64,000 nucleotides of DNA from Notolepis coatsorum (lineage: Eukaryota; Chordata; Actinopteri; Aulopiformes; Paralepididae), in the NCBI GenBank assembly GCA_963971535.1, contig OZ020593.1, positions 34,630,576 through 34,694,575 on the forward strand. Direction: 5' to 3'. Shown here one piece after another: positions 1-64,000 of the stretch (position 1 is the stretch's first letter; the number at the start of each line of letters is the position of its first letter). The position numbers and the translations under genes are program-made. The notes under the pieces were generated by a model. It made no database searches. It saw only the letters and a list, made by a program, of their open reading frames with translations, and had not been told where the DNA came from.

Positions 1-255
1 AATTGATTTAAAACTTTATTAACATATTGCAGTACGGCTCAATCGCCTCGCCGACAAGTTAAATGCGTTATCTATAGGCTAATTTTAAGTCCCTCATTAC
101 CTCAATCAATCAGATTATATTTCTTTAAACTTGCCTGCTGGATTGAATAATCAAATGAGATCTTGCTAGCGAAAATAATTAGTTAAACTGTTATACAGGA
201 TAACGATACGGCTCTCTTCCCATTGATTGATGTATGATCGATCTTTTACTTATCT

Positions 256-322
256 CCACTGTGGTGTAACGGGTTCTTCTTTTGACTTTCACGCAGACGA
301 CCGGGGTTCGAAACCTAGTCTT
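256..322 (+). other. tRNA-like sequence (tRNA-Glu-like) inside the DNA transposon
   Basis: An A-box-like stretch (tggtgtaacggg) is followed by an anticodon-arm-like stretch with TTTCAC and a B-box (ggggttcgaaacc at about 303-315). The order and spacing resemble tRNA-Glu(UUC). The acceptor stem does not pair, so it is not a working tRNA gene. The same module is present in the other transposon copy at 37345-37411, so it was part of the element before it spread. Confidence 0.45.
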
Positions 323-483
323 CCCCTTCTTTTTGCGATGTAGGAATAATTCAATTTGGTGCACGTTGAGAGCTATATAAAGAATGACATCCTCAATGCA
401 TGTAGATTTATAATATTTTAACTTACAACTAGGCTACTTTGGCGTATAATCATTAATATTATATTCCAAAAAATTATATTGGA

Positions 484-556
484 AACACGGGGTTTCGAAC
501 ACCGGTCGCTGGGTTGCCAGGATTGAGCAGTACCGCTGCGCCACTGTGCCAGATGG
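484..556 (-). other. second tRNA-like sequence, convergent with the first
   Basis: On the minus strand an A-box-like tggcgcagcgg is followed about 35 bp later by a B-box-like ggtgttcgaaacc. Copy 2 carries the same module at 37109-37180. It may be the head of an old SINE or a captured tRNA pseudogene. It faces the tRNA-like module at 256-322. Confidence 0.45.
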
Positions 557-1147
557 GATAAATTCATTGTTTATACATTAATGAACGAGAGACCCGTGTT
601 TAGAATATTCTTTATTTTGAATGAAGTTTTTTCTCTTTATCCTCATTCATTAATGTGACGTCAACGGCTCATTCAATTTCTCAAATCCGTCAAACAGCGC
701 ATCTCATCAGACATCTTAATCCCAGTTACAATTAAAATAACCACATAATGTGTACATCGCACCGAGCGAGCGCCACGGTATATATAACGTGCATTATTTA
801 GGACAAAGTGAATTTAGTATCAGCATTTTGGGTCTATTTTACATTTCAAAAGACCCCTCTGGAAGAATGGAGCACGAAAACGTAATTCAGAATGGTATAA
901 TGCAGATCGTAGACTGTGGGAATAATTTCAGGAAACGGGCTGTCACTTCTTTGCGGGGGCGTGGCGATGGTTCATCCGGCTAACTTGGACTTAAACCCTG
1001 CTTTCGACCAGGCTCAAACTTTTGGATCTGTTGTCATGGTGATTTGGACAATCCAGGTACGGGGAACCGGAAAGTCCGGCTTAAGTCAGACTTCACCGAA
1101 AGTTATCCGGCTAACTCAGTTATCCAGGTACGGGGAACGGGGCCCTG

Positions 1148-1572
1148 ATATGATGACGAAGGTAAACAAAATGGTTTCTCAGTAACTGGAAGCAAACAAC
1201 AACTTTGTTATGACAGGTAGGATGTCAGAGTGATCTTAAAGAGACATACACACATTAACCAGTCAATCTGGTCATATTGAAACTCAAGCTGTATAACATG
1301 ATATCTCCACACAGATATATAAGAACATGATAATATATTTCCACAACATTGTTCCTCTGAAAACCTAAAACTGACTTATATGGTTCTTCCTCTGAGGTAC
1401 TCAAATGATAATCTTGCCGGTAAAAGAAATCCAACCAAACAAACTTTGACTTGAGACTAGTGAAAAATAACAAATGTACACATGCAGTACTGGCTACTTG
1501 GCATAGAAGAGCTACTGAAGAGAGGACATTTCCCATCCTATATCCCAATAGATGCTACAAAGGCTGTGGACA
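1148..1572. other. unassigned stretch
   Basis: AT-rich unique-looking DNA. The short frames here have no recognisable motif. I see no promoter, RNA gene or repeat that I can support. Confidence 0.4.
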
Positions 1573-1815
1573 GAGTAATGTGACGACCCTCCCCCACACT
1601 GTGTTGTCTTCCTCTGCTCTGGGGAAGGATCGTCAGGTTAATTGGGGCACACCTGGGCTGGTGTGTCCCAGGCAGGATATCAGAGAGAGGCTGCCTCTGA
1701 TCTATGGCGAACTCCCCACACATTTGGTCCTTTGTTTGGTTTGGTTGTTTCTTTGGTTGGTGCTTATGTTTTTACACGTACAGTTGCTATTGCATGCACT
1801 CATCTGTGTTTCACC
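1573..1815 (+). repeat. LTR-like fragment (gypsy-type, tentative)
   Basis: The block starts tgtgacgaccctccccc and runs through a C/T-rich leader. The look is that of a fish gypsy-type LTR, recalled from general knowledge. No partner LTR, no internal region and no target duplication were found, so the call is weak. An inverted repeat follows at 1793-1832. Confidence 0.25.
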
Positions 1816-1832
1816 ACACACATGAGTGCATG
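1793..1832. repeat. hairpin (gcatgcactcat / atgagtgcatgc)
   Basis: Two perfect 12-bp arms flank a loop of about 17 nt. No function can be assigned. Confidence 0.6.
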
Positions 1833-1833
1833 C

Positions 1834-2195
1834 TTACCAACTGTCCGTCTGCAACACTACTATCACCGACATCTAAGAAGGGAGATCCCCCCTTGAACGG
1901 CCCTTCTAAGGTTTCTCTCCTCCACATTGCCTGTGGAGCTTTTTTTCCCTATTGTTAGGTTTTAGTGAGTTTTTCCTTACCTTCGCGTGGGGTATGTCTG
2001 GGAGTGCTTGCATTCTTTCATTTATTTGCATTCATCTAAAAAATGTTTGGACCCTATGGTGTTCTTGTTCTGTTCTTGACTTATTGTTATGTTGTCTTCT
2101 TGACTTGTTTAAAGAAGACCTGTACGGCCCATGGGGACATTAACGTGTGTTGTCGGGCCCTATAAATAAATTTGATTTGATTTGATTTGATTCAT
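1834..2195 (+). mobile_element. LINE-like 3' end with (TTTGA)n tail
   Basis: The segment ends with ggccctataaataaattt followed by four TTTGA units, the form of a non-LTR retrotransposon 3' terminus that finishes in short tandem oligomers. No reverse-transcriptase coding remains upstream, so this would be a strongly 5'-truncated copy on the plus strand. Confidence 0.45.
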
Positions 2196-2404
2196 GCTGC
2201 ACATATACTACATCCACACCCTGCACACACACACACTGATACTCATATATAATGGCTGCTGATTAGCTTAGTTTGAATACATCTTTTGTTATTTCTTAAA
2301 TTGTGCCTGTGTCTCCCACATTTTTGTTGCGAGCTTGAGCCAGTTCGTAACAGTAGGAAGATACTTTTTTCATTAATACATTTCACACACCGATGGCAGA
2401 GGAG
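2196..2404. other. unassigned
   Basis: A short AC-rich tract near 2226-2240 and otherwise unique-looking sequence. Confidence 0.4.
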
Positions 2405-2524
2405 ATCATGCATGCTCAAGGACACTTCGACAAGCCGCCTGGGAGGAGCGGGAAGTAAACCGGGAACCTCTGGATTACCAGATGACTGCCCTATACCTCC
2501 TGAGCCACTGTCACCGCAAAATAT
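2405..2524 (-). mobile_element. tRNA-derived SINE fragment
   Basis: Read on the minus strand it begins gcggtgacagtggctcagg, then shows a B-box-like ggttcccggtt, and continues with gaagtgtccttgagca, which resembles the conserved core after the tRNA head in V-SINE and Deu-type vertebrate SINEs. The tail is missing, so the copy is truncated and old. Confidence 0.55.
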
Positions 2525-3009
2525 GAATCACATAGTTGATAAGTAGCTCAATAGCAAAGCTATGCTAACCGTTTCATGTAAGTGAATGGCCATTAGCGCC
2601 ACACTCACACAGGGGGATATAGTAAAATAAAACCACATATTTGGTTGGTCTAACCTAGGGATTAGTCAATATTTCGAATCAGTACGGTCCATTTCATAGA
2701 TATGGTTTATATAGCAAAACTTTTTTAGTTTTTGAATGGAAAATAAAATGATAACCTGACATGCTCCATGTTTGCTCCTTGTACTTGGTTGAACTCACGG
2801 ATTTCTCAGGGTTTGAACATTGTTGGAAACATTTGGGATAAAATAAGTATACGACTCAACAAAATATATAGCATTGTTCTAGTAGTTTTTAGAAATTTGT
2901 ATGCGGAAATGTTACATATAATAGCTTTAAGCTTTATGTATCTATAGAAACATAGCAAACACAACAAAATGATTGGCAGAGATACATGTGACTATCGCTT
3001 AGCTGTTGT
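2525..3009. other. unassigned stretch
   Basis: AT-rich DNA with no long frame, repeat boundary or RNA-like fold that I can recognise. Confidence 0.4.
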
Positions 3010-3017
3010 GTCAGAAC

Positions 3018-3371
3018 TAGGGATGTCCGATATTATCGGCCGATATCGGCATTAAAATGTGATATCGGAAAATATCGGTATCGGTTTTAATTTTTAATTT
3101 TTTTTTTTACATTTCTAAAACCTTTATTTACCCAGGCAAGCAAGTAAGAACAAATTCTGATTTTATTTATTGTCAAAAGTATGCATAATGTTGTGTTAAT
3201 TCCACAACAAGAGATATGTAATGTTAATTACCTGAAATTATTCCGTTTTTGGGGGGGGGGGGGGGGGGGCCCTGCATATATCGGTATCGGTTGATATCGG
3301 TATCGGAAATTAAGAGTTGGACAATATCGGTATATCGGTATCGGTAAAAAAGCCAATATCGAGCATCCCTA
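3018..3371. mobile_element. hAT MITE, 354 bp, complete with 8-bp TSD
   Basis: The ends are tagggatgtccgatat and, inverted, tagggatgctcgatat. The 8-bp duplication gtcagaac flanks it at 3010-3017 and 3372-3379. The interior is made of repeated atatcggtatcgg motifs near both ends, as in other fish hAT MITEs whose names reflect (a/t)tcgg(t/c)at repeats. It contains a run of about 23 G near 3247-3269. It has no coding capacity and must have moved using a hAT transposase supplied elsewhere. Confidence 0.85.
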
Positions 3372-4200
3372 GTCAGAACCATGGACAGCGCTGTCTGTTG
3401 TGTGTGGGGTTTGCCTAGGATAGGTGAAGCTTAAACAAATTCCTGTCTTTTATTTAAGCATTACATCACGCGCAGGAGTGGTTTGTGAACAATAAACTAT
3501 GCCTAGCTAGTAGTGTAATGCTTTTATACAACTGCCACATTCATCCAACCTTATTGCTATACAATAAACACACATTAATCGAAGATTTATTGAAAAAACC
3601 ATCCGCCAGAAAAAGTAGTTCCCACAACTACAAAAAAGACAAGTTGCCTCCATGTGGAAGCAGCTTGAAGTGCATCCAACCAACTAACACATCCAACTGT
3701 GTATTATTGGAATGATTGAGAGAAGTTGCCTCCATGTGGAAGCAGCTTGAAGTGCATCCAACCAACTAACACATCCAACTGTGTGTTATTGGCAAATTAT
3801 ACAACGGCATGCAAATTTCTCTATTCTGATTGGCTGAAACAGTCCATTTACACGTATTTATTGGGAACAATCCACGGTCCTGAGCCCAGGACCCGCCCAC
3901 AACCGAATCACATATCACTCCGCCGGCTCACTCCGGGAGAAAACAAGATGGCGGACAATAATCTTTAATAAATGGATATGTTGATAGCATCATAACGACT
4001 AAATATGAAGCGATTCTGTCAAGGCGAATGTCTTAGTCCTTTAAACAATGTTGGATGATGTAATTGATGGGTCATGAGTCATTTTAGAACAAAAGAAAAA
4101 TCGCGGATTGATTGATTATTTGCAATTTTATTTAAAATTTCTACTTCCTTCCCACTGACTGCAGCGTTCACTCTCACACTGTCCGACGCTGGCGTACCCA

Positions 4201-4203
<3 letters not shown>

Positions 4204-4248
<45 letters not shown>
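4204..4248. repeat. (CA)n microsatellite
   Basis: About 22 CA units in the left arm of the inverted repeat; the right arm has the matching TG tract at 5531-5606. Confidence 0.95.
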
Positions 4249-4249
<1 letters not shown>

Positions 4250-4511
4250 CTGTCTGCAACAGCGGGGGAGTCAGACTGAGAGAGAAGCAGCGCTGTTTTA
4301 AGTGAGCATGGTCTATTGAATTGATTGATTGGTTGATTGCTAATTTTATTACTGTACGCCTGGTTTCCAACTGGTTAAGTTTAGGCTAAAAAAAAAAAAA
4401 AAAAAAAAAGGCGAAGAAAACTTTTTTTTTCTTATAGGGCAAAGACAACGTTTTAATTTGTTTTACCTACTTTCTATAGAAGCATCTAAGAATGAAGTTC
4501 TATAGAAAGTA

Positions 4512-4592
4512 GGTCTGCATCCCCTTAACAATTGTGTGTATTGAGCCGTACTGTATTGTACCCATTCTGCATCTGGTAATACAATTTTCAAT
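4512..4592 (+). repeat. LINE 3'-tail module, copy in left arm
   Basis: ggtctgcatccccttaacaa through a polyadenylation-like end followed by TCAATCAATC. The same module ends the LINE at 56127-57252. Confidence 0.7.
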
Positions 4593-4636
4593 CAATCATT
4601 CCAATAACCACTAACTTCATAATTAAAAACTAAAGA

Positions 4637-4780
4637 AAAGTTGGATGTGTTAGTTGGTTGGATGTCTTAGTTGAAAGGCAGTTGGATGTGTTAGTTGGTT
4701 CGATGTCTTAGTTGAAAGGCAGTTGGATGTGTTAGTTGGTTGGATGCCTTAGTTGAAAGGCAGTTGGATGTGTTAGTTTG
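4637..4780. repeat. 41-bp minisatellite, about 4 units
   Basis: Repeats of gttggatgtgttagttggtt plus a variable half with tcttagttgaaaggca. The inverted counterpart is 5171-5315. Confidence 0.8.
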
Positions 4781-5075
4781 CCAATAACACACAGTTGGAT
4801 GTGTTAGTTGGTTGGATGCAATTCAAGCTGCTTCCACATGGAGGCAACTTCTCTCAATCATTCCAATAATACACAGTTGGATGTGTTAGTTGGTTGGATG
4901 CACTTCAAGCTGCTTCCACATGGAGGCAACTTGTCTTTTTTGTAGTTGTGGGAACTACTTTTTCTGGCGGATGGTTTTTTCAATAAATCTTCGATTAATG
5001 TGTGTTTATTGTATAGCAATAAGGTTGGATGAATGTGGCAGTTGTATAAAAGCATTACACCACTTGCAGTCGTGA

Positions 5076-5144
5076 TTTGTGAACAATAAACCATGCCTAG
5101 GGGGGTCTAACGACCACCCCTAGGCATGGTTTATTGTTCACAAA
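5076..5144. repeat. perfect 28-bp hairpin at the end of the TTAA element
   Basis: Arms 5076-5103 and 5117-5144 are perfect inverted repeats with a 13-nt loop. The stem includes aacaataaaccatgcctagg. Confidence 0.85.
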
Positions 5145-5170
5145 CCACTCCTGCGCGTGATGTAATGCTT

Positions 5171-5315
5171 AACTAACACATCCAACTGCCTTTCAACTAA
5201 GGCATCCAACCAACTAATACATCCAACTGCCTTTCAACTAAGACATCGAACCAACTAACACATCCAACTGCCTTTCAACTAAGACATCCAACCAACTAAC
5301 ACATCCAACTTTTCT
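5171..5315. repeat. 41-bp minisatellite, inverted copy
   Basis: Reverse complement of 4637-4780, with units that share aactaacacatccaactgcc. Confidence 0.8.
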
Positions 5316-5348
5316 TTAGTTTTTAATTATGAAGTTAGTGGTTATTGG

Positions 5349-5351
<3 letters not shown>

Positions 5352-5382
<31 letters not shown>

Positions 5383-5458
5383 AATTGTATTACCAGATGC
5401 AGAATGGGTACAATACAGTACGGCTCAATACACACAATTGTTAAGGGGATGCAGACCT
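5352..5458 (-). repeat. LINE 3'-tail module, copy in right arm
   Basis: Reverse complement of the module at 4512-4592, followed by GATT repeats on the left. Confidence 0.7.
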
Positions 5459-5529
5459 ACTTTCTATAGAACTTCATTCTTAGATGCTTCTATTGAAAGT
5501 AGGTATAAAAAAAAAAATGCAATTAATCA

Positions 5530-5530
<1 letters not shown>

Positions 5531-5606
<76 letters not shown>
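5531..5606. repeat. (TG)n microsatellite
   Basis: About 38 TG units, longer than the matching CA tract of the other arm. Confidence 0.95.
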
Positions 5607-5607
<1 letters not shown>

Positions 5608-6035
5608 ACGCGCGCGACCGAGTGAGTGTGTCTGGAAGCCAGACAGTGTGAGAGATGAGCTCTGGCAAGGAAGAGGAAGGGAAAAAAATAGCAAATTAAT
5701 TAATCAATCAATCAATTCGCGCGATTTTTCTTTTGTTCTAAAATGACTCATGACCCATCAATTACATCATCCAACATTGTTTAAAGGACTAAGACATTCG
5801 CCTTGACAGAATCGCTTCATATTTAGTCGTTATGACGCTATCAACATATCCATTTGTTAAAGATTATTGTCCGCCATCTTGCTTTCTCCCGGAGTGATCC
5901 GGCGGAGTGATATGTGATTCGGTTGTGGGCGGGTCCTGGGACCAGCAGCGTGGAATTGTGAAGAATAAATACGTGTAAAATGACTGTTTCAGCCAATCAG
6001 AATCGAGAGATTTGCATGCCGTTGTATAATAATGG

Positions 6036-6668
6036 AATACAGCTCACATGAGGACAAACTCATAGCTCTCATTTGTTCCACTGGCATGGGAATATCCAGC
6101 TTTCAAGGTGACAGGCCTCTTACTGCTCAGGGTATGACGCTTTGAAAGTTGCATGCCTTGTCTTTGTGGATTGTACGATTGTATTACTTTACAACAGCAA
6201 TCGTTTCATTGGAAATGAGACATACAGGTTTAACATTACTGAAAGTTGGCATGGTGAATCGATACTTAGCAGTCCATTTATTACAGCTGAGGTTGAAAAT
6301 ATGAAAATATTAAACAATAATAGGCTAATTTGGTCGAAATAAACATAATTTTTTCATTTTAAAGTCCGGCCCCCACTGTCTGCTTAAAAAATGTATGTGC
6401 ACATTCATGACCACAATATTTGGCTAATCTACTGATTTTAGTGACCCACTGACCCCATTACCTTTCCTCTAGTACCACCATCAGATCAAACATATCATTC
6501 CATTATTTCTAGAATCAGGTGAATGTCTCACTTTTGACATTTCAGGGGGTTGTTGTCTCTGTCATTATTCCTAATCTTTTATACAACTGATTATCCAGTC
6601 TGCTTCCTCAGCTGTGAGGCTAAAAGTTGGCTTTTCTGTGAAAACATCATTGAGTCATTCTACTTTTC
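6036..6668. other. unassigned stretch
   Basis: No repeat boundary recognised. A 66-codon frame at 6142-6342 has no known motif and I do not call it a gene. Confidence 0.35.
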
Positions 6669-7586
6669 TTAACACTTTGATCGCCATGGTTAAATTCATA
6701 ATGTACCATCCCTAGCCAGCTCTATTTGTCTATGGAGAAGTTCCCCTTCTTTGCAGGGCTATAATTTTTTAATTCTATTGCTAAATTGACATTATTATGG
6801 CCCATTCAATGTCCTATATCCATTGTTCAGGTTGTAGCAACGTTATACTTTTTCATTCACATATTCATACTAAAATATGGTCTAAAGTATAAGTATGTTT
6901 TTATCGTTTTCTGCAGCTTTCTCCAGAACTTGATTTATAGCCCCAAATGCATTATATTGATGATCAAATACAGTTTGGTAGCGATCGGTGCCAGATGAAA
7001 AATTTCAACTGGAGGTACTTCTAGAAGTTACTACGTATCATCTGATATTGACCGGATGGGCGGGGGGTCGTTTATAATTCCGTGGGCAACGTTATATCAT
7101 TCATCTAGGGTGGGTCATATGATCATCAGATCAGTTAGTATAGAAGACGTTAGAAAATAACGTTGAAACTCACCGTATCTTCCTCGCGCCGTTGGACGAT
7201 CAGCTTGGAGTAGACAGTTTTCGATTATGGGATGTTGATCTAGATTAACCATTTCCAAGTATATACGTCCAAATAACGTTGTTTATTGAGTTAGGGCGAG
7301 CGATTGATTATCCAGTGTATTGAGATGGAGTCCGGCTAACGATCGTGAGTGCCCGGACGAAATATGGATGAGCACTTCCTGTTTGGCGCGTCACTTCCAT
7401 GGCGCTCTTGAACCGTTAGACAGTTGAGTGGAGCTCACCAGTACATCTCATGTCTCCGGAGGAGAAATATGATTTCGATCACAGATTTTTGAAATATTGA
7501 TATCAAAGACGAGTTACGGCGTCTTCGGCATAATGAGCATGGCGAGCAAAGACGAGTTACGGCGTTCCCGGCGATTAAAGTGTTAA
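6669..7586. mobile_element. TTAA (piggyBac-like) non-autonomous element, 918 bp
   Basis: The ends are ttaacactttgatcgcc and, inverted, ttaacactttaatcgcc, each beginning with the TTAA target. The right end carries two copies of a box starting gacgagttac (7508 and 7551), 43 bp apart, the outer one about 20 bp from the TTAA. A partial relative starts at 60642. No transposase frame is present, so it is a MITE-like derivative. Confidence 0.8.
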
Positions 7587-7916
7587 TCTGTTCCAATATC
7601 TCTGCTGTTGTATTCTTTCCCATTTAGCTGTTTTTGCCTCTTTTACAACAGAGGCAAATGCTATTATTCTCCCCCTTAATACTACCTTCGCATCATACCA
7701 TAGACTCATAGGAGATATATCAACGGTATAATTTTTTTTATATATTATTGCTTTACTTCTGGTCATTTAAAATATTTAATTTAAATAATTGTATTCAAAT
7801 AAGCTAATTATTTATTTATATTCATATTATAATTATAGATAAAGGTGGATCATGATAGGGAAATACTGTGGATCTCACATTCAAAAGCTCGATATGTTTT
7901 TTTTATTTGTATCTCC
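7587..7916. other. unassigned AT-rich stretch
   Basis: AT-rich DNA between the TTAA element and the truncated DIRS copy. Nothing recognised. Confidence 0.4.
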
Positions 7917-8716
7917 ACTCGTCAGGGTGAGGACCGCCCCGCGACATCACACCTGCACCCACATTCACCCTGCCGGGGATGTGGAGAGCCCTCAGGCTGC
8001 GCAGATGGAGAAACGCCCATAGCCAGAGCTCGACCGCCGCCCGGTGCAGACGGGGGGAGCGTACTCCTCCCTGTCTGTCGATATACGACGCTGACGTCGT
8101 GTTGACCGTCTTGATCAAAACATTCTTGCCCACCACAAGGTAGGGATGGGAATCGGCCTAATTGGCCGATGCCTGGAACCGTGTGGCTCCTGTGACTTTC
8201 GATTCCCTTATCGCTGCCTACAGTTGCGCAATAACGTTACGTTAGCATGTAGCCATGGCAGACTCTATTTGATTCCTTAAGGGCTCGAAATTGCCTGGGT
8301 TTTGGTAATATGCTCCCGAAATGCTCCCGCTGTTTGGCTACTTCTATGTGCAGTGAAAACTACTTGAATGCTTTAGAACAGTCATTGATTTAGTTTAGGG
8401 TGAGCTAAAATTAGCCGCGGAGCTATCGCTAGCTAACGTGAGCTAACGCTATTTAATCAAGCTCACAAAGAGAGATAAACAGCTGACAGCGGATAGTACA
8501 GGTACAAATACAATAAAACAGCGGGTGGGGACTGTTGTGTAAACCTTGTACTCTTTAGTTCACATATAATAAGAGCCGGATTGTTTGTTTACTAAGTCTC
8601 TACTAGTCTACTCTGAGTCCGTCAGACAGGAAGTACCATGGTGCAACATACAAATGTGTCCGTGTAGCAACACAAGCCAATACTTTAAAGGACAGGGGCC
8701 CGGGGAGGGAGCTCTC

Positions 8717-8771
8717 TCTCTCTGTGTGTGTGTGTGTGTGTGTGTGCGTGTGTGTGTGTGTGTGTGTGTGC

Positions 8772-8804
<33 letters not shown>
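8717..8804. repeat. (TG)n microsatellite, imperfect
   Basis: TG repeats broken by a few CG steps, ending in GAGA. Frames through it are artefacts. Confidence 0.9.
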
Positions 8805-8812
<8 letters not shown>

Positions 8813-9034
8813 TGTGAGTGAGAGACAGAAGTCAGAGGAATAACAACCTGTTATTCAATAGATTAAATTCGTTTAAGAATAAAAAAATAAATACATTTTA
8901 AGAGAATCTCAAATACATTATTTTATTTAAGTGTAGGCTATAGTTAATGTTTTATTTTTTACAGTTTTTGTATTTTTCTGACATGGGGGCTCAACAATAA
9001 ATGACAATCAGAAATGTCAAGTTGCATGTTGTTA

Positions 9035-9440
9035 TTCTAACCAGCTTAGACCCCGACGCTCTGCATCTTCTGGCCGCCTCAGACCTACTCCTATCCGAGC
9101 TCCGGGAGGGTCATCAAAGAGAAGTCGCCTATTCTCAGTCCTTGCCCCACAATGGTGGAATGAACTACCCACCCCAGTTAGGACAGCCGAATCACGTCCA
9201 ATCTTTCGCCGTCGACTAAAGACGCACTTCTTCAACCATTATCTGAATAAAAAAATATATATCTAACCCTAACTAACCGTACTGTCATGCACTTGTCCTA
9301 ATAAACTAACCTACACTGTAGCACTCAACACTTTGATGAACATTGTTGCTCAGCTGATAGAGTTGTGCCCTTCCTGATGGCTTGTCGTACAGAACTTGTA
9401 AGTCGCTTTGGATAAAAGCGTCAGCTAAATGACTAAATGT
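9035..9440 (+). mobile_element. L2-like LINE 3' end
   Basis: The first 190 bp translate into the C-terminal end of a LINE ORF2, visible as PQWWNELP followed by RRRLKTHFFNHYL. The 3' end, about 9398-9440, is taagtcgctttggataaaag plus gcgtcagctaaatgactaaa, the typical tail of L2-like fish LINEs. It is 5'-truncated and sits inside the hAT MITE at 8141-9579. Confidence 0.75.
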
Positions 9441-11390
9441 AGTTCTGTTGCATTTCCAATTTATTTATTTAAATTATAAATTGATCAGGTATCGATAAGG
9501 GAATCGATAAAGAATCGAATCGATAAGCAGAATCGATAATGGAATCGTATCGATAAAATCCTATCAATTCCCATCCCTACCACAAGGTGGCCGAGCCGTT
9601 TGAGGACCAGAAGGACTGCCTTCAATTCCAACACATTGAATGTAGTGCAGACCAGGCAGCATGGTCTTGCCAGCTGCCCCCTACTGCGTTGGCCCGACAC
9701 GCCCCCCCCATCCCGTGAGGGAGGCGTTGGTGAAGACCGTGACGTGTGACAGCCTGCTGCCCATGGGGACCCCGCTGGTGAGGGCCCCAGGCCCTCCCCA
9801 GAGGGCGAGGTCCCCCAGTACTGACATGGGAACCTTCAGCCGCTTCCACTTGTCTCTCACCGGGTCCATTTCCATACTGGAAAACCACCTCTGTATCCTC
9901 CTCATGAAGAGGCCAAGAGGGACCACAGAGTGAGCAGATGCCATCATACCGAGCAGGCGCATCACGGACAGCGCCGTAACCGTCCTAGGACGGAACCTCC
10001 CGAGCGTGCCGAGAACACCCACTCGCCGCCGCTCTGAGAGGGATGCCCATATAGACCTTGAGCTTAAAATAAGCCCAAGTACTCCACCCGTTGACTGGGA
10101 AGAGGAGTACTCTACTTCCAGTCTACAGCCAAACCCAGGCTGGTGAGGAATTCCACCACCTGACTGGTATTAGACCTGGCGATCTACCCTGACCGGCCAA
10201 GGACTAGGGATGGGTACCGAATTCGGTACTTTTGAGGCACCGAACCGAAACACGTCGGTACTACCGAGTATCGAATCAAGTGAAAAAAAAAAAAAAAAAA
10301 AAATTATTATGTCAACGTTCACACGCACAATATATGCTTACCTAGGATTTGACTTGATTCAACAACAAAGCAGTCGGAGCAATGACAAGCCGAAAACTGT
10401 CGAAATTGTAGTTATTTGAAGTTTGGATTTTTTTTTTACGACTGAGGTAGGTAAATTAAATTTCTTGAGAATAAAGTACCGAAAAAAGGTACCGTTGGGT
10501 ACCTGTAACTGAGGGGTTACAAAACCCTGACTGTATTAAAGATTGTGATAGGTTAAACCACTGCTAGTTATGTACTTTAATTACTGGCCAGACAGTACAT
10601 CAAATATAGATGGTGAACACTCACAAGAACACGGCATTGACAAAGAAATAGTATTTGAGGGTATTTTATTATTATGCAACATTAGGTTACAGAATGAGAA
10701 TTAGGGTCGCGCTTGTATGGCGAAGAATATGCGTAAAGTCAGTCAGCAGCATGAGTCACTAGGAATAGCACGAATCCTACGATGGGTCTAAGTTGATGCC
10801 ACCGGTCGTATAATAGCAACTATATAAGGCAACGCTGGTACCGCCTGGAGACAATGGGTTCCCTCCGGGATGTAAGGCCTGGAGGGTAGAGGAATGTTCG
10901 GATACTCAGTCTGATTCAATGAAGAATAAAGAGACTCCACGTACAGGAGTCGGTCCTTGTAAATCCAACGATCAGCAGCAAAGCAATAATTGTAATCCAA
11001 ATGCTCGATAGCACTGATGACAGCCAGCCAGCCTCTGTCCACGAGGCCAGCCCGAGTGGTAATCCTCACGAGGTTGAATCCCAAACGATAGTGGAAATCA
11101 ACGAGGCTCTTCTCCGGGTAACACGTTCCAAATCAATATAATCCAACCAGTAATGGTTCTGCAATCGCCGACGCTGGTTCTCCTGTGCACATGTCCAATC
11201 AGGGCTGTACGCTAAGCTTTTTCACTAGGGGCACACTTGCAAAAAATATGTTTTAGGGGCACATTTTTAAATAACAATTTTACCATTATAGTGCAAAAAA
11301 ATATGTTCCTCCTGCCTCATTACTGTGGTCCTTTTATTTAACATTTAAGTGCTTTTGTTGTCAGGTTTGTATCTTTTATAATGAACCAAC

Positions 11391-11690
11391 TAGGGCTGGG
11401 CGATATGGCCTAAATATGATATCACGATATTTTCTGACCTTTCGGCGATACACGATACACATCCCAATGTTTTTCTTTTTTACCCCAAACAATTCATTAT
11501 GAGGCTTACCAAGACAGTATGAGTTTGCAAGCTAACATTAAAGACAAAATAAAATACCCATGCATTTAGCATTTTTATATTATATATTAGATTTAGATTA
11601 TTGGATTATTAGATTATATATTGCATATATTTAGCAATGAGATATTATATGATTTAGATATGAAATATGATGAATTGAAAATGGGGGACC
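11391..11690. mobile_element. hAT MITE left end fragment
   Basis: Starts tagggctgggcgatatgg, a common fish MITE terminus, and has the expected cgatac-type subterminal repeats. A matching right end was not found. Confidence 0.55.
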
Positions 11691-11820
11691 CTGATGTAAA
11701 CAAGACAAAAGTCTTTCTCTGGTCTGCATCCCCTTAACAATTGTATGTATTGAGCTGTACTGTACCCATTCTGCAATATGTTAATAAAGTTTTAAATCAA
11801 TCAATCAATCAATCAATCAA
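11668..11820 (+). repeat. LINE 3' end with tail module, (TCAA)n
   Basis: Begins gatgaattgaaaatggggga and ends in TCAATCAATC repeats; homologous to the 3' UTR of the LINE at 56127-57252. Confidence 0.75.
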
Positions 11821-11867
11821 TAGCATTTTTATGAAACTACTGTATATTTGTATGTCTCTAAATGTTT

Positions 11868-11993
11868 TGATGAATTGAAAATGGAGGACCCTTATGTAAA
11901 AAAGCCGAAAGTCTTTCTCTGGTCTTCATCCTCCTGTACTGTATTGTACCCATTATGCAATCTGTTAATAAAGTTCTCATTCATTCATTCTGA
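11868..11993 (+). repeat. LINE 3' end with tail module, second copy
   Basis: A diverged copy of the preceding one, ending with CATTCATTC. Confidence 0.7.
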
Positions 11994-12254
11994 CGGAAAA
12001 CAGAATAATTTTGATTGACAGTAGAGTCTGCCAATTACGTCACAACGCTTGCACCCGCCCTGCTGTTCTTAGCACCAATCGGCAAGCGCATTCGTTTTTG
12101 ACTTCCTGAATGCCCTGTGTGTTGACAACAACAAAGCTACTAACATTAGCTCCCCGCGGCCCACGAGTAGGATACCAGTGCTCTGCAGGATGACTAAATG
12201 AGGCATAATGATTTTACCTCAACGAATGTTATAATAAAAGCCTTTCCATACATC

Positions 12255-12617
12255 TGTCTGATTGAAAACTTTATTAACAGACCGCGGAATGGGCATATCT
12301 CAGCACGGGCTGAGATATGAACGAGTAACGTGTGGACCAGATTGACGCGACACAAGGTTTACACAACAGCCCCCACCCCTTGTTTTATTGTATTTGTACC
12401 TGTACTACCTGCTGTCAGCTGTTTATCTCTCTCTGTGAGCTTGATTAGCTCACGTTAGCTAGCGTTAGCTCCGCGGCTAACCCTGAACTAAATCAATGAC
12501 TAGGTTCTAAAGCATTTCGAGTAGTTTTCACTGCACATAGAAGCAGCCAAACAGCGGGAGAATTTCGGGAGCATATGGCCAAAACCCAGTTAGGAACCAT
12601 CGATTCCCATCCCTACT
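12255..12617. mobile_element. hAT MITE fragment, inverted relative of 8141-8560
   Basis: Reverse complement of the left portion of the MITE at 8141-9579, ending cgattcccatcccta. The other end is missing. Confidence 0.7.
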
Positions 12618-13441
12618 ACTAACTTTACTTTTCTTCATAGCTAAGTCAGCCAGTCTATCAGAGTGAGTGCTCAGTTGATTTTCCCCGCTGATCATACCTG
12701 AGTGCTCAGCGTCATCACACGCCTTGGATCATTTAGGAGTGAAATGCGAATGCAAGACTTGAAATCCCTACTCGCAAGCCCGCCCCCAAATATTATTTAC
12801 CAATCGCAACGGCCAATTAAAGGGGCAATTTGCGATGAGATCATCGCAGCGTACAGCCCTGCCAATGCTACACACGAACGAACTGTGGTTGCACGATATA
12901 CAATAAATGAACGACTATTTACTTCACATTAGATTAGGTCGAACTTGACGTTACTGCATTAAACTCTGACACTTTACTATTCCCTTCGCACGTGGTTCTC
13001 CACGCTCTGTTAGACGCACTGCTGCTCACTTCACTGTTACCGAACTTGTCACACTGCTGCTTTAGACGAACTTGTCACACTGCTTGCTTAGACGAACTTC
13101 TGCTGTGCGCACCTGCGCCAGCATATATACTTAAGTGGCTTTCTAGTTCCAAACCTAACCACTTGCCCGGAATCAATACACTGCCAAGGGCATGTCCTGA
13201 CTTGCCCCAAACTCGCCCCTTGCACCTGTCTGAGTGCGAGACTGCCTGGCGCCGCCGTCAGGGGGCATTATCCTTAGGGAAAGTGAATATTACTATGATT
13301 TACATGCAGGTAAAGGGATATTCCGTGTATATATAAATAATATACAATGTATATAAAACAATAAAGGTAGATTCTCAGTTTTAATCTGGCCCTTCACAAC
13401 AGTACCGGTATCGATTCACAGGTACCGGTACCGGTATCGGT

Positions 13442-14089
13442 TCAAATGTGAAAGGTACCCATCCCTACCAAGGACCAGAACGTCGTCCAGGGCAGAATAC
13501 ACTTCATAACCCCCGACGACGCAGAGGCCCCAGTGCGGTCTACACGCACTTGGTGAAGATGCGGGGAGCCAGAGAATAGCCGAAAGGCAGCCTCTGGTAC
13601 ACATATGCTAAACCCTGCAAAGGAAGCGTAGGTAAGCCCTAGGATGGAAGATCGGGATGCGAATACGCATCCTACAGGTCTATGGAGGAGAACAGCGTTC
13701 AACAGGTGGGAGACGGTCAAAATGCTGAACCTTCCATGGGACAGGTCCAGTATGGGTCTGACCCCCCCCCCCTTCTCGGGCACCAGAGAAGACCGGGAGG
13801 AAACGCCACGCATCGCGTCCTCCTTTGGGACCACGGCGATGGCTTGCTTCGCCCACAGAGATTGGATCTCATCGGCCAGAGCTGTCACTGCTGGTGACCC
13901 TGACAATAGGGTCTGTACCAAACCTGAAAACGGGTGGGGTTGTGTAAACACAAGTCCCCGCCTCAGCGTTCTCTCCATCCACCTCGACATATGGCACTGC
14001 TGTAGCCATATGTGATGATAATCCCAAGCGCACCCGCCGCCACTTGGTGCTGGTCCGCCAGAAACCGTAGATAGGCGGCCCGGTCCCAC
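13442..14089 (-). pseudogene. DIRS copy A reverse-transcriptase region
   Basis: This open part of copy A contains GGGVRPILDLSHGRF, the start of a DIRS-type reverse transcriptase, and continues into the fingers/palm region. Copy B has the equivalent at 30442-30720. It is a fossil piece bounded on the right by further DIRS sequence and interrupted by the MITE boundary at 13467. Confidence 0.7.
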
Positions 14090-14346
14090 CCGCTGTGCGT
14101 TGCCAACCCTGAACTCGCCAACCGCGCGAGCAGGGCGTCTCGTGGAGCTGGGATACCCACCCCGACACTACCAACGAGGCAATCGCACCCAAGGGGGAAC
14201 CCCGACAGAAAGGGCCGGTTTGATACAGGGGAAGCTGACATCACACTGGGTGACAAAAGCTCCCCCACTGAACACCTCGCCAGCATGGATTGCTGAGGAA
14301 CTGTTCTACAGCTGGACATGCAAGGTGTGATAGGGTGGGTTCCTAC

Positions 14347-15503
14347 TAGGGGTGCACGATATTGATTTTTTGACCCCGATACCGATAACTTTCTGCTCCT
14401 CAAGGCCGATACCGATACCGATAACCGATATTTATTGTATTATTAAAAAAAAATTACCAAAATGTTTTAATTTTTTTTTCAACATGAAACAAAACATATC
14501 ACAATACAATAATAATACGTCAAATGTATATACTCTCTTTTCTGGACTCTTTTCGTATCACAAACAGTACTGTATTTGCAAATCTGGTATGTCATGTATA
14601 GATGTAGGCAGTACTGTCTATATGTATGTCATTATGTTATGATGAATTGAAAATGGGGGACCCTGATGTAAACAAGACGAAAGTCTTTCTCTGGTCTGGA
14701 TCCCCTTAACAATTGTATGTATTGAGCTGTACTGTATTGTACCCATTCTGCAATCTGTTAAATAAAGTTTTCATTCATTCATTAATTTGCTGTTATAACA
14801 CAAACAGCTCACCATGAACCTTGACATTATGTTAATTAGCATCCAAGCTAGCGTGATAACGTTATTAGTTAGAAACGGCTAGGCTGCCTGCTTACCTGCA
14901 ATAATGTTGTCATCGTCCTGGACAGATAGACTTGTTAAATCATAATATCCACACTTTGTGCTGGTCCTCAGTAAATGTCCCGCCGGCAGCTGGTTTTGGA
15001 TTAGCTTAGCCTTTAGCTGCTCGGCGTCGTCGGATTTTAATACACCATCGTAGCGGTGGTGATGTTTCAGGTGACTTATTATGTTGGATGTGTTATAGCT
15101 TGTTGCCCCTTTCCCTCCTCGTGGAACTTCTGCATTGCATTTATTACAAATAGCAAGCGATCTTTTTCATGTGAAACTATTCCTAGTACCGACGCCATCT
15201 TTGTTGTTTACGTCCGCGCTGCTCCAAGAAACGTACGTGGCTACGTCACAGCCAAGAAAGGGAGCGCTGGATTTGTGTAAAACGCCCTGTTCCTAAACCA
15301 CATGCTATCAGTCGTACCACAGTACTGGCAAAACGGGAGGAGCCCTACAGTCAAAACAAACGCACTTAATCCCAATTCACCCACACGGCATTTTTTTTTT
15401 CAAAAAATATATTATATTATCGGAGCTATTAATAACGTTATCGGGTTTATCGGGATGACGTCATAATTGCTGATATCGGCCCGATAATTATCGTGCATCC
15501 CTA
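14347..15503. mobile_element. hAT MITE with 8-bp TSD gttcctac
   Basis: The ends are taggggtgcacgat and, inverted, tagggatgcacgat. gttcctac occurs at 14339-14346 and 15504-15511. The right subterminal part has ccgataatt and gttatcgg repeats. A LINE 3' end is inserted at about 14520-14786. Confidence 0.85.
14520..14786 (+). mobile_element. LINE 3' UTR with tail module
   Basis: The upstream part matches 46357-46518 inverted; the last 150 bp are the module gatgaattgaaaatggggga through ttcattcattcatt. It is a 5'-truncated copy of the LINE family also seen at 56127. Confidence 0.75.
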
Positions 15504-16697
15504 GTTCCTACACACCGTAGCCCTGCAGTGATATTACTACCACCCAAATCACGCGCGCCTGCCAGACCACTGCCGGTCTTCCGGGAGTGGGAGGCACTAA
15601 CGTGATACCCGGCCTGGCGAAGGCGAGGTCGGGGGAACCCGCGCTGTTTGCCTCAAGAGGTCTCGAGCCCCCCTGCTGACAACCTTTGTAGTTGACAGAC
15701 GTAACACCAGGCTCACCAAACACAGAAGCAGAACGTGTGGCGTGGGAGCCGCTTGACAGCACAACATTCTCACGGACAGACCCAGTTTCAGCCATCAACT
15801 GGGTGTCAGCCCCTGTCCCCATGAGAAGCGAAACGTGGGGCTTGCGCTTCATTGAAGGCACGCGACCCGCAACCAAAGGAAACAAATCAGAGCCCTTATC
15901 CCGCTGATGTTGGGGGGGGGGGGTGACCGGAGAGCGAGCTGGAGACAGCTAGACGGCGAAGTTTTTTTAGGACGTGCTCATCTAAAGTAGCCGATCCCTC
16001 GGTCGCCAAGGCTGTCGGCCTTGCGGTCACCTGTTTTCGTTGTGCCCAGGGTACCTCAGGCAGGGGAAACATGGCCGCTGGTTGAGGGCCTCGCCACAGC
16101 CGTTGACGAGGCCGTGCTCTCACCTCTGGCTGCATGGTGCAAGGCGGTGTGGGGCCTAGGTCAAATACCGCCCGCGCTCCTGCAGAAAGACCAAAGTCCC
16201 TCTGCGGAGAGGGGAGCCCTGAGGAGGGAAAAAACTTCTCACCCCCTCAAGGGCAGACTGATTCAACCAAGATGTCTGTAAACAAGCGTTGACAGCATCC
16301 TAGCCCTCCCTGCGGTTATAGCTTGCGGCTAGGTCAAAGCTAATAACGTCAAAACCTCGCGCAATGTTTCGACCTAGGCTGGCCTTCAAGGCCCCGCCAC
16401 CCGACACCATTTTTGACAGAAAAAACAGCAATTCGAACAATGTTACTAGTCGCTGCTAATTCTATACCGTGGCGGTATAGGCTTAACAGCCCACCAGCCA
16501 CCTGCCGGGCCGACTCACCTCATGGCGTCGGCCGGGCGGGACACCGTTCCAACATGCCAGAGGCAAAGGACTGATGCCACCTGCTTCACAAGCACGGAGC
16601 ACCAGTGGTGGTTGCAACAAAAAACTACTACTAGTGAAGCACTGCCTCACTAGTAGGAATGCAGCAACCTCCACTGTGGTGTGCACCCATGAAGGGG

Positions 16698-16788
16698 TAA
16701 ATGAATAAATGAACGAAAACTCCACCAACACACTGCAGAATGGGCTAGCCCATACACACAATGTTAAGGGGATGCAGACCAGAGAAAC
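16698..16788 (-). repeat. LINE-tail-like block inside DIRS copy A
   Basis: The minus strand reads tctggtctgcatccccttaa and ends gttcatttattcattta. Copy B has its own version at 28958-29042 in the same position, so the block belongs to the DIRS family and not to a separate insertion here. Confidence 0.65.
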
Positions 16789-17404
16789 ACCAGTCCCGCA
16801 CACAATTCATAGATTCACAAAAAGCACACCAGCCCTAGGCCTCAGCCCATCCACCCATGAAATGGTAAACAAGCCCCCGTCAAAACTCCCAACAGTAGAC
16901 ACCGATTGACCGTCAGCATGAATGGTTAAGAGGAGGGAAGACCTTTTAAAAAGACAGCCCTCGGCGGGGAACAAAGGAACAGTGACCCAGCATCGTAGCA
17001 TTAGCATTAGCCGCGCGCTCCAGGATAGCTGGGAAAACATCCAACTCGGAGTCATGACGACAACGTTTACCCAGATATCCTACCCCTTGCGCCAATACAC
17101 AACTCGGTTGTCTCACGGGACAACGAGCAGTATCACAAATGCCAGCATTGATGCCTGGTGGCGCAGGCCCTACCTGTGCGCGACCTAGCCTGACAGCTAG
17201 CCGCCGTGCGACGTCCCTCGATCCGCTGTCAGAAGACGAGGAAACCCCAAGACAGGCCCGATGCGCTGTTAGAATGTGCCGAGAAGATTCCAGGGGCTGG
17301 AAAATCTCCAGCGAAAAGCCAACATTGTTCAATGTCCTTCTGCATTTCATATCTACTAGTTCATGGAGTGCACTGCAGCGTCCATGATGGAAACAACAAA
17401 GAGG

Positions 17405-17571
17405 AAGGGGGAGTGTGACCATGTCCGGTGTCTTATAGGAGGACACTGGGGCGGGGCCTGGTCAAGTGCATGGGTGCATTGTTTTGTTAATGAAGCACAG
17501 TAGGTGCTGGAGATAAAGATATATCTCAATATGGCGAAGAGCGAGACGCGATGCCAGTAATGCTATATAAC
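17405..17571 (-). repeat. 5' inverted terminal repeat of DIRS copy A
   Basis: Aligns by eye over its full length with the copy B repeats, including ggggcggggcc and agagcgagacgc, and shares the gttatata edge. Confidence 0.7.
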
Positions 17572-18189
17572 TAACGTCTTTATCAACTCATCAAGTTATT
17601 ACTAATGGTTACTGGCTCTTGAACTGATTATACTAAGAGGGATCTAGCTAGCTATGAGTGTAAGGGTATCTGTATACTTGCTTCTAAATACATCTCTGTG
17701 TACGCAAGACAGCAGGGCCACGTATTCTGTGTTTCTTTGGAGCATACTTTGTGCATGTCCTCAGGAACTAACACTACGCATCCACAAGATGCAATGAAGT
17801 GTGTCGACAGTGGGGGCAGTGTGGATGTGACAGGCTAAACACTAAAACTAAACATGGAAAGCTAAATGGAAACATGTTCCAGATTTTCTCAACATAACCT
17901 CAAGTGTTTTATGTTTACGTTGCACAAGGAAGATATTCTTCTTCTATATAATTAATCATATATATTTATAATAATGTGTCGGCCAGGGAGGATTCGGCCC
18001 TTATCTTCCAATTCTTCATCTCTCTCTCTCTCTCTTCTCGTACAGGAGCAGCCAGGGGAACAGACGCAGTACACACAGGGAGTAACAGGGTAACATAGTA
18101 GCATGTGTGCTAAGTACCTTCTGAGTGTATTTTTTCAATAACAGATGTCACCCATTTTGTTGACATGAAAGGACAACATATTTGCGTTC
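17572..18189. other. unassigned stretch with a CT-rich tract
   Basis: Unique-looking DNA; a (CT)n tract at about 18017-18035. No gene recognised. Confidence 0.4.
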
Positions 18190-18560
18190 ACAGAAAGGTA
18201 AAGAAGTTCAAGTTCAAGTTTGTTTGTATTTGTCACATTATAAGGTACATGTACATTACAGTGAAATGCTTTGTTCTGTATGAGCCCCTGAGAATATGCT
18301 TCATACAGTAAAAAAGTAAGTAAAAGAAGAATAACACTATACAATACAATATACAAACTAAAGTACAACCTAAGTACAATCTAAGTACAATGAAGTAAAA
18401 ATGCAGACAATGAGGTACAAATGCAGACAATGAGGTACAAACACCTTTTTAAGGCAAGCGAGGTATGAATGTAGTGCAAATCTCTTCAATAAATAGATAA
18501 ATATAGTGTAGTGTTAAATAAAGATTGCATATTATTCAGGGTGCAGTTTAGTTGGTGTAT
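18190..18560 (-). mobile_element. LINE 3' end (tail with TTGAACTTGAA repeats)
   Basis: Read on the plus strand it begins agttcaagttcaagtttgtt followed by tatttgtcac and, later, cagtgaaatgc. This is the inverted 3' end of the LINE group whose longer copy is at 44817-46281. Only the 3' UTR remains. Confidence 0.65.
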
Positions 18561-18739
18561 GTGAATACGTTATCCCTAAACTCTTGGGTTTTGCAGTATG
18601 TGCAAATTATGTTAAAATAGTAATATTTATAATATTCATGTTATTTATGTATATGCTATAATTTTGTTTAGGATATAGATAATATCCTGATAAGAGCTTA
18701 ACAGGGATATTAGCTAGTATTGGGAAAGCTGTATGCACG

Positions 18740-19866
18740 TTAACTCATTCACTGCCACGCTGTTTCCGGGATATGGCTATGCGCTGCCACGCATTAAACC
18801 AATGGAGTCGGTCACCTTGTTTGCAGGGCTATAATTCTATATTATAGCTATGGATGCAATACTATGGCCCATTTGACATCGAGTATCTATCGTTCAAGAT
18901 GTGAAAAAGAAATAATTTTTCCATCCATACATTCTCGTTTTATATTGTGGTGAATATAAGTATGGTTTTAGAGCGGTTTAGGGTAATTCCTGGTAGGCTA
19001 GTAATAGCCCGCGACGTGTATTATACTTAACCCATTGGCATTTCGTCCCTACACACGCTACAATAAAAAATTCAAATGCATATGATCGGTATTATGTTCC
19101 ATCATGAATGCATGAAGGGGGGGGGGGGGTCGTTTCTGATTAATTGATTGTCAATAACGGCATTCGTTAGTACAACAACATATGCTGATCAGGGCGATGG
19201 CTATGAAAACAAGGCACAATCAAGCTGAAATTGACGTTAAATTGCTCTTACCTGTGGCCGGTGGGATTCCAAAAAGAATATTCCAATTATTTGATTGCCA
19301 TCTGGTAGATCGTATGTCCATTAAGGCATCGGGCAATCGGGGGTCCCGAAAACGATTCAATGCGATCGGGTGAAGCCCTAGGTTCAGGTTTCTAGAAAAG
19401 TCCGCCCGGACCAATATAATCGACGCACAGCCCAATACACAGTTTAAAAGGATGTGCAATACCGGCCGCATCCTACCAGACGGCGGTATTGGACTTGTGT
19501 GATCTCAGACTCATTCCCTATAATAACACCAGGCTCCCTGGATGTATAATGAATGGAAATATCGAATAAAAGAAATAAAGGGCGCCCCAGTGGCGAACCA
19601 CAGCCGCGACACGGCCAACACAGGTTCGACTCCCGAACCCGTCGTTATTTGCCGAATGTCTTCCCCCCACTCTGTCTCCCATTCCTCCTCTGTCTCTCAC
19701 TACTGGACTGCCCAGTAGAAATAAAGCGATAAAACGCCAAAAAATAAATCTTAAAAAAAATTTAAATAAAAGAAATAACGATCAAATAACGAGTATACTC
19801 GTTGTTGGCATTCAATGATTGGCGGCCAATAACGAGTTTAATCGTTGTTGGCAGAGAAATAGTTAA
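18740..19866. mobile_element. TTAA (piggyBac-like) element with a SINE inside
   Basis: The ends are ttaactcattcactgccac and, inverted, ttaactatttctctgcca, each with TTAA. Near the right end are two palindromic boxes, aacgagtatactcgtt (19788-19803) and aacgagtttaatcgtt (19831-19846), 43 bp apart, the outer one 20 bp from the edge. There is no transposase. The SINE at 19579-19764 was inserted later. Confidence 0.75.
19579..19764 (+). mobile_element. tRNA-derived SINE, complete with 14-bp TSD
   Basis: It starts gggcgccccagtggcg, has a B-box ggttcgactcccg at about 19622-19634, a T/C-rich body (ctctgtctcccattcc) and an A-rich tail. The duplication aataaaagaaataa occurs at 19565-19578 and 19765-19778, as expected from LINE-driven insertion. 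The body resembles a SINE widespread in percomorph fishes. RNA polymerase III would transcribe it. Confidence 0.85.
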
Positions 19867-20000
19867 CATGCTGTATATGGCTTTAGTTTAGCATTTCACT
19901 GAACCACTTCATAGCTATTAAAAAAAAGAAAAAAAGAAATAACATACAAACAAACACGTTCAAAGTACACGTAGGTACTAGTACATTTAACGTGTCGTGT

Positions 20001-20429
20001 TTAACACATTCCCTGCCAAAAACGAATTGACTTGTTATTGGCCGTCAATCGAATAACGCCAATAACGAGTTTACTGGTTTTTGGGATCGTCGATGATTAG
20101 ATAATCAGCCGAAAAATTACAACGTGATGACTGGATTACAGTAAAATGCATTTTTCTCGCCTTTTCCTGGAATTACTGAAAAACACCCAAACCATACTCT
20201 ATTCAAAACGGTATAAAACGGAAATGTACAAATGAAAAAACAATCTGTCTCGGCAATGTTGACTAGAAGCAGCTCACTGAGACCCGACGGTGTTATTAGA
20301 CCCATAGATATAATATAAGATATATTTTAAGCACTCGCAAATGTCACAGTCTAAAATTATATCCATTGAATAAAGACCTGGCAATGAATGGAGTATCAGC
20401 GCCCCCTGCTGTGGCAGTCAATATGTTAA
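20001..20429. mobile_element. TTAA (piggyBac-like) MITE, 429 bp
   Basis: The ends are ttaacacattccctgcca and, inverted, ttaacatattgactgcca. Box 1 is at 20021-20036 and box 2 at 20064-20079 (aacgagtttactggtt), again 20 bp from the edge and 43 bp apart. Confidence 0.8.
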
Positions 20430-20844
20430 GGTATACTTTTATGTAGCATAATGCAAAATACACTGTAATTTCATGGTCGTTTAAGTTGAGCTAACGAACA
20501 TGACCGTACGGTCCGACAGCTACTGATATCTGACTGTCGGATCGTCAACGCCTGTCATAATGATCATTAGAAAATGGCTGAGCTCTCCTCCTCCCAAGCC
20601 TTGCCCATCTCTTACTTTTCCACCTGAGCCAATTTAAAATCCCTTGTTCCATCTCTCCTCTTGGCTGTCACCCCCCTCCCCCCTCCTGCCCTCTATACCC
20701 TTATCTCTCTGCTGACTGCTCTCTTTCTCTCCCCCTCTCGTCCTCTGTTTGTCATTAATGAGAAGAGGTGGACAGCACACCCTCACGATGTGGCCTCAGA
20801 ACCATTTTTTATAAAAAAAAAAAATTACAAAACAGAGAAGATGG
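20430..20844. other. unassigned, with a C/T-rich tract
   Basis: A C/T-rich tract at about 20655-20750. No gene recognised. Confidence 0.4.
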
Positions 20845-21262
20845 CTTTCAGATTCAGACAACTTTATTGATCCCGCGTGGGGCAATTCATATTTGTAGCT
20901 TCACGAGTAACAAAAACAACAAAAACAAAACAAACAGCACGGCAACAACAACATTCCATGCAATACACAATCCAGTAAAAGTTCAAACAGACAACTAAGT
21001 GTAAAAGGCTACTTAAAATTACTACTGTCTGTGTTTAAAAGTCAGATAGCCGAGGGTACAAAAGATTTGGCGTAACGGTTGGTCCTACTTGGTGGAATGT
21101 CATAACGGCGGCCAGAAGGCAACAGCGAAAACCGCTGAGACAGAGCGTGGAGAGGTTGATTTGTGATGCTCGTCCCCTTCTTGACCACCTGGTCCGTCCA
21201 GAGAGAACATAGGTCTCTGTTTTACTCCAATTATTTTGAAGCACACTTTCACACTATACTGT
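20845..21262 (-). mobile_element. LINE 3' end with ORF2 C-terminus
   Basis: The minus strand encodes SLLPSGRRYDIPPSRTNRYA followed by KSFVPSAI, the conserved C-terminal end of a fish jockey-group LINE ORF2, with an in-frame stop shortly after. The 3' terminus is gggatcaataaagttgtctg followed by a short tail. It is strongly 5'-truncated and abuts the hAT end at 21266. Confidence 0.7.
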
Positions 21263-21265
21263 AGG

Positions 21266-22068
21266 CCAGTGGTTCTCAACCTGTGGTACGCATACCACCA
21301 GTGGTACTTGGGCCCCCTACTGGTGGTACTTGAAAAAATAATAATAATAAAAAAAAAGTATTCAAATTTTTATTTTTATTATAATTATTTTTTTTGTCTG
21401 CAGTCATGCCACTGAACTTAGAAGCAGGCCAGGCCGCGTCAATACTTTTACCAACAGACAAAGTACACCAGCCCTGATTCCAAACTCTAACCTTAACCAA
21501 CTTCGAAAGAGTCGCCTAAGCTTAACCAGTGATAAACTAGGCGTTAGGTAGTTTGCATGCCATTCGAGGCGGAAATGGGCAAAGACACAGGCGTCACGCG
21601 ATTGGGCGCACATGTCACATGACCAGAAACGTCAGTGGCCAATCAGATCACACCAGAAACGTCAGTGGCAAATCAGAACGCAGAACGCAAACGCGGAACT
21701 GGAAATCTGTTGGTAAAAAGATTTACGCGGCCAGGCCAGTGTTTCTAGTTGCGGCGGCGCGATAGTTAGATAACCTAAGTGGGGAACAACCAGGAGATCA
21801 CTGTGACAGAGAGTAATGCAGTCTAAACAGTCATACATCTTTTATTCAACTTCAGCCCCAGATTTCTATTTTTTTTGTAATGTCAGATACAAAATTAATT
21901 ACTCCCACTTTTCTGAAAAGAGTTGTTGTTAAATCTGACATTACAAAAAACAAAAAATCCATCAAAATCAGTGTTATTGCTAATCATTGACACATGCTAG
22001 CCTGTAATAATCCCCCACAGAAAAATCGACTTTGCATTTGATATATTGAAAATATTTCACTTTTTGTG
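21266..22068. mobile_element. hAT left end region
   Basis: The terminus cagtggttctcaacctg is the classic end of Charlie-like hAT elements. The interior includes an 18-bp inverted repeat (21871-21888 with 21933-21950). The opposite end at 33724 has different flanking DNA and no matching 8-bp duplication. Confidence 0.55.
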
Positions 22069-22159
22069 TTTATTTATTATTATTTTTTTTACCTTAAATT
22101 TTTATTTATAGACATACAATACAATATTTACAGTGACATCTATAACATAACAACTTACA

Positions 22160-22800
22160 GACATGGGTCCCTTGAATATGGCCTCGTTCAGCCGCCCAGA
22201 CCTCCGTACATCCCCCCCCCCTGAGTTAAGCCCATTGGAGCCCCCCATATCCCCGGCCGCTGCACTCGCAGGCCCAGTAGAGGAAAGGATAGGGGACTCC
22301 CCCCCACCGAGCCAAGCCCGCTATTTCCCATGCCCCCGAGAGCCCCACCCCACGCCCATCGACCCCCCAACACACAGGGCCCCGCCGGCCAAAGCCCAGC
22401 CGCTCTGATCCCCCCCGAGAGAAACCCTCCCTCCCGCCCTCCTCCCAGAGAGACAGAACACCCCCATATCCTGGTCCACCATGTGCGGAGCCGAGCACCC
22501 AGAGCCCCCACCCGGCCCCCGCCCGACCGCCAGGCCCCCGAGAGCCCCAAGCCCAGGTCCGCAGAAGGCCTAAGCACCACGCCTGGCCCCGCGACCCCAA
22601 GCCTGGTGCCCCCCCGGCCCGGTGACCAGACCGCCCGGCCACGGCGGCCGAGGACCCCAGGAAACCCCACCCCCCCCCCACACCAATCCCACAACACGCA
22701 AGGCCCCCCCTCCCCCGGGTCGAACCGCCGGAACGATGGCCCCTCCCTCCCCCCACTGAACCCAGCCTGCCCACCTCTGTACCTCCCATGTCACCGACAT
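22160..22800 (-). repeat. G-rich 3' region (plus strand C-rich)
   Basis: Runs of 3-9 G recur throughout on the minus strand. The long frames on both strands are composition artefacts (Gly-rich or Pro-rich). Confidence 0.8.
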
Positions 22801-23503
22801 CACCGCATACATTAATGAAAATAAACTAACAACACAATAAGAAAAAATTACATGAATATAAATGGTTATGTTTCGTACTCTTTCCCCAGTTGGTGGTTTG
22901 GAGGGGGATCAGCCCTCCCACTGGAGAAGCCCCCCCCCCCCCAAAGACAGAGATACCCCCCAAAATGAGATTCTCCAAGCCTCTCTTCATGTCCAACATT
23001 TTGAATTCTTGTCCTTCTTATTTGTCCATTTAAAGCAACTGCTATTCTAACATAACTCTGAAGAAATAGTATAAAAGAAGACTAAAGACAATTGGCACTT
23101 CCCAGGTAATTCTTTTTAACCCCGTTTAACCCCTGTTGGCGGGTTGGAGGGGTAAGGCTCTCCTGGAGAGGGCCCCTCCTATAACGACGGAGATATCCCC
23201 TGTGGGGGTTCTCCAATGTCCCTATTATTGTCCAACATTTTATTTGAATTTGTATCCTTTATATGATCGTACATTTCCAGAGCTCCCGGCCAGGTCTCCA
23301 AATGTGATTCCCCATGTTCCCCGTCCTCTTAGCTGTGTGTCATGTGTAGTGTCTACAGTTTAGTCCAGTACGTGTTATTTGTATTATATGTCCCGAATCA
23401 AGTCCCATTTTCCCCAACTAATGTGTTTACCCTGTCTGTATTCCCAGTGGTCTGTGTGTTGTCTGCAGTGTGTCTCGAATCATAACCTCCATTCACTATC
23501 TAA

Positions 23504-23833
23504 TTATATGCATATTGAGTCTTGGTCGGTGTGTATGACCTCAGTGCTCAAGTCCTGCTTGGTGTGTGAGACTTCGTTATTCGAGTTCTGGCTGGTCTGG
23601 TTGTTCTCGGTGCTCGGATCCCAGTTGGTCTGTGTGGCCTCCGTGTTCGTATCTCGGCCGGCCTGGTCGGCCTCCGCACCTGCATCTCGTGTGCGGATGG
23701 TCCGGCCGACCTCGGTGCCAGAGTCCTGGCTGGTCCGATTGTATCCAGCGTCTCCCTGTCCCTCCCTCGGGGGCCGTCCATTTCCCCTCTCACGAACCAG
23801 CCTCCATGCTCCACCGAACACCCCGCTTTGCAT
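23504..23833 (-). CDS. repeat-rich reading frame (12-13-residue units)
   Basis: This frame of 109 codons consists of about six degenerate units of the type TSQDSGTEVGRT, DTNTEATQTN, DLSTEVIHTDQ. The underlying DNA is a minisatellite of about 36-39 bp. It is downstream of the coiled-coil frames on the same strand. No known domain. It may be the end of the ORF1-like region or 3' non-coding sequence that happens to be open. Confidence 0.3.
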   Translation of the reverse strand: MQSGVFGGAWRLVRERGNGRPPREGQGDAGYNRTSQDSGTEVGRTIRTRDAGAEADQAGRDTNTEATQTNWDPSTENNQTSQNSNNEVSHTKQDLSTEVIHTDQDSICI

Positions 23834-24107
23834 CGAGTCCAGTCCGCGTGTTGGCCATGTTAGCTTGCTGCTCCTTCTCCAACCAGGCCTTGTTGCAGTC
23901 CAACGTCCCGTTAGCTTGTATCCCTTGCTGCTTCATTTTCATCGTGTTAACTTCCATTTTAGCTTGCAGCTTCTTCTCCGGCCAGGCCTCGCTGCGGTCC
24001 AACGTCCCGTTAGCTTGTATCCCTTGCTGCTTCATTTTCATCGTGATAACTTCCATGTTAGCTTGCAGCTCCTTCTCCAGCCAGGCCTCGCTGCGGTCCA
24101 CAGCCAC
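23790..24107 (-). CDS. 34-residue repeat frame of the ORF1-like region
   Basis: The 105 codons contain about three repeats of LDRSEAWPEKKLQAKMEV followed by MKMKQQGIQANG. A fourth, diverged unit is at the end of the frame at 24126-24701. The repeats are 102 bp in DNA and strongly predict a coiled coil because of their regular Leu/Met and Lys/Glu spacing. Confidence 0.4.
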   Translation of the reverse strand: MAVDRSEAWLEKELQANMEVITMKMKQQGIQANGTLDRSEAWPEKKLQAKMEVNTMKMKQQGIQANGTLDCNKAWLEKEQQANMANTRTGLDAKRGVRWSMEAGS

Positions 24108-24125
24108 GCTAGTTTGTATCGCTTG

Positions 24126-24701
24126 CTACGTCACATTCATCTTGTTAACTTCCTTGTTAGTTTGCAGCTCCTTCTCCGGCCAGGCCTCGCTGCGGTCCAA
24201 GGCCACGTTAGCTTGTATTCCCCGACCCTTCTCCAACTCCTCCCTGAGTCCATCGATACTGCCCTGGATGATCCACGTTCTAGCTTGGATAGCCATTGCG
24301 TTAGCCTGTATGCTAGCTTGTATGTTTGTTTGTAGCTCTTGGTTAGCTGTTGCGTTAGCTTGTTGGCTAGTCAACGCGCTAGCTTGCATGTTCTGCGTGT
24401 TAGCTTGTACGCCAGCTTGTATGCTATCTTGTACAGCTTGGATAGCCTTAGCGTTAGCTTGTACGTCAGCCCGTAGCTCTTGTACGATGGCTAGCATGTT
24501 CGCTTGTAACTTCGCTACCCAGGCGGGCTCCACGGGCTCTACTTCTCTGTCTACCTGCGTCCCGCTCGCCTGAGCTACCTCTTCCGCCATTTCCTCGTGT
24601 CGAGATCTTTCCTCCAGTGTTTGTACGTCTTCTGGAGTCCTCTTTCTCTCGCTCTTTCTCGTAGTCATCCTTCCTTTTCTCCTATATCCTTGAATTGTCA
24701 C
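24126..24701 (-). CDS. ORF1/gag-like coiled-coil protein, 191 codons
   Basis: The frame opens with a basic stretch (residues 1-25, RKGRMTTRKSERKRT), followed by an acidic stretch and a long region (about 55-155) built on the motif QANxxAIQA, with Leu/Ile/Ala at heptad-like positions. This predicts a long coiled coil, as in L1 ORF1 trimers or some gag proteins. The start is chosen because an in-frame ATG lies just after the leader; an internal ATG at codon 12 is equally good. No zinc knuckle and no catalytic motif are visible. Not recognised with certainty. Confidence 0.45.
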   Translation of the reverse strand: MTIQGYRRKGRMTTRKSERKRTPEDVQTLEERSRHEEMAEEVAQASGTQVDREVEPVEPAWVAKLQANMLAIVQELRADVQANAKAIQAVQDSIQAGVQANTQNMQASALTSQQANATANQELQTNIQASIQANAMAIQARTWIIQGSIDGLREELEKGRGIQANVALDRSEAWPEKELQTNKEVNKMNVT

Positions 24702-24846
24702 TTTTTATTTTGTTTTAGACAGTTTTACTTCCCTTTTTCGATATTGTCTGACCGGGAGCTCTCACAATGGTCGCCTACCCACACATCTCAAAACCGGAAG
24801 TCCGTTTTTTTTTATAATTTGTGATGCCCATCACAAACACTGGCAT

Positions 24847-25805
24847 TTAACACATCTTGCGCCAAAAACGAGTTTACTCGTTATTGCCCGCCAATCGAAT
24901 AGCGCCAACAACGAGTTTACTCGTTTTTATGATCGTTAATTCCTTTATTCGCTATTGGCATTCATAATTCATCCTGCAAGGCTCGGGGAGCCAGCTGGAC
25001 CCTGTCTGATATTTCAACGCCTCAATACCACTGCATGGTGGATTTCGGGCGAGTTGCACTCCACTCTAAACCGGATGTGGCGCTCTGTGCATCGGGGAAA
25101 ATCCTCCGGCAGAGATATCTTGTAACATGGATCAAGATACACACTCGAGTGGATGGGATCGCTTTCGAGACGCAAGAATCAATATGCTTTCGGCGTTTAT
25201 TGCCTCATACAAACGGAAAATGGATATAGCAGATCGACATCAAATAATTGGATTTTTTTTTCACCAGACTCATTGGCCACAGGTAAGAGGAATCTAACGT
25301 TAATTCCAGCTCGATTGTCCATTTATTTCATTGCAATCTATCCGATCAACGTATGGTGTCGTACTAAAGAAAGCCGTTAGTGACAATCAAGGAATCATAA
25401 ACGACCCCCCCCGCCCCTTTCCTTCACGCATGATGGAGCATAATGTATAGCGATCATATGCATTTGAATTTTTTAATATAGCGTGTATAGGAACGAAACG
25501 CCAATCGATTATGTATAATACGCGTCAGGGCCTATAACGCACGTTCTAGGAATTACTGCTATACACTCTAAAAACATACTTATATTCACGACGGTACCAA
25601 CACGACAATGTATGAATGGAAAAATATAACGTTCCCACATCCGGAACGATAGATACCCGATGTTGAATGGGCCATAGTAATGTCAATATAGCTATATAAT
25701 TTAAAAAGTTATAGCCCTGCCAAGAAGATGAGCCACTCCATAGGGTTACAGCACTGGCAGAGAGTGGTATAAGATGGGCATACTGCGTGGCGCAGAATGT
25801 TTTAA
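24847..25805. mobile_element. TTAA (piggyBac-like) element, 959 bp
   Basis: The ends are ttaacacatcttgcgcca and, inverted, ttaaaacattctgcgcca. The left end has the paired boxes aacgagtttactcgtt at 24867-24882 and 24910-24925, 43 bp apart. The right end is of a different type, with cgccacgcag and ctctgcca repeats, like the left end of the element at 18740. Confidence 0.8.
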
Positions 25806-26021
25806 GGGGTAACATTTCTAAAATGCCTGCATGCACCAGAATGCAGGAAATTAAAATATAATTATAACAAAAAGAATTGAGAGAAAGAGAGAGAGAGAGA
25901 TAGAGAGAAAGAAGTTGTTATTTTGTTAATGTTCTCATTTGCTGTGTGATAATGATGGTTATTATTCTGTTATTAATGTTATCACTGTGTGTGTCACTTA
26001 CTGTGTGTGAGAGTGTGTATG

Positions 26022-26060
<39 letters not shown>

Positions 26061-26185
26061 GTTTGAATTAAGTACATTTGCTGAAATAGTTGTTCTTAAT
26101 TATCTCACTTGCTATGTGATAATGTTAGTTATTATGTTATCAATGCCCCTTGCATTGTATGAGAATTGTGTGGAAGAGTTTGCTA
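25806..26185. mobile_element. hAT-derived sequence with GA repeats, left of the DIRS insertion
   Basis: (GA)n tracts at about 25880-25904 and 26029-26055. The last 60 bp (ttgcattgtatgagaattgt onward) match the unit of the array at 40327-41403 and continue on the far side of the DIRS element at 33171. Confidence 0.6.
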
Positions 26186-26188
26186 GTT

Positions 26189-26366
26189 ATATATCGTATT
26201 TGCTTTCGCGTCCCGCTCTGAGCCTTATGAGATACCCCTTATCTCCTATGATACCTATTGTATCTCCAACGAAAACAACTACATGCACCCCACCTGTATG
26301 GGGCCCCGCCCCTATGGTGGCACCGCCCATATAACCGTGACTCTGGTCACCAAAACACCCTTCCTC
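26189..26366 (+). repeat. left inverted terminal repeat of DIRS copy B
   Basis: Inverted match to 32967-33125 over about 158 bp, including cgtcccgctctgagcc and ggggccccgcccc. The outermost 20 bp differ between the two ends, as in other DIRS elements. Confidence 0.85.
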
Positions 26367-26775
26367 TATTTTCGTCCCAGCGTAATGGCTGCGTGCACCA
26401 TACGTTAACTAGCAGGATGAAGAAGATCAGAGTCATAATGTTGAAAGCTTACCGGAGGTTGCTGGCCCCTGGCATCTTCGACGCATGTTTTCGGCGACAC
26501 GACGGGCCTATGTTGATGTTCCTCGTCTGATGACAGCACATCGAGGTTCAGCTGTACAAGACTGGCTGTCGGGCCAGCTTGTACTCAGGTAGGCCCTGTG
26601 TCTTCAGGCATGGGTATTAGTGTTAGTAATGCTGGTTTGTTTTGTTACACAACCATGTTGTGTGTTGGCGCCGGGGGCAGGATGGTTTGGTGAATGTTCA
26701 CTTCAGGGAACGGTTTCCAAGCTGTCTTGGGCATGCTACTAAACATCTAATGCTATGCTACATGCTATCGCTAAT

Positions 26776-28204
26776 TGTAACTGAGGGGTACAATTCCCTG
26801 ACTGTATTGTTAGATATGATACTTACTACCACTACCTCTTGTACTTTAGACTCTGGCCACCCAGTACTAGGCATAAATAATTATGGTAAACACTCCCACA
26901 TAGATGAAACGATCCAACACAAATGTACCAAGTCGAAAGTCTGCGTTTAATAATAATTAATACATAGCAAAAGGTATGTAGAGCAATCACTTAATTACAT
27001 TTATGATTTGAAATAGGATGCACTTTTATGGCAAATGAGTATTCGTTGGTATATCAATAGAGAACGTCCAATCTCTGGTGGCGCAGGCGGTAAATATACA
27101 ACCTGGAATATTTAAGGAATAATAGCAATGATACTTTAATGATTATAGAACTGGATACACTAGGGGGGAATTCCGGTCGCTTGTAAGACAACTGGAGAAG
27201 GGGGGGGGGGGGTAGAGTCTGGCTGTATCCGTCTGGCCGAGGGTATCCTGGGAGAACCCACGGTTGTGCGGCTCGGTGCCTCAGCGATCCTCGATCCACA
27301 GATGAAAGCAGTTGGACTCTCTGTGGGCCGGCTTCCTCCGGTCCACGATGGAGAGACGTGAAGCGACCTCGTCGTGTAGAGCGTCTCCTCACCTGTCGTC
27401 CTCTCCGGGGGGGGGGGTTTCCAACACACGGCAGTGTTGGTCTTTATCCATAGAATAATCACTGTATACAAAGCATAATCCGTGCCTGGGAAGGCGGGCT
27501 GTCGTCGGTAGAATAATCCGGTATGCAGGTCCACTCGCTCGTCGGCTCTGGGGCTCCTCGGGTGCAGCCTCACATGGGGTCGGCCACCCTGGATAAGCAG
27601 CCAGTTCTACCCGAAACGATGGGGGTACTGACTACGATAGTATTCTCACCGCACGAAGCACTACATATGAATAGACTATTATTAGCTTAATAGACTACGT
27701 CCAACTCGACGATATAGTGCCAAATATGACTATTCAAATATTAATATACACGATGTCTCAATACCGATGGTAGGCCGAACTTGGCCTTACTCCCACACGT
27801 GGCGTCGCGGGGAGGCTTTACGTCTGTCACTCTATTGGAGGGTAAGAAACTGGACTAAAAAGAAGTCCTACTTTAGTAGCGCAGTATATATACGCACTAT
27901 GAACAAATAGTACCATTAGTGGTGCGGTAGCCAGATTCCTACGCGGAACTAGGACTTGTTCGTACATGTTGAGCGGTACGTTTGAACTGGGTCTGGGGGG
28001 TATGGCAGCCTGGCACCAAGGTCTCGACCAATAGTAGAATGGAGACTATTATGGGATGTTCAGTAGGCTAGAATGGATATTCAATGCATATTGTACAAGG
28101 AATATACAAGGGATATCAGGGAATATTAGAGAATATACAAATACAATTAAATATATATATATAAATAAATATATATATTCGGTTTAATCTGGCCCTTCAC
28201 AACA
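26776..28204. mobile_element. solo LTR (LTR retrotransposon fossil) with TSD ctaat
   Basis: 1429 bp from tgtaactgaggggtacaa to ctggcccttcacaaca, flanked by ctaat at 26771-26775 and 28205-28209. It belongs to the same family as 10504-13401 and is inserted in DIRS copy B. Internal sequences are gone. It is younger than the DIRS copy that it interrupts. Confidence 0.8.
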
Positions 28205-28957
28205 CTAATGCCACATGCTATTACTACTGCTAACTGCTACGCTGTTCTAATGTCTCCGCCGTGAGATGTTGTCACTTCTCCCTCCTCTTGCCCGGTTCAT
28301 CAATGAAGGTCAGTCGGTAGCTGTTGTGGGTTTTGTTTGCTGAGTCCTATTTACCTTTTTTCGGGTAAATGGGTTGACAACAGGGTAGGCCGTGGCTAGG
28401 TTGCCTAGCCAGGTATGTTACCTTGTGTTCCGGCGGAGTCTGTTGAACGGTGTCCCCATCTGGGGCGATGCGTGAGCTCGGCGGTGTAGCAGTAGAGCTA
28501 TATTACTGCAGGATGGGACTTGACGGCGGGTTATGGCTCAGCTGGCTAGTTCCTATCCACATTGGCGTCGGGTAGTGGGGCTATGGGTCCAGCCGACATG
28601 GTAAACATGTTGCGTGTCTGTGCGCAGGCAATTGTTGATCTGGGTCCCACATCGCCTCACGCTAGGCTGCAGTAGTATAAGGGCAGGGCCGCCTGGGAGA
28701 AATGTGAGGCCCTGTGCGTATTTAGACGCGAGGCCCACCACCCCCTGTGTAGTGGGCTATTGTTTCGTTCTGTCACTCTGCTATGAGAAGGTCTGTCTTG
28801 CTACAGTTTTCTCTCCTCTCAACCATTCATACTGACGGTCAATCGGTATACTGGGGGAGTAGTGCGGGGGGGGGCTTTGTTTACCTTTTTTGGTAAATGG
28901 GCTAAACTAGGGCTGGTGTGCTGTTGTGAATATTTTGAATGAAGGCGGGACTAGTTC

Positions 28958-29042
28958 GCTCTGGTCCGCCTCCCCTTAACTTTGTGTGTATGGGTTTGCT
29001 CATTCTACAGTTTTTTGTGGTTTAGTTCTTTTATTCATTTAA
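28958..29042 (+). repeat. LINE-tail-like block inside DIRS copy B
   Basis: Reads gctctggtccgcctcccctt, then tgtgtgtatggg, and ends tcttttattcattta. The equivalent block in copy A is 16698-16788. Confidence 0.6.
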
Positions 29043-30441
29043 CCCTTTCATGGTGCACACCACAGTGGAGGTTGCTGTTTGCAACCACCACTGGTGCTCC
29101 GTGTTAACATCAGTCCTTTGTTTTTGACATATTGAAACAGTGCCCCGCCCGGCCGACGCCATGGGTGGGTCGGCCTGGCGAGTGGCTGGTGGGCTGTTAA
29201 AGCTTGTACCGCCATGGTATGGAATTGGCAACGATTAGAACTGTGTTCGAATTGCTGTTTTTTTCTATTAAAAAAAGAAAAATGGTGTCTGGTGGCGGGG
29301 CCTTGAGGGCCAGCCGACGTCGACACATCGCGCGAGGTTGTTGACGTTATTAGCTTTGACCCAGCCGCAAGCTATAACCGCTCAGGGTTCCCCTCTCCGC
29401 AGGGGATTTTGGTCTTCTGCAGGAGCGCGGGCGGTATTGTCCTAGGCCCTACATCGCCTCACACCGCGCAGCCAGAAGAGGAGAGAGCACGGCCTCGTCA
29501 GCGGCGATGACGAGGCCCTCGACAGGCGGCCATGTTTTCCCCCGCCGGAGGTATCCTGGGCGTTGATTCGACAGGTGTCCACAAGGCCGACAGCCTTGGC
29601 GGCCGAGGGATCGGCCATGTTGGATGGGTTCGGCTTGAACAAACAAGCCGTCACCGTCCTGCCGCGAGCAGCCCGCTCTTCGATCACTCCCTTCCCCAAC
29701 ACCAGCGGAAAAAGTGGGCTCTGATTGTGCCTTCGTTGATGCGCGGGCGGCCCCCCTTTCGCTTCTCATGGGGACAGGGGCTGACACCCAGTTGATGGCT
29801 GAGCCTGGGTCTGTCCGTGAGAATGTTGTGCTGTCAAGCGGCTCCCACACCTTGAACTGTGTTGGTTGAGCCTGGTGTTACGTCTGTCAACTTAAGTGTT
29901 GTCAGCAGGGGGGCTCGAAACCTTTTGAGGCACACAGTGCGGGCTTCCCCGGCCTCGCCTTCGCCAGGCCAGGTATCATGTTGGTGCCTCCCACTCCTGA
30001 AATATTGGCAAGTGGTCGCAGATCACATGATTTGGGGTAGTAGTAATATCACTGCAGGGCTACGGTGTGTAGGAACCCATGGGGGCCTTACACCTTGCAT
30101 GTCCGGCTGCAGAACAACTCCTCAGCATGTTCTGGAGGGATGTTCAGTGGGGGGGCTTTTTTCATCGGAAGCCCCCCGTATCAGACCGGCCCTTTCTGTC
30201 GGGGTTCCCCCTTGGGTGCGATTGCCTCGTGGGTGGTGTCAGGGTCAGATGTTCCGACACGGAACGCGCTGCTCGCACGGTTCCAGGGTTGGCTACGCAC
30301 AGCGGGTGGACCGGGCCAACTATCTACAGTTCCTGGCGGACCTGCGCCACGTGACGGCGGGTGCGTTGGGAGTGTTGTCACATATGACTACGGCAGTACC
30401 ATATGTCGAGGTGGATGGAGAGAATGCTGAGGCGGTGACTT

Positions 30442-30720
30442 GTGTTTACACAACCCCACCCGTTTTCATTTTTGGTACAGACCCTATTGTCAGGGTCTCC
30501 AGCAGTGACAGCTCTGGTCAACGAGATCCAATCTCTGTGGACGAAGCAAGCCATCGTCGTGGTGTTCTCCTCCCGGTGTTCTCTGCCTGAGAAGTCGGGA
30601 GGGAGGGGTGTAAGACCCAGGCTGGACCTGTCCCATGGGAAGGTTCAGCATTTTTTGGATCATCTCCTACCTGTTGAACACTGTCAGGTGAGGGTCTGGT
30701 TCTCCTCCATAGACCTGTAG
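30442..30720 (+). pseudogene. DIRS copy B reverse-transcriptase region, part
   Basis: Carries VRPRLDLSHG, the same motif as in copy A (VRPILDLSHG), in a context typical of DIRS reverse transcriptase. RNase-H-like sequence follows up to about 31400. A fossil; no repair is proposed. Confidence 0.6.
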
Positions 30721-31799
30721 GATGCGTATGCGCATCTCCGATCTTCCATCCTAGGGCTTACCTACGCTTCCTTTGCAGGGTTAGCGTATGAGTACCAGAG
30801 GCTGCCGTTCGGTTTTCTCTGGCTCCCCGCATCTTCACCAAGTGCGTGGAGGCCGCACTGGGGCCTCTGCGTCGTCAGGGGTTACGGAGTGTTCTGCCCT
30901 GATGACGTTCTGGTCCTTCGCGGTCAAGGTGGATCGTCAGGTCTCGTACCAGGCAGGTCTCTACCAGCCTGGGGTTGCTGTAGACTGGATGTAGAGTACT
31001 CCTCTTCCCAGTCAACGGTTGGAGGGCTATGGGCATCCATCTCAGAGCGTGTTGTCAACACGCTCGGGAGGTTCCGTCCTAGGACGGTTACGGCGCTGTC
31101 TCACGTCGCGTTTTCACCGACGCCTCCCTCGCTGGTGACGGGTCGGGCCAACGCAGTAGGGGGCAGCTGGCAAACCATGCTGCCCGGTCTGCGCTATGTT
31201 CAATGTGTTGGTGTTGAAAGCGGTCCTTCTGGTCCACAAATGGTGTTGATCAGGACGGACGATACGACGTCAGTGTCGTGTATCGACAGACAGGGAGGAG
31301 TACGCTTCCCCTGTCTGCACCAGGCGGCGGGCGGCTGGCTATGGGCGTCCTCCATCTGCGCGGCCTGAGGGCTCCCCACGTCCCCGGCATGGAGAATGTG
31401 GGTGTAGGTGTACTGTCGCGGGGCGGTCCTCATCCTGACGGGTGAGGATTACGTCTGGACATGGCCAGGCGGGTCTGGGACCGATGCCGTGCCGCCAGGG
31501 ATTCTTCCCCATACATCTGTTAGGTCAGTTGTTGGGACGGGTACGTTGAGGGGCGCAGGTTCTTGATCCTGATGGTGTTACCATCTGGAATGCGCATGCT
31601 CCCTCCACTGTCGCGCTTACGCGGGCAGATGACGTATGTTCCAAGTGTGGTGTAAGGCGGGGGGCCGGGACTCAGTCTCCTGCCCCCTGGATGCTGTCCT
31701 TAGTTACCTCCAGTCTCTCCTTGATAGACTGTCGGTTTCGACGGTGAGGGTATATGCAGCAGCTATATCCTCCTATCATGTGGGGTTTGAGGGGATGTC

Positions 31800-32495
31800 T
31801 TGTTCAGCCACCCTCTTGTGAAGTGTTTCCTGCTTGGCGCTCGACGCGTTAAGCCGGTGCAACGCTCCTTGGCTCCGACTTGGGATCTTCAATTGGTCCT
31901 CGGTCGGTTGTCCTTGGCCCCGTTTGAGCCGCTCGAGCAGGCGCCGTTGGGACAGCTGTCCTTCAAGACCGCGTTCCTACTGGCTGTCACTTCCGCTAAA
32001 CGCGTAGGTGAGCTCTGTGCTCTCTCGGTACGTCCAGAGTGCCTGTCTTTTCGGACCGATTGCGGTGCCACTCTGCGACTTAATCCTGCTTTCGTGCCTA
32101 AGAATATCCGGAGTTCCTTCCGCTCCCGGGATATTGTGGTTCAGGCGTTTCGTCCTCCTCCTCACACTAGTGAGTTAGATGCGGGCCTTCACCTGTCATG
32201 TCCAGTCCGTGCTTGGGGATTTACCTCAGCCGTACTCAGGACTTCAGGGTTACCGACCAGCTTTTTGTCTGTTACGGTGGGGCTCGTGCTGGTAAGGCAC
32301 TGTCGGGGCAGCGCCTGTCCCATTGGTTGTGCGAGGGCATTACCCTCTGCTACACGTTGGCTGGGCAGGATCCCTCTGGGGGCGTCAGGGCGCACTCCAC
32401 TCGTGGCGTGGCTGCTTCTGCCGCTCTCCTGGGTGGGGCCTCGGTGGAGGACATCTGTGCTGCAGCTTCATGGTCCTCCCCGGGTCCCTTTGTAA
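31800..32495 (+). pseudogene. DIRS copy B tyrosine recombinase region
   Basis: The region encodes the first catalytic arginine context TSAKRVGELCAL and, further on (about 32395-32500), the second block with AHSTRGVAAS (the H-x-x-R pair) and a W/Y-containing end (ASWSSPGPFVRFYL). These are the active-site landmarks of tyrosine recombinases. The enzyme would join the circular DNA intermediate to a short matching target sequence. It lies just before the internal complementary region. It appears broken. Confidence 0.7.
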
Positions 32496-32813
32496 GGTTT
32501 TACCTCATGGACATGACCGGGGGTTCTGTCTCCCAGGCGGTTCTGGGGTCTGTGGCCTTTCCTGCTTCCCGTCCTTTGGTCGGGTAGCAGGAGTGTATGG
32601 GTATGGGCCACAGTGTGTTGAGTCACACGTGGTTCCGCCTGTACGGTGTGTTCAAGGGGTTCTAGTTCCCTCTTGTTCGCATTCAGGTGGAGTTGACTGC
32701 GCCCCCCCTTCATTAGGAAGGATGGGGTGACAGGGCTCCCCGCACCCCTTGATGTGGGCTTACGGGTCCTCAGGGGGTACATTTGTCGGGTCTCGCGTCC
32801 GCTCTTCCCCATA

Positions 32814-32915
32814 TCTCATAAGGCTCAGAGCGGGACGCGAAAGCAAATACGATATATAACGATAGGTTATGTAGATAACCTAGTTATATTAGTATTGGCT
32901 GAGCGTCCCGCTCTG
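32814..32915 (+). repeat. internal complementary region of DIRS copy B
   Basis: 32814-32857 is the exact reverse complement of the left edge 26189-26232, and 32861-32915 the exact reverse complement of the right edge 33113-33167. They are joined by AAC (32858-32860), the complement of the GTT found at both element ends. Confidence 0.9.
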
Positions 32916-32966
32916 CGCGGCCCTGAGTTCCCTCTTGAGGGATCTTTTCCTGGGACGGGATTTGGC

Positions 32967-33170
32967 GAGGAAGGGTGTTTTGGTGACCAGAGTCACGGTT
33001 ATATGGGCGGTGCCACCATAGGGGCGGGGCCCCAGACAGGTGGGGTGCATGTAGTTGTTTTCGTTGGAGATACAATAGGTATCATAGGAGATAAGGGGTA
33101 TCTCATAAGGCTCAGAGCGGGACGCTCAGCCAATACTAATATAACTAGGTTATCTACATAACCTATCGTT
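32967..33170 (+). repeat. right inverted terminal repeat of DIRS copy B
   Basis: Inverted partner of 26209-26366, plus about 42 bp of right-specific edge (taatataactaggttatct) and the terminal GTT. Confidence 0.85.
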
Positions 33171-33724
33171 CTAGTGCTACCCCTTTGTACATTGTGGCTG
33201 TGTCTGACAAAAGTTAACAATAAATAATGTTATTAGTAGGGGTGTAACGATGCATCGATTAATCAAAATGCATCAATTCTAATGTGTTCGATTCGATGCA
33301 TCGATTTGAATATGTTAGAATCGATTATACATTTTTATAAAAAAAATGTAATGTATTTTTTGTGTGTATTGTTTTTATTGACCTATAGTCCATTCATGCT
33401 GAGTGAATCAGTTCCCCCAGCCACATTTGTGTATACATTTTTTTTGGGGGAATTAACTGATAGAAAATTTATCGAAAATTAATCGAATCGAGGTCAAATT
33501 AAGAGTTTTCATGATGCATTGAATCGTTGCCTGAAGAGTCGTAATCGAATCGAATCGTTGTGAGGTCGAATCGTTACACCCCTAGTTATTAGGAATACAT
33601 TTGCCTGCTGCGTGAACTGTGCATAGCTGAATAGACTGTATGTTAACGTCAGTCATATGGTGGTACTTGGAGAGCCAGCTACGTTCTCAGGTGGTACTTG
33701 GTGTAAAAAGGTTGAGAACCACTG
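33171..33724. mobile_element. hAT right end region, split by a MITE
   Basis: Continues the hAT sequence interrupted at 26185 (ctagtgctacccctttgtac) and ends aaaggttgagaaccactg, the inverted form of cagtggttctcaacctt. The MITE at 33237-33584 lies in it. The flank (ccctagag) belongs to the LINE at 33725. Confidence 0.65.
33237..33584. mobile_element. hAT MITE, 348 bp, TSD gttattag
   Basis: The ends are taggggtgtaacgatgc and, inverted, taggggtgtaacgattc. gttattag lies at 33229-33236 and 33585-33592. Subterminal tcgattcga-type repeats are present. No coding. Confidence 0.9.
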
Positions 33725-33766
33725 CCCTAGAGAAAAAGGCTGCTTCTAGAGAAGTTTGTATTGCTA

Positions 33767-34736
33767 TTAACACATTCGGGACGGGCCGCGTATATATCCG
33801 TGTTTCGAATCCATGCTTAAAGGACCGAAGGACGGATATATCCATGGCAAGTTGTTTTGGCTTTTATTCCATTTTAATAACCTATTCAAGGTCGCCGAGC
33901 TGCACTGCAGATCTACCCTACTCTTTGAATTCGAAAAAGTGCATTACCGGCCAGATCCTCTTAGGGGCGCTGTTGCGATAATGCAGTGTGCCCTGTGGCT
34001 GAACGGTGCATTTTTTTTTTTTTTTTACTTTCAATGGAGTTTCCAGTTAGCTGGATTCTGGATGTGCAGCCTGTAGCTTGGAATACGTTTTGGATCGCGG
34101 ATTTCAGTGTGCAGTAAAGGAATTTATCATCAGCCAATGGACATATCGATCTACCAGATGGCGATCGATAACTGGGAAATGGTCTGGTGGATCCAACCGG
34201 CTCATGGTAAGATCTTTTTCACGTAAATTACAGCCTGATCAGGCCTTGTTATGATACTCAACCAGCCGATCAGCCTATGTGGCTACTTAGACGAACATGG
34301 TTATTGGTAATCAATAATAAGAAACGACGTCCCCCGCCCCCCCCCCCTTTCATGCATACATGCTTGAGGATCGTGCCGATCATATGCAGTTTGAGTTTTA
34401 ACTGTAGCTTATGTATAATGGAAATGCCATTGGATATAACGTTAGTAGCTATTAGCCCTTTATCTAGCCTTCCAGGAAATATACTAGACCAAATGCCGTA
34501 TAATGCTTATATTCACGGCGCTATAAAATGAGAACGCATTGATGAAAAATTATTTCTTTAAGCCATTTTGAAGGGACGGTTTATGGTCTCAATTGACAAT
34601 GAGAATGGACAGATAGCAATACTATAAAGTATAGATTTAGCTCTACAAACAGCCCCACGGACTGTGCAAGTCTGTTTACATATGCTGGTCGTCTAGAGTG
34701 ATATTAGACTCATCCCAATGGCCGCCAATGTGTTAA
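33767..34736. mobile_element. TTAA (piggyBac-like) element in the LINE, 970 bp
   Basis: The ends are ttaacacattcgggacgg and, inverted, ttaacacattggcggcc, with TTAA at 33767-33770 and 34733-34736. The left end carries two palindrome-like boxes with cggatatat (about 33787-33802 and 33831-33846), 44 bp apart. It contains a C run at about 34330-34350 and no transposase. Confidence 0.8.
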
Positions 34737-35200
34737 GAAGGTCAAACAAATGTATAAGGACAAGATAGAAGCTCAATATAGCAGTGGAGACCTTAGAGCC
34801 GCATGGCTTCCACATGGCTTCCATAAACATAAACACAAACACTAAAACTGTGAGGAATAAATCCACTACTATTAGAGGAGTAAATAGCACTGACTTGACA
34901 AACACTTTTAATTCCTTCTTCTCCCGCTTTGAAAGTTCTGACTTTTTAGATAATATCTCTGTATGCATGGATTCCCTGGAACCCCAAAACGAAATGGTTA
35001 TTTGATTTCCCAAGATTGGGTCACAGCATCATCTAAAAAGGTTAAACCAAGAAAAGCTGCTGGTCCGGACTCGATATGCGGGCGCACCCTGCACCACTGT
35101 GCTGATCAGCTTGGTTGGGTGTTTTCTAGACTCTTCCAGGGCCCCGTTCCATGTACCGGGATAACCGAGTTAGCCGGATAACTTTATCAGGCTAACTGTG

Positions 35201-36570
35201 GCTGCGTTTACATGGACAGTTTATTCCCCTTTTCATTCGGAATTAACGTTAAATCCTATTTAAAGTTATCATGTAAACATGTGAAAATACTTAATTCCGA
35301 ATGAAAATGGCCATTCCGAAATAAAATCCATTCCGATGTAAGTGGCCGGTTTATTCCGTTTATCATTCCGAATTAAAGCTTTTTCTGTCCATGTAAACGC
35401 TTTTTCGGAATTAGTTCCCCCCGGTCTTTCTGCACATGATCGCGCATAGGCTACAGTACACATAGATGATCGCGAACAGGGGCACATATTGTTCCATAGC
35501 ATACGCCTTCAGTTGATCATGACAAATCCTCTCTTACCTTGACGATTAAAAAGCCTCCATAATTTAGTAAATAAAGCTGTAGCCAGCCAGCTAGTATTGA
35601 TGCTACACAAAATGCTATCCACAAATACAATGGTATCCTGAGGTAACGTTAGATACAACGTTTGCTAGTCGAAATGACTGGACACACACAGGGACAAGTT
35701 AAACATCAATCAATTAATTTATTCCAACAGGTAGTTTGAGCTGCATGTGAGCCGCGGTCTTTCTCTCCTCTCCTTTGGAAACGAATGATGATACGTTAGC
35801 TAGAAAAAGCACAGAACCGGCCGGCAAAAGTGAAGCTGCTAGCAACAGACACTATAATACTTCCGTCGGGGGATTTCAAAATAAAAGAGCGACGTCTAAA
35901 AGCACCGTAAATAGGTTTATTTTGTACATTATCTAACGTTAACACGAACCTAAACTAACTTTAGATTAGTTTAGGTTCGTGTATAGATATATATATTAGA
36001 TATTGTAAAGAATAAACGTATTTACGGTGCTTTTAGACGTCGCTCTTTTATTTTGAAACCCCCCGCCCGGAAGTAAAAATTATGCTTATTTGTCTGCTTG
36101 TTATCAATGGGTTGCTAGTATACGGGGTACAATGTTACATAGGCTGTGCGTCGATGTTGCAGAAGCATAAAGGCCTGCAACACCTTTGCTTTGTCGATGT
36201 TGTGGTGCAGTTGCTTTGAAGTTGCTGTAGCATTTAGAGGCCTTTAACGTTAGCAGAATAGACACACAGAGAGTCTGGTTAATGTTGTTTGGTACGCTAG
36301 CACAGTAGCTGAGAATACCGGTCGCAGCTGTTTGTTTACTTCTGGTAAACGTAATGACGTTAACATCCTGTTTACGTTTACCCAATCAGAAGCCTTCCCA
36401 GCCCCAAACCTTACGATGACTCGAAAACTCCCGATTAGACAGTGACTTTCATGTAAACACCTTGTCGGAATTAAGATTTGACATGTAAACTCGCATGATT
36501 TTTTTTTACATCCGAATGATTTGATTCCGAAGTTATAATTCGGAATTAAAAGTCACCATGTAACCGCAGC
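35201..36570. mobile_element. TIR transposon nested in copy 2, TSD ctgtg
   Basis: The ends gctgcgtttacatgg and, inverted, gctgcggttacatgg are flanked by ctgtg (35196-35200, 36571-36575). Alternating attccg/cggaat motifs fill both subterminal regions. A 3-bp reading of the duplication (tgt) is also possible. Non-autonomous. A hairpin element sits at 35859-36074. Confidence 0.75.
35859..36074. repeat. foldback MITE with 53-bp arms
   Basis: 35859-35912 pairs with 36019-36074 (acttccg ... gcgacgtctaaaagcaccg), with a second inverted repeat inside (acacgaacctaaacta). Almost the whole 216 bp can fold into a hairpin. Confidence 0.75.
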
Positions 36571-37108
36571 CTGTGTTAGCCTGACTTTCCGATTTCATGT
36601 ACCTGGATTTCCCAAATCACCATGACAACATATCCAAAAGTTTGAGCCTGCTCGAAAGCAGAGTTCAAGTTCAAGTTAGCCTGAACTATCGCCACGCCCC
36701 CGCAAAGAAGTGACAGCCCGTTTCCTGAAACTATTCCCACAGTCTACGATCTGCATTATACCATTCTGAATTACGTTTTTGTGCTCCATTCTTCCAGAGG
36801 GGGCTTTTGAAATGTAAAATAGACCCAAAATGCTGATATTAAATTCACTTTGTCCTAAATAATGCACGTTATATATACCGTGGCGACGGTGGCGCTCGCT
36901 CGTGCGATGTACACATGATGTGGTTATTTTAATTGTAACTGGGATTAAGATGTCTGATGAGATGCGCTGTTTGACGGATTTGAGAAATTGAATGAGCCGT
37001 TGACGTCACATTAATGAATGAGGATAAAGAGATAAACTTCATTCAAAACAACGGATATTCTAAACACGGGTCTCTCGTTCATTAATGTATAAACAATGAA
37101 TTTATCCC

Positions 37109-37180
37109 ATCTGGCCCAGTGGCCCAGCGGTAGTGCTCATCCCTGCCAGTTCAGCGACCGGGGTTCAAATCCCCGTGTTT
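37109..37180 (+). other. tRNA-like module in copy 2
   Basis: ggcccagcggtag (A-box-like) and ggggttcaaatcccc (B-box). Matches 484-556 inverted. Confidence 0.45.
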
Positions 37181-37344
37181 CCAATATGATTTTTTTGAAT
37201 ATAATATTAATGATTATACGCCAAAGTAGCCTGGTTTTAAGTTAAAATATTATAAATCTACATGCATTGAGGATGTCATTCTTTATATAGCTCTCAACGT
37301 GCACCAAATTGAATTATTCCTATATTGCAAAAAGAAGGAAAAGA

Positions 37345-37411
37345 CTAGGGCCTTGAACCCCGGTCGTCCGTGTGAAAGTCAAAAGAAGAACCCGTTACAC
37401 CACAGAGAAGA
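37345..37411 (-). other. tRNA-Glu-like module in copy 2
   Basis: Inverted counterpart of 256-322; the B-box on the minus strand is cggggttcaaggcc. Confidence 0.4.
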
Positions 37412-38405
37412 TAAGTAAAAGATTGACTATACATCAATCAATGGGTAAGAGAGCCGTATCGTAATTCTGTATAACAGTTAACTAATAATTTTCGCTAGCA
37501 AGATCTCATTTGATTATTCAATCCAGCAGGCAAGTTTAAAGAAATATAATCTGATTGATTGAGGTAATGAGGGACTTAGAATTAGCCTATAGATAACGCA
37601 TTTAACTTGTCGGCGAGGCGATTGAGCCTATTGCAATCTGTCAATAAAGTCTTAAATCAATTAATCAATCAATGCCGTTGAGAATCAGGGTCTCTGCCAT
37701 CGATACGTGCTGGCTTTCCACCTAAAACGGGAGCGCGCATCTAGCCTGACTTGAGCCTGACTCTCAAGTCTGGCTTGAGTTAACGAGACTGAATCCTCCT
37801 TTGTGAAACAGGAAAATCCCGGCTTTGAACATCGGGTTAACTGAAGCTGGATAATGGACATGTTGATCGACTTAGTTGAACCACGTACATGGAACGGGGC
37901 CCAGATGTGTGTAGATTTAGGTCAGATCCCCACATTATGGAAGACGTCAACCATCATACCCATCCATAAGTCAAAAGACTCAAAATAATTGAAGGACTTT
38001 AGACCAGTGGCGCTTACCTCATTAGCAATGAAGGTTTTTGAGACGTTTTAAAAAAAACACTATGCCTTTTATTGAGGGTAAAGGGTGGAGGACGCTATGC
38101 TCTTCATCTTGGACACTGTGTACAAACACCTAGAAACACCTGGACCTCATGCTAGACTTTTATTTGCAGATTTTTCTGCTTTTAATAAAATGCAGCCCCA
38201 CATTTTAATTGGGAGGCTTGACTCTTATTTTAATCTCCCACACCAGCTTATCATACTGATTCTAAATGTCCTTACTGAGAGGGTCCAGCAGGTCTTTGTG
38301 TCAACATGTCGATTTCTAACACTGGCTCCCCCCAAGGTTGCGTTTTGTCTCCCCTCTTATTTATTATGTATACGGACAGCTGCAGATTGCTTCACGACCA
38401 AAGGC

Positions 38406-39439
38406 TAGAGCCATATGAAATCCGTTTTATTATTTTCCAAATTCCATTAAATTTTTTCCCAGATTCCGTTTTTTCCGTTTTAATATTTCAGAATTCTGTA
38501 TTTTGCTTTTTATGCTCATTTTACCATCAGAAATAGTGTCTAATAAGTGGGAATGAATAAATGTCTACAATTGAATATGATATAACAGTCCATTTAATGT
38601 TTTTAAGTGCTGCAACTCAGAAATACAGTTAAATTTTACACAATACTTTTCAAATAATATTGTGACAAAATAAAAATACACATTTCAAGTGTAAACAATA
38701 GATACAGCTAGCTACTACTGACATTATCACAATGTCAGTAGCCTAGCTATATCTATTTTATTGTGATGAAATATAGTAATGCATAATTTAGGCACCTTTA
38801 GTTTAGTTTATTTAGATTATAAAGGGCAGTGTATAATGACAATCGTTTGCATTAAACAAATGGATGAGTGCACCAGATTTAGCAAGAAGCTATCATTTCC
38901 ATCTATAGTCCTATGTACTGTAACGTTTCATAGCTATTTAAGTTTATTTAGATTACAAAGGGCAGTGTATAATGACAATCGTTTGCATTAAACAAATGGA
39001 TGGGTGCACTAGATTGAGCAAGAAGCTATCATGTCCTAACGTTATAGCTATTTAATCACAATAGTGTCGCAAGTGTTTTTGTGGCTCCAGTCCACGGAAC
39101 GTTGACAGAATTAGCAAAACACCTTATCGCCGGAGGCATAAAAGTCATTAGGATACTGCTCTGCTCTGAATTGAGGGCTTATTGGGGAATTTCTTAGCTT
39201 CTTGACGATGTTAACACCGAAGCAGCGAGATGCTTGGAGACTGCTGTGTTGTGTGTAACCCGCTCTAGCGTCCGCCTCCCCGGTCGCGTGTGCACCAAGC
39301 GTTCCACCCAAAAACGGAATTTCAGTCCAGATTAGGCCAAATTCTGCAATATTCCACGTTTTGCAGTTGATTCCATTTTTATTGGTTAATTCCGCGATTC
39401 CGTCCGCGATTCCGTGAACGCGGATTTCATATGGCTCTA
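38406..39439. mobile_element. hAT element, 1034 bp, TSD ccaaaggc
   Basis: The ends tagagccatatgaaatccg are 19-bp inverted repeats. ccaaaggc lies at 38398-38405 and 39440-39447. Repeated attccg/cggaat motifs lie near both ends. An internal direct repeat holds atttagattataaagggcag and its copy about 140 bp later. No transposase is visible; non-autonomous. Confidence 0.85.
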
Positions 39440-40033
39440 CCAAAGGCATCTGGTTAAGTTTTCAGATGACACTGTCCTTGTATCCCTACTGCAGTGCTCC
39501 GAGACTGATCATGGACCTGTACTTCACGACTTTGTGAAATGGTGTGATGAGAATTACCTCAATGTCTCTAAGACTAAGGACATGATAATTGACTTCAGAC
39601 ACAACTGCGATCATCAAGCCAGTGTAGCTAGTGTAATTCACGACGAGGACGTCCAGATTGTTGAATCGTACAAATACCTGGGAACTGTGTTTGATTGTAA
39701 ACTGAAGTTCAACTTAAATACAGTCCATTGTCAAAAAAGGTCAGCAGAGGATCTACCTGCTGAGAAATCTGAACTCTTTTAATGTTAGTGCGAAAATCCT
39801 GAGCACTTTTTATAGTTTTTATTGAAAGCCTCTTAACTTTTTCTTTTATCTGCTGGTTCAGTGGCCTATCTATTAAAGATAGGAACAGCCTACACAAATA
39901 AATTGTAGGCCCTATATCATTAACAGATCTAGGCCGGAACAGATTAACTATTTCATAGCAATATATTGAGGATCAGAGCCTTGCATCTTTAAAGGTAGAA
40001 TAATGCTGTCAAACAGTGATAGATATATACTAA

Positions 40034-41403
40034 CAGTGGTTCTCAACCTTTTTACACCAAGTACCACCTGAGAATGTAGCTGGCTCTCCAAGTACCACCA
40101 TATGACCGACGTTAAAATACAGTCTATTCAGCTATGCACAGTTCACGCAGGAGGCAAATGTATTCATAATAACATTATTTATTGTTAAGACACAGCCACA
40201 ATGTACAAAGGGGTAGCACTAGAACTAGCAAACCCTTCCACACAATTCTCATACAATGCAGCGTCTCTACAAATAGTAGCTCCAGTTCTGCAGACCCCTG
40301 GCTCTCCAAGTACCACCATATGACCGTGAGAATTGTGTGGAAGGGTTTGCTAGTTCTAGTGCTACCCCTTTGTACATTGTGGCTGTGTCTTAACAATAAA
40401 TAATGTTATTATGAATACATTTGCCTCCTGCGTGAACTGTGCATAGCTGAATAGACTGTATTTTAACGTCGGTCATATGGTGGTACTTGGAGAGCCAGGG
40501 GTCTGCAGAACTGGAGCTACTATTTGTAGAGACGCTGCATTGTATGAGAATTGTGTGGAAGGGTTTCCTAGTTCTAGTGCTACCCCTTTGTACATTGTGG
40601 CTGTGTCTTAACAATAAATAATGTTATTATGAATACATTTGCCTCCTGCGTGAACTGTGCATAGCTGAATAGACTGTATTTTAACGTCGGTCATATGGTG
40701 GTACTTGGAGAGCCAGGGGTCTGCAGAACTGGAGCTACTATTTGTAGAGACGCTGCATTGTATGAGAATTGTGTGGAAGGGTTTGCTAGTTCTAGTGCTA
40801 CCCCTTTGTACATTGTGGCTGTCTTAACAATAAATAATGTTATTATGAATACATTTGCCTCCTGCGTGAACTGTGCATAGCTGAATAGACTGTATTTTAA
40901 CGTCGGTCATATGGTGGTACTTGGAGAGCCAGGGGTCTGCAGAACTGGAGCTACTATTTGTAGAGACGCTGCATTGTATGAGAATTGTGTGGAAGGGTTT
41001 GCTAGTTCTAGTGCTACCCCTTTGTACATTGTGGCTGTGTCTTAACAATAAATAATGTTATTATGAATACATTTGCCTCCTGCGTGAACTGTGCATAGCT
41101 GAATAGACTGTATTTTAACGTCGGCCATATGGTGGTACTTGGAGAGCCAGGGGTCTGCAGAACTGGAGCTACTATTTGTAGAGACGCTGCATTGTATGAG
41201 AATTGTGTGGAAGGGTTTGCTAGTTCTAGTGCTACCCCTTTGTACATTGTGGCTGTGTCTTAACAATAAATAATGTTATTATGAATACATTTGCCTCCTG
41301 CGTGAACTGTGCATAGCTGAATAGACTGTATTTTAACGTCGGTCATATGGTGGTACTTGGAGAGCCAGGGGTCTGCAGAACTGGAGCTACTATTTGTAGA
41401 GAC
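40034..41403. repeat. hAT end followed by a head-to-head junction and a 218-bp tandem array
   Basis: The terminus cagtggttctcaaccttt at 40034 is followed by one unit in reverse orientation up to 40326, then by forward units with starts about 218 bp apart (taacaataaa at 40391, 40609, 40825, 41043, 41261). Units are nearly identical. Each has a 5' part with ggggtctgcagaactggagc and a 3' part homologous to the hAT right end. Frames of 60-77 codons recur on both strands with the repeat and are not genes. Confidence 0.8.
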
Positions 41404-41901
41404 GCGCCTCTGATCAGGATTAGCCTGTTAGCTTGCTAACGTTGTAGTGATTGTAATGGTACATAAACGTTAATTTCGGGCGATGTGCGCATAAAGGAAT
41501 GGCGACGGTGCAAAACATGTAGATGCATTTGACCCGTTGCTAGAAAAAAAAAACACCACAGACTTATTTCGGGACGTGTAGGCGCACTGCTGTGTTAACG
41601 CAGCAGTGCGCACCAACCGACCAACGCGCTGCTCTGCTTGCAGAAGCACGGATATGACTCGTCGAGTTGTCACAAGAGTTTTTTCAAAATAAGAGTATTA
41701 TGCACCTGAACGTTGCTAGCTTTCGGAGCCTAGCTGGAGCTGCGCGTGGGCAGAAATGAGACCCGCTACAGGATTTTCAAAATAAGAGTATCTATATGAA
41801 CCGAATCCCTATCGCACCAGTGCTACTGAAGTAAATCCATCCATCGCACAGACCGCTGTTGCTGTAGCACGTGCGATATATATGTCGCACTGTACAGCCC
41901 T
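41404..41901. mobile_element. possible TIR-transposon remnant ending gtacagccctg
   Basis: The right edge gtacagccctg (41891-41901) matches the ends at 12861 and 63985. The left end was not found. It abuts the gypsy pol region. Otherwise unassigned, with a twice-occurring ttttcaaaataagagtat. Confidence 0.35.
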
Positions 41902-43402
41902 GCTGTACGATGAGGTTTTCAACGCCCCTGTGGAATCAGTCCCAGGTGAAGTTCATTTTGAGTTGGACAGTAATGTAGCCCCAGTGCAAGCTGCTCCACG
42001 TAATGTTCCAGTGGCACTTAGGGAGGCAGTGAAGGCACAATTAGATAAATATGAGAAATATGGTCACTTGGTTTCAGTGTCGATGCCAACAGAATGGATC
42101 AGCAATATGGTGATTGTCAGACGGCCAGAGAAGCTGATCAGGATATGTATAGACCCAAAGTCATTAAATGTGGCTTTAAGGAGATCTCACTACTTAATGC
42201 CGACGCTGGAGGATGTCCTATACAAGCTGCCCAGGGCTCGCATTTTCACTCTTGTGGATGCACGGGATGCTTTCCTACAGTGCAGGCTAGACGAGGAAAG
42301 TAGTTACACCACCACATTTTGGACACCTTGGGGCAGGAAGCGTTGGTTAAAGCTGCCATTTGGGGTGTCTGTGGCCCCAGAGATATACCAGCGAAAGCAG
42401 CATGAGCTTTTAGCAGGGCTCAGTGGAGTAGAGCCCATCGCAGACGATATACTGGTAGTGGGCTGTGGGGAGACAGAAGAGGAGGCTATACAGGACCATG
42501 ACACTAAACTGATAGCACTCATGGAGGTTAGGTTGAGGCTAAGTTTGAAGAAACTGCAGTTCAGGCTCAGAGAAGTCAAGTTTCATGGACACATCCTGTC
42601 AGCAGAGGGGCTCAGGGCAGACCCAGAGAAGGTCAGGGCGGTCCAAGACATGCCACAGCCCACGGACACCAAGGCGGTGCAGCGGTTTATTGGGTTTGTG
42701 ACATACCTCGCAAGGTTCATGCCCCGCCTCTCTGAGATATGCGAGCCACTGAGGAGGCTGTTGGACAAGGCCGTCCCATGGCACTGGCTTCCCAAACATG
42801 GTGCGGCGATCGAGGAGATCAAGCGTCTGATCACAGTGGCCCCGATCCTGAAATATTACGACGTGACCAAGCCGGTCACCATCCAGAGTGATGCAAGTCA
42901 GAAAGGACTTGGCTGCTGTCTGTTCCAGGAGGGTCAGCCAGTAGGGTACGCATCGCGGGCACTGACTCAGACAGAACAGAACTATGCACAGATTGAGGAG
43001 TGTCTGAGTATTGTGTTTGCGTGCCAACGTTTTCACTATTATCTGTATGTACGGGGGGAGATTGTGGCGGAAACGGACCACAAGCCACTCATTTCGATAT
43101 TCAACAAACCCCTCCTCAATGCACCCAAACGGCTCCAGAGCATGCTGCTCACGCTGCAGAACTACAACCTCAAGGTCACATACAAGCCAGGCCCGGACAT
43201 GCACATCAGTGACATATTGAGCAAGGCCACGGCTCCACCACAGAGGACTGACACGGGATACATGAAACACACAGTCTGCAACCTGCAGAGGGCACAAGAG
43301 GACACTGAACAGATTAATCAGGCTGATTATCTGAATGTCACCAGCCAGCGGCTGAATCAGATCAGGCAACACACTGGGGAGATGAAACCCTTCAGTTGCT
43401 GA
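41882..43402 (+). pseudogene. Ty3/gypsy pol: reverse transcriptase and RNase H
   Basis: An open stretch of 506 codons. From about residue 10 it is gypsy pol: the RT N-terminal region (VRRPEKLIRICIDPKSLN), the palm (FTLVDARDAFLQC), the catalytic motif in the form IADDILV, the thumb and connection (FIGFVTYLARFMPRL), then RNase H (TIQSDASQKGLGCCLF; HKPLISIF). The first residues come from the neighbouring DNA-transposon edge, so the start codon is not the element's own. The 5' LTR, gag and protease are not present here. The family resembles gypsy elements with K02A2.6-like pol. Fossil with a few breaks downstream. Confidence 0.85.
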
Positions 43403-43501
43403 AAGCGGCAGTGCTCCAGGGATGGCCAGATCACCGGGAGAAGACTCCCATGGCGATCAGAGAGTATTGGTCAAAGGGACGAGATCAGCGCACAAGATGG
43501 G

Positions 43502-43822
43502 GTGCTCTTCAAAAGTCAGCGAGTCATAGTGCCGAAAACGTTACGGGCAGAAATGTTGAAACGCATACACGCCAGCCATGTAGGAGGAGATGCCTGCTAC
43601 AGACAGGCCAAAGACACACTGTACTGGCCCAACATGCAGGGTGAAATCAAGGATTACGTGAGCCAGTGTTCAGCATGTAATGAATATTCTCATGAGCAGC
43701 AGCGGGAGACAATGATGTCGGATGCACTCCCAACACGGCCATGGCAGATTGTCAGTATGGATTTGTTCAGACAAGCGGGCAAAGACTTCCTACTCATGGT
43801 TGATCATTATTCGGATTTCTAG
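43502..43822 (+). pseudogene. Ty3/gypsy integrase zinc domain and start of core
   Basis: Carries the H2C2 zinc-binding region (RIHASHVGGDACYRQAKDTL, then CSACNEYSHEQQ) and the beginning of the catalytic core (PWQIVSMDLF). Follows the RT/RNase H stretch on the same strand. Confidence 0.75.
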
Positions 43823-44071
43823 GAAATAGAGCTACTCCCTGACCTCTCAGCAGACACCACGGTGTTAAGGTGTAAGGTCCAATTTGCACGCCACGGGCAG
43901 CCTGACCGGGTGGTAACAGACTGTGGATCTCAGTTTGACTGAGAAATTTAGAAAGTTTGCAAAAGAATGGGATTTCGACCATATCATGTCCTCACCCAGG
44001 CACCCAAGGTCTAATGGAAAAAATTGAATCGGCAGTGAAAATTGTGAAAAACCTGTGCAAGAAGGCAGCTA

Positions 44072-44638
44072 GTGCAGGTAACGACCCATGGTTTGCTATC
44101 TTGCAGTGGAGGAACACGCCCCACAGAGGGCATGCTCAGCAGCCCAGCACAGAGACTGATGTCCCGGAGACTGAAGACCCCACTTCCGGTCGCTGACTTG
44201 CTCCTGGGCCCCAGCGTAGTCACAGGGGTTCCTGAGAAGCTGTGGGTTAAGCATCAAACGGCCAAGCTGGGTTATGACAAGTCGGCCAGAGATCTGCCCG
44301 AGCTGTGTATCGGCCAGGACATAAGAATGAAGCCCCTGCCTGGAGACAGGACGGGCAAGTGGAGAAGAGGAGTGTGCCTGCAACCGGTGGCCCCCAGATC
44401 GTACTTGGTGGATGTCGAGGGGACATTCTACCTGCAGAACCGGGTGGACCTGCGACCAGCGGAGGTGGATGTGACTGGACGCCGCCCGGAGCAACACAGA
44501 GTGCAGCACAGCGGCCCACCTGAGGAGCAACACAGCAGTCCGCCCAGCAAAGGGATGGACAGTAACACGGGCAATGACACTATCACCCAGGGGGGAAAAA
44601 AAGAAAGAAATGCACAGAACAGATGGTTAGGGTTTTAA
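44072..44638 (+). pseudogene. Ty3/gypsy integrase C-terminal region
   Basis: Towards its middle and end it shows the C-terminal integrase features (LPGDRTGKWRRGVCLQPVAP, VDVEGTFYLQNRVDLRP). A purine-rich tract follows at about 44710-44722, as expected before an LTR. Confidence 0.6.
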
Positions 44639-44816
44639 ATAAGGACGTTTATGGGGTTTCTTGTAATAATAATAATGTGCACTAAGGGATGCTGTAACTG
44701 TTGTTATCTAAAAAAAAGGAGATGTTACAAGAGAATGGGATTGTTATATAAACCCCCCCACAATGGTGTGTGGGTTGGTACGGTCCAGCAGGGACCAGGA
44801 TGGAAGCTACGCTGTT

Positions 44817-46281
44817 CAAGTCAAGTCAAGAGTTTTATTTGTCACGGCATACAAGTATACAATGAAATGCGGGTGGTCTTGCCCGCAACGATGTGCAATA
44901 CAGTAGTACAACATATAATAGAATCCAATAGACAACATTGTGCAATAAACAGGTAACATAGTGGGACATCACGGTATTTGTACATAGTTATTTACAGAGC
45001 ATGAAGGACATGCTAGGTCCCTAGGTAGTGCAATACACTGTTACTATACTATTTTTAAAGTGACCTTTCTTTGTGTCCATAAGTGTGGGCGTGTGCAGCA
45101 TGAGTGAGTGCTTTCTCATGTTAAAGTGGCTGCTAGTGTGCGAGTGTGCACAGCGTGTGTGTCGTGTGTGTGCTAATGTGTGCTTGTGTGTGTAGGGTTC
45201 AGTGTTCTGTGACCCTCAGTGTTCATTGTTCAAGGCTCTGATGGCCTGGGGGAAGAAGCTGAGCCGTAGCTGGTGTTCGCAGGCGTCTGCCTGACCTCAG
45301 CAGCTGGAACAGGCTGTTATTGGGGTGGTGAGGGTCTTTCATTATTCTGCAGGCTCTGGATTTGCACCTTTTGTTGTATAGAACCTGCAGGGGAGGTAGT
45401 GCAATACCCGTGGTACGCTGTAGGGCCTTCTTGTCCTGTGCCGTGCTGTTACCATACCAGGCAGTGATGTTTCCAGTCAAGATGCTCTCTACAGCTCCGG
45501 AGTAGAAGGACTGGAGTATCTTCCCCGATACTCTGAACTTCCTTAACTGTCTCAGGTGGTAGAGGCGCTGCTTCGCCTTTTTTACAACTGTGTCTATGTG
45601 TGTTGACCATGTCAGATCCTCTGAGATGTGGACCCCCAGGTACTTAAAGCTGCTCACCCTGTCCACGGTGGCCCCGTTTATCCTCAGTGGTGTGTGTGTC
45701 TCCTGCTGTCCTCTCCTATAATCCACGATCAGCTCCTTGGTTTTACCAATGTTCAGGAGCAGGCTGTTGTCCTGGCACCAGCGTTCCAGTACCTCAACCT
45801 CCTCCCGGTAGGCCTTCTCGTCGTTGTCCGAGATCAGCCCCACCACCACCGTGTCGTCTGCGAACTTCACTATGGAGTTGGAGCTGAACTTGGCCACACA
45901 GTCGTGTGTGTATAGTGAGTACAGCAGGGGGCTCAGAACACAGCCCTGGGGGGACCCGATGCTCAGGGTGATGGTGTTGGAGGTCTGACCCCCCACCCTG
46001 ACCGCCTGGGGTCTTTCACTCAGAAAGTCCAGTACCCAGGCGCTCAGAGCGGAGCTCAGACCCAGCTCGATCAGCTTGTCCACCAGTCTGGTGGGGACTA
46101 TGGTGTTGAACGCTGAGCTGTAGTCAATGAACAACAGTCTCACATAGCCCCCCTTCTGACGGTCCAGGTGAGAGAGGGTGCTGTGCAGTACTTGGGAGAC
46201 CGCATCGTCAGTGGACCTGTTTGGCCTGTATGCAAATTGCATAGGGTCCATATCGCTGGGGAGGGAGGCACGAATGTGATC
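44817..46281 (-). mobile_element. 5'-truncated jockey-group LINE with TSD ctgtt
   Basis: The 3' end on the left begins caagtcaagtcaagagtttt (minus-strand tail) and the 5' truncation is at about 46281. ctgtt flanks it (44812-44816, 46282-46286). It contains the C-terminal two thirds of an ORF2 (45223-46329) and a 3' UTR of about 400 bp. It is inserted just beyond the gypsy pol. Confidence 0.75.
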
Positions 46282-46329
46282 CTGTTGTGTTATGGGTTGG
46301 GATTCAATACAGACGCACAGTGGATACAC
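45223..46329 (-). CDS. LINE reverse transcriptase, C-terminal part
   Basis: 368 codons. The first 20 or so are flanking DNA; LINE sequence begins at [20 protein letters not shown]. Reverse-transcriptase motifs follow in order: [13 protein letters not shown] (about 67-80), [13 protein letters not shown] (about 127-140), [10 protein letters not shown] (about 157), FKYLGVHIS (about 226) and the C-terminal domain ([20 protein letters not shown]). The end of the frame is altered compared with the family (the expected final RRYRS...FFPQAIRLLN-like block reads differently after about residue 335), which suggests a late frameshift. The endonuclease domain is lost by 5' truncation, so it cannot move on its own. 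The clade is Rex1/L2/CR1-like. Confidence 0.8.
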
Positions 46330-46356
46330 TCTAGTCTCCTGTCTCGTTATTTAACA

Positions 46357-46518
46357 CAAACAATGGTCCCCCATTTTCAATTCATCATAACATATATGAC
46401 ACACACGACATACAGATAGACAGTACTGCTACATCTATACATTTATGACATACCAGATTTGCAAATACAGTACTGTTTGTGATACAAAGTGTCCAGAAAA
46501 AGAGTATATACATTTAAG
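46357..46518 (-). repeat. LINE 3' UTR fragment
   Basis: Inverted match of 14525-14665, from atgaattgaaaatgggggac back through the 3' UTR; the tail module itself is absent. Confidence 0.7.
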
Positions 46519-46640
46519 ATAAGATATTCCTTTATTGATCCCCTTGGGGAAATTCCAGTGACACACACATACAGCTCATCGTCTCATTAACAACAACATA
46601 TCACAATCATTACATTTTTACAGTAACAACGGCACAACAT
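46519..46640 (-). repeat. LINE 3' end (gatccccttggggaaattcc type)
   Basis: tattcctttattgatcccct and following resemble the inverted 3' end of a fish LINE, similar in form to 20845-20900. Confidence 0.5.
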
Positions 46641-47330
46641 AAATTCAAACAGACATGTACATTTGTTGACACATGTCGACTACAGAATGCCTGAGACACC
46701 ATATGCGATAGTCGGCTGCGACAACACCGGGGTGTTGTTGCGCCAGGTGGCGGGAGGGAGGGTGGGTGGAAAGATTGTCCAGCGGGAGGGGGCAGGGCTT
46801 TGGTGATGAGACAGTCATTTAGGCTCCCCCCTCCAGCATGCGTACTAGTCGGCTGCCGTCACCAGATTGGCGCCGGGCGTACACGCGGGAGGGGGGATTG
46901 GGGGTGGGGGAAGCCGCTTGCCACTCTTATCTCCCAGAGGGCCTTCGACTCCAGCAGTTCCCTGTTTCGACCTTGGTCCAGGAATTTGTTTTGGCTGAGT
47001 GACTGGCACATTTATCCCAGCCACGTCACTTTAAATTTGATTTGAATAGAGTGAAATATAACTCTATTGATTTGAGTCGAGTGAGTTTTAACAACTCCGT
47101 CCAAATGACTGAATGCATTATTAGTCCAAGTGTCCAAGTGTCTTAATCAGTTCATTTTGGTAGGTCCTGTGCGCGGTAAACAGATCCAAAATCTTCTTAT
47201 TGCAGTCCAAAAGCTTCGATAATCCAAAAATGACCACGTCTTCAAGTTGGTAGCCCGATTATGATGTCCCAATAGGCAGAGAGGGTTAGCCTTATTCTGC
47301 TTCTTGAAGAAAATATGCAATCCACTGATT
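46641..47330. other. unassigned, G-rich in part
   Basis: A G-rich stretch at about 46745-46920. It is the left flank of the BEL/Pao insertion. No gene recognised. Confidence 0.4.
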
Positions 47331-47335
47331 AGATC

Positions 47336-48202
47336 TGTAACTGCCCCCCGGCTTGGTCTTGAAATAAAGATGCGGTTATGTTTCGTACAGATGCTTTTAT
47401 TTATTTTCTCTTTTTTCTCTTGCATTTCAGCTTAGCAGTACTGTAGCTTTTCTTTGGTACTTTGTACAGGTAGTGACGGTTGCCTCATTTGGTCCGTTTG
47501 CACCTCGTTTGCACCTCGTTTGCACCGTGAAAACTGCATAGGACAGTCAAACACAAACATACAATTAGTTACATATTTCACATTTCAATATTGTTCACAT
47601 GTCGTTCATTATTATACCAAAGTGTTCAAACAAACAATTGTATTAAAGATATTTAAAGGGTGAACTCGTCTTCCATAGCAAAGGCACTCAGGGAAAAACA
47701 ATGATATATAATAACGTTACTTGTCCGGCAGCAGGTGCCTTTGATTAGAATCTGCTTCGTGAGTGCACCACTTTATATGTTTATAAATGTTTGGCGGTTA
47801 CACACATAAATATACAACAACATATCTTCAACAACAGTAATAATAATAATACATTTGAGTGTTCGACATACCTTATTCCGCTTTACCAAGGGTAGTTAAT
47901 TTAACTGGAGTAAGGTCCTTCCATCATACAATTCGCTGCCTGCTCCGTCGTTATCTGAGTTACTTCCGCCTTGGTCACACAGAAAGCTGTGACCTTTATA
48001 CTAAAGAAAGACGAGCTCTGCCCCCATGTGGACACTAAATGAAAGTGCACAAGTGGCTCCGAAATATTATTTTCTTAGATAGATAAATAGAGGGCTCAGT
48101 ATTCTGAGCCTATACAGAGAAATTGATCATCTAGACCAACGCAAATCAAAGCTTACTGACAGTAAAGATGATAGGCATCTTTACCCTTGGCGGTCAGTTA
48201 CA
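47336..48202 (-). repeat. BEL/Pao 3' LTR
   Basis: 867 bp; begins and ends with tgtaactg/cagttaca. Identical by eye to the other LTR except that it has one fewer unit of the 11-bp repeat cacctcgtttg. Confidence 0.9.
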
Positions 48203-48316
48203 CTCCCACCAAATCCTGCTATGACGGATAAGCACAAAAACAATAAATTTAGTCATACAGGATTTCCTTTTAGATTTCACATAGCATCAAAATAATATTT
48301 TTCAAGCATTTCTATA

Positions 48317-50824
48317 CTAATTACTCTCGAGGAGGAGTACCAATTTCTGGATCGGTCGCTCGAGGACTGAAGGTCTGGTAGACTGATCTTTTCGCTCCCC
48401 AGTCTGTATTTTTACTCGACGTACTAGACCGTCGCTCTCTGGAGTGGCTTCGACGACCCGACATAGTTGCCACTGGCTTCTTGGCAGGTTACTGTCCTTG
48501 AGGATGACTATGTCGTTCACCTTGAGGTTACGCTGTGGTACGTGCCACTTCTGGCGTGTAGAAATGTTCAGGAGGTATTCCTTCTTCCAGCGGCTCCAGA
48601 ATTGTTCGATTAGGTACTGGACTCTGCGCCATCTCTTGGTTGCATACATGTCCTGTTTAACAAATCTCCCAGGGGGTGGAAGAGCGATTTTAGACTTCAT
48701 CATGACGAGATGGTTTGGTGTTAAGGGTTCTAGCGCCATAGGATCGTTGATACCATCTACTGTCAGTGGTCGGCTGTTTACAATAGCTGTAGCTTCATAG
48801 AAGAGTGTTCTAAGAGAGGCGTCATCAAGTCTGCCTGGACACAGAGCGATAGTGGCGTTCAGCACATTTCTTACTGTCCTGATTTGACGTTCCCAGACAC
48901 CACCTGCATGGCTGGCGGATGGAGCGTTGAAGACAAATTCACACTGTTTCTCTGCTAGAAAGATCTCCAGTAAACTGGCGTCACATTGTTTGAGTGCTTC
49001 TTTAAACTGGTTTCTAGCTCCCACGAAGTTAGTACCGTGGTCGCAATGAAGTTGCCGAACAGCTCCTCTGAGGCTGATGAAGCATCTCAAGGCGTTAATG
49101 AATGAGTCTGTTGATAAGTCTTCAAGCATCTCAATGTGGACAGCTCGTGAAGCTAGGCAAGTTAGTATCAGGCCATACCTTTTGTACTCCTTTCGAGCCT
49201 TTTTAATCAGAAAGGGGCCGAAGCAGTCCATGCCACTGTATGAGAAAGGCGGTGAGTCTTCCACACGCTCTTTAGGGAGTTCAGCCATTTGCTGCTCTTC
49301 AGTAGGTCGTCGGAGTTTCCTGCATCGTACACAGTTGTGAATCAGCTTGGCTACTAATTTGCTCCCACCAATGACCCAGAATCCATTTGCTCTCAGTTCC
49401 ATTTGGGTTTGACTTCGGCCTTGGTGACAAACTTGAGCGTGGTGATGAGCCGTAATTAGCTTGGTGATAGGGCTGTCTTTTGGCAAAATGATGGGATGTT
49501 TCATTTCTTGACTGAGGGATGAGCGTCTCAATCTTCCACCCACACAGAGAAGTTCTCGATGCAGAATTGGATCAAGGGAATGAAGAGCACTTGAACTTGG
49601 AAGAGCATCTCCTTCCTGGCATCTCTTAATTTCGTGAGAGAAGGCTTGCTGCTGGACGAGCTTGATCACTATTTTGGCAGCTCTTTCTCGTTCTTCGACT
49701 GTCACCAGTTCGGTGTTGTGTACTTTTCCCGATCCCAGCCTCTTGATTCTTGCGACTACTTTCAGGATCTTTGACCATGAAGAGATCTGATTTAGGTGAA
49801 TTAGAATGTCTGTACAACTGTTAACTTTGGTTGTGAAAGCTTGGACAGCCTTAACCTCAGGATCGCCTACGAGTAAGTCTGCGAAGGGATTCAGTTTGGG
49901 ATGTACTTCTTGCTCCCAGAGAAATGTAGGACCTGACATCCAGTTTGTTGAAGGAATGTGAGATGCCTGAAGGCCTCTGGAGGCATGATCTGCCGGGTTC
50001 TCTGCTGTTTCGATATAGTGCCATTTACTTGGGTCAGTGTTTTCTCTTATCAGTTGGACTCTGTTCGCGACGAACACATGGAACCTTCTTGCCTCATTAT
50101 TGATGTAGCCCAGAACTACTTGTGAATCTGTCCAGAAGAATTCTTCATCGATCTTCATCTGCAGTTCTCTTTTCAGCAACACACTTAATTTGGTTGCGAC
50201 CACTGCCGCTGAGAGCTCTAGTCGTGGGATGCTTGAGACCTTGGTGGGTGCTACTCTTGCTTTGGCCATCACAAGACTGGAGTGTACTGTATTTTTGTCA
50301 TTTTTGTACCTGAGGTATGAACAAGCGCCGTACCCCATGCTGCTGGCATCGGCAAAGTGATGCAGTTCCGTCTTGATGATGTTGCCGAAGTCATGTGGGT
50401 GATAGCATCTAGGGATTGTGAATTCCTTTAAGTTATGTAGCCCGATCTTCCATTCCTCCCACCGTGGCTTTAAGTCATCTGGCAGTGGATCGTCCCATCT
50501 TATGCCTCTGCGGCATAGTTCTTGGAGTATGCGTTTCCCGCTTAGGGTGAATGGGGCAACAAACCCGAGTGGGTCATAAAGAGAGGCGACGATGGAGAGG
50601 ATTCCTCGACGGGTTGAAGGCTGGTCTTTCATGTTGACATTGAAGCTGAAGGTGTCGTTGTCTATAGACCACTGAAGGCCAAGTGCATGCTCAGTTGGGG
50701 TCGCTTCCAGCTTAAGTTCGAGAGGGTCAGTGATTGTTGCTCTTTCTGAGGGTTTCACACAGTTGAGGACGTCTTTGTGGTTAGAGTTGAATTTGTGGAG
50801 GCGCAGGCCTCCTCGTTTGCACAA
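48317..50824 (-). pseudogene. BEL/Pao pol: RT end, RNase H, integrase
   Basis: A long open stretch of 835 codons. In order: the Pao-type RT connection (YDPLGFVAPFTLSGKRILQE, about residue 90), RNase H-like domain (HHFADASSMGYGACSYLRY, about 155; FFWTDSQVVLGYI, about 230), an H2C2 zinc domain (HHHAQVCHQGRSQ ... CVRCRKLRR, about 475-520), the integrase core with its acidic landmarks (YSGMDCFGPF, about 540; HCDHGTNFVG, about 600; GGVWERQIRTVRN, about 655) and a C-terminal chromatin/DNA-binding part (NDIVILKDSNLPRSQWQLCR). The order RT-RH-IN with this connection is diagnostic of BEL/Pao. Treated as a fossil. Confidence 0.9.
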
Positions 50825-50854
50825 TTTTTGTGCCTCGATGATCAGTTTCTTGGC

Positions 50855-51259
50855 CTATTCGACTGATGAAACGCTGGCTAACCCATCATCAACGTAGAAG
50901 TTCTTCTCAATGAAGGCTGAGGCTGCTGGGTAGTCTTCTCTATGTTGGTGTGCCATGTACCTTAGGCCAAAATTGGCACATCCAGGAGACGAAGCAGCTC
51001 CAAAGAGGTGAACTGCCATCCTGTATTCCTGTGGTTCCGTTTCCAAATCACCTTCTCTCCACCACAGGAACTTGAGGTATTTTCGAGAGTCAGGGTGGAC
51101 GAAGAACTGGTGGAACATTCTTTCCACGTCGCAGATTATGGCCACGTCTTCCTTTCTGAAGCGGCATAGAACTCCTATTAGGGAGTTGATTAAGTCGGGA
51201 CCGGTCAATAGACAGTCATTTAGGGAAACTGCACAGAATTTAGCTGAGCAGTCAAACAC
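50855..51259 (-). pseudogene. BEL/Pao reverse transcriptase, central part
   Basis: An open stretch of 134 codons with VFDCSAKF at the start, [19 protein letters not shown], the first catalytic aspartate region ([14 protein letters not shown]) and the YVDD catalytic motif ([10 protein letters not shown]). It is upstream of the frame at 48317-50824 and bounded by the LINE insertion on the other side. Confidence 0.85.
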
Positions 51260-51333
51260 GACCCGTAGCCTGCCAGGCTTTTGAGGGTGGTAAATGCCGT
51301 GATGAGGAAGGTACCAAGCGGTCTCTCCATATG

Positions 51334-53167
51334 CAGAAGGAGAGCCAGTCAGAAGGAGAGCTGCAGAAGGAGAGCCAGGTCCTCCGCCACTTGACCCTGA
51401 TCAACTGTTCACCTTTGCCCCCATCTTGACTTCTCAGGTTCACAAAGCTTTAATGAGCCTAGATGTAAAGAAATCTTCAGGCCCAGACAAGATAGAGCCG
51501 TTCTTCTTCAAAGTTGCTGCAGGTCTGATTGCAGAACCCATAACCTCTATTTTGAATCTCAGTCTTTGTGCTGGTGAATTACCTAGCTCATGGAAGTCGG
51601 CCATGGTTCTCCCCTTGTTAAAGGGCGGAGACCCCTCTGACCTAAATAATTATCGCCCTATTTCCAGACTGTCTGTAATGGCCAAAGTCTTTGAATCTCT
51701 TGTAAACGAACAACTGAAAAAGTTTCTAACTGACCATAATATTCTTAACGAGTCTCAGTCAGGCTTCAGATCAGGCCATAGTACTACTTCAGCAACTATG
51801 CTAGTCTCAAATGACATAATTGAAGCACTGGACAAGAAAAAACACTGTGCAGCATTGTTTGTTGATCTGTCTAAAGCTTTTGATTCTGTGGATCATGCAT
51901 TGCTACTGCAAAGGCTTGGCTGCATAGGTCTTGGTAAAATGGCTTTGAGCTGGTTTAAAAACTATCTATCTGAAAGAACTCAGTGTGTTTCAGTAGAAGA
52001 TTATACCTCAGCTGCTCTTACTGTAAACAAAGGTGTTCCACAAGGTTCTATTTTGGCCCCTGTCTTATTTTCCATCTTTATAAATGAACTAGGAAATGGG
52101 ATAAACCCAGCACGTTTTCATTTATACGCCGATGATACAGTTGTTTACACAGTGGCTTCCTCTTTAACTCAGGCCATAGAGCTTCTACAGGATGCTTTTA
52201 ATACACTACAACACTCCTTGCTAAGGCTAAGACTGGTCCTTAATGCAAAAAAGACCAAGTACATGACCTTCTCTCGCTCTCGAGCTAATACAGCTGTCCC
52301 CCCGATTCTGACACTGGAAGGGACATGCCTTGACAAAGTAGCATCCTATAAATATCTGGGCATATGGATTGATGAAAAGATGGCCTTTGATGTTCATATT
52401 GGGAACCTACTGAGAAAACTTAGACCTAAACTGGGCTTTTTCTTCCGGTTAAAGAAATGTTTCCCGTCTGAAGCCAGGAAGAGAATTGTGCAGAGTTCCT
52501 TTCTGCCTGTATTAGACTATGGCGATGTAATCTATATGCATGCTCCTTCCTCCCTGCTTAAAAAGCTGGATTCTGCGTACCATACTGCCATACGTTTTGT
52601 AACAGGTGCAGGCTCTCACACCCACCACTGCACTTTGTATCAGTCATTAGGATGGTCCTCTCTGTACCAAAGAAGACAATCACACATGTTGATTTTTATC
52701 CTTAAGTCATTGCTAGGTAAGCTGCCCTTATATATCTCCAGACTTCTGTCCTTTTATACTTGCTTTTTTAATACCAGACGAGCAGCAAATGGGATGCTGT
52801 TAAATGTTCCTTTGATGCAGTCAGAGCTTGGTAAAGCTGCATTCTCCCACTATGCTCCCTTTTTATGGAATACGCTGCAAGTGAAACTTTGTCTACAGGC
52901 ACTTCCTACTGTGAATGCTTTTAAAGGTATGCTACGATTAGCCCTTTATGAAACATGTAACTGTTTTACCTGATGCTATTGTTGATGTGATTATGCTCCT
53001 TGCCACTGCACAAATGACCCTCTGTATTTATATTTGAATTGTATGTTTTTTGTTTAATGCCCTGTTTTATGTTGAAACTTGTTGTGTGCTGTGTTGGTCA
53101 GGACTCCCTGGAAGAAGAGATCTTGTATCTCAATGGGACATTCCTGGATAAATAAAGGATAAATAAA
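51334..53167 (+). mobile_element. jockey-group LINE inserted in the BEL/Pao element, TSD atatg
   Basis: Flanked by atatg (51329-51333 and 53168-53172). The 5' end is a truncation with a short repeat (agaaggagagcc three times in 51336-51385). It has a long open ORF2 portion and a 3' end of two GGATAAATAAA units followed by ATA. Orientation is opposite to the host element. As the frame is uninterrupted over 515 codons it is a recent insertion. Confidence 0.85.
51426..52973 (+). CDS. LINE reverse transcriptase, 515 codons, open
   Basis: Contains the complete palm: SLDVKKSSGPDKIEPFFFK (about residue 10), LKGGDPSDLNNYRPISRLS (about 65), SQSGFRSGHSTTSA (about 108), AALFVDLSKAFDSVDHALL (about 145), VNKGVPQGSILAPVLFSIF (about 205), the catalytic FHLYADDTVVY (about 235), LNAKKTKYM and ASYKYLGIWID (about 315), then the C-terminal thumb region to TFKGML-like MLRLALYETC. 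Length and motif order match the RT part of L2/CR1/Rex-type ORF2. The apurinic endonuclease is missing through 5' truncation and the ATG chosen is an internal methionine. In fish such copies are retropositions made by full-length elements elsewhere. Confidence 0.85.
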   Translation: MTSQVHKALMSLDVKKSSGPDKIEPFFFKVAAGLIAEPITSILNLSLCAGELPSSWKSAMVLPLLKGGDPSDLNNYRPISRLSVMAKVFESLVNEQLKKFLTDHNILNESQSGFRSGHSTTSATMLVSNDIIEALDKKKHCAALFVDLSKAFDSVDHALLLQRLGCIGLGKMALSWFKNYLSERTQCVSVEDYTSAALTVNKGVPQGSILAPVLFSIFINELGNGINPARFHLYADDTVVYTVASSLTQAIELLQDAFNTLQHSLLRLRLVLNAKKTKYMTFSRSRANTAVPPILTLEGTCLDKVASYKYLGIWIDEKMAFDVHIGNLLRKLRPKLGFFFRLKKCFPSEARKRIVQSSFLPVLDYGDVIYMHAPSSLLKKLDSAYHTAIRFVTGAGSHTHHCTLYQSLGWSSLYQRRQSHMLIFILKSLLGKLPLYISRLLSFYTCFFNTRRAANGMLLNVPLMQSELGKAAFSHYAPFLWNTLQVKLCLQALPTVNAFKGMLRLALYETCNCFT

Positions 53168-56005
53168 ATATGAAGTGGTATGGTCAAGTTCTGCGTCACC
53201 TTTCTCGATGATGTCTTTCATGAAAGCCTTATAGCGTTCGTGATACTCTTTATCCGTCTTTAGCTTCTTCTTTAGAGACTGGAGGCGGACTGTAGCTAGT
53301 CTCTTGTTGTTTGGTAGGGATGGTGGGCTGCTACCCTTGAAAGGTAGAGGCATCTCGTAGTGTCCATCTTCTTTCTGTCTGATGTTCTCGCTGAGGAATT
53401 GTATGAAGTGAACATCTTCTTGAGACACGTACTTGTCCTCGTAGTTCCTTTCAGAGAAGTCCGACTCAAGTACTTTAAGGACATCTGTTGTAGACGGGGC
53501 TGGTATTTCTTTTACTGACACTCTATGTACAAAGCTCTGGCTCCCTTGTCGGTCCAGATGAGGGTTAGATGAGCCTATTATGCTCCAGCCAAGCTCTGTC
53601 CTCTGTGCGAAAGGTTCGTTTTCACAGCCTGTGATGACTTCGAGTGGAGCTAGCGCTGAGGGACAATCACATCCTATTAACATACCCACTTCACAGTCTA
53701 GAAGTGTTGGCAACTTGTTTACGAGATGCTTGAGGTGAGGCCACTGTAGCGCTGTTTTACCAGTAGGAATGTAGGATTTGTCTACTGGGATGAAGCTACG
53801 AGTGTAGGCTTGTGGCACTCTGATGTTGTTTGCAGAATGGAGTCCTCTGATTTGTAGGCCGCTGACACTCTTGCTGGTTATAACTGTATTTACAGCAGTC
53901 ATTGTACTGAGTCTCAGCTTCACAGGTTGACTTTCCACACTTAACTCCTTAAGCAGGTCCTCTAAGATAAACGTTGTATCACTCTGTGTGTCGAGTAGTG
54001 CGTAAGTGAGCACCGTTATCTGTGGCTCTTGAACTGAAGACACAAGGACTGGGACAATGCTTGAGGTCGCAGAAGCACATCGGGTTGTAGTGTGAGACAC
54101 GACTCTGCGGACTTCTTGGCCCCGGTAGTTTGCAGTAGATGTGCCACTCTGGGTTGTCTCTGGTGCTTGTGACCTCTCTTCGTGCAGACACGTTGGATGA
54201 CGACGGTTGCAGGTGTTGCAGGTATGTCGCCGTTTACAGTCCTTGCTGGAGTGTCCCTTCTTTAGACATCCAAAGCAGAGGTGATTTTGGTAGATGTACG
54301 TTCTCTTATCCTCTATAGACCTTGATGCGAAGTTAGTGCATGTAGCAATGCCATGATTCTCATTCTTGCAGATTGGGCAAGGTGGTCTGGCTCTATAGGG
54401 TGAATACTGTGTCTCCACGATGTTGCTCTTTATGTGAGTGCTTGTATTCAACGCTCTGGCTCTCTTGGAAAACCTCTCGTCTGAGGCTCTGGAGTTCAAC
54501 AGTAGTGGGGTAGCGATGGGGTTACAAGCTATTCGAGCCTCTTTGTTCAGAAACTTTGAAAAGTGTGCAAGACTTGGATAGCTTCCAGATTTATCTAGCT
54601 CTTCTACGATGATCCTGCTCCATCTTCGCACAATCCACTCAGGTAGTTTCTTGAGCAGTTTGTGGTTCTCTTCACAGTCGTTCAAGATGTCCAGCCCTCG
54701 GACATGTGGAATTGCCTCTGTGCATCCCTGTAGGAAGTCTGCAAACTCTCGGAGCGCCAGAGGATCGTTTGTGTTTATCTTAGGCCATCTCATTAGCTTG
54801 TCTCTGAACGCCCTTTGTATAATGAAGGGGTTTCCATACCTCTCTTCCAACACTCTCCAGGCACCTTTATATGCTTCCTCGGAGTCTCTGTAAAAGAATC
54901 CTTCCACAGACTTACGAGCTTCTCCAGTAAGGTACATTTTCAGATAAAACATCTTATCACTTGTTGGGAGAGGCTTTCGATGTATCAGGGTCATGAAGGT
55001 CATCTTCCAATCAACAAATTTCATAGGGTCACCGTTGAATATTGTTGGTTCTGGTGTAGGTAGGCGATTCATGCTTAATGCACTTGTGATTGCTTCGGCT
55101 AGACTGAAGGCCTCTTGGTTTGCCGTCGCGCTGGGAGATGCTTGACGTTGGAATGCTGTAGGATGTAGCGGAGCACTATATTCAGGATTTTGGTAAGCAG
55201 TATTTATTTCATGGTCAGTGACTTCTTCTTCTTCGTTGTCTAGATCACTTCCCGAACTGTATGCCCTCACTCGGGCTGCTGCTACCTGGACTTCCTTCTC
55301 TGCTTGTAGCTGCTGTAACTTCATCCTCTCCTCCTCCAGCTTACGTCGACTCTGTACCTTCAACTTCTCCATTTCCATCAGCATGGCTGCCTCTTCCCCC
55401 TCTAGTTGGAGGAGACTGGTTTGCTGAGCCTGGATCACTTGCATGGCCTTTACCTCTTCCACTTTAGCCGCGAGTTCAGCTTCCCTCCGCCTGTTTGATG
55501 CCTTGGAACGTTGAGAGTGAATTGTTTCAGTATTTGTGTGACCATATACAGATCTGTACTCTTCTTTGTTCAGAGCTATTCTCACCCTCTCCTTCTCAAG
55601 TCTTTCATTAAAATCTTCCTCTTTTGTTTCCAGCTGCTTACACACAAGCTCTTGGGTGTCTGTCGTCAGCTGAATACAGGCGTCCATTTTATTTGCGATC
55701 TCAGGAGTCGTGGCATGGTTACGTAAAATGGACTCATATAAACTTCTTACTAAGTCACAACTTGCTTGAATGTCTTGTTTTAGTCTTTCAAGTTCTTCTG
55801 CTGGACAGAAGGTTCTTAGCTTCCCTCTTGCTTCCTTGGCTATCTTCTTCCACTTCTGATAAGCTTTGTTAAAAGCTTTCTCATTCCTCTTATCCTCCAC
55901 TTCACGGTTTTCTTTTCCTTTCTCGGTTAGAGTTCTTTGGCGAGCACCCGTTCTGTTCTGTTCCAACTCCAAGAGGTTGCCAGCTTCGTCTTCTTGGGCC
56001 GACAT
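53054..56005 (-). pseudogene. BEL/Pao gag-protease region
   Basis: An open stretch of 983 codons starting with ATG at 56005. The first 270 residues are charged and rich in Glu, Lys and Leu, predicting a coiled coil. The gag core (PEPTIFNGDPMKFVDWKMTF, about 315) follows, then three Cys/His clusters (CPICKNENHGIATC, CFGCLKKGHSSKDC, CNTCNRRHPTC; about 545-605) and a retropepsin-like motif (YALLDTQSDTTFIL, about 655). The last part begins the pol polyprotein (CPSALAPLEVITG; LGWSIIGSSNP). It ends at the LINE insertion boundary. One gag-pol frame is usual in BEL/Pao. Confidence 0.9.
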
Positions 56006-56113
56006 TGTGCTTGATCACATACACTCAAAATATCAAATAACTAGATGGTATTTAAGAGTTCCACTTGCTGGGATGGATATCAGACAGCATAATATTCATT
56101 AAACATACAGGAG

Positions 56114-56809
56114 TTGCCACACGACGGCTTCTCAGTTACAGTGGGTGACAATATTGTCACAAGGAAAGACGAAATTACCTACCTGGGTTCCATCCTAGAG
56201 GCAAATCTTTCCTGTGACAAAATGGCATCCAATGTAATAAAAAAAGTCAACCAACGAACTAGATTCTTGTACCGGATCTCCTCTCTGGTAAACAAGAATA
56301 CCCTGAGGACTCTGGCAGGAGCACTCATTCAAGGGTACTATGACTATGCGTGCACCTCATGGTACCAAAGCACCTCAAAGGCGCTTAAAACAAAATTACA
56401 AACATCACAAAACAAACTGGTCAGACTACTACTTGACCTGAACCCCAGAACCCACCTCACCCCTGCCCACTTTGCCAACCTAGGATGGCTTAGAGTAGAC
56501 GACAGAGTACAGCAACTTGCAATGGGCCTGGTCTACAAGATACACTATACGACCGGGGTGCCCATGTACATGTCAAAATACTTCCCAAAGGTCAGTGAAT
56601 ACCACAACCACTACACCAGAGGAAGCTCAACAAATCATGTTAAACCCAGATTCGGCTCAAACAAGGGACTAAACACGTTTCGCAATTATGCCACAACAAT
56701 GTGGAACGCCCTACCCAAAGCTGTAAAGGAATGTGAATCCCTGCCCACATTCAAAACCGCCCTTAAAGAGCACCTACGGGAGGCTGCAATTCGAAACTGG
56801 CCACCGTAA
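56114..56809 (+). CDS. LINE ORF2 C-terminal part, 231 codons
   Basis: LINE-type C-terminus: KDEITYLGSILEANLSCDKM (about 18), ALIQGYYDYACTSWYQSTSK (about 70), PAHFANLGWLRVDDRVQQLA (about 115), NTFRNYATTMWNALPKAV (about 188), and a final EHLREAAIRNWP. The palm is lost through 5' truncation; the first few codons are host (BEL/Pao leader) sequence. The 3' UTR runs from 56810 to 57252 and holds the tail module that recurs through the window, so this copy identifies the source LINE of that module. Confidence 0.8.
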   Translation: MPHDGFSVTVGDNIVTRKDEITYLGSILEANLSCDKMASNVIKKVNQRTRFLYRISSLVNKNTLRTLAGALIQGYYDYACTSWYQSTSKALKTKLQTSQNKLVRLLLDLNPRTHLTPAHFANLGWLRVDDRVQQLAMGLVYKIHYTTGVPMYMSKYFPKVSEYHNHYTRGSSTNHVKPRFGSNKGLNTFRNYATTMWNALPKAVKECESLPTFKTALKEHLREAAIRNWPP

Positions 56810-57252
56810 ATGCCCAAAACCCCCACCACCTCCTAATAGACAGTCTCCTCCCCACCGCATGTATATATTCCCTCCCCGCCGTATGTATATTCCCCTCCCA
56901 CCCACCCACCCCCTCCTAATGTACAGTCCCCTCCCCATCATATGTATATACTCTGTCAGGATCTAGGGGTAACAGTACTGTATATTTGAATACCGCCTAT
57001 GTCACAAATGTATCAGTACTAAATACCTATATGTCCCTATGCCATAAATGTCATGTATGTTATGTATGTCATAAATGTCTATATGAATTGAAAATGGGGG
57101 ACCCTGATGGAAACAAGACAAACGTCTTTCTCAGGTCTGCATCCCCTTAACAATTGTATGTATTGAGCCGTACTGTATTGTACCCATTCTGCAATCTGTT
57201 AAATAAAGTTTTCATTCATTCATTCATTCATTCATTCATCATTCATTCATTC
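56127..57252 (+). mobile_element. LINE 3' part inserted in the BEL/Pao leader
   Basis: Begins near cttctcagttacagtgggtg and ends with ATTCATTC repeats. It separates one copy of the 68-bp leader repeat (56060-56126) from the five at 57259-57575. Confidence 0.8.
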
Positions 57253-57258
57253 ACGTCT

Positions 57259-57575
57259 GTGGTATTGCTGGGATGAATACCAGACAGCATGAGGGTAATT
57301 AGATATACAGAAGTTGCCACACATCCGTGGTATTGCTGGGATGGATACCAGACAGCATAGGGTTAATTAGATATACAGGAGTTGCCACACATCCGTGGTA
57401 TTGCTGGGATGGATACCACAGCATAAGGGTAATTAGATATACAGGAGTTACCACACATCCGTGGTATTGCTGGGATGGATACCAGACAGCATAAGGGTAA
57501 TTAGATATACAGGAGTTGCCACACGTCCGTGGGTTTGCTGGGATGGATACCAGACAGCATGAGGGTAATTAGTAG
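57259..57575. repeat. 68-bp tandem repeat in the BEL/Pao leader, 5 units
   Basis: Starts of gtggtattgctggg-type units at 57259, 57327, 57395, 57461 and 57529. Units end gttgccacacatcc. A sixth unit is on the other side of the LINE. Confidence 0.9.
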
Positions 57576-57985
57576 GTTCATTCTTCATTCTCTTCATGCA
57601 TGTACTTTCTTTAGTGTAGGGTCCTCAACATACATGTGTTCTCTTCGGAGTAAGATCTTCAACATACATGTATTTTCTTCAGAGTGAGGTCTTCATTGTA
57701 CATGCATTTTCTTCAGAGTGAGGTCTATTTCACATTTATCCACTTCAGAATAAAGTCTTCATAATACATCCATCCTCTTCAGAGTAAGGTCTATTTCACA
57801 TTTATCCACTTCAGAATGAGGTTTCATAATACATTTATCCTCTTCAGAGTATGGGTTTTTACTCACTGTTTATCATCTTCAGAGTATGGGTTTTACTCAC
57901 TGTTTATCATCTTCAGAGTATGGGTAAGTCTTCGCTCACCACTGGTCGGTAAGTTTTCACTCACCACTGGTCGGTAAGTTTTCAC
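57576..57985. repeat. short-repeat leader next to the BEL/Pao 5' LTR
   Basis: Degenerate units of about 30-40 bp with ttcagagtaaggtct and, nearest the LTR, two to three copies of tcaccactggtcggtaagtt. Confidence 0.8.
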
Positions 57986-58863
57986 TGTAACTGCCCCCCG
58001 GCTTGGTCTTGAAATAAAGATGCGGTTATGTTTCGTACAGATGCTTTTATTTATTTTCTCTTTTTTCTCTTGCATTTCAGCTTAGCAGTACTGTAGCTTT
58101 TCTTTGGTACTTTGTACAGGTAGTGACGGTTGCCTCATTTGGTCCGTTTGCACCTCGTTTGCACCTCGTTTGCACCTCGTTTGCACCGTGAAAACTGCAT
58201 AGGACAGTCAAACACAAACATACAATTAGTTACATATTTCACATTTCAATATTGTTCACATGTCGTTCATTATTATACCAAAGTGTTCAAACAAACAATT
58301 GTATTAAAGATATTTAAAGGGTGAACTCGTCTTCCATAGCAAAGGCACTCAGGGAAAAACAATGATATATAATAACGTTACTTGTCCGGCAGCAGGTGCC
58401 TTTGATTAGAATCTGCTTCGTGAGTGCACCACTTTATATGTTTATAAATGTTTGGCGGTTACACACATAAATATACAACAACATATCTTCAACAACAGTA
58501 ATAATAATAATACATTTGAGTGTTCGACATACCTTATTCCGCTTTACCAAGGGTAGTTAATTTAACTGGAGTAAGGTCCTTCCATCATACAATTCGCTGC
58601 CTGCTCCGTCGTTATCTGAGTTACTTCCGCCTTGGTCACACAGAAAGCTGTGACCTTTATACTAAAGAAAGACGAGCTCTGCCCCCATGTGGACACTAAA
58701 TGAAAGTGCACAAGTGGCTCCGAAATATTATTTTCTTAGATAGATAAATAGAGGGCTCAGTATTCTGAGCCTATACAGAGAAATTGATCATCTAGACCAA
58801 CGCAAATCAAAGCTTACTGACAGTAAAGATGATAGGCATCTTTACCCTTGGCGGTCAGTTACA
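57986..58863 (-). repeat. BEL/Pao 5' LTR
   Basis: 878 bp; four units of the cacctcgtttg-type repeat at about 58148-58188 where the other LTR has three. Confidence 0.9.
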
Positions 58864-58868
58864 AGATC

Positions 58869-59377
58869 CATTTAGAGTTGATTTGAGTATAGTCCGGCAA
58901 CCGGCACGAAGCAGAGCATAGCAGCGTCGGGCTCCATGGAGCAGTAGAGGCGGCGGTAGGAACGGCCTTGAGGAGCCTGGGGAGAGGAGAGAAATGCGAC
59001 TGTCTCTGGGAAGGGCTGGGAAGGAACTGTACATTGGAGGAGGCTGGGTTGATGTGATGTCGATTGATATGAATAGCGCATTATGTTAATAGAGAGATGC
59101 AAACAATACGTTATTTATATTGATGTGAGAGATGAAAACAATACGTTATTTATATTGATGTGATGTCGATTGATATGAATAGCGCGTTACGTTAATAGAG
59201 AGGCGAAAACAATACGACGTTAACTGAAAGCTGATGCACGGCGCTTGAGTGATTGTAGTATATTGAGCGAGTAGTTAGGCGATAGTAGGGCTCACGCGAT
59301 TGGGCGCTGAGAGGCCAATCAGGGCGCGCAAACTGAATGCAGAAGGACAACTGCCTTGGGTAAAGTATTCACGCGTC
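58869..59377. repeat. right flank of the BEL/Pao insertion, with a 106-bp tandem duplication
   Basis: gatgtgatgtcgattgatat occurs at 59051 and 59157, each followed by gaatagcgc and an acaatacg block; a half unit lies between. CCAAT lies at 59311. No gene recognised. Confidence 0.6.
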
Positions 59378-59863
59378 CTGGCACCACATCACCCCCACCC
59401 TCATCCACCTCCACTGGCTTCCAGTCAAGTCCTGCATCAATTTAACGATCCTCATCACCTACAAAGCCTTTCACTCCCTTGCCCCCCGGTACCTAGCTGA
59501 CCTCCTCCATCCCTACATCCCGCCCCGGAGGCTGCGGTCCTCTGACTCCGGTCTCCTCTCCATCCCCACCACCAACATGCAGACTGTTGGTCCCAGAGCC
59601 TTCTCTGTTGCCGCACCCACCCTCTGGAACTCACTCCCTCCAAACATCCGTAGTGCTACATCCCTGCACTCCTTCAAATCCCAACTCAAAACCCACCTCT
59701 TCACCAAATTTGTAAATGACTGATTTCCCTCTTTTCTTTTTCTTTCTTTTCTTTCTCTTTCTTCGTTGTTCCCTGATCCCTTCCCTTAGCTGCGGAGTCC
59801 TGTTAAGCGCATTGGGTCTCCTGAAAGGCGCTATATAAATCTAAGATATTATTATTATTATTA
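59378..59863 (+). mobile_element. L2 LINE 3' end
   Basis: The plus strand reads THLHWLPV-like (LIHLHWLPVKSCINL), AFHSLAPRYLADLLHPY, VGPRAFSVAAPTLWNSLPP, FKSQLKTHLFTKF, then a stop: the C-terminal end of an L2-type ORF2. The 3' end gaaaggcgctatataaatct followed by (ATT)n is the L2 signature. 5'-truncated. Confidence 0.85.
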
Positions 59864-60641
59864 ATCCATATTCAAAATAATGCAAGTATGATGCAAAACC
59901 ACTTTCACCTGTGAAAGTGTGTGTGTGATGGACTTGCAGGGAAGAGCGGGGAAAATCATGAAGATCTGCACTAGCCTCAAACAGAATTACAGTACACCTA
60001 TTTCAGCACTAAATGTCAGCCGTCAGCCTAAGGTGTGATATTTAAATCACATGCGGGCTGCTTCAGAGGGCCCCTTCATGTTCTTCAGAAACACGGCAAA
60101 TTGAAGTAGCATCTCCCTCCCAAACCCACCGACTTCATCTGTCTTTTAATGAACACATTACAGCTTTAGTGGGGTGGGTGGGAGAGAGGAAAAAATAACA
60201 TGCTGGAATTTGTTGAAGGCTTAGCTAGTAACGCCTCTAGAGATATGTGGGCATTAATAGTATGTGGTAATATGAGAGACGGCCGGTAGGATACATTCTA
60301 ATTCTTCACCTTTATCTATTTTAAAATTTAAAATAATTAGTTCTGGAACATCATTTCTTTCCATTCCAGAATGTAAGGAAGTCACGTGAAAGAATGATGC
60401 TTGTTTACTTCCTGAAACTCCGCCATTGCGATCAGGGCTCTCGTTTTCCGAGACACTAACTTATTATAGTCTCTCTCTTACCAATAGCAATAGATTTTAG
60501 AACACCTAGATGTATCGATAGCAATAGTAATATAACGTTAATGCAACAAAACGAATGCCTTGCTTTGTTAATCATAACGTTGACGCAGTAGCATATGTCG
60601 GTGTTGGCTGTAACGGACATGACAATAACAACGTGTACACA
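59864..60641. other. unassigned stretch
   Basis: Unique-looking DNA with no frame, repeat or boundary I can recognise. Confidence 0.4.
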
Positions 60642-61240
60642 TTAACACTTTGATTGCCTAAGGCTAAATTCATGATATACCATAGGTTGCCAGCTCTATT
60701 TGTCTATGGATAAGTACCCCTTCTTTGCAGGGCTATAACCTTTTAAATTCTATTGCTAAATTGCCATTATTATGGCCCATTCAAAGTCCTATATGTATTG
60801 TTCATTGTGTAGCAACGTTAAACTTTTTCATTCACATATTCATAGTAAAATATGGTCTAATGTAGTATGTTATGTTTTCATCTCTTTCTGCAGCTTTCTC
60901 CAGAACGTGATCTATAGCCCCAAATGCATTATATTGATGATGAAATACAGTTTGATGGCAATCGGCACGATATAAAAAATTTCAATTGGACGTACTTCTA
61001 GAAGGTTCTACGTATCATCTGATGATGACCGGATGGGCGGGGGATCATTTATAATTCCGTGGGCAGCGTTATATCATTCATCTAGTGTGGGTCATATGTT
61101 CATCAGAGCAGTTTATATCGAACACGTTCAAAAATAACGCTGAATCTTACCTTATCTTCCTCGCGCCGTTGGACGATCAGCGTGGTGTAGACCGTTTTCG
61201 ATTATGGGATGTTTATCCTGATGAACCATTTCCAGGTTGT
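60642..61240. mobile_element. TTAA (piggyBac-like) element, left part only
   Basis: Starts ttaacactttgattgcc and follows the element at 6669 for about 590 bp, then diverges near 61240. The right end of that family is absent. Confidence 0.75.
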
Positions 61241-61689
61241 ATAATAGACTAGGCAGAATTTCAGAAAATGTGCTTGTATAAAGTGCTGAAGGCATTTCGT
61301 GTTTATTTTTGGTACACAACATTTCTAGGGGTATTAATGGGTGCTGAATCTAAATCTGCTGTATACCAAGCTCAAACATTTCAAATAAGGCCTCAAAATT
61401 GAGAAATCCAACATGGCCGCCAGCACCAGGCCCTCTCTCCACAAAAATCTTTGTATAGGCGAGGATAAAATAAATGACATTTCTTCAGTGTTTGCAGGAA
61501 TACTACAGCAATTAGGTAATAACTGTACAGTGTCGGACACCAACATTAGAATCCCCCAAGTCTTAGCTTTCTTCAGGTACCAAGTTTATGCAAGTAGCTC
61601 TTATAAATCTGGATATATAAGCATTTTAATGTAAGCATGCTGTTTTAGGCGAATTTTCAAAAAATAAATGGTGGGGCTTAATGAGTTAA
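61241..61689. other. unassigned, possibly end of another TTAA element
   Basis: Ends cttaatgagttaa (61686-61689 TTAA), reading inverted ttaactcattaagcccc, which resembles the ttaacNcatt ends of other TTAA elements here. No partner end found. Confidence 0.3.
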
Positions 61690-61746
61690 GTGTGACTACA
61701 CAAGGTACAAACCTGAATTAAATGTGCTTTTGTAAGTTTTCTTACA

Positions 61747-61935
61747 TACATCAACAAGGACGTAGTCACACCGGAGATTCAAGAATCCATACTTGGCGCA
61801 GAACACCTTGGACAGGCACAACTGAACATGTTTGTGGACAAACGTTTGTGTGAACCTCCAGATAGTGACCAGCACCTGAACCTGAAATCACCCATTCGAA
61901 AGAACAAAGCCAAAGACATTTGCCTCTTTGTATGA
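61747..61935 (+). pseudogene. protein-coding remnant of unknown family
   Basis: This frame reads YINKDVVTPEIQESILGAEH, then LGQAQLNMFVDKRLCEPPDS and ends LKSPIRKNKAK before the frame closes. The regular codon pattern and the hydrophilic, exon-like composition differ from the repeats around it, and I have a memory of similar sequences in multi-copy uncharacterised fish proteins. It could be an exon of a decayed host gene or of a DNA-transposon-associated gene. The coding character seems to continue in another frame after 61910, so it is probably broken. No function is proposed. Confidence 0.35.
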
Positions 61936-61999
61936 AGTTGTGCAACTTTCCAAGAACAAGCAAAACACCATCAAAGTGGACAGGCTCATCACAGTGTTT

Positions 62000-62268
62000 T
62001 AATGACAAACCAAGTACATAATCCTATCCAACATATGTGTAAAGGCACACACAACATATTCCAGTTAACGGTATATTTTTTTAATGATTCGTTATGGCGT
62101 AATCAATACTTCCATGTGTATAAATTGCGTTCGCGACCTCCATGTTTTGGGGCTATTCATCAGAAAACTCGGATCCGAGATTTGGCTCCCATCCGGCGGG
62201 CAACAACTGTGGGTTTTCAGCCTCTCTCTCTGGAGCTTAACGGAGTTTCGACTCCTGACTAGAGGAGC
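62000..62268. other. unassigned
   Basis: AT-rich then GC-rich sequence; nothing recognised. Confidence 0.35.
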
Positions 62269-62300
62269 TTGTCGCGGCTCATGCGCATGCGCGCGCTCGG

Positions 62301-62418
62301 CCAATCAGAGAGAGGTCTGCAGAAATGGAGCTCAACCAATCAGAGAGAGGTCTGCAGAAATGGAGCTCAACCAATCAGAGAGGGGTCTGCAGAACTGGAG
62401 CTACTATTTGTAGAGACG
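62301..62418. promoter_or_regulatory. three 35-bp repeats, each with a CCAAT box
   Basis: ccaatcagagagaggtctgc occurs at 62301 and 62336, and a variant (ccaatcagagaggggtctgc) at 62371. The last unit continues gaactggagctactatttgt and agagacgc, which is the 5' part of the 218-bp unit at 40327-41403. It looks like a promoter-like segment of the same hAT-related family. Confidence 0.5.
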
Positions 62419-62423
62419 CCCCT

Positions 62424-62460
62424 GTGTGTGTGTGTGTGTGTGTGTGCGTGCGTGCGTGCG
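62424..62460. repeat. (TG)n microsatellite
   Basis: About ten TG units and several CG/TG steps. Confidence 0.9.
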
Positions 62461-62638
62461 TTTGGAAAGACGATGAAGTCACTAGTCAGGACTCAGGACA
62501 GGAGTATATTATAGTAAACTGAGGATGGACAGATAATGTTGATATTCAAATATAAACAAGTTTCGAGAGGAGTGGAAGTTTGAAGACAGACTAGACTACA
62601 ATATGATGCGGGGGTAGTGAGTTGAAACAGTGTGTGTG

Positions 62639-62738
62639 AATGAATGAATGAAAACTTTATTTAACAGATTGCAGAATGGGTACAGTACAGTACGGCTCAA
62701 TACACACAATTGTTAAGGGGATGCAGACCAGAGAAAGG
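62639..62738 (-). repeat. LINE 3'-tail module
   Basis: Inverted form of the module; (GAAT)n on the left followed by gaaaactttatttaacagat and, at the far end, aaggggatgcagaccagaga. Confidence 0.8.
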
Positions 62739-62740
62739 CG

Positions 62741-63589
62741 TTACTATTTCGTTACTATCTCATCATAAATTCATAATGCAGGCGGAATGCAGTATTTTAT
62801 TTCGTTTTCGACAGTCAAAAATACATTTTGAGCTGTTTTTCTTATTTGGGAGTGACGTGGTGTGGCAGTGAAACGGTTAAATACAAGAATGTGTCCCGCG
62901 GCGTGACTGGACCCTCTGTCTGTGAGTGACTCTGCTTTGGTCCAATCACATTCCCCATCCACAGTCTGCGAATCAGAGGCAGAGTAGGGCGGGTCTTCAC
63001 TGCACGTCATGTGACATATGCGCCAATCGTGTGACAGCAGGGCTCCGTCGTCGGAGAATTCCACCCCAAAACGCTTGGCAAAATTAAAAGTGAAACCGCA
63101 AGATGACTTTTGCGGTTTCTGTTCAGAATTCCACCCCAATAGGGATAGGAAACAAAATACTGTCTACCGCTAAAAACAGCACATCCAATTGCATTGAAAG
63201 CATCTGGAATCACAACACTAGCCGACGCTTCAACTAGGTACAGGAGGGTTGATGGTGGCAGAGCAAAAGCTCTTATTTGCCAGATTTACAGTTAATTTAC
63301 ATGTTAAAGAGAGACTGATTGTATGTTTATAGAGAGACATTTATAAAAACAATTTAATAGTTACAGTTGATATAATTGAATAGTTCAGCCTGCATTTGTT
63401 AGATGTGATACACTGGTTTTGTAAAACCACTGGCTGGCTGCTCTAATGCTGTGAGCATCATAGACTGTTGCTTTACCATACTTGATGGTATAGAAGCTGA
63501 AGCACTAGTTTAACAATTTACGTTATGTGCAGAGAAACAAGTTAAAAACAATTTATGCACTTTCAATAAAGCGTTTAAAAAAAACTGTT
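62741..63589. other. unassigned, with a short perfect hairpin
   Basis: gaaaccgcaa/ttgcggtttc form a 10-bp stem with an 8-nt loop at 63091-63118, between two copies of agaattccacccca (63054 and 63124). No gene recognised. Confidence 0.4.
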
Positions 63590-63739
63590 GGGGGAACGAC
63601 GACGACTTCGTAACCTAGTTACTTTCAAAGTAACTAAGTTACTCTGATAATCAAGTAATCAGTAAAGTAACTTAGATTACTTTTTAAAGGAGTAATCAGT
63701 AATCAGATTACTTTTACAAGTAATCTGTGGCATCACTGG
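63590..63739. mobile_element. hAT-like DNA transposon end
   Basis: Repeats of agtaactnagttac and agtaatcagtaa lead to the edge tctgtggcatcactgg, inverted ccagtgatgccacaga, a common end in fish genomes. The other end was not found. Confidence 0.5.
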
Positions 63740-63879
63740 TCGTTTATGATATTAATTGAAAATAGCATATGAGAGTATCATAGTAATAATAACACATGGC
63801 GATATACTAAATGACAGCCAAACATGGCACTGCAACTAAATAACACAAATACAATAGGCACATTTGTGACTGTTACAAA

Positions 63880-63985
63880 TATAACACGTTTTATACTTGT
63901 GCTACAAGATTTTGGCCTGTGCTACAAAACTATCAACCTCTGTAGCACCAGTGCTATGTGCAAAAAAAGTTTACGTACAGCCCTG
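63880..63985. mobile_element. right end of a cagggctgtacg-type TIR transposon
   Basis: Ends tttacgtacagccctg, as at 12861. The left end was not found. Confidence 0.5.
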
Positions 63986-64000
63986 TCGTACAGACAAGTT

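Follow-up and report, generated by a model that had tools for sequence, protein, structure and literature searches.

When a DIRS-type retrotransposon carries the same three bases at both of its edges, is the target duplicated, or do the two triplets have different origins? The question is raised by an element located in the 64,000-nucleotide stretch of DNA analysed here (the window), which has GTT at both edges, as the first-pass annotation had recognized. The insertion of DIRS elements has been modelled since 1985, yet according to published descriptions it lacks experimental demonstration or full proof (PMC5941688, PMC5633606). In the published standard model, the junction of a circular intermediate recombines with an identical genomic triplet (PMC3266345). 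The reading that we favour, with a probability of roughly 0.6, is that the element is a DIRS1-like tyrosine-recombinase retrotransposon in which the triplet of the circle goes to the left edge and the triplet of the target to the right edge, through inheritance of one strand. In the open-licence literature on DIRS edges and integration, no report of such one-sided edges was found.

Anatomy of the element and of its host repeat

The element has the DIRS1-like arrangement (Table 1): inverted terminal repeats (ITRs), which differ at one of 159 positions, an internal complementary region (ICR) whose halves overlap by 3 bp, and a right extension. Over 49 bp including the triplet (46 excluding it), the left edge (26186-26234) matches 32812-32860 exactly in reverse complement, and over 58 bp (55 excluding the triplet) the right edge (33113-33170) matches 32858-32915 in the same way; the first-pass annotation had the right match correct at 55 bp, while the 44 bp that it gave for the left match should read 46. 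Its description of a DIRS anatomy, with a circle junction copied by the ICR, is supported by these exact halves sharing AAC. The right extension is matched by the right half of the ICR only, and the terminus outside the ITR measures 45 bp on the right vs. 22 bp on the left. A short inverted repeat, GGTTAT-CTAC-ATAACC, is contained in the extension.

Table 1. Features of the DIRS1-like element and of the repeat that it interrupts (positions in the window).
Feature	Positions	Strand	Basis or remark
Interrupted host repeat, left half	26123..26185	+	Flank comparison with empty copies
DIRS1-like element, whole, 6985 bp	26186..33170	+	Edges set by ICR match and empty target
Left-edge triplet GTT, read as circle-derived in this DIRS family	26186..26188	+	65/66 copies GTT
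Left terminus beyond the long inverted repeat	26186..26207	+	22 bp
Left inverted terminal repeat, 159 bp	26208..26366	+	1 difference vs. right copy
Reverse-transcriptase-like frame remnant, stop-interrupted	30439..30918	+	Motifs read by eye
Tyrosine-recombinase-like motifs in two frames (frameshifted)	31989..32503	+	Motifs recognized by eye
ICR, left half	32812..32860	+	Reverse complement of 26186-26234
Circle-junction triplet AAC, common to both ICR halves	32858..32860	+	Sequence read
ICR, right half	32858..32915	+	Reverse complement of 33113-33170
Right inverted terminal repeat, 159 bp	32967..33125	+	Repeat match to 26208-26366
Right terminus beyond the inverted repeat, with right extension	33126..33170	+	45 bp
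Right-edge triplet GTT, read as the target's own in this DIRS family	33168..33170	+	Array-copy comparison
Interrupted host repeat, right half	33171..33240	+	Flank comparison with empty copies
Uninserted host repeat, tandem array	40327..41405	+	Five 218-bp units

As for the coding regions, one stretch contains motifs that, by eye, we take to be those of a reverse transcriptase (RT), and TSAKRVGEL, HSTRG and FVRFY presumably belong to a tyrosine recombinase; the R, H-x-x-R and Y motifs of this putative recombinase, as read by eye, are spread over two frames. A Pfam search with eight ORF pieces from this element, RT and recombinase regions included, gave nothing above the cut-offs, and the enzymes are therefore identified by visual reading of motifs. 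Of the RT, RNase H and methyltransferase domains that characterize DIRS1-like elements, RT-like motifs were the ones seen. Another DIRS-like copy in the window, a fragmented one, had no match to the ends of the element and was left aside.

The interrupted host repeat is presumably a hAT element, a name given to it from its terminal sequence; an additional stretch of it matches at 33585-33724. Empty copies with one GTT do occur several times nearby, as had been annotated, and GTT was present in all the plus-strand empty sites read in the tandem array (5/5). Searching the window for GCTAGTTCTAGTGC with up to two mismatches gave six sites, five of them exact (including a minus-strand site at 40216) and one with a single mismatch, while the shuffled control gave a mean of 0.41 sites; in the element's own genome, the exact 14-mer GCTAGTTCTAGTGC occurred 979 + 1030 times and the reversed pattern 3 + 0 times. 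In all eight loci fetched from this genome (8/8), a single GTT joins both flanks of the element; because the exact 14-mer was used to find these loci, their GTT is present by construction, and the flanks alone are independent.

Edge triplets across the family

A pattern of 29 fixed bases representing the ICR junction, with three mismatches tolerated at most, was found at 619 + 649 = 1268 places in the genome, and the control at 0 + 0. Among the 100 places listed, the centre was AAC in 94, AAT in four and AGC in two. Where the centre was not AAC and the right edge was readable (L034, L097 and L113), that edge was GTT, and such centres are therefore read as decay of the ICR. A copy with a shortened ICR (L048) has the centre AGC, the right edge GGT and the left edge GTT. 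Four spellings of the left edge were seen overall, and the spelling tracks that of the copy's own ICR in five of six pairs and in the window element; the sole exception is a CpG-type change. The right tail deviates from the copy's own ICR in at least 10 of 98 copies, so that an edge is not always an exact copy of the ICR.

Left edges were counted in the 66 copies picked independently of their right edge. The 81 right edges are unique by flank, duplicated flanks being entered once; excluded beforehand were 31 of 118 loci without a readable tail, among them tails entering another element end or ICR (e.g. L027, L028 and L038), and then also L025, with a broken tail, and L040, with a variant one. 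The left edges comprised 65 GTT and one ATT, and the right edges 68 GTT, eight GAT, two GCT and one each of GGT, ACT and ATT. A triplet other than GTT was therefore present at 13/81 right edges vs. 1/66 left edges (Fisher p = 0.003), and the middle base was altered in 12 of these 13, vs. 0/66 on the left (0/66 vs. 12/81, Fisher p = 0.0006). The first-pass annotation had proposed that the GTT of the circle is swapped for a GTT of the target, and had named deviating edge triplets as the observation that would speak against this; such triplets are present among the right edges, and as a general rule the proposal fails. Edge triplets identical to the recombined genomic triplet are found in the window copy, and not family-wide.

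The left edge with ATT (L175) has a second change, and is read as decay because a copy in the same repeat (L184) has GTT. The ATT on the right (L053) may likewise be CpG decay, since both neighbouring units (2/2) have GTT. The left edge belonging to an odd right edge was read for 11 of the 13 and was GTT in each (11/11), a count in which seven are no independent test because they were looked up for their odd right edge. For L024, there was no sure partner in the 501 bp fetched; for L128, the candidate partner L139 is GTT, of a diverged type, and may be another copy's. The left edge of L123 has GTT followed by an extra AT.

Insertion into a mismatched target

The target could be read directly for a copy inserted in a 33-bp tandem array (L120/L108), in which the left edge reads CAGGAGA followed by GTT, and the right edge GAT followed by AACAGG. 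The junctions between empty units of this array are GAT in 6/6 cases. A copy with identical flanks (L121/L109), probably a duplicate of the first, has seven GAT and one GAG among eight empty junctions. In the 33-bp array copy, the GAT of the target is kept only at the right edge. Since insertion at a GAT target gave a left GTT and a right GAT, there was no target-site duplication, and identical triplets were not needed; the earlier view that the 3-bp duplication is only apparent is borne out by this copy. The window copy alone cannot tell, because its target happened to hold GTT, which makes one-sidedness invisible. Control copies in GTT arrays had GTT throughout (window 6/6, L054 1/1, L144/L197 3/3). 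In a looser second case, L122/L118, the neighbouring unit reads AGTA-GAT-AGTAGTATAG; the odd right triplet is identified as that of the target by no more than one clean empty site and this looser one.

Proposed mechanism and alternative explanations

In the mechanism that we propose, the termini of the element would be rebuilt in every cycle by copying of the ICR, yielding a circle with a single junction triplet; this step would be the one of the published model, and sequence identity and covariation are what is observed here. The recombinase would then insert the circle immediately 5' of a target triplet, which would usually equal that of the circle at positions 1 and 3, while position 2 may differ. 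The surviving product would carry the circle's triplet on the left, as the left edges indicate, and the target's on the right, as seen directly in one copy and less strictly in another. Were the crossover double-stranded with a 3-bp overlap, mismatched pairs would remain at each edge, and replication would then yield the two arrangements with equal frequency; from the one-sided edges we infer, therefore, that one crossover strand is inherited. With the usual polarity of tyrosine recombinases, this would be the coding-sense strand, whose 3' end would be extended across the junction with the ICR as template. Integron gene cassettes, which are inserted by a tyrosine recombinase as one strand at a GTT core, provide a working analogy only, their site being a folded single strand, and bacterial, unlike that of DIRS. 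It counts against the one-strand reading that the DIRS intermediate is described in print as a double-stranded circle (PMC5941688).

Alternatively, the crossover might be symmetric and double-stranded, with a mismatched overlap in which repair always corrects the bottom strand to the top. This would yield edges identical to those of one-strand inheritance, and nicks remaining in one strand could steer mismatch repair; however, repair would have to run in the same direction at the two edges of almost all copies, and we consider this unlikely.

Just as unlikely, in our opinion, is that there is no exchange of overlap: the recombinase would join the circle to the 5' side of a GNT target that it prefers, and the element would simply be GTT...CCTATC. 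A left GTT and a right GNT would then be explained without any handling of mismatches, and the flanks are biased, since none of the 41 unique left flanks has C at -1 and 52 of the 82 right flanks have A at +1 (the base frequencies assumed for the p values on flank preference are 0.2 and 0.3). Known tyrosine recombinases, however, make staggered cuts. In addition, the first base is equal at both edges in 26 of 28 published elements, though it differs among hosts, and mismatches between the edges of these 28 elements fall at positions 1, 2 and 3 in two, seven and two cases (PMC3266345, Table 3), a pattern more in keeping with pairing of the outer bases than with a target preference that is fixed.

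The published standard, in which recombination is double-stranded and unbiased, between the 3-bp junction of the circle and an identical genomic triplet, would have the odd right edges be later mutations. The triplets are indeed equal in most copies, and the ATT edge and the AAT centres of the ICR resemble CpG decay, but the odd triplets are one-sided, nearly all alter the middle base, and one (ACT) is a double change. Moreover, the 20 element bases adjoining the odd triplet are intact in 12 of 13 copies (L083 has one extra base), and the GAT of the array copy equals the empty unit, which contradicts this explanation unless the array case is an assembly error; we regard it as improbable. Finally, cut-and-fill integration with a true 3-bp duplication would suit the window copy, whose edges both read GTT and whose target has a single GTT, but it is hardly credible for the family, as it is refuted for the array copy, where GAT...GAT would be expected, and nearly all the ICR centres listed contain the complement of GTT, AAC.

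Comparison with other recombinase systems and with published DIRS elements

To return to one-strand inheritance, we propose strand-biased integration by a tyrosine recombinase, as in the bacterial SE/Tn554 elements, and infer the origin of the bias. The spacer of the circle goes to one end of SE/Tn554 ('fingerprint') and that of the target to the other ('footprint'), and the same one-sided placement is found in the DIRS family; however, those are DNA elements, with a 6-bp spacer vs. the 3-base triplet of DIRS, and have the circle spacer at the right end vs. the left end in the DIRS family, and we claim no homology (PMC10214605). SE/Tn554 elements are also characterized by two or more cooperating tyrosine recombinases and no reverse transcription, and the window element is not filed among them because its ITR/ICR anatomy is DIRS1-like.

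One could tentatively extend the reading to DIRS elements in general, although here we would not go as far as calling it probable: one junction strand would be inherited, leaving the fingerprint of the circle on the extension-free side and the footprint of the target on the extension side, with pairing required only at positions 1 and 3. Ten of the 28 published elements have unequal edges, so that equal edge triplets do not define the family; eight of these have a 3-base junction, and in seven of the eight it is the left edge that retains the junction triplet (PMC3266345, Table 3), a polarity that is weak when taken alone (p = 0.07). The exception, AcasDIRS1, is one of two elements with a left extension only, i.e. 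with mirror anatomy, the other being AmDIRS1 (PMC3266345). The triplet is stated to complement the junction in 'almost all' elements, and the side of the exceptions is not discussed (PMC3266345, section 10).

If edges are one-sided, each copy in a mismatched target records which strand was inherited. Any DIRS-rich genome for which an outgroup is available allows this record to be checked, and the record separates models that matched insertions cannot. It also calls for caution in annotation, the right triplet not necessarily being part of the element.

The anatomy of the window element was already known from GaDIRS1 and GaDIRS2 of stickleback, which, together with TnDIRS1a of pufferfish, have the same GTT start, AAC junction and right extension, long inverted repeats whose short outer part is divergent, and ICR halves of similar size (36-46 and 56-57 bp) (PMC3266345). 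The window copy is longer (6985 bp vs. 5322, 5782 and 5931 bp for GaDIRS1, GaDIRS2 and TnDIRS1a, respectively) and its frames are broken; TnDIRS1a itself has the edges GTT...GAT (PMC3266345).

Structure of the element in the window

The anatomy of the window element is that of a DIRS1-like retrotransposon. Its inverted repeats are 159 bp long with one difference between the copies, and beyond them lie outer parts of 22 bp (left) and 45 bp (right). Each half of the internal complementary region (ICR), which copies the circle junction, is the exact reverse complement of one element edge, and the central AAC belongs to both halves. On either side of the element lies one half of a host repeat, which occurs in uninterrupted form in a 218-bp tandem array, and the coordinates assigned to the element in the first-pass annotation proved correct to within a few bases. 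The 14-mer target site in this repeat has 2009 exact occurrences in a pattern search of the 3.42-Gb genome. Among the elements in Table 3 of PMC3266345, the nearest in anatomy are the stickleback DIRS1-like elements (GTT start, GTT end, AAC junction), and the window element is an ordinary one of already known anatomy.

Its frames are broken: a stop interrupts the reverse transcriptase (RT)-like motif, and putative recombinase motifs are split over two frames (both read by eye); a Pfam search with eight ORF pieces gave no match above the cut-off. Left edge and ICR lie 6.66 kb apart, as against about 5.0-5.3 kb in many of the other copies for which the two places were listed, some being shorter or longer (computed by hand from listed places and fetched stretches), and about 1.4 kb extra seems to lie inside the window copy. 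A second, fragmented DIRS-like copy in the window is 79-87% like the first in its longer pieces and up to 100% in short ones; in it nothing was found that matches the ends of the first copy.

Positions of the features in the window and in the genome (L-numbers denote loci fetched from the same genome)
Feature	Position or loci	Strand
DIRS1-like element	26186-33170	
ICR	32812-32915	
Left edge to ICR	26186-32842	
Recombinase-frame frameshift	31989-32503	
Host 218-bp tandem array	40327-41405	
Second DIRS-like copy	7916-16961	minus
Copy with edges L120/L108	C4:229934593	
Facing ICRs L027, L028	G000:C1:207871424 and 207871733	
Departing right tails at listed ICR places	L035, L040, L041, L047, L084, L087, L101, L110 = L111, L115, L125	

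Edge triplets

In the DIRS1-like family of this genome, the left edge is constant and the right edge is variable. For the right edge, 118 loci gave 87 readable tails, 82 of them unique by flank; after removal of two (broken or variant tail) and addition of the window, the 81 unique copies showed GTT in 68, GAT in 8, GCT in 2, and GGT, ACT and ATT in one each. For the left edge, 100 of 223 places were listed, comprising 55 ICRs (told apart by the octamer preceding the triplet, two unusual ones being confirmed through L157 and L158) and 45 outer edges with 41 unique flanks. Adding L072 and L076 (the two found in 10 stretches), the window, and 22 edges from 40 further stretches, 18 of which held none, brought the total to 66: GTT in 65 and ATT in one. 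Left edges searched for owing to an odd, i.e. non-GTT, right edge (L119, L120, L122, L123, L124, L140 and L141) were excluded together with L121; all are GTT, with an extra AT behind it in L123. As to two other copies with odd right edges, the 501 bp fetched for L024 held no left edge, and the sole left edge found for L128 is a GTT of diverged type that may belong elsewhere.

The middle base was changed in 0/66 left and 12/81 right edges (p = 0.0006). With a change at any base in 1/66 left and 13/81 right edges (p = 0.003), the exchange of one circle GTT for one target GTT, mimicking a 3-bp duplication, which had been proposed at first, is not supported as a rule, and that mechanism needs correction.

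The ICR junction pattern (up to three mismatches) occurs 1268 times in the genome, as against 0 for the reversed control. The 100 places listed have no mismatch outside the centre, which is AAC in 94, AAT (a CpG-type change) in 4 and AGC in 2. A canonical right edge was readable in three of the six non-AAC cases (L034, L097, L113; not in L025, L037, L080), and was GTT in 3/3. Two ICRs, L027 and L028, face each other 309 bp apart, each reading as the right end of the other.

Origin of the odd right triplet

The copy with edges L120/L108 sits inside a 33-bp tandem array. At its left junction the array stops at CAGGAGA, followed by the element start GTTATATATCG; at the right one the element stops at CCTATC, followed by GAT-AACAGG. 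Because the junctions between empty units are GAT in 6/6 read, the target triplet was GAT: the left GTT arrived with the element, and the right GAT remained. In this copy, therefore, the left triplet is that of the circle and the right one that of the target. A target-site duplication would have left GAT twice. L121/L109, 1.5 Mb away with identical flanks (GAT 7/8, GAG 1/8), is probably a duplicate of this place. In a looser second case, L122/L118, the neighbouring unit is likewise GAT, while arrays with a GTT target have GTT at both edges (window 6/6 units, L054 1/1, L144/L197 3/3). The ATT right edge of L053 is probably due to decay, since the adjoining units are GTT. No empty sites were found for the remaining odd right edges.

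A crossover staggered by 3 bp would leave mismatches at both edges, after which the version of one strand only would survive; given the usual polarity of tyrosine recombinases, this would be the coding-sense strand. Such an outcome would be the reverse of that expected from inserting a bare first-strand cDNA circle, and would fit a circle in which extension along the ICR template had made the sense strand continuous through the junction. The same one-sided edges would arise if the mismatches were resolved by strand-directed repair in place of one-strand inheritance, which we consider less likely. The one-sided placement of the triplets has a counterpart in SE elements and Tn554, in which the circle's 6-bp spacer goes to one end and the target's to the other, which was taken as a sign of strand-biased recombination (PMC10214605); the rule in DIRS would be of the same kind, but would involve three bases and have the ends the other way round. 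No report of the correction proposed here to the insertion mechanism was found in the open-licence literature, and it is widely testable.

Among the 28 elements of Table 3 in PMC3266345, the two edges are equal at position 1 in 26/28 and at position 3 in 26/28, and unequal at position 2 in seven; position 1 may be A, T, G or C, depending on the host. Eight elements there have unequal edges and a 3-base junction, with the junction triplet on the left in 7/8; the eighth, AcasDIRS1, has a left extension only and the junction triplet on the right. Two further unequal-edge elements have a 2-base junction, not scorable for side. The outer positions of circle and target triplets thus look as if they pair, as would be expected if ligation requires a paired neighbour.

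Signs of probable ICR copying

The left edge has four spellings, matched by the copy's own ICR in 5/6 pairs and in the window; the sixth pair has one CpG-type difference. The right tail, followed at 98 of the 100 listed ICR places, was canonical within two errors in 72 loci and not in 26. In at least 10 unique copies (including L040, one of the 72) it differs from the ICR close to the short inverted repeat GGTTAT-CTAC-ATAACC, through deletions or short rearrangements around it, and still finishes in CGTT (CGAT in L110). Of the others among the 26, most break off, pass into N or the end of another element, or have no right repeat. The left-edge listing added two variant tails, L050 and L058. 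In 11/11 variant-tail copies whose ICR was read (12 copies, L125 excepted), the ICR has canonical sequence all along the tail region; two of these ICRs, L152 (of L087) and L154 (of L110), each have one base change farther in. A possible explanation is that the RT skipped while copying the ICR into the right end. Against a simple picture of ICR copying stand L048 (ICR L157), with the right half of the ICR shortened and the right tail canonical, and L062 (ICR L158), with ICR right half and right edge both shortened, differently. The right end of L022 has left-type outer sequence and AAC at its end, as would result from copying of the wrong ICR half.

Probable movement in trans

The recombinase frame carries one and the same frameshift in 19 of the 27 alignable copies holding the site, window included (L010-L038; L015 is deleted at the site, and L009, L022 and L027 were excluded as not alignable); copies without it exist. 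Because its bearers, apart from L016 and L017 with their common flanks, were inserted at different places, copies with a broken recombinase were probably moved in trans by the proteins of others, although the frameshift may instead be a programmed one.

Target preference

No C was present at position -1 of the 41 unique left flanks, and the 82 right flanks had A at +1 in 52 and T at +6 in 44; the target preference thus appears to extend past the triplet. L064 and L067, on different contigs, have identical left octamers and right flanks, which would reflect either two insertions at one base of a repeat or a duplication.
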